A stretch of DNA of 16,116 bases from Clostridia bacterium (GTDB lineage Bacteria > Bacillota_A > Clostridia > Oscillospirales > CAG-272), in contig JAFYPS010000078.1 in NCBI GenBank assembly GCA_017547395.1, positions 1 through 16,116 of the forward strand, in the 5' to 3' direction. Below the pieces are notes generated by a model. It searched no databases and was not told where the DNA came from. It saw nothing but the letters and a program-made list of their open reading frames with translations. A program made the position numbers and the translations under genes. Shown in pieces: positions 1-16,116 of this stretch; the stretch's first letter is position 1, and every line of letters starts with the position of its first letter.

Positions 1-24
1 ATGTTGCACTCTGTTGCAAAAGGA

Positions 25-52
25 AAGCAAGCGATTTTACAATCGCTTGCTT
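25..52 (-). terminator. Putative Rho-independent terminator after prmA
   Basis: A perfect 12-bp stem (25-36 paired with 41-52) closes a 4-nt loop, starting 4 nt beyond the prmA stop codon. Read on the minus strand, the stem is followed by TCCTTTTG, a short and imperfect T-tract. The position fits termination or attenuation at the end of the heat-shock operon. In B. subtilis a further methyltransferase gene follows prmA, so partial read-through is possible, but the window ends here. Confidence 0.55.
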
Positions 53-56
53 CAAC

Positions 57-974
57 TCACTTTTTTCTTACTGCAAGTGCACACCAGTCGTTTTCAACGA
101 GTTCGTCAAATACTTCAAAGCCGTTTTCTGCCATACACGCTTCAACCTCTGCGCGGCGGGGACAAATTATGCCGGAAGCGATAAGCGTGGCACCTTCCGC
201 CATATATTTTGCAATATCAGGCATCATACGAATGATAATGTCCGCAACTATATTTGCCGCAACTACGTTGTATTTGCCGCCCGAAAGGTCAACTCCGCGG
301 AGTAAATCGGAAACGTCGCAGGTGACGTTTTCAACACCGCTTGCCGCAATGTTTTCCCGCGCTACCTTTACTGCGGTGGGGTCGATATCGTATGCCGCAC
401 ACTGAGAAGCACCGAGCTTCTTCGCGCAAATAGCAAGAATTCCGCTTCCGCATCCGACGTCAAGCATTCTGTCACCGTCTTTGACATACTTTTCAAGCAT
501 AGAAATCACAAGACGCGTAGTTTCGTGAGTTCCCGTGCCAAATGCCATTCCGGGATCCATTGTGACAATAATTTCGTCTTCCGCAGGAGTGTATTCCTCC
601 CATGCGGGAACAACTACAATTTTTCCGACTTTTATCGGATGATAGTACTTCTTCCAGGACTCGGACCAGTCCTCTTCTCTGCATCCGATAGTTTCAAGCT
701 TATACTCGGTTTTGCTTGCCGAAAGCTGCGCTTCAATAAACGAGCAAGCCTCGGCAACACTCTTTGTTTCGGGAATATAAACCGAAACGGATGCCTTTGT
801 CTTGTCAGCATTAAGCAGACTTTCGTCAAGAAGTGCGCCGTACATTCCGTCGGTAGTAACGTCGCTGAAATCCTCAATCTGCAGAGAATTGTCAACCATA
901 CTCATTACTGCACTTATAGTATCAAGGTCGGTAGTTTTACCGGTAACCTTTATCTGTATCCATTGCATATCCAT
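57..974 (-). CDS. prmA: Ribosomal protein L11 methyltransferase PrmA
   Basis: PrmA uses S-adenosylmethionine to methylate amino groups of ribosomal protein L11 in the cytoplasm. The 305-aa product has the family layout: an N-terminal substrate-recognition domain (about residues 1-100), a linker, and a C-terminal Rossmann methyltransferase domain. Visible motifs are PGMAFGTGTH (141-150), the SAM-binding LDVGCGSG (171-178), the acidic end of strand 2 in YDIDPT (195-200), and NIVADI (241-246), the N-I-x-A signature of the family. Length is normal for the family. The first ATG has AGAGGT about 8 nt upstream. A second in-frame ATG two codons later is less well placed. It starts 13 nt after the dnaJ stop, so it is the last visible gene of the CIRCE-controlled operon, a common arrangement in Bacillota. 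Confidence 0.97.
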   Translation of the reverse strand: MDMQWIQIKVTGKTTDLDTISAVMSMVDNSLQIEDFSDVTTDGMYGALLDESLLNADKTKASVSVYIPETKSVAEACSFIEAQLSASKTEYKLETIGCREEDWSESWKKYYHPIKVGKIVVVPAWEEYTPAEDEIIVTMDPGMAFGTGTHETTRLVISMLEKYVKDGDRMLDVGCGSGILAICAKKLGASQCAAYDIDPTAVKVARENIAASGVENVTCDVSDLLRGVDLSGGKYNVVAANIVADIIIRMMPDIAKYMAEGATLIASGIICPRRAEVEACMAENGFEVFDELVENDWCALAVRKK

Positions 975-987
975 AGGTATTTACCTC

Positions 988-2130
988 TTATTTGAATAAA
1001 TCCGTGAACTTCTGAAAGAACTTGTCGCGCTTGCTTTCTACCTTATCGCCATAAGACGCTGCAAGTTCTTTAAGCAGTTCTTTTTGCTTGGAATTCATAT
1101 TCTTCGGCACGTCAACCTTAACCGTGATGTAAAGATTTCCGCGATACGTGGAGTTTACTCTCGCAATGCCGCGTCCGCGAAGTGTGAACGTAGTTCCCGT
1201 CTGTGTACCTTCGGGTATAGAATACTTTTCCTTACCCTCGAGAGTGGGAATATCAATCTCATCACCGAGCACTGCTTCCCAATAATTTATAGGAACTTCG
1301 CAATAAATATCACTGCCGTCGCGTTCAAAAACAGCATGAGGCTTTACAGAAACGCTGATAATAAGATCTCCTGCAGGACCACCGTTTCTACCGTCGTTAC
1401 CCATTCCGGAAATCGAAATATTCTGACCGTTGTCAATGCCTGCGGGAATTGTGACGTTGAGCGTCTTATTTATCTTTACATAGCCCGTACCGCGGCAGTT
1501 TGTGCAAGGCTCCTTGATGATTTTTCCGCTTCCGCGGCATTCATCACAGGTGCGCATAGTCTGCATCATACCGAATGCGGTGCGCTGCTGAACGCGCATT
1601 TGTCCGCTTCCACCGCACTTTTTACAAGTTTCGGCAGTTGTTCCCTTCTTTGCACCGCTACCCGAGCAGTCGTCGCATTTCTGCACCCTTGCAAATACAA
1701 CGTCCTTCTTGCAGCCGTGAACAGCCTCTTCAAAGGTGGGCGTTATACGCGCATAAACATCATCGCCGCGCATGGGAGCATTGCGACGCGAAGATCCGCC
1801 GCCAAAGCCGCCAAAACCGCCTCCGCCACCGAAGTAAGAAGAAAAAATATCGCCGAAATCAAAGCCTTCAAACCCTGCACCGTATCCGCCTGCACCGCCA
1901 TTTTCAAACGCCGCGTGGCCGTACTGGTCATACTTCGCCTTTTTTTCCTCATCGGAAAGTATAGCATATGCTTCATTGATTTCCTTGAACTTTTTTTCCG
2001 CCTCGGCATCGCCCGGATTCACGTCGGGATGATACTGCTTTGCAAGCTTATAGTATGCCTTTTTTATCTCAGAAGCACCGGCGCTTTTATCAACGCCAAG
2101 CACCTCATAGTAGTCTCTTTTATCTGCCAT
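988..2130 (-). CDS. dnaJ: Chaperone DnaJ (type I Hsp40)
   Basis: DnaJ is the co-chaperone that delivers unfolded substrates to DnaK and stimulates its ATPase. The 380-aa product has the full type I architecture: a J domain (about 5-70) with the catalytic HPD at 34-36, a Gly/Phe-rich linker (about 76-115), four CxxCxGxG zinc-finger repeats (152-159, 169-176, 195-202, 209-216), and two C-terminal substrate-binding domains. All eight zinc-ligand cysteines are present. AAAGGA lies shortly upstream of the ATG. It follows dnaK after a 58-nt gap that holds a strong hairpin, and prmA starts 13 nt downstream. Nothing looks truncated. Confidence 0.98.
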
Positions 2131-2153
2131 AAAACGTTCCTTTAACGCGAAAT

Positions 2154-2177
2154 ACTGAGCCGCAAAAGCGGCTCAGT
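2154..2177 (-). promoter_or_regulatory. Intercistronic hairpin between dnaK and dnaJ
   Basis: A perfect inverted repeat, ACTGAGCCGC (2154-2163) and GCGGCTCAGT (2168-2177), closes an AAAA loop. It sits 11 nt past the dnaK stop and 23 nt before the dnaJ start. On the transcribed strand it is followed by ATTTCG, too short a T-run for an efficient terminator. I read it as an mRNA 3'-end stabiliser, a processing site or a weak attenuator that sets dnaK expression above dnaJ and prmA. That role is inferred; the stem itself is plain in the sequence. Confidence 0.6.
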
Positions 2178-2188
2178 TCGCTGGTTTG

Positions 2189-4042
<1,854 letters not shown>

Positions 4043-4069
4043 TTATATAGATAAATTTTTAAAACTAAT

Positions 4070-4609
4070 TCAGTTGGCAACTTTAACCATCGCGTAACGG
4101 ATGACTTTATCGCCGCGCTTGAAGCCTTTCTGAAAGACTTCTACTATTTCACCCTCGCCCAGAGTTTCGTCATCAACGTGCATTACGGCATTGTGAACGT
4201 TCGGGTCAAAGGTCTTGCACTCTATCTCGGTGACACCGAGTTTTTCAAGCGTTTCGGTAAACGCCTTTGCCATCATATTTATTCCCTGCTTTGTGTTTTC
4301 GTCGGTAGCATATGCTGCTGCACGCTCGATATTGTCAAGCACGGGAAGAAACCCGTTTACAACGTCGCTGCACGCTTCGTTATAAACGCCCGCGCGTTCC
4401 TCCTTGGAACGGCGGCGGAAGTTGTCATACTCGGCAGCAAGACGAAGATACGTTTCCTTCTGCTCTGCAATTTCAGCTTCCTTTTTCGCTATCTCTTCTT
4501 TAAGAGAAGCAATTTCATTTTCTGCCTTTTTATCGGTCTTGGCCTTCTTTTTAGGCTCTTCTTTCGTATTGGCGGTTTCTTCTACCGTTTCTTTTGTTTC
4601 TTCTGCCAT
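4070..4609 (-). CDS. grpE: Nucleotide exchange factor GrpE
   Basis: GrpE releases ADP from DnaK and resets the chaperone cycle. The 179-aa product has a charged, Lys/Glu-rich N-terminus (about 1-30), a long coiled coil of dimerising helices (about 30-95) containing AAEYDNFRRR, and the C-terminal beta domain with FDPNVHNAVMHVDD and VFQKGFKRGDKVIRYAMVKV, both family signatures. The chosen ATG overlaps the hrcA stop by one base (TGATG) and has AGGAGA about 8 nt upstream. A GTG immediately before it (4610-4612) would add one residue and is also possible. The overlap implies translational coupling to hrcA. Confidence 0.97.
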   Translation of the reverse strand: MAEETKETVEETANTKEEPKKKAKTDKKAENEIASLKEEIAKKEAEIAEQKETYLRLAAEYDNFRRRSKEERAGVYNEACSDVVNGFLPVLDNIERAAAYATDENTKQGINMMAKAFTETLEKLGVTEIECKTFDPNVHNAVMHVDDETLGEGEIVEVFQKGFKRGDKVIRYAMVKVAN

Positions 4610-5676
4610 CACTTATTCTCCTTTGGACTCTCGAGAAGCGCGCGCTCCTCACTAATAACTCTTCCTACGCTCTCTGCAAGCGCATCAACAGTTGCCATAA
4701 CGTTGGCATAATCCATTCGGCAAGGTCCGATAACGCCTATAGCACCGACAACCCTTCCGTTTTTCTTAATCTTTTTTACAACAAGCGTGGAGTCGCTCAT
4801 ATTATCCGAAAGATGCTCGCTTCCTATTACCACGCCGAGTTCATCCCCCTCAATGCCTGATATAGCATCAAGAATTCCACTCTTTTCTTCAATTGCTCCG
4901 AGAAGGCCGCGAAGTTTTCCAACGTCTGAAAACTCTGGGTAAGAAAGCAGTCGGTCGACACCGTCTACCTTAACGTCACCGCCGCTCTGCTCCTCCATCG
5001 CGCTGTAAATCTCTTTCATTGCGGCGGAAAGCAGTCTTGCTTCACTGCCCATCTCCTCTTCGGCCTGCATCATACGCGGGAGAGTGATCTCGTCAAGCGT
5101 GTGTCCCGCTATATAAGTGTTGAGCGTTTTGGCAAGATGTGCTGCATCGGTCGGCAGAACGTCAAATGCCAGACGAAGATTTCTTGTCTTGGCATTTCCG
5201 CTTGCAAAAAGCATTGCAAGCACAAGATTTCTGCTATCGAAATACATCGCCTCAAAACGAATTATCTTGCTTACCTCGATTCTCGGCTTTACGGTTATAG
5301 CAGTATAATTTGTCATACTGCCCGCAAGCCTTGATGCTTCACTCAAAATCTTATCAAGTTCGTGCTGCTTGCCGCGAAGGCGTTCTGCCATTATCTCGGT
5401 TTCCGCTTTGGTCTTTTTATACTCGCCCGCGAGGCAGTCGACGTAAAAGCGGTATCCGAGTTCACTCGGAATTCTGCCCGCAGAAGTATGCGGCTGCTCA
5501 AGATATCCAAGCGCTTCAAGCGCTGCAAGCTCGTTTCTTATAGTTGCGGGAGAACAGTTAGGCATAACCGTCTGTGCAAGAAACTTTGAGCCAACGGGCT
5601 CGCCGCCTTTAACGTACGCCTCGACAACGGCGCGAAGTATCTGCGCTTTTCTTCGCGTAAGATCATATTCTGCCAT
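4609..5676 (-). CDS. hrcA: Heat-inducible transcription repressor HrcA
   Basis: HrcA binds the CIRCE operator and represses class I heat-shock genes; in studied Bacillota its activity depends on GroEL. The 355-aa product has an N-terminal winged helix-turn-helix (about 1-75) with the family stretches GEPVGSKFLA and SPATIRNEL followed by HTSAGRIP, then the central dimerisation and GAF-like regions. ATG has GGGAGG 7 nt upstream. The gene leads the operon, 25 nt downstream of a perfect CIRCE, so it should repress itself. Its stop codon overlaps the grpE start. Length and domain content are normal. Confidence 0.97.
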   Translation of the reverse strand: MAEYDLTRRKAQILRAVVEAYVKGGEPVGSKFLAQTVMPNCSPATIRNELAALEALGYLEQPHTSAGRIPSELGYRFYVDCLAGEYKKTKAETEIMAERLRGKQHELDKILSEASRLAGSMTNYTAITVKPRIEVSKIIRFEAMYFDSRNLVLAMLFASGNAKTRNLRLAFDVLPTDAAHLAKTLNTYIAGHTLDEITLPRMMQAEEEMGSEARLLSAAMKEIYSAMEEQSGGDVKVDGVDRLLSYPEFSDVGKLRGLLGAIEEKSGILDAISGIEGDELGVVIGSEHLSDNMSDSTLVVKKIKKNGRVVGAIGVIGPCRMDYANVMATVDALAESVGRVISEERALLESPKENK

Positions 5677-5701
5677 TATCTTGCCTCCCTCGATTTTATT
5701 T

Positions 5702-5728
5702 TTAGCACTCTTTTAAGACGAGTGCTAA
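5702..5728. promoter_or_regulatory. CIRCE operator (HrcA binding site)
   Basis: TTAGCACTC (5702-5710), a 9-nt spacer and GAGTGCTAA (5720-5728) match the CIRCE consensus in all 18 arm positions. It lies between the predicted transcription start and the hrcA ribosome binding site, the usual position for blocking initiation and destabilising the leader. It predicts HrcA repression of all five downstream genes. Confidence 0.98.
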
Positions 5729-5739
5729 CCTTCGATTAA

Positions 5740-5768
5740 AATTTACCACTATTTCTCCCCTTTGTCAA
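5740..5768 (-). promoter_or_regulatory. Sigma-A promoter of the hrcA operon
   Basis: On the minus strand a perfect -35 TTGACA (5763-5768) is followed after 17 bp by TAAATT (5740-5745, 4 of 6 to consensus). Transcription would start near 5733, so CIRCE occupies about +5 to +31. A 12-bp AT palindrome, CAAAATATTTTG (5779-5790), stands just upstream of the -35 and may act as an UP-like element. That last point is a guess. Confidence 0.75.
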
Positions 5769-5837
5769 GAGATTTACTCAAAATATTTTGTGTAATTTAT
5801 GTGAAAATTTGCAGACGCATCACAAAGGTGCTAAAAA

Positions 5838-5864
5838 TTAAGAAAATCCGCTCTTTCGAGCGGA
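5838..5864 (-). terminator. Rho-independent terminator of the accessory operon
   Basis: The stem GAGCGGA (5858-5864) and TCCGCTC (5847-5853) closes a TTTC loop (GAAA on the transcribed strand). On the minus strand it is followed by TTTTCTTAATTTTT. It begins 5 nt after the permease stop codon and about 70 bp before the -35 of the hrcA promoter, cleanly separating the two co-directional operons. Confidence 0.9.
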
Positions 5865-5869
5865 CTTCT

Positions 5870-6799
5870 TTATAATATTGAAAAAATAAGCGGTATGGTT
5901 AAGCAAGAAAGCAGATGCGATATAACCGCCATACCGGCAGCAACTGACGTATCCTTTCCGTAGGCGCTTGGTATTACAATAGTATTTAATCCAAGCGGCA
6001 TTGCAAGAGAACATACAGCACAGATATACACTGTACTGTCAAACGGAATGAATTTGGCAATTCCGATAAATGCAAGAGGAAGCACTACAAGGCGTATTAC
6101 CGAAACCGCATAGATGCGAAGATTGGTAAACGTCTTTTTAAAGCTGATTGTCGAAACGGTTATACCTGTCAGCAGCATCGCGATAGGAGACATACAGCTT
6201 CCCGCAGTATCAATCACATTAATGCAGAATGACGGAAGCTTCATTCCGGTAATACCGATAATCATACCAATGATCATACCTACGAACATAGGGTTTACAA
6301 ACGACTTAAGGCGGGTTTTAAGCGTCTGCTTTACACCGTAGTCGGCAATAAGCAGCACCGGCACACCCCAAAGATAGATGAGTATCCAAAGCGGAAGCGT
6401 GAATATGAGATAATCCATAAACACTTCGGGGAAAAGCGCGCTTACAACCGCGTTACCCATAAAGCCAAAGTTTGAAAATGCAAGACCGTATGTAAATATG
6501 TTCTGCTCATACTTGTCCTTTGTAATAAGCTTTGTGATGATAATTATTATCGGAATAACTACAAATGCAACGGCAAAACTGATTAAAAAAAGTTTAGACG
6601 TCGAGGCGAGTTTTTCAACCGTAAAATACTTAATAAACGTTCCCATGACAAGAGCAGGAACGAAAACCGTATTTTCAAGCTTTGCAAGTACGGTATTTGA
6701 ATTGTCGGGAATAAACTTGAACTTTGCAAGAATAAAGCCTATAACTATAAGCGTAAAAAGAAATCCTGTTTGATTTAACGTAGAAAGAAAGACGCTCAT
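5870..6799 (-). CDS. AEC (auxin efflux carrier) family permease
   Basis: A 309-aa integral membrane protein with about ten hydrophobic segments spread along its length, in the five-plus-five layout of the AEC/bile-acid:sodium symporter-like fold. Recognisable family stretches are SNFGFMGNAVVSALFP in the first half, NPMFVGMIIGMIIG near the middle and SLAMPLGLNTIVIPSAYG near the end. Characterised bacterial members carry organic acids such as malate, and plant relatives export auxin; the substrate here is unknown. It is the last gene of the seven-gene operon: the ATG lies 3 nt after the preceding stop, its GGAG site lies inside the end of that gene, and a terminator follows at once. Context favours import or export of a sugar-derived acid (inference). 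Confidence 0.88.
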   Translation of the reverse strand: MSVFLSTLNQTGFLFTLIVIGFILAKFKFIPDNSNTVLAKLENTVFVPALVMGTFIKYFTVEKLASTSKLFLISFAVAFVVIPIIIIITKLITKDKYEQNIFTYGLAFSNFGFMGNAVVSALFPEVFMDYLIFTLPLWILIYLWGVPVLLIADYGVKQTLKTRLKSFVNPMFVGMIIGMIIGITGMKLPSFCINVIDTAGSCMSPIAMLLTGITVSTISFKKTFTNLRIYAVSVIRLVVLPLAFIGIAKFIPFDSTVYICAVCSLAMPLGLNTIVIPSAYGKDTSVAAGMAVISHLLSCLTIPLIFSIL

Positions 6800-6802
6800 T
6801 TT

Positions 6803-7912
6803 TTACTCCATTATACCTGTTTTAAGATCTATTTTATAAATTCTATCGTAACTGAACGTTACCTTTTCATTTTCGCGGTCAATTGTAACGTTGTCAAAGA
6901 ATTTCTGACCGTGAAGACTGACGGATTTAAAGTTATCTTCATAGCAGATAACACTGCCGTCTGCCGCAAGTCTGCGTAAAAACTGAGTTGCGCCGTGCAT
7001 ATTGGGCTGTGACAGATAAACAAAGGTGTATTCCTCTGTTTCAAGTGAGTCGAGCACGGTCATCATCTGAGTTTCGTAGTGCTTCAGCCAGTCCGCACGG
7101 GTAGGCTGAACGGGTGTAACGTCCTTTAAAACGTCGGCAACCACGTCAGGATAGAAATATCTGATACCGTAGCTACGCTCAAAGTTAAGACTTGCTTTTC
7201 CGTTATCATCGACAAAGATGCTCGCACGTTTGGGGTTAAAGGTATAGCCGATTACCCTGCCCTCTACGGTTATGGCTTTCGGCACTTCAGCATTAACAAC
7301 AGTTATGCCATAGGTCGATGCGTGCATAATAGGCTCGGGGCGGAATTCTCCTTTGTAGTTATTGTCAACGTAAAGGCTGACGTGCTTTTCGTGCATTATA
7401 TCTGCTATAGAAGTCATACCGCCATGCAAAAACTCAAGCGAAATTGTACGGTTTTCGGCATTCCATACGTACTTGCCGCCAAGCTCGTTAAAGGTGTTGT
7501 CACCGCCAAGGTCCTCAATGGCTACTGCCATTTTACCGTTCAAGGAATATGCAGTAATCTGCTTATCGTAAACGTACGTAGCAATATCGGTTTCATAGGT
7601 ATTGCCGAGTTTTGTGCCGACATTAGCAGTAGTTTTACTGTTTTCGCCCGCAATAAGCGTAGCGGGGTCAAAGCCGTCTACTATAAGCGTTCTTATTGAA
7701 TCGTTATAATAGTGCGCTCTTGTAATATCCTCGATAATTACCACTGTTCTGCCGCCGATATTATATGACGGCACGCTGACACCGTTTATCGTTGCTGTGA
7801 TATCGGTTTCGTAAATAGTGCCGTTGATATCGCCGCTTTTTGCAAGCGCAGTGAGCGTAAGTAAAAGTGCAAGTGCAAGACATATAAAAAATTTTTTCAT
7901 AGATTTTCTCAT
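6803..7912 (-). CDS. Secreted protein with duplicated stalk / copper-amine-oxidase-N-like module
   Basis: A 369-aa protein with a clear signal peptide: MRKSMKKFF, a Leu/Ala-rich core, and probable cleavage after TALA near residue 24. After it come two related modules: residues 31-63 (YETDI...ING..VPSYNIGGRTVV.IEDI) and 103-135 (YETDI...YDKQITAYSLNGKMAVAIEDL). The second is followed by YVWNAENRTISL, the end-motif of copper amine oxidase N-terminal/stalk domains (PF07833-like). Residues from about 165 to the end form a larger region I cannot assign. The ATG overlaps the stop of the upstream gene (ATGA). A second start four codons in (MKKFF) is equally possible, and neither has a strong ribosome binding site. 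Among the operon's proteins it is the only one with a signal peptide, so it may bind substrate or wall outside the membrane. No enzymatic motif was seen. Confidence 0.7.
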   Translation of the reverse strand: MRKSMKKFFICLALALLLTLTALAKSGDINGTIYETDITATINGVSVPSYNIGGRTVVIIEDITRAHYYNDSIRTLIVDGFDPATLIAGENSKTTANVGTKLGNTYETDIATYVYDKQITAYSLNGKMAVAIEDLGGDNTFNELGGKYVWNAENRTISLEFLHGGMTSIADIMHEKHVSLYVDNNYKGEFRPEPIMHASTYGITVVNAEVPKAITVEGRVIGYTFNPKRASIFVDDNGKASLNFERSYGIRYFYPDVVADVLKDVTPVQPTRADWLKHYETQMMTVLDSLETEEYTFVYLSQPNMHGATQFLRRLAADGSVICYEDNFKSVSLHGQKFFDNVTIDRENEKVTFSYDRIYKIDLKTGIME

Positions 7913-9381
7913 TCAAAACAATATACCTTGGCATCCTTGTCACCGAAAACTTCTTTTATTGTTTTTTCAGCGTTTTCGTCAAACATAAGAATTTCGGGCT
8001 CGCCGTTTTCATTGCCGCCGTACTGCCCAAGCATACCGCCTCGCGTCTGAATATACGTATTGCCGTGCATATCGGGGCAATATTCGTCTTTAAGCGCAAC
8101 GAGGTGCAGCATTCTGTATGCAGAACGGTCAAAGATATTGTCGCAAACGGTATAATTTCTCGCCGTATTTACAAAGCTCCATCCCTTGATAAGTGCGGGA
8201 GTATCGGTATTATGGCGCTGCTGTCCCCAACCGTATCCGGAAAGGCGGATGAAGTTGCCGCTCATTATAATATTTTCCATATAACTCTCGCGCTCTCCGT
8301 CAATCTGGTCAAGAAAGTATTCTATACCGTAAACACACTTTTCGATGAGATTATCGGTATAGCGGACGTTAGTCATCACTACCTTTTTGCGCGTGTTTAT
8401 CTGATGTGTAATTCCGGCATCGTAAGACTGATAAATATAGCAGTTTGACACTGTATAGTTTTCACAGCCGCCGTAAATTTCAATGGCATTGCCAAAACGT
8501 GTAACGGTTCCTCTGTCGCCTTTCGGGTAGTTCGGGTCAAGACCGTCATAATTCTGAATGTTACCGCCTACCCAACCGATTTCACAGTTAGTTACGGTGA
8601 GTCCCACGGTTGTACCTACCGAAGAAACTCCAAAGCAGTAATACTTCATACATATATTATCTACGTGCACGTTTTTATTCTTATTGATCCAGAAAGCTCT
8701 GCGGTTTACTACTGCCTCAATACTGTCAAAAACCTCACCGGGATTACCGCTGTCACATCTTAAGTAAAGCTCGCCCATACAGGTACTGTCCGCAACGGGT
8801 ACGGGAAAATTCTTACCTTTTGACGGACGGGAATGCAAAAGCGTATCAAACTTCCAGAAGATATCAAGGTCGCGCGTCATTTCGGTCCTCATATCAAACA
8901 CACGGCTCTCATCGTCTCGGCAGACAAACTGCAGATTCTTATACGTAGGTATAAGCTTTACCGAATGCTTCTCGCCGCCGTTGAACACAACCGTTCCCGG
9001 ATCAAGAATCTTCTTTTTGTATTTCCAAATATTCTTTTCGCCGCAGTAAAGCTCCCAAAGATCAGCTTTTGCAAGATCCTCGTCCCAGCCGTAAAACTTT
9101 GGTTTTTCTCCCTCTCCGTATGCACCGTAGCTTACACCTGAACGCGTGAAAATCTCGCCTCTGAAAAGGTCGCCACGGCGAAAGAGAACACCGTCTCCCT
9201 CGTAAAGCCAGCTTTTATTGACACGGTCAAGACTCTTCCACGCTTTTTGGGGTGAAAGTCCGTCATTATTATCGTCGCCATCACAGCTGACATAATACGT
9301 ATTGCCCTTTATCTCAAGATTATCGGGGCAAGAAAGTATCTCTTCTTTTCGCTTGTAAAAAAGTATATCGGTATTTATCAT
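7909..9381 (-). CDS. Right-handed parallel beta-helix protein
   Basis: The 490-aa product opens with the N-cap pattern common in pectate-lyase-like beta-helix proteins: TYYVSCDGDDNNDGLSPQKA (28-47), then GDGVLFRRGDLFRGEI (about 62-77) and GVSYGAYGEGEKP (82-94). The middle (about 240-400) holds successive rungs rich in Asn, Ile and Val, such as GLTVTNCEIGWVGGN, NAIEIYGGCENYTVSNCYIYQSYDAGI and similar. These folds usually bind or cleave polysaccharides, but no catalytic residues can be named here. There is no signal peptide, so it should be cytoplasmic. Start choice: this ATG forms TAATG with the preceding stop and has GAAGAAA just upstream. An 18-residue extension (to 9435) would run into the upstream gene and looks unlike the family. 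It overlaps the next gene by 4 nt. Confidence 0.8.
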   Translation of the reverse strand: MINTDILFYKRKEEILSCPDNLEIKGNTYYVSCDGDDNNDGLSPQKAWKSLDRVNKSWLYEGDGVLFRRGDLFRGEIFTRSGVSYGAYGEGEKPKFYGWDEDLAKADLWELYCGEKNIWKYKKKILDPGTVVFNGGEKHSVKLIPTYKNLQFVCRDDESRVFDMRTEMTRDLDIFWKFDTLLHSRPSKGKNFPVPVADSTCMGELYLRCDSGNPGEVFDSIEAVVNRRAFWINKNKNVHVDNICMKYYCFGVSSVGTTVGLTVTNCEIGWVGGNIQNYDGLDPNYPKGDRGTVTRFGNAIEIYGGCENYTVSNCYIYQSYDAGITHQINTRKKVVMTNVRYTDNLIEKCVYGIEYFLDQIDGERESYMENIIMSGNFIRLSGYGWGQQRHNTDTPALIKGWSFVNTARNYTVCDNIFDRSAYRMLHLVALKDEYCPDMHGNTYIQTRGGMLGQYGGNENGEPEILMFDENAEKTIKEVFGDKDAKVYCFE

Positions 9382-10223
9382 TATTTCTTCATTCCATTCT
9401 TCATATATGCAAGTCTGCATGCGCGGGCATAGCATTCTGCAATGTACTCGTAAATGTTCATTCTCATATACTTTTCGTTATCAAAACGGTTGGGACGGCT
9501 GCCAATGTTAAGCTCAAAGGTAAGTATGCCGTTATAGCCACACTTGTTAAGACGGTCACACACGTCCTTCCAGTCGATTATTCCGTCAAAGGGGAGAAGA
9601 TGCAGGTCATCGTGCCAAGTCAAAGGCTGATCCTCACGGCTCTTGCCAAGATTATCGTTTATATGGGTTGCAATGAGTCTGTCGCCGTATTTTGCAAGGT
9701 GATCTTCGCCAAGCGAATAACACATTTCGTGTCCTGTATCCCAGCAAAATCCTACAGTGTCATTACCTTTAAACTCATCCATAAGCGCGGCAAGAAGTTT
9801 TGGGTGATGAATATTTTCAATCGCGATTTTAACACCGAGTTCCGTTGCCTTATCTACTATTTTGTGAAAGTTCTCAATTCCGATCTCCGTAGCATCAGGA
9901 TACTGCGCAAAGCTGGTATACGGATGAACAACAAGTATCGGTACGTTTACCTTTGCGCAATCCTCAACGCAAGCTATAAGCTCGTTTGTATATTTGTCAC
10001 CGTCTGCGCCGCCTGCCCAAATTTTATCGGTATTTGAAAATGGCGCGTGGATAGACTGATATATCATACCAAGCTCGTCAGCAATCTTGCGATAACTAAA
10101 TATACTTTTATTCCAGCCTGTGAAGAATCCTTCAAATCCTGCATTATGAAAAGCTCTTATCTGTTCCTCGCCACTAATGCTGGTTCCGCCTAAAGGGCCA
10201 AGACATAGTTTTGTTCCGTACAT
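9381..10223 (-). CDS. Xylose-isomerase-like TIM-barrel sugar isomerase/epimerase (copy 1)
   Basis: A 280-aa protein of the AP-endonuclease-2/xylose-isomerase-like fold (PF01261), which includes ketose 3-epimerases, inosose dehydratases and hydroxypyruvate isomerases. The likely divalent-metal ligands are all visible: E136 (VKIAIENI), D162 with H165 (CWDTGHE), H187 (ATHINDN) and E237 (ILTFELN). H59 (QSIHAPF), H100 (VVHPY) and an HDDLHLLPFDG loop (204-214) probably line the active site. The reaction cannot be assigned from sequence. AAGGAG precedes the ATG by about 8 nt. It is a close tandem paralogue of the upstream gene, separated by 12 nt, and overlaps the beta-helix start by one base. Confidence 0.85.
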   Translation of the reverse strand: MYGTKLCLGPLGGTSISGEEQIRAFHNAGFEGFFTGWNKSIFSYRKIADELGMIYQSIHAPFSNTDKIWAGGADGDKYTNELIACVEDCAKVNVPILVVHPYTSFAQYPDATEIGIENFHKIVDKATELGVKIAIENIHHPKLLAALMDEFKGNDTVGFCWDTGHEMCYSLGEDHLAKYGDRLIATHINDNLGKSREDQPLTWHDDLHLLPFDGIIDWKDVCDRLNKCGYNGILTFELNIGSRPNRFDNEKYMRMNIYEYIAECYARACRLAYMKNGMKK

Positions 10224-10235
10224 TTTTATATCTCC

Positions 10236-11072
10236 TTACATTTTGTTCTTCAAATACGCAAGTCTGCATGCGCGGGCATAAACCTCGGCAACGTATTCGT
10301 ATATATTGAGTCGCTTATATTTTTCGTTTTCAAAACGATTGGGTTTGCTGCCTATGCTGAGTTCAAACGTAAGTATGCCGTTATAGCCGCACCCGTTGAG
10401 GCGGTCCATATTTTTCTTCCAGTCGATTATTCCGTCAAACGGAAGCAGATGCAGGTCATCGTGAAACGTTATTTTTCCGTCGAAGTCTCTGACACCGAGA
10501 TTATCATTGATATGTGTGGCAATGAGTCTGTCGCCGTAAAGTGCAAGCATATCCTTGCCGCGATTGTAGCACATTTCGTGTCCGCTATCCCAACAGAAAC
10601 CTACGTTTTCGTAACTTTTGAAGGTGTCCATAAGGGCAGCAAGATACTCCTCGCCCTCAACGTTTTCAAAAGCGATTTTCACGCCTTTTGCCGCTGCGTT
10701 TTCTACTACCTTTCGGAAGTTTTCAATGCCGCTGTCGGTAACACACGCAGTGTCCTCGAAGCCTATATACGGATGCACGATAAAAATCGGCACGTTCACA
10801 GCCGCACACTCGTTAGTCCAGTAGATAAGCTCGTTTGTTGCAGCCTCGGCATCATCTCCGCCGCGCCATATTTTAGCGGCTTTTCCAAAGGGCGCATGAA
10901 TAGACTGATATATCATACCGAGTTCATCGGCAAGGGCGCGGTACTTAGCAAGCCCCCCACTGCAGCCTGTAAAAAAGCCATCCAAACCGGCATTTTTATA
11001 AATCCCTATAAGATTCTCGGGGCTTACGCTCGTGCCGCCGATAAGATTAAGACAAAGTTTTGTTCCGTACAT
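10236..11072 (-). CDS. Xylose-isomerase-like TIM-barrel sugar isomerase/epimerase (copy 2)
   Basis: A 278-aa paralogue of the adjacent gene. The two align end to end, sharing MYGTKLCL at the start, ADELGMIYQSIHAPF, GFCWD.GHEMCY, YGDRLIATHINDNLG, HDDLHLLPFDGIIDWK, GYNGILTFEL and a YARACRLAY tail. The metal-ligand set (E in IAFENV, D/H in CWDSGHE, H in THINDN, E in LTFELS) is intact in both. They differ mainly around residues 36-46 and 138-145, in loops likely to border the substrate pocket, and by a short indel in the 190s. GAAGG lies upstream of the ATG and the PHP gene ends 2 nt earlier. The reaction is unknown. The pair may act on related substrates or on successive steps, or may form a heteromer (inference). 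Confidence 0.85.
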   Translation of the reverse strand: MYGTKLCLNLIGGTSVSPENLIGIYKNAGLDGFFTGCSGGLAKYRALADELGMIYQSIHAPFGKAAKIWRGGDDAEAATNELIYWTNECAAVNVPIFIVHPYIGFEDTACVTDSGIENFRKVVENAAAKGVKIAFENVEGEEYLAALMDTFKSYENVGFCWDSGHEMCYNRGKDMLALYGDRLIATHINDNLGVRDFDGKITFHDDLHLLPFDGIIDWKKNMDRLNGCGYNGILTFELSIGSKPNRFENEKYKRLNIYEYVAEVYARACRLAYLKNKM

Positions 11073-11074
11073 AT

Positions 11075-11779
11075 CTAACCTTCTTTTTCGTACGTGATTT
11101 CTTTTGTTTCACCGTCACTCGCTTCGGTTACGTAAAGACCGAACTTGCCTGACGAAGCGATATATTTGCCGAGTCCGATACTGTCAATATCATCCGGCAA
11201 ATAGATTCCGCACTTTACACGTTGAGTATCTCCGTGATAGTCGCCACCAACCGTTACGGCAAGATTGTTATCTTTTGCAATACCGATTATTTTTTCGGTG
11301 TACGATTCTTTATAAAGAGGATGGCAGCTTATCTCTACGCCATCAAGGAACTTTGTGTCAAGAACTGTAGTTCCTCCGCGAAAAGGATGCGCCTGAACAA
11401 GCACTCCTCCCTCTGCTTTTACAACCTTGTAAAGTTCCTCCTGCGTGTATTCATAAACAGTCGGATACCTTTTTAGAAAGTCGGTGTCTACTCCGTAAAT
11501 CAGCATATGTACCTTGTGATACAGCTCCATTGTAACTTCTATGCCGTAAAGCACCTTTACACCGAACTTCTCGCCCACTTCTTTTGTGTAATAATATTCG
11601 TTTATATAACTGTCTACAAACTCAGAAAGCTCTTCTTCGCTGAAATATGACTTCTGATAATGATTTGTAAGTGCTATGCCATCCATTCCGTGCGCCTTTG
11701 CCCGAACAATGATTTCCGGCGCCGCAAGCCTTGAACATTTACTTATTCCCGAGGTGTGTGCATGCAGGTCAATCAGCAT
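11075..11779 (-). CDS. PHP-domain metal-dependent hydrolase
   Basis: A 234-aa single-domain PHP (polymerase and histidinol phosphatase) protein. The metal-site motifs appear in order: HAHT (H6, H8), TNH (H40), GIE (E81), H91, QAHPF (H131), ISCHPLY (H153) and GGDYHGD (D180, H182). PHP proteins hydrolyse phosphomonoesters (histidinol-phosphatase, TrpH-like 5'-3' nucleotidase) or related bonds using two or three metals. Small ones beside sugar genes often lack a known substrate. The start is fixed because HAHT lies five residues in. It overlaps the end of the SGNH gene by 11 nt, with AAGGA just before the ATG, so translation is probably coupled. A dephosphorylation or deacylation step in the sugar pathway is the best guess. 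Confidence 0.85.
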   Translation of the reverse strand: MLIDLHAHTSGISKCSRLAAPEIIVRAKAHGMDGIALTNHYQKSYFSEEELSEFVDSYINEYYYTKEVGEKFGVKVLYGIEVTMELYHKVHMLIYGVDTDFLKRYPTVYEYTQEELYKVVKAEGGVLVQAHPFRGGTTVLDTKFLDGVEISCHPLYKESYTEKIIGIAKDNNLAVTVGGDYHGDTQRVKCGIYLPDDIDSIGLGKYIASSGKFGLYVTEASDGETKEITYEKEG

Positions 11780-12578
11780 TTTCCTTTTTCCCCTTGTAAT
11801 AAATATCCGTTCCTATGTACGCGACAGTCTTAAAATCCTTTGGATTGTGCCTGATTATGTAGTCGATATAAGAATCTATCATTTTAGCGGTAAATACGTA
11901 TCCCGTCGGGGTCATATGACCGTACATAAAATAATTGTCCTTGAATTTTCTGTCGTAATTAGGACCGTATTTATAAAGGTCGATAACGTACGTATTATCA
12001 AAGATTCCCGCTATTTTATAAAGCGCCTCAACCATTTTCTTAGTTATTTCCTTAAGGTCATCTCTGTCAGAATAATTGCAGAACGTAACAAGAAAGAACT
12101 TTGCATCGGGACTTATCTCCTTGTACTTTGCGATGATCGCTGCATACTGACCGTAAAACGTCGTTTTATTGTTTCTGTAGTCGTTTTGGTCAATATCTTC
12201 AAAAGAACCAAGCTCGCAATGCTTTCCATACAAGTCATTGTATCCGAGTGCAATTACATAGGCTTGCGCCGCAAGCTCGGGATTCCAAAAGCCTTTTTCC
12301 TCTGCAAAAGACTCCATATACCACTTAGCAGTCATTCCGCCACGGGAGAAATTATACGCGGTAAGCCCATTCTTTCTCGCTATATACTGTCCCCAGGAAT
12401 ATTCAAACATATCTTTGTATGTATTTTTTCCTTCTCTGTTACGGTTTTCAAACTCTCCGGACGAAAGGCTGTCGCCTATAAATGCAATTTTGCGGAATAT
12501 GGAAGTGTAACTGTAACTGTCAACAAGTCTGTCAAGCGGGTTTTCGCCCTCTCCGTAAAGTTCCTTTTCCCAATCCAT
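11769..12578 (-). CDS. SGNH/GDSL-family hydrolase
   Basis: A 269-aa SGNH-fold hydrolase, a family of esterases, deacetylases and lipases. Block I is GDSLSSG (35-41) with nucleophile S37. Block II is probably the Gly in SRGGMTAKW (78-86). Block III is ALGYND (110-115) with N114. The catalytic His is H221 in YGHMTPTGY. The Asp normally three residues before that His is replaced (MYGH), so the triad is either completed by another acid or works as a dyad, as in some relatives. There is no signal peptide, so a cytoplasmic O-deacetylase of an imported sugar is plausible (inference). The start at 12578 has AGGAGAG about 7 nt upstream. A 28-residue longer form would begin upstream of the promoter and is rejected. 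It is the first gene of the seven-gene operon. Confidence 0.85.
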   Translation of the reverse strand: MDWEKELYGEGENPLDRLVDSYSYTSIFRKIAFIGDSLSSGEFENRNREGKNTYKDMFEYSWGQYIARKNGLTAYNFSRGGMTAKWYMESFAEEKGFWNPELAAQAYVIALGYNDLYGKHCELGSFEDIDQNDYRNNKTTFYGQYAAIIAKYKEISPDAKFFLVTFCNYSDRDDLKEITKKMVEALYKIAGIFDNTYVIDLYKYGPNYDRKFKDNYFMYGHMTPTGYVFTAKMIDSYIDYIIRHNPKDFKTVAYIGTDIYYKGKKENAD

Positions 12579-12614
12579 TTTCTGCTCTCCTAAAGTATAT
12601 ATTTTTTCAACTAC

Positions 12615-12642
12615 ATTATAACACGAAAAAATCCAATTACAA
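12615..12642 (-). promoter_or_regulatory. Promoter of the seven-gene accessory operon
   Basis: On the minus strand TATAAT (12615-12620) is preceded by TGT, making an extended -10 (TGnTATAAT). TTGTAA (12637-12642, 4 of 6) stands 16 bp upstream as a weak -35. Transcription would begin near 12608, leaving a leader of about 30 nt that contains the AGGAGAG site of the SGNH gene. The neighbouring AATTAC repeats (12635-12646) overlap the -35 and could be part of an operator. Confidence 0.6.
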
Positions 12643-12701
12643 TTACAAATTGACAAAAACAAAAAAATGTCCGATTTATATATTCCGACATATTATATAT
12701 C

Positions 12702-12717
12702 GAGGGATGATACCCTC
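12702..12717 (+). promoter_or_regulatory. Small hairpin in the leader of the DUF11 gene
   Basis: GAGGG (12702-12706) and CCCTC (12713-12717) form a 5-bp stem with a 6-nt loop, ending 11 nt before the AAAGGA ribosome binding site of the DUF11 gene. It may protect the transcript 5' end or modulate translation; no T-run follows, so it is not a terminator. The stem is short and could be chance. Confidence 0.35.
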
Positions 12718-12738
12718 AAATTCATATGAAAGGATGAT

Positions 12739-13596
12739 ATGCAAGTGGCAATTTTTACAAATCAGGCAACGCTTTCCTACAACGGCACAACCGTTAATTC
12801 AAATATAGTCACAGGTAACATTGTCGAGGTTCTTGCCGCGTCAAAAACGGCAGTTGGGGGCACGTTTTCGGTTGGTGATGATATAACATATATCATCAGC
12901 ATAACAAACTCGGGCGCAATTCCCTTTACAAACGTCACTGTGACCGACAACCTTGGCGAGTATGATTTTGGCACTGGCACGCTTACGCCGCTCGACTACG
13001 TTGAAGGCTCGGCTGTCTACTATCAGAACGGTGTTTTGCAGGCGGCGCCTACCGTTGCTTCTGCCGCTCCTCTCACGTTTACGGGAATTACCGTCCCCGC
13101 AGGCGGAAATGCAATGATTATATACGAAGCTGTTGCAAACGGCTTTGCTCCACCCGTGGCAGGAGGAACTATCACTAACACTGTAACGATAAACGGAGGC
13201 GGAATAACTGCTCCCGTCACCGCTGAAGAAACTGTTACAGCTACCGAAGGTCCGCGTCTTTCGATCACAAAGGGCCTCTCCCCTGTTATTGTAACCGACA
13301 ACAGTCCCCTGACCTATACCTTCACTATCCAGAATACGGGAAATGCTGAAGCAATTGCAACCGACAACGTTGTTATTACCGACACGTTCAATCCCGTGCT
13401 TTCAAACATTTCAGTTACTTTGGACGGCGTTATCCTTCCTCCCACAGCCTACACCTATAATGAAGTGACCGGTGAATTTGCAACCGTTCCCGGCGCAATT
13501 ACCGTGCCTGCCGCTACTTTTGAGCAGGATGCAGTAACGGGCAACTACACAGTAACTCCGGGAGTTACCGTAGTAACCGTTACAGGTACCGTTTAA
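12739..13596 (+). CDS. DUF11 repeat protein, no signal peptide or anchor
   Basis: A 285-aa, Thr/Val-rich, nearly Lys-free protein made of two DUF11-like immunoglobulin-type repeats. Repeat 1 (about 33-150) has SKTAVGGTFSVGDDITYIIS, TNSG and VTVTDNLG. Repeat 2 (about 173-285) has LSITKGLSP, LTYTFTIQNTGNAEA and VVITDTFNP. The N-terminus has FTNQATLSYNG and NSNIVTG, a segment I have seen at the start of other clostridial DUF11 proteins (from memory, not checked). DUF11 repeats are usually part of cell-surface proteins, yet no signal peptide, transmembrane helix or LPXTG motif is present. AAAGGA lies 4 nt before the ATG. The gene is a single unit between divergent and convergent neighbours, so it is probably independent of the sugar genes. 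Function unknown. Confidence 0.75.
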   Translation: MQVAIFTNQATLSYNGTTVNSNIVTGNIVEVLAASKTAVGGTFSVGDDITYIISITNSGAIPFTNVTVTDNLGEYDFGTGTLTPLDYVEGSAVYYQNGVLQAAPTVASAAPLTFTGITVPAGGNAMIIYEAVANGFAPPVAGGTITNTVTINGGGITAPVTAEETVTATEGPRLSITKGLSPVIVTDNSPLTYTFTIQNTGNAEAIATDNVVITDTFNPVLSNISVTLDGVILPPTAYTYNEVTGEFATVPGAITVPAATFEQDAVTGNYTVTPGVTVVTVTGTV

Positions 13597-13602
13597 CTGC
13601 AG

Positions 13603-13624
13603 TGCGGCGAGGAAACTCGCCGCA
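13603..13624 (+). terminator. GAAA-loop hairpin after the DUF11 gene
   Basis: A perfect 9-bp stem TGCGGCGAG (13603-13611) and CTCGCCGCA (13616-13624) closes a GAAA tetraloop, 6 nt after the DUF11 stop. The downstream bases (TATCTACATAC) do not form a T-run, so it may be an mRNA 3'-end stabiliser, with true termination at the second hairpin about 24 nt further on. Confidence 0.55.
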
Positions 13625-13647
13625 TATCTACATACTTTGAAAACTTT

Positions 13648-13676
13648 AAAATGCGGCGCTACCGAGCCGCATTTTT
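13648..13676. terminator. Bidirectional terminator between DUF11 and araC-type genes
   Basis: AAAATGCGGC (13648-13657) and GCCGCATTTT (13666-13675) pair across an 8-nt loop. The plus strand continues into a T-run of five, and the minus strand ends the stem in TTTT, so the same element can terminate both converging genes. On the minus strand the left-arm bases encode the last residues of the regulator, and its stop codon (13659-13661) lies in the loop. Confidence 0.85.
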
Positions 13677-14456
13677 GGGTGACGTACCAAAAACATTCTT
13701 ATATGCTCTGAAAAAATCGGAATAATTTGCAAATCCGCTTTTCTCACACGCTACCCCCGCTTTTTCCCCGGCAAGTATCATAAGCTGCGCGGAATTCAGT
13801 CTTTTCTGAAGAATATATTTCTTTACACTTATTCCGTACTCTTCACCAAAGACGTGTGATATATGTGACACTGAATAATTCAGCATACTCGACATTTCGG
13901 CAAGCGAGATTCTTTCCGTATAGTGCTCGTTTATGTAATCCATTATTGCTTCTGCAAGCGGAGAACGCTGAACTCCGCTTGTCCTTGTTCCGCCGTTAAC
14001 GTTTTTTATCTGATAAAATACGTCAGTGCATACGGCAAAAAGCACTTCTTTAAAATCTTCTCTTTCAAGTTTGACCGAGCATTCTTTCAGATAAAGAAAA
14101 TTCTGCTCGATACGGTGTCCGCTTTCGAGCAATATGATATCTCTTGAACCAAACGCTTTTCTTATACAGTCGCTTTCTGCAAAAGCGGGGTGCAGATTTA
14201 ATACAAAGCGCTCGTATTCTTCAACGTCTCCGCTCACCTTGAAATTATGATACTCGCCCTGCCGTATCAGAACGAGTGTGTTGGGTTTTAGTTCTTCTTT
14301 TATACTTCGGCTCTCAAATACCGCACTGCCGTTCTTTAAAAAATATATCTCGTAATGAGAGTGCATCTGCATCTCGTCAAAAACGTTTACATTTCCTTTT
14401 GAATAGCAAAAACTGATTCCTTTATCCGCTATGCTTATATTTATAGATTCAGACAT
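13659..14456 (-). CDS. AraC/XylS-family transcriptional regulator
   Basis: The 265-aa product has an N-terminal cupin-like sensor domain (about 15-100, with QMHSHYEIYFLKNGSAVF at 30-47 and LIRQGEYHNF at 63-72) and a C-terminal AraC DNA-binding domain (about 165-265). The two helix-turn-helix units are around ISLAEMSSMLNYSVSHISHVF (183-203) and VACEKSGFANYSDFFRAYK (235-253), followed by GTSP. It resembles sugar-responsive activators of carbohydrate loci in Clostridia. The start at 14456 has a near-perfect AAGGAGG 6 nt upstream; an ATG 11 codons earlier lacks a site and runs into the likely -10. It is divergent from the aldolase-propeller gene and very likely controls it, itself, and perhaps the seven-gene operon. 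Confidence 0.9.
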   Translation of the reverse strand: MSESINISIADKGISFCYSKGNVNVFDEMQMHSHYEIYFLKNGSAVFESRSIKEELKPNTLVLIRQGEYHNFKVSGDVEEYERFVLNLHPAFAESDCIRKAFGSRDIILLESGHRIEQNFLYLKECSVKLEREDFKEVLFAVCTDVFYQIKNVNGGTRTSGVQRSPLAEAIMDYINEHYTERISLAEMSSMLNYSVSHISHVFGEEYGISVKKYILQKRLNSAQLMILAGEKAGVACEKSGFANYSDFFRAYKNVFGTSPKNAAR

Positions 14457-14477
14457 CTTCCCCCTCCTTTTTAAATA

Positions 14478-14506
14478 ATTATATGACAATATTGCAAGTT
14501 TTGCAA
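14478..14506 (-). promoter_or_regulatory. Promoter of the AraC-type regulator
   Basis: On the minus strand TATAAT (14478-14483) lies 17 bp from TTGCAA (14501-14506, 4 of 6 to the -35 consensus). The -35 is inside the right arm of the 14488-14510 inverted repeat, so a protein bound there would block this promoter. The leader would be only about 15 nt, placing the AAGGAGG site near the 5' end; this is tight, hence moderate confidence. Confidence 0.5.
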
Positions 14507-14510
14507 TATT
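14488..14510. promoter_or_regulatory. Inverted repeat, candidate operator
   Basis: AATATTGCAA (14488-14497) and TTGCAATATT (14501-14510) are perfect 10-bp arms around GTT. The repeat lies between the divergent regulator and aldolase promoters, covering the -35 of the former and ending 17 bp before the -35 of the latter. This geometry suits autorepression coupled to activation by the AraC-type protein, although that family more often uses direct repeats. It has no T-run and is not a terminator. Confidence 0.6.
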
Positions 14511-14520
14511 ATCTGCAGAT
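14511..14520. promoter_or_regulatory. Palindrome ATCTGCAGAT abutting the inverted repeat
   Basis: A perfect 10-bp palindrome begins at the base after the larger inverted repeat and ends 7 bp before the -35 of the aldolase promoter. It could be a second binding site or part of a composite operator. At 10 bp it may be chance. Confidence 0.35.
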
Positions 14521-14527
14521 TATCCAA

Positions 14528-14556
14528 TTTACTGTGTTTTTTATGCAAAATATAAT
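14528..14556 (+). promoter_or_regulatory. Promoter of the aldolase-propeller gene
   Basis: TTTACT (14528-14533, 4 of 6) and a perfect TATAAT (14551-14556) are separated by 17 bp, about 15-20 nt upstream of the GTAGGTG ribosome binding site. The weak -35 next to an upstream inverted repeat is what an activator-dependent promoter would look like. Confidence 0.6.
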
Positions 14557-14577
14557 AAAATTAAAGTAGGTGAAAAA

Positions 14578-16116
14578 ATGCTGAAAAACAAAATTAAAAA
14601 TATGCAAAAGACGATTGGTATGCACATAAATCTTAACGACGTCGCAATTGCAAAAATAGCGGGGCTTGCAGGATATGATTTCATATGGATCGACCTTGAG
14701 CACAGTAACCTTTCGCTTGAAAATCTGCTTGCAGACATAATAGCCATAAAAAGCTGCGGAACAAGCGTAATTGTACGAGTACCCGCAGACGACCTTACGT
14801 ACACAAAAAAGGTTATTGAAATGGGCGTTGACGGAATAATCTTTCCTATGGTACGCACTGCAAAGCAAGCGGCGGCGCTTATAGACAACACCGTTTATCC
14901 TCCGTACGGTACAAGAGGTTTTGGTCCGATGAACGCTGTAGGCTACGGTTTTGATGACGTTTCAAAATACATAAGCCACGAAAACGACTCGTTATGCAGA
15001 TTTATACAAATAGAGCATATCGACGCTGTAAATAATCTTGAGGAAATTGTCCAAAACGAATACATAGACGGATATATCTTCGGTCCGAACGACCTCTCGG
15101 GATCTATCGGACAGCTTGGCAAGGTATTCGATACAGACACCACCAAACTCATAAATAAAAGCATTGAAATTTTAAGAAAGCACAACAAATATATCGGTCT
15201 TTCAACGGGAGATATAAGCGAAAAAACGCTATCATATTGGCACAGTTTTGACATTGATATGCTCTCTGCGGGCGCTGACTTCGGCTTCCTGCAGCAAACG
15301 GCACTCAATAACCGCAGAACGCTCGAAAGAATACACAAGCCCGAGAGCATCCATCTTAACAAAACTTACTACACCAAAGACAACCTCACCGAGGATATAA
15401 ACTGCTCGCTGAAAGCCCCGAGTATACTCGACAAAAGCGTATACGACAGTGAATGCTATTCTCCGAAATACAGAAAGTGGCAGTCTGCCCCGAGCATTTG
15501 CATAACCTCCGACAAAACGCTTTACTGTGCATTTTCAGGAGATAATTTTGGCGGCGACGAACAACCTAACAATTACAACGTTATATTAAAAAGCTGCGAC
15601 GGCGGTGAAAGCTGGAGCCCGTTTACCGTAATTGATCACTATGACTCGGTCCGTTTGCACGAGCCAATACTCTGGACGGATGAAAAAGGCACGCTATGGC
15701 ATTTTTGGGCGCAATCTTACAACTGGTGGGACGGACGCGGCGGTGTCTGGGCAATCAAACTCGTTGACGGAAAGTGGAGCGAGCCGAAACGCCTTTGCGA
15801 CGGAGTGCTGGCGACCCCTCCCGTCACTCTTTCGGACGGCAGCATTATGCTCCCCGTCAGCATCTGGAAAAACTGGAGAAACACCCTGCACTCATACCCT
15901 AACTATGGTAACGCTGGTGTATATATTTCCCGCAACGGCGGTGAAAGCTTTGAATACGTTGGCGGTGCAGATGCGCCCGACTCCATATTTGACGAAAATG
16001 CAATAGTCCAAAGAAACGACGGAAGCCTTTTTATGATAATCCGCTGCAAAAAACGTATCGCATTTTCGGTTTCATACGACCTTGGCAAAAGCTGGAGCGA
16101 GCCTGAAACACTTATG
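14578..16116 (+). CDS. HpcH/HpaI-type aldolase fused to sialidase-like beta-propeller (partial, 3' end outside window)
   Basis: One reading frame, 513 codons so far with no stop, joins two domains. Residues 1 to about 255 are a complete HpcH/HpaI (class II pyruvate) aldolase: IDLEH with catalytic H42, VIVRVP with R67, GVDGIIFPMVRTA (83-95), metal ligand E146 in FIQIEH, and D172 in FGPNDLS. Such enzymes reversibly cleave 2-keto-3-deoxy acids to pyruvate and an aldehyde. After a linker (about 256-300) comes a sialidase/BNR-like propeller: QSAPSI, then HEPILW (361-366), and Asp boxes at 339-346 (SCDGGESW), 451-458 (SRNGGESF) and 499-506 (SYDLGKSW). The sialidase FRIP arginine is absent, so true sialidase activity is doubtful. 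No signal peptide is present. ATG has AGGTG 5 nt upstream. Confidence 0.85.
   Translation, partial: MLKNKIKNMQKTIGMHINLNDVAIAKIAGLAGYDFIWIDLEHSNLSLENLLADIIAIKSCGTSVIVRVPADDLTYTKKVIEMGVDGIIFPMVRTAKQAAALIDNTVYPPYGTRGFGPMNAVGYGFDDVSKYISHENDSLCRFIQIEHIDAVNNLEEIVQNEYIDGYIFGPNDLSGSIGQLGKVFDTDTTKLINKSIEILRKHNKYIGLSTGDISEKTLSYWHSFDIDMLSAGADFGFLQQTALNNRRTLERIHKPESIHLNKTYYTKDNLTEDINCSLKAPSILDKSVYDSECYSPKYRKWQSAPSICITSDKTLYCAFSGDNFGGDEQPNNYNVILKSCDGGESWSPFTVIDHYDSVRLHEPILWTDEKGTLWHFWAQSYNWWDGRGGVWAIKLVDGKWSEPKRLCDGVLATPPVTLSDGSIMLPVSIWKNWRNTLHSYPNYGNAGVYISRNGGESFEYVGGADAPDSIFDENAIVQRNDGSLFMIIRCKKRIAFSVSYDLGKSWSEPETLM

What the first reader, a model, noticed from the sequence alone, without database searches (positions are those of the whole stretch)
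14578..16116. Pyruvate aldolase fused in frame to a sialidase-like propeller
The frame is open from the ATG through both domains to the window edge. The aldolase half keeps every expected catalytic and metal-binding residue, and the propeller half has three Asp boxes. I do not know this architecture as a described one. An intracellular protein that recognises or trims a glycoside and then splits the released 2-keto-3-deoxy acid would be a compact catabolic machine; alternatively the propeller may be only a binding or scaffolding domain, since the FRIP arginine is missing.
Basis: partly seen in the sequence, partly recalled or inferred. Interest (0 to 1): 0.78.

Follow-up and report, generated by a model that had tools for sequence, protein, structure and literature searches.

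The report
Pyruvate aldolase fused to sialidase-like propeller
Some gut Clostridia make a single protein that joins a sugar-acid-splitting aldolase to a sialidase-shaped domain; the fusion is real and recurs, and it probably frees and then splits an acidic sugar, but its substrate is unknown.

Summary
The frame 14578-16116(+) is open and encodes an HpcH/HpaI aldolase followed by a BNR_2 sialidase-fold propeller, cut by the contig end. It is not an assembly artefact: 17 other protein clusters of 632-648 aa carry both domains at 60-70% identity, one of them in a Clostridia MAG (L001). The halves also occur as separate neighbouring genes; in L002 they lie 12 nt apart, in frame. The fused proteins do not form one exclusive clade in either domain tree. 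The aldolase keeps five of five tested catalytic and metal residues. So the propeller is probably catalytic. Best reading: it acts on a carboxylated sugar and hands a 2-keto-3-deoxy acid to the aldolase. Some distant propellers lie beside KDG-kinase and KDPG-aldolase relatives, which supports that link but leaves the substrate open. New arrangement of known folds.

The parts
14578..16116 (+). fusion gene, 513 aa, cut by the contig end (homologues 632-648 aa)
14568..14572 (+). AGGTG, ribosome-binding-site-like, 5 nt before the ATG
   Evidence: read directly
14578..15339 (+). HpcH/HpaI class II pyruvate aldolase domain, residues 1-254
14698..14703 (+). aldolase E41-H42, equivalents of AbHpaI Glu46-His47
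   Evidence: roles from PMC8560999
14776..14778 (+). aldolase R67, equivalent of AbHpaI Arg72
15013..15015 (+). aldolase E146, metal ligand, equivalent of Glu151
15091..15093 (+). aldolase D172, metal ligand, equivalent of Asp177
15340..15351 (+). join between the domains, residues 255-258; aligned with few gaps across 18 fusions
15352..16116 (+). sialidase-fold BNR_2 propeller, residues 259-513, incomplete
   Evidence: fold seen on homologues P0002 and P0021
15484..15486 (+). Ser303 at the position of the first sialidase arginine (FRIP)
15994..15996 (+). Glu473 (FDEN), equivalent of the sialidase Glu of the Tyr/Glu pair
16042..16044 (+). Arg489, equivalent of the second sialidase arginine
13659..14489 (-). 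AraC-type regulator, divergent, 88 nt before the fusion; divergent AraC-type genes also precede the fusion in L001 and the aldolase in L003

Best explanation
A bifunctional enzyme for an imported acidic sugar. The C-terminal sialidase-fold propeller holds a carboxylate with two arginines and breaks a glycosidic bond with a Tyr/Glu pair, releasing a 2-keto-3-deoxy sugar acid (an ulosonic acid such as Kdo, Kdn or Dha is the first candidate). The N-terminal metal-dependent aldolase then splits it into pyruvate and an aldehyde or aldose. Shown: fusion, domain identity, fold of homologues, residue conservation, recurrence, co-location. Inferred: catalysis by the propeller, substrate, order of steps, import, cytoplasmic location (no signal-peptide tool was run).
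Against: No row has the first arginine: Ser 58, Gly 16, other 5 of the 79 rows with a letter there. KDG-kinase neighbours suggest KDG, which comes from uronates, as readily as an ulosonic acid. The GH156-like protein lacks a third arginine (R246, buried) that the GH156 paper calls fully conserved: by eye it falls on Leu. GH156-like genes elsewhere sit beside AraD-like genes (L121, L123). The YhcH-like proteins pass the broad family cut-off but not the Neu5Ac-anomerase one (54-58 of 160 bits); the family is in 8 of 12 genomes examined and not in G001, which has the fusion. In L001 the gene after the fusion is on the other strand and has no Pfam family. 10 of 20 aldolase loci show no propeller nearby.
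Confidence: 0.4

Rival explanations
1. The propeller is a uronate-acting glycosidase or lyase (Tyr as base, Arg to hold the carboxylate). Its product enters the KDG route, and the aldolase cleaves KDG or a deoxy analogue without phosphorylation.
For: KDPG-aldolase and KDG-kinase relatives directly after the propeller in L051, L059 and L074, and a KDG-kinase relative directly after it in L025 and L052; sugar-acid genes around the aldolase in L008; an alpha-L-rhamnosidase family gene near the pair in L002.
Against: The 50 rows shown are sialidases, intramolecular trans-sialidases, the Aspergillus KDNase and one designed protein; no lyase is among them. I did not search these loci for sugar-acid dehydratases or DEH reductases, so their absence is not claimed.
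Confidence: 0.28
2. The propeller is an anomerase or lactonase that opens the cyclic sugar acid for the aldolase, as NanM (a propeller, recalled) does for NanA.
For: NanA uses the open form, and NanM and YhcH supply it (PMC8141875, passages). YhcH-family genes lie beside or near unfused relatives in L005 and L008, and G001, with the fusion, has none, as if the propeller replaced it.
Against: The invariant Tyr/Glu/Arg set is the glycosidase set. NanA is a different kind of aldolase (recalled).
Confidence: 0.15
3. The propeller is only a binding or scaffolding domain that tethers the aldolase.
For: First arginine missing; a lectin (5mxg) is among the weaker fold matches (rank 48).
Against: Four catalytic positions invariant in fused and stand-alone forms; the propeller also exists as a gene of its own.
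Confidence: 0.1
4. Assembly chimera.
For: One contig, cut at its end; read coverage not seen.
Against: 17 other clusters and a MAG contig with the same join.
Confidence: 0.01

Closest known systems
HpcH/HpaI class II pyruvate aldolases (HpaI, GarL, RhmA/YfaU)
   Different: 22-28% identity to the solved members shown; below the NCBIfam equivalog cut-offs; carries a C-terminal propeller
GH33 sialidases
   Same: propeller fold, Asp boxes, Glu, R2, R3, Tyr
   Different: first arginine replaced; acid/base position unsettled; fused to an aldolase; no hydrophobic start seen by eye in the window protein
GH181 sialidase Amuc_1547
   Same: related propeller that works with an incomplete arginine triad (PMC10067855, passages)
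   Different: GH181 replaces the Tyr with Gln; here Tyr is invariant
P0012, named 'exo-alpha-sialidase [Clostridia bacterium]' by NCBI (the L001 protein)
   Same: same architecture, 64% identical to the window protein
   Different: the name ignores the aldolase half

Membership tests
HpcH/HpaI aldolase family (PF03328) | family profile above gathering score | tested here: met
   105.3 bits against 25
HpcH/HpaI aldolase family (PF03328) | metal ligands Glu and Asp, catalytic Glu-His and Arg | tested here: met
   E146, D172, E41, H42, R67; in 19 of 19 fused rows, L001 and P0012 both counted
HpaI / GarL / RhmA equivalogs | NCBIfam equivalog cut-offs | tested here: not met
   155.7 of 368.8, 126.7 of 406.75, 128.8 of 441 bits
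HpcH/HpaI aldolase family (PF03328) | cleavage of a 4-hydroxy-2-oxo acid | not testable with these tools
   needs an assay
GH33 sialidase | sialidase propeller fold | tested here: met
GH33 sialidase | Tyr nucleophile with Glu | tested here: met
   in homologues: Tyr 79 of 79, Glu 81 of 81 rows; the window is cut before the Tyr
GH33 sialidase | arginine triad | tested here: not met
   R2 and R3 kept; first position Ser in 18 of 18 fused rows
GH33 sialidase | Asp acid/base | tested here: inconclusive
   by my reading of the alignment the position falls on the Glu of GGDE, next to its Asp (Glu 52 and Asp 4 of 63 non-fused rows); not settled without coordinates
GH181 sialidase | Gln in place of the Tyr nucleophile | tested here: not met
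   Tyr in 79 of 79 rows
GH93 exo-arabinanase (same clan, recalled) | catalytic residues and sequence similarity | not tested
   no GH93 sequence was compared

The most novel reading that the evidence does not exclude
A one-chain 'release and split' enzyme for an ulosonic acid such as Kdo or Dha: an uncharacterised sialidase-clan glycosidase that works without the first sialidase arginine, joined to a metal-dependent aldolase that takes the place of NanA-type aldolases, so that the freed acid goes straight to pyruvate plus an aldose.
Probability: 0.3. Interest if true: 0.72.

Novelty: new variant of a known kind. Interest (0 to 1): 0.52.

Why it matters
Sialidase-like BNR_2 proteins related to this propeller turned up in Clostridia, Planctomycetes, Verrucomicrobia and other phyla, and I found no described substrate for this group. 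A fusion to an aldolase, backed by neighbour pairs in several lineages, says that the product is, or leads to, a 2-keto-3-deoxy acid. That gives a short list of substrates to test for the whole group.

Tried and rejected
Searching the window's own genome: none is held. Assembly chimera: rejected by 17 clusters with the same join. One exclusive clade of fused proteins: rejected by the AU test for the propeller (p 0.0066; short rows P0065 and P0068, which may be pieces, left unnamed) and for the aldolase (p 0.0071); several fusions cannot be told from one fusion with later splits. Sialic acid as the substrate because NCBI calls P0012 an exo-alpha-sialidase: not accepted, as the triad is incomplete. 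The GH156-like neighbour as proof of sialic acid: such genes occur in 9 of 291 Clostridia genomes at 1e-20 and in 4 of the 12 genomes at 1e-5, some beside AraD-like genes, so the one L002 case is supportive only. DHDPS/NAL counts: all 12 genomes have the family, as do all 14 controls, so this says nothing. DUF386 (YhcH family): 8 of 12 genomes, not in G001; 2 of 14 controls. Literature: searches listed no paper on this fusion; only open-licence PubMed Central papers were searched.

Weak points: the L003- and L016-type propellers are below Pfam cut-offs and rest on hhalign probability 92.7 over 137 columns. The loci come from one scan with two peptide patterns, one of them from the propeller, and 80 of 101 confirmed loci were kept, so some enrichment by selection is possible; the aldolase loci counted are centred on the aldolase. 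L009 and L011 are short contigs with the propeller and no aldolase in view. The 'transporter' gene beside the propeller in L011, L013 and L014 rests on SBP_bac_1 at E 0.094 in L014 alone. Searches scored only part of the first-look candidates in some genomes.

Full report
OBSERVATION. The frame from 14578 to the window end is open, 513 aa, and carries PF03328 and PF13088. The protein is recorded on a single contig of 16116 bases, the window's own length, so the gene is cut by the contig end. The NCBIfam equivalogs HpaI, RhmA and GarL match well below their cut-offs.

IS THE FUSION REAL. A search of the large protein set gave 121 proteins among 7997 scored candidates, 120 listed. Besides the window's own, P0002 to P0018 (17 clusters, 632-648 aa) align over 97-100% of the query at 60-70% identity and hold both domains. 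They align through the join with few gaps. L001, a Clostridia MAG from water deer caecum, encodes one of them. Fused forms are rare in genomes: 1 of 74 in the family of G001 (cut-off 1e-40), 1 of 396 in its order (1e-90), 0 of 70 and 0 of 251 in the families of G002 and G003 (1e-90; the hits there are separate halves). Each of these searches includes the genome it was centred on.

SEPARATE HALVES. The same search lists stand-alone aldolases and stand-alone propellers. In L002 the two are neighbouring genes, in frame, 12 nt apart, and the stop codon overlaps an AGGAG. In L012 they are neighbours too; in L013 they are divergent neighbours; in L014 they are divergent with a ribulokinase gene between them. 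L015, L114 and L115 have another BNR_2 type beside the aldolase or one gene away (hhalign 96.7 to the main type), and L003 and L016 a weak BNR-like one. In all, 10 of 20 clostridial aldolase loci have a propeller fused, adjacent or one gene away (L001, L002, L003, L012-L016, L114, L115); 10 do not (L004-L008, L010, L017, L018, L116, L119), of which L018 and L116 lie at a contig end. The window is not among the 20, and second copies of the same places (L081-L086, L090, L093, L095, L096) were not counted again. Trees of both domains group the fused proteins but mix them with stand-alone forms; one exclusive clade is rejected.

ALDOLASE. AbHpaI binds its metal with Glu151 and Asp177 and uses Glu46, His47 and Arg72 (PMC8560999, passages and section 17). 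The window protein has E146, D172, E41, H42 and R67 there, and 19 of 19 fused rows agree (18 proteins; L001 and P0012 are one).

CONTEXT. The window has a divergent AraC-type regulator 88 nt away. Unfused relatives: L008 has a metallo-hydrolase, two dehydrogenases, a class II aldolase family protein, a KDG-kinase-like PfkB protein, a YhcH-family protein and a KDPG-aldolase-like protein around the aldolase; L005 shares several of these. YhcH supplies NanA with the open sugar (PMC8141875, passages), but these proteins stay below the anomerase cut-off. L002 continues with a GH156-like protein in which five key residues are kept (PMC6811678, passages) and buried Arg246 is not (by eye). Among 62 distant propeller loci (L019-L080), 8 hold a KDG-kinase relative (L025, L040, L051, L052, L059, L060, L063, L074; 30-43% identity to the L008 protein) and 5 a KDPG-aldolase relative (L040, L051, L059, L060, L074). 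In L051, L059 and L074 both follow the propeller directly; in L025 and L052 the kinase does. A distant HpcH/HpaI gene is in 4 of the 62 (L031, L052, L057, L064; L071 was a further hit), in L052 next to a BNR gene and in L057 and L064 with one transporter gene between. No control set of unrelated loci was run for these neighbour counts.

MECHANISM. The conserved residues suggest that the propeller binds a carboxylate and has the retaining sialidase pair; the neighbours suggest that the product enters a 2-keto-3-deoxy acid route. An ulosonic acid joins both facts in one step, since it already is a 2-keto-3-deoxy acid. A table in PMC9120202 lists Kdo hydrolase and KDNase under GH33 (one passage). 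A uronate substrate explains the KDG-kinase neighbours better. I could not decide between them.

VERDICT. Real and recurrent; no paper on it in my searches; known folds in a new joint arrangement. Substrate unknown.

Noticed in passing
P0057 (553 aa, contig 2661): The same propeller type behind a PF01156 nucleoside hydrolase domain: a second fusion partner for this propeller.
   Followed up: no
P0019 (422 aa, contig 1449): Aldolase plus the first part of the propeller, ending in a dockerin (PF00404); may be an assembly join.
   Followed up: no
window 5870-12593, minus strand: Run of a Mem_trans transporter, an unknown protein, a protein with no Pfam family, two xylose-isomerase-like proteins (65% alike), a PHP protein and an SGNH hydrolase beside the AraC gene: looks like a sugar-catabolism cluster.
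   Followed up: partly
window 7909-9435, minus strand: No Pfam family; part of it matches lacto-N-biosidase weakly. Relatives occur near the aldolase loci L010 (two copies, 37-39%) and L012 (38%).
   Followed up: partly
window 12739-13596, plus strand: DUF11 protein between two minus-strand genes.
   Followed up: no
P0043, P0044, P0047, P0053 (391-393 aa): Aldolases of this clade with about 135 extra residues at the C-terminus; in P0047 these hold a Cys-rich stretch.
   Followed up: no
L113 5432-6919 (G002 contig C11): A second GH156-like gene in the L002 genome, on a contig with a distant HpaI-like aldolase and a relative of the L005 dehydrogenase gene.
   Followed up: partly
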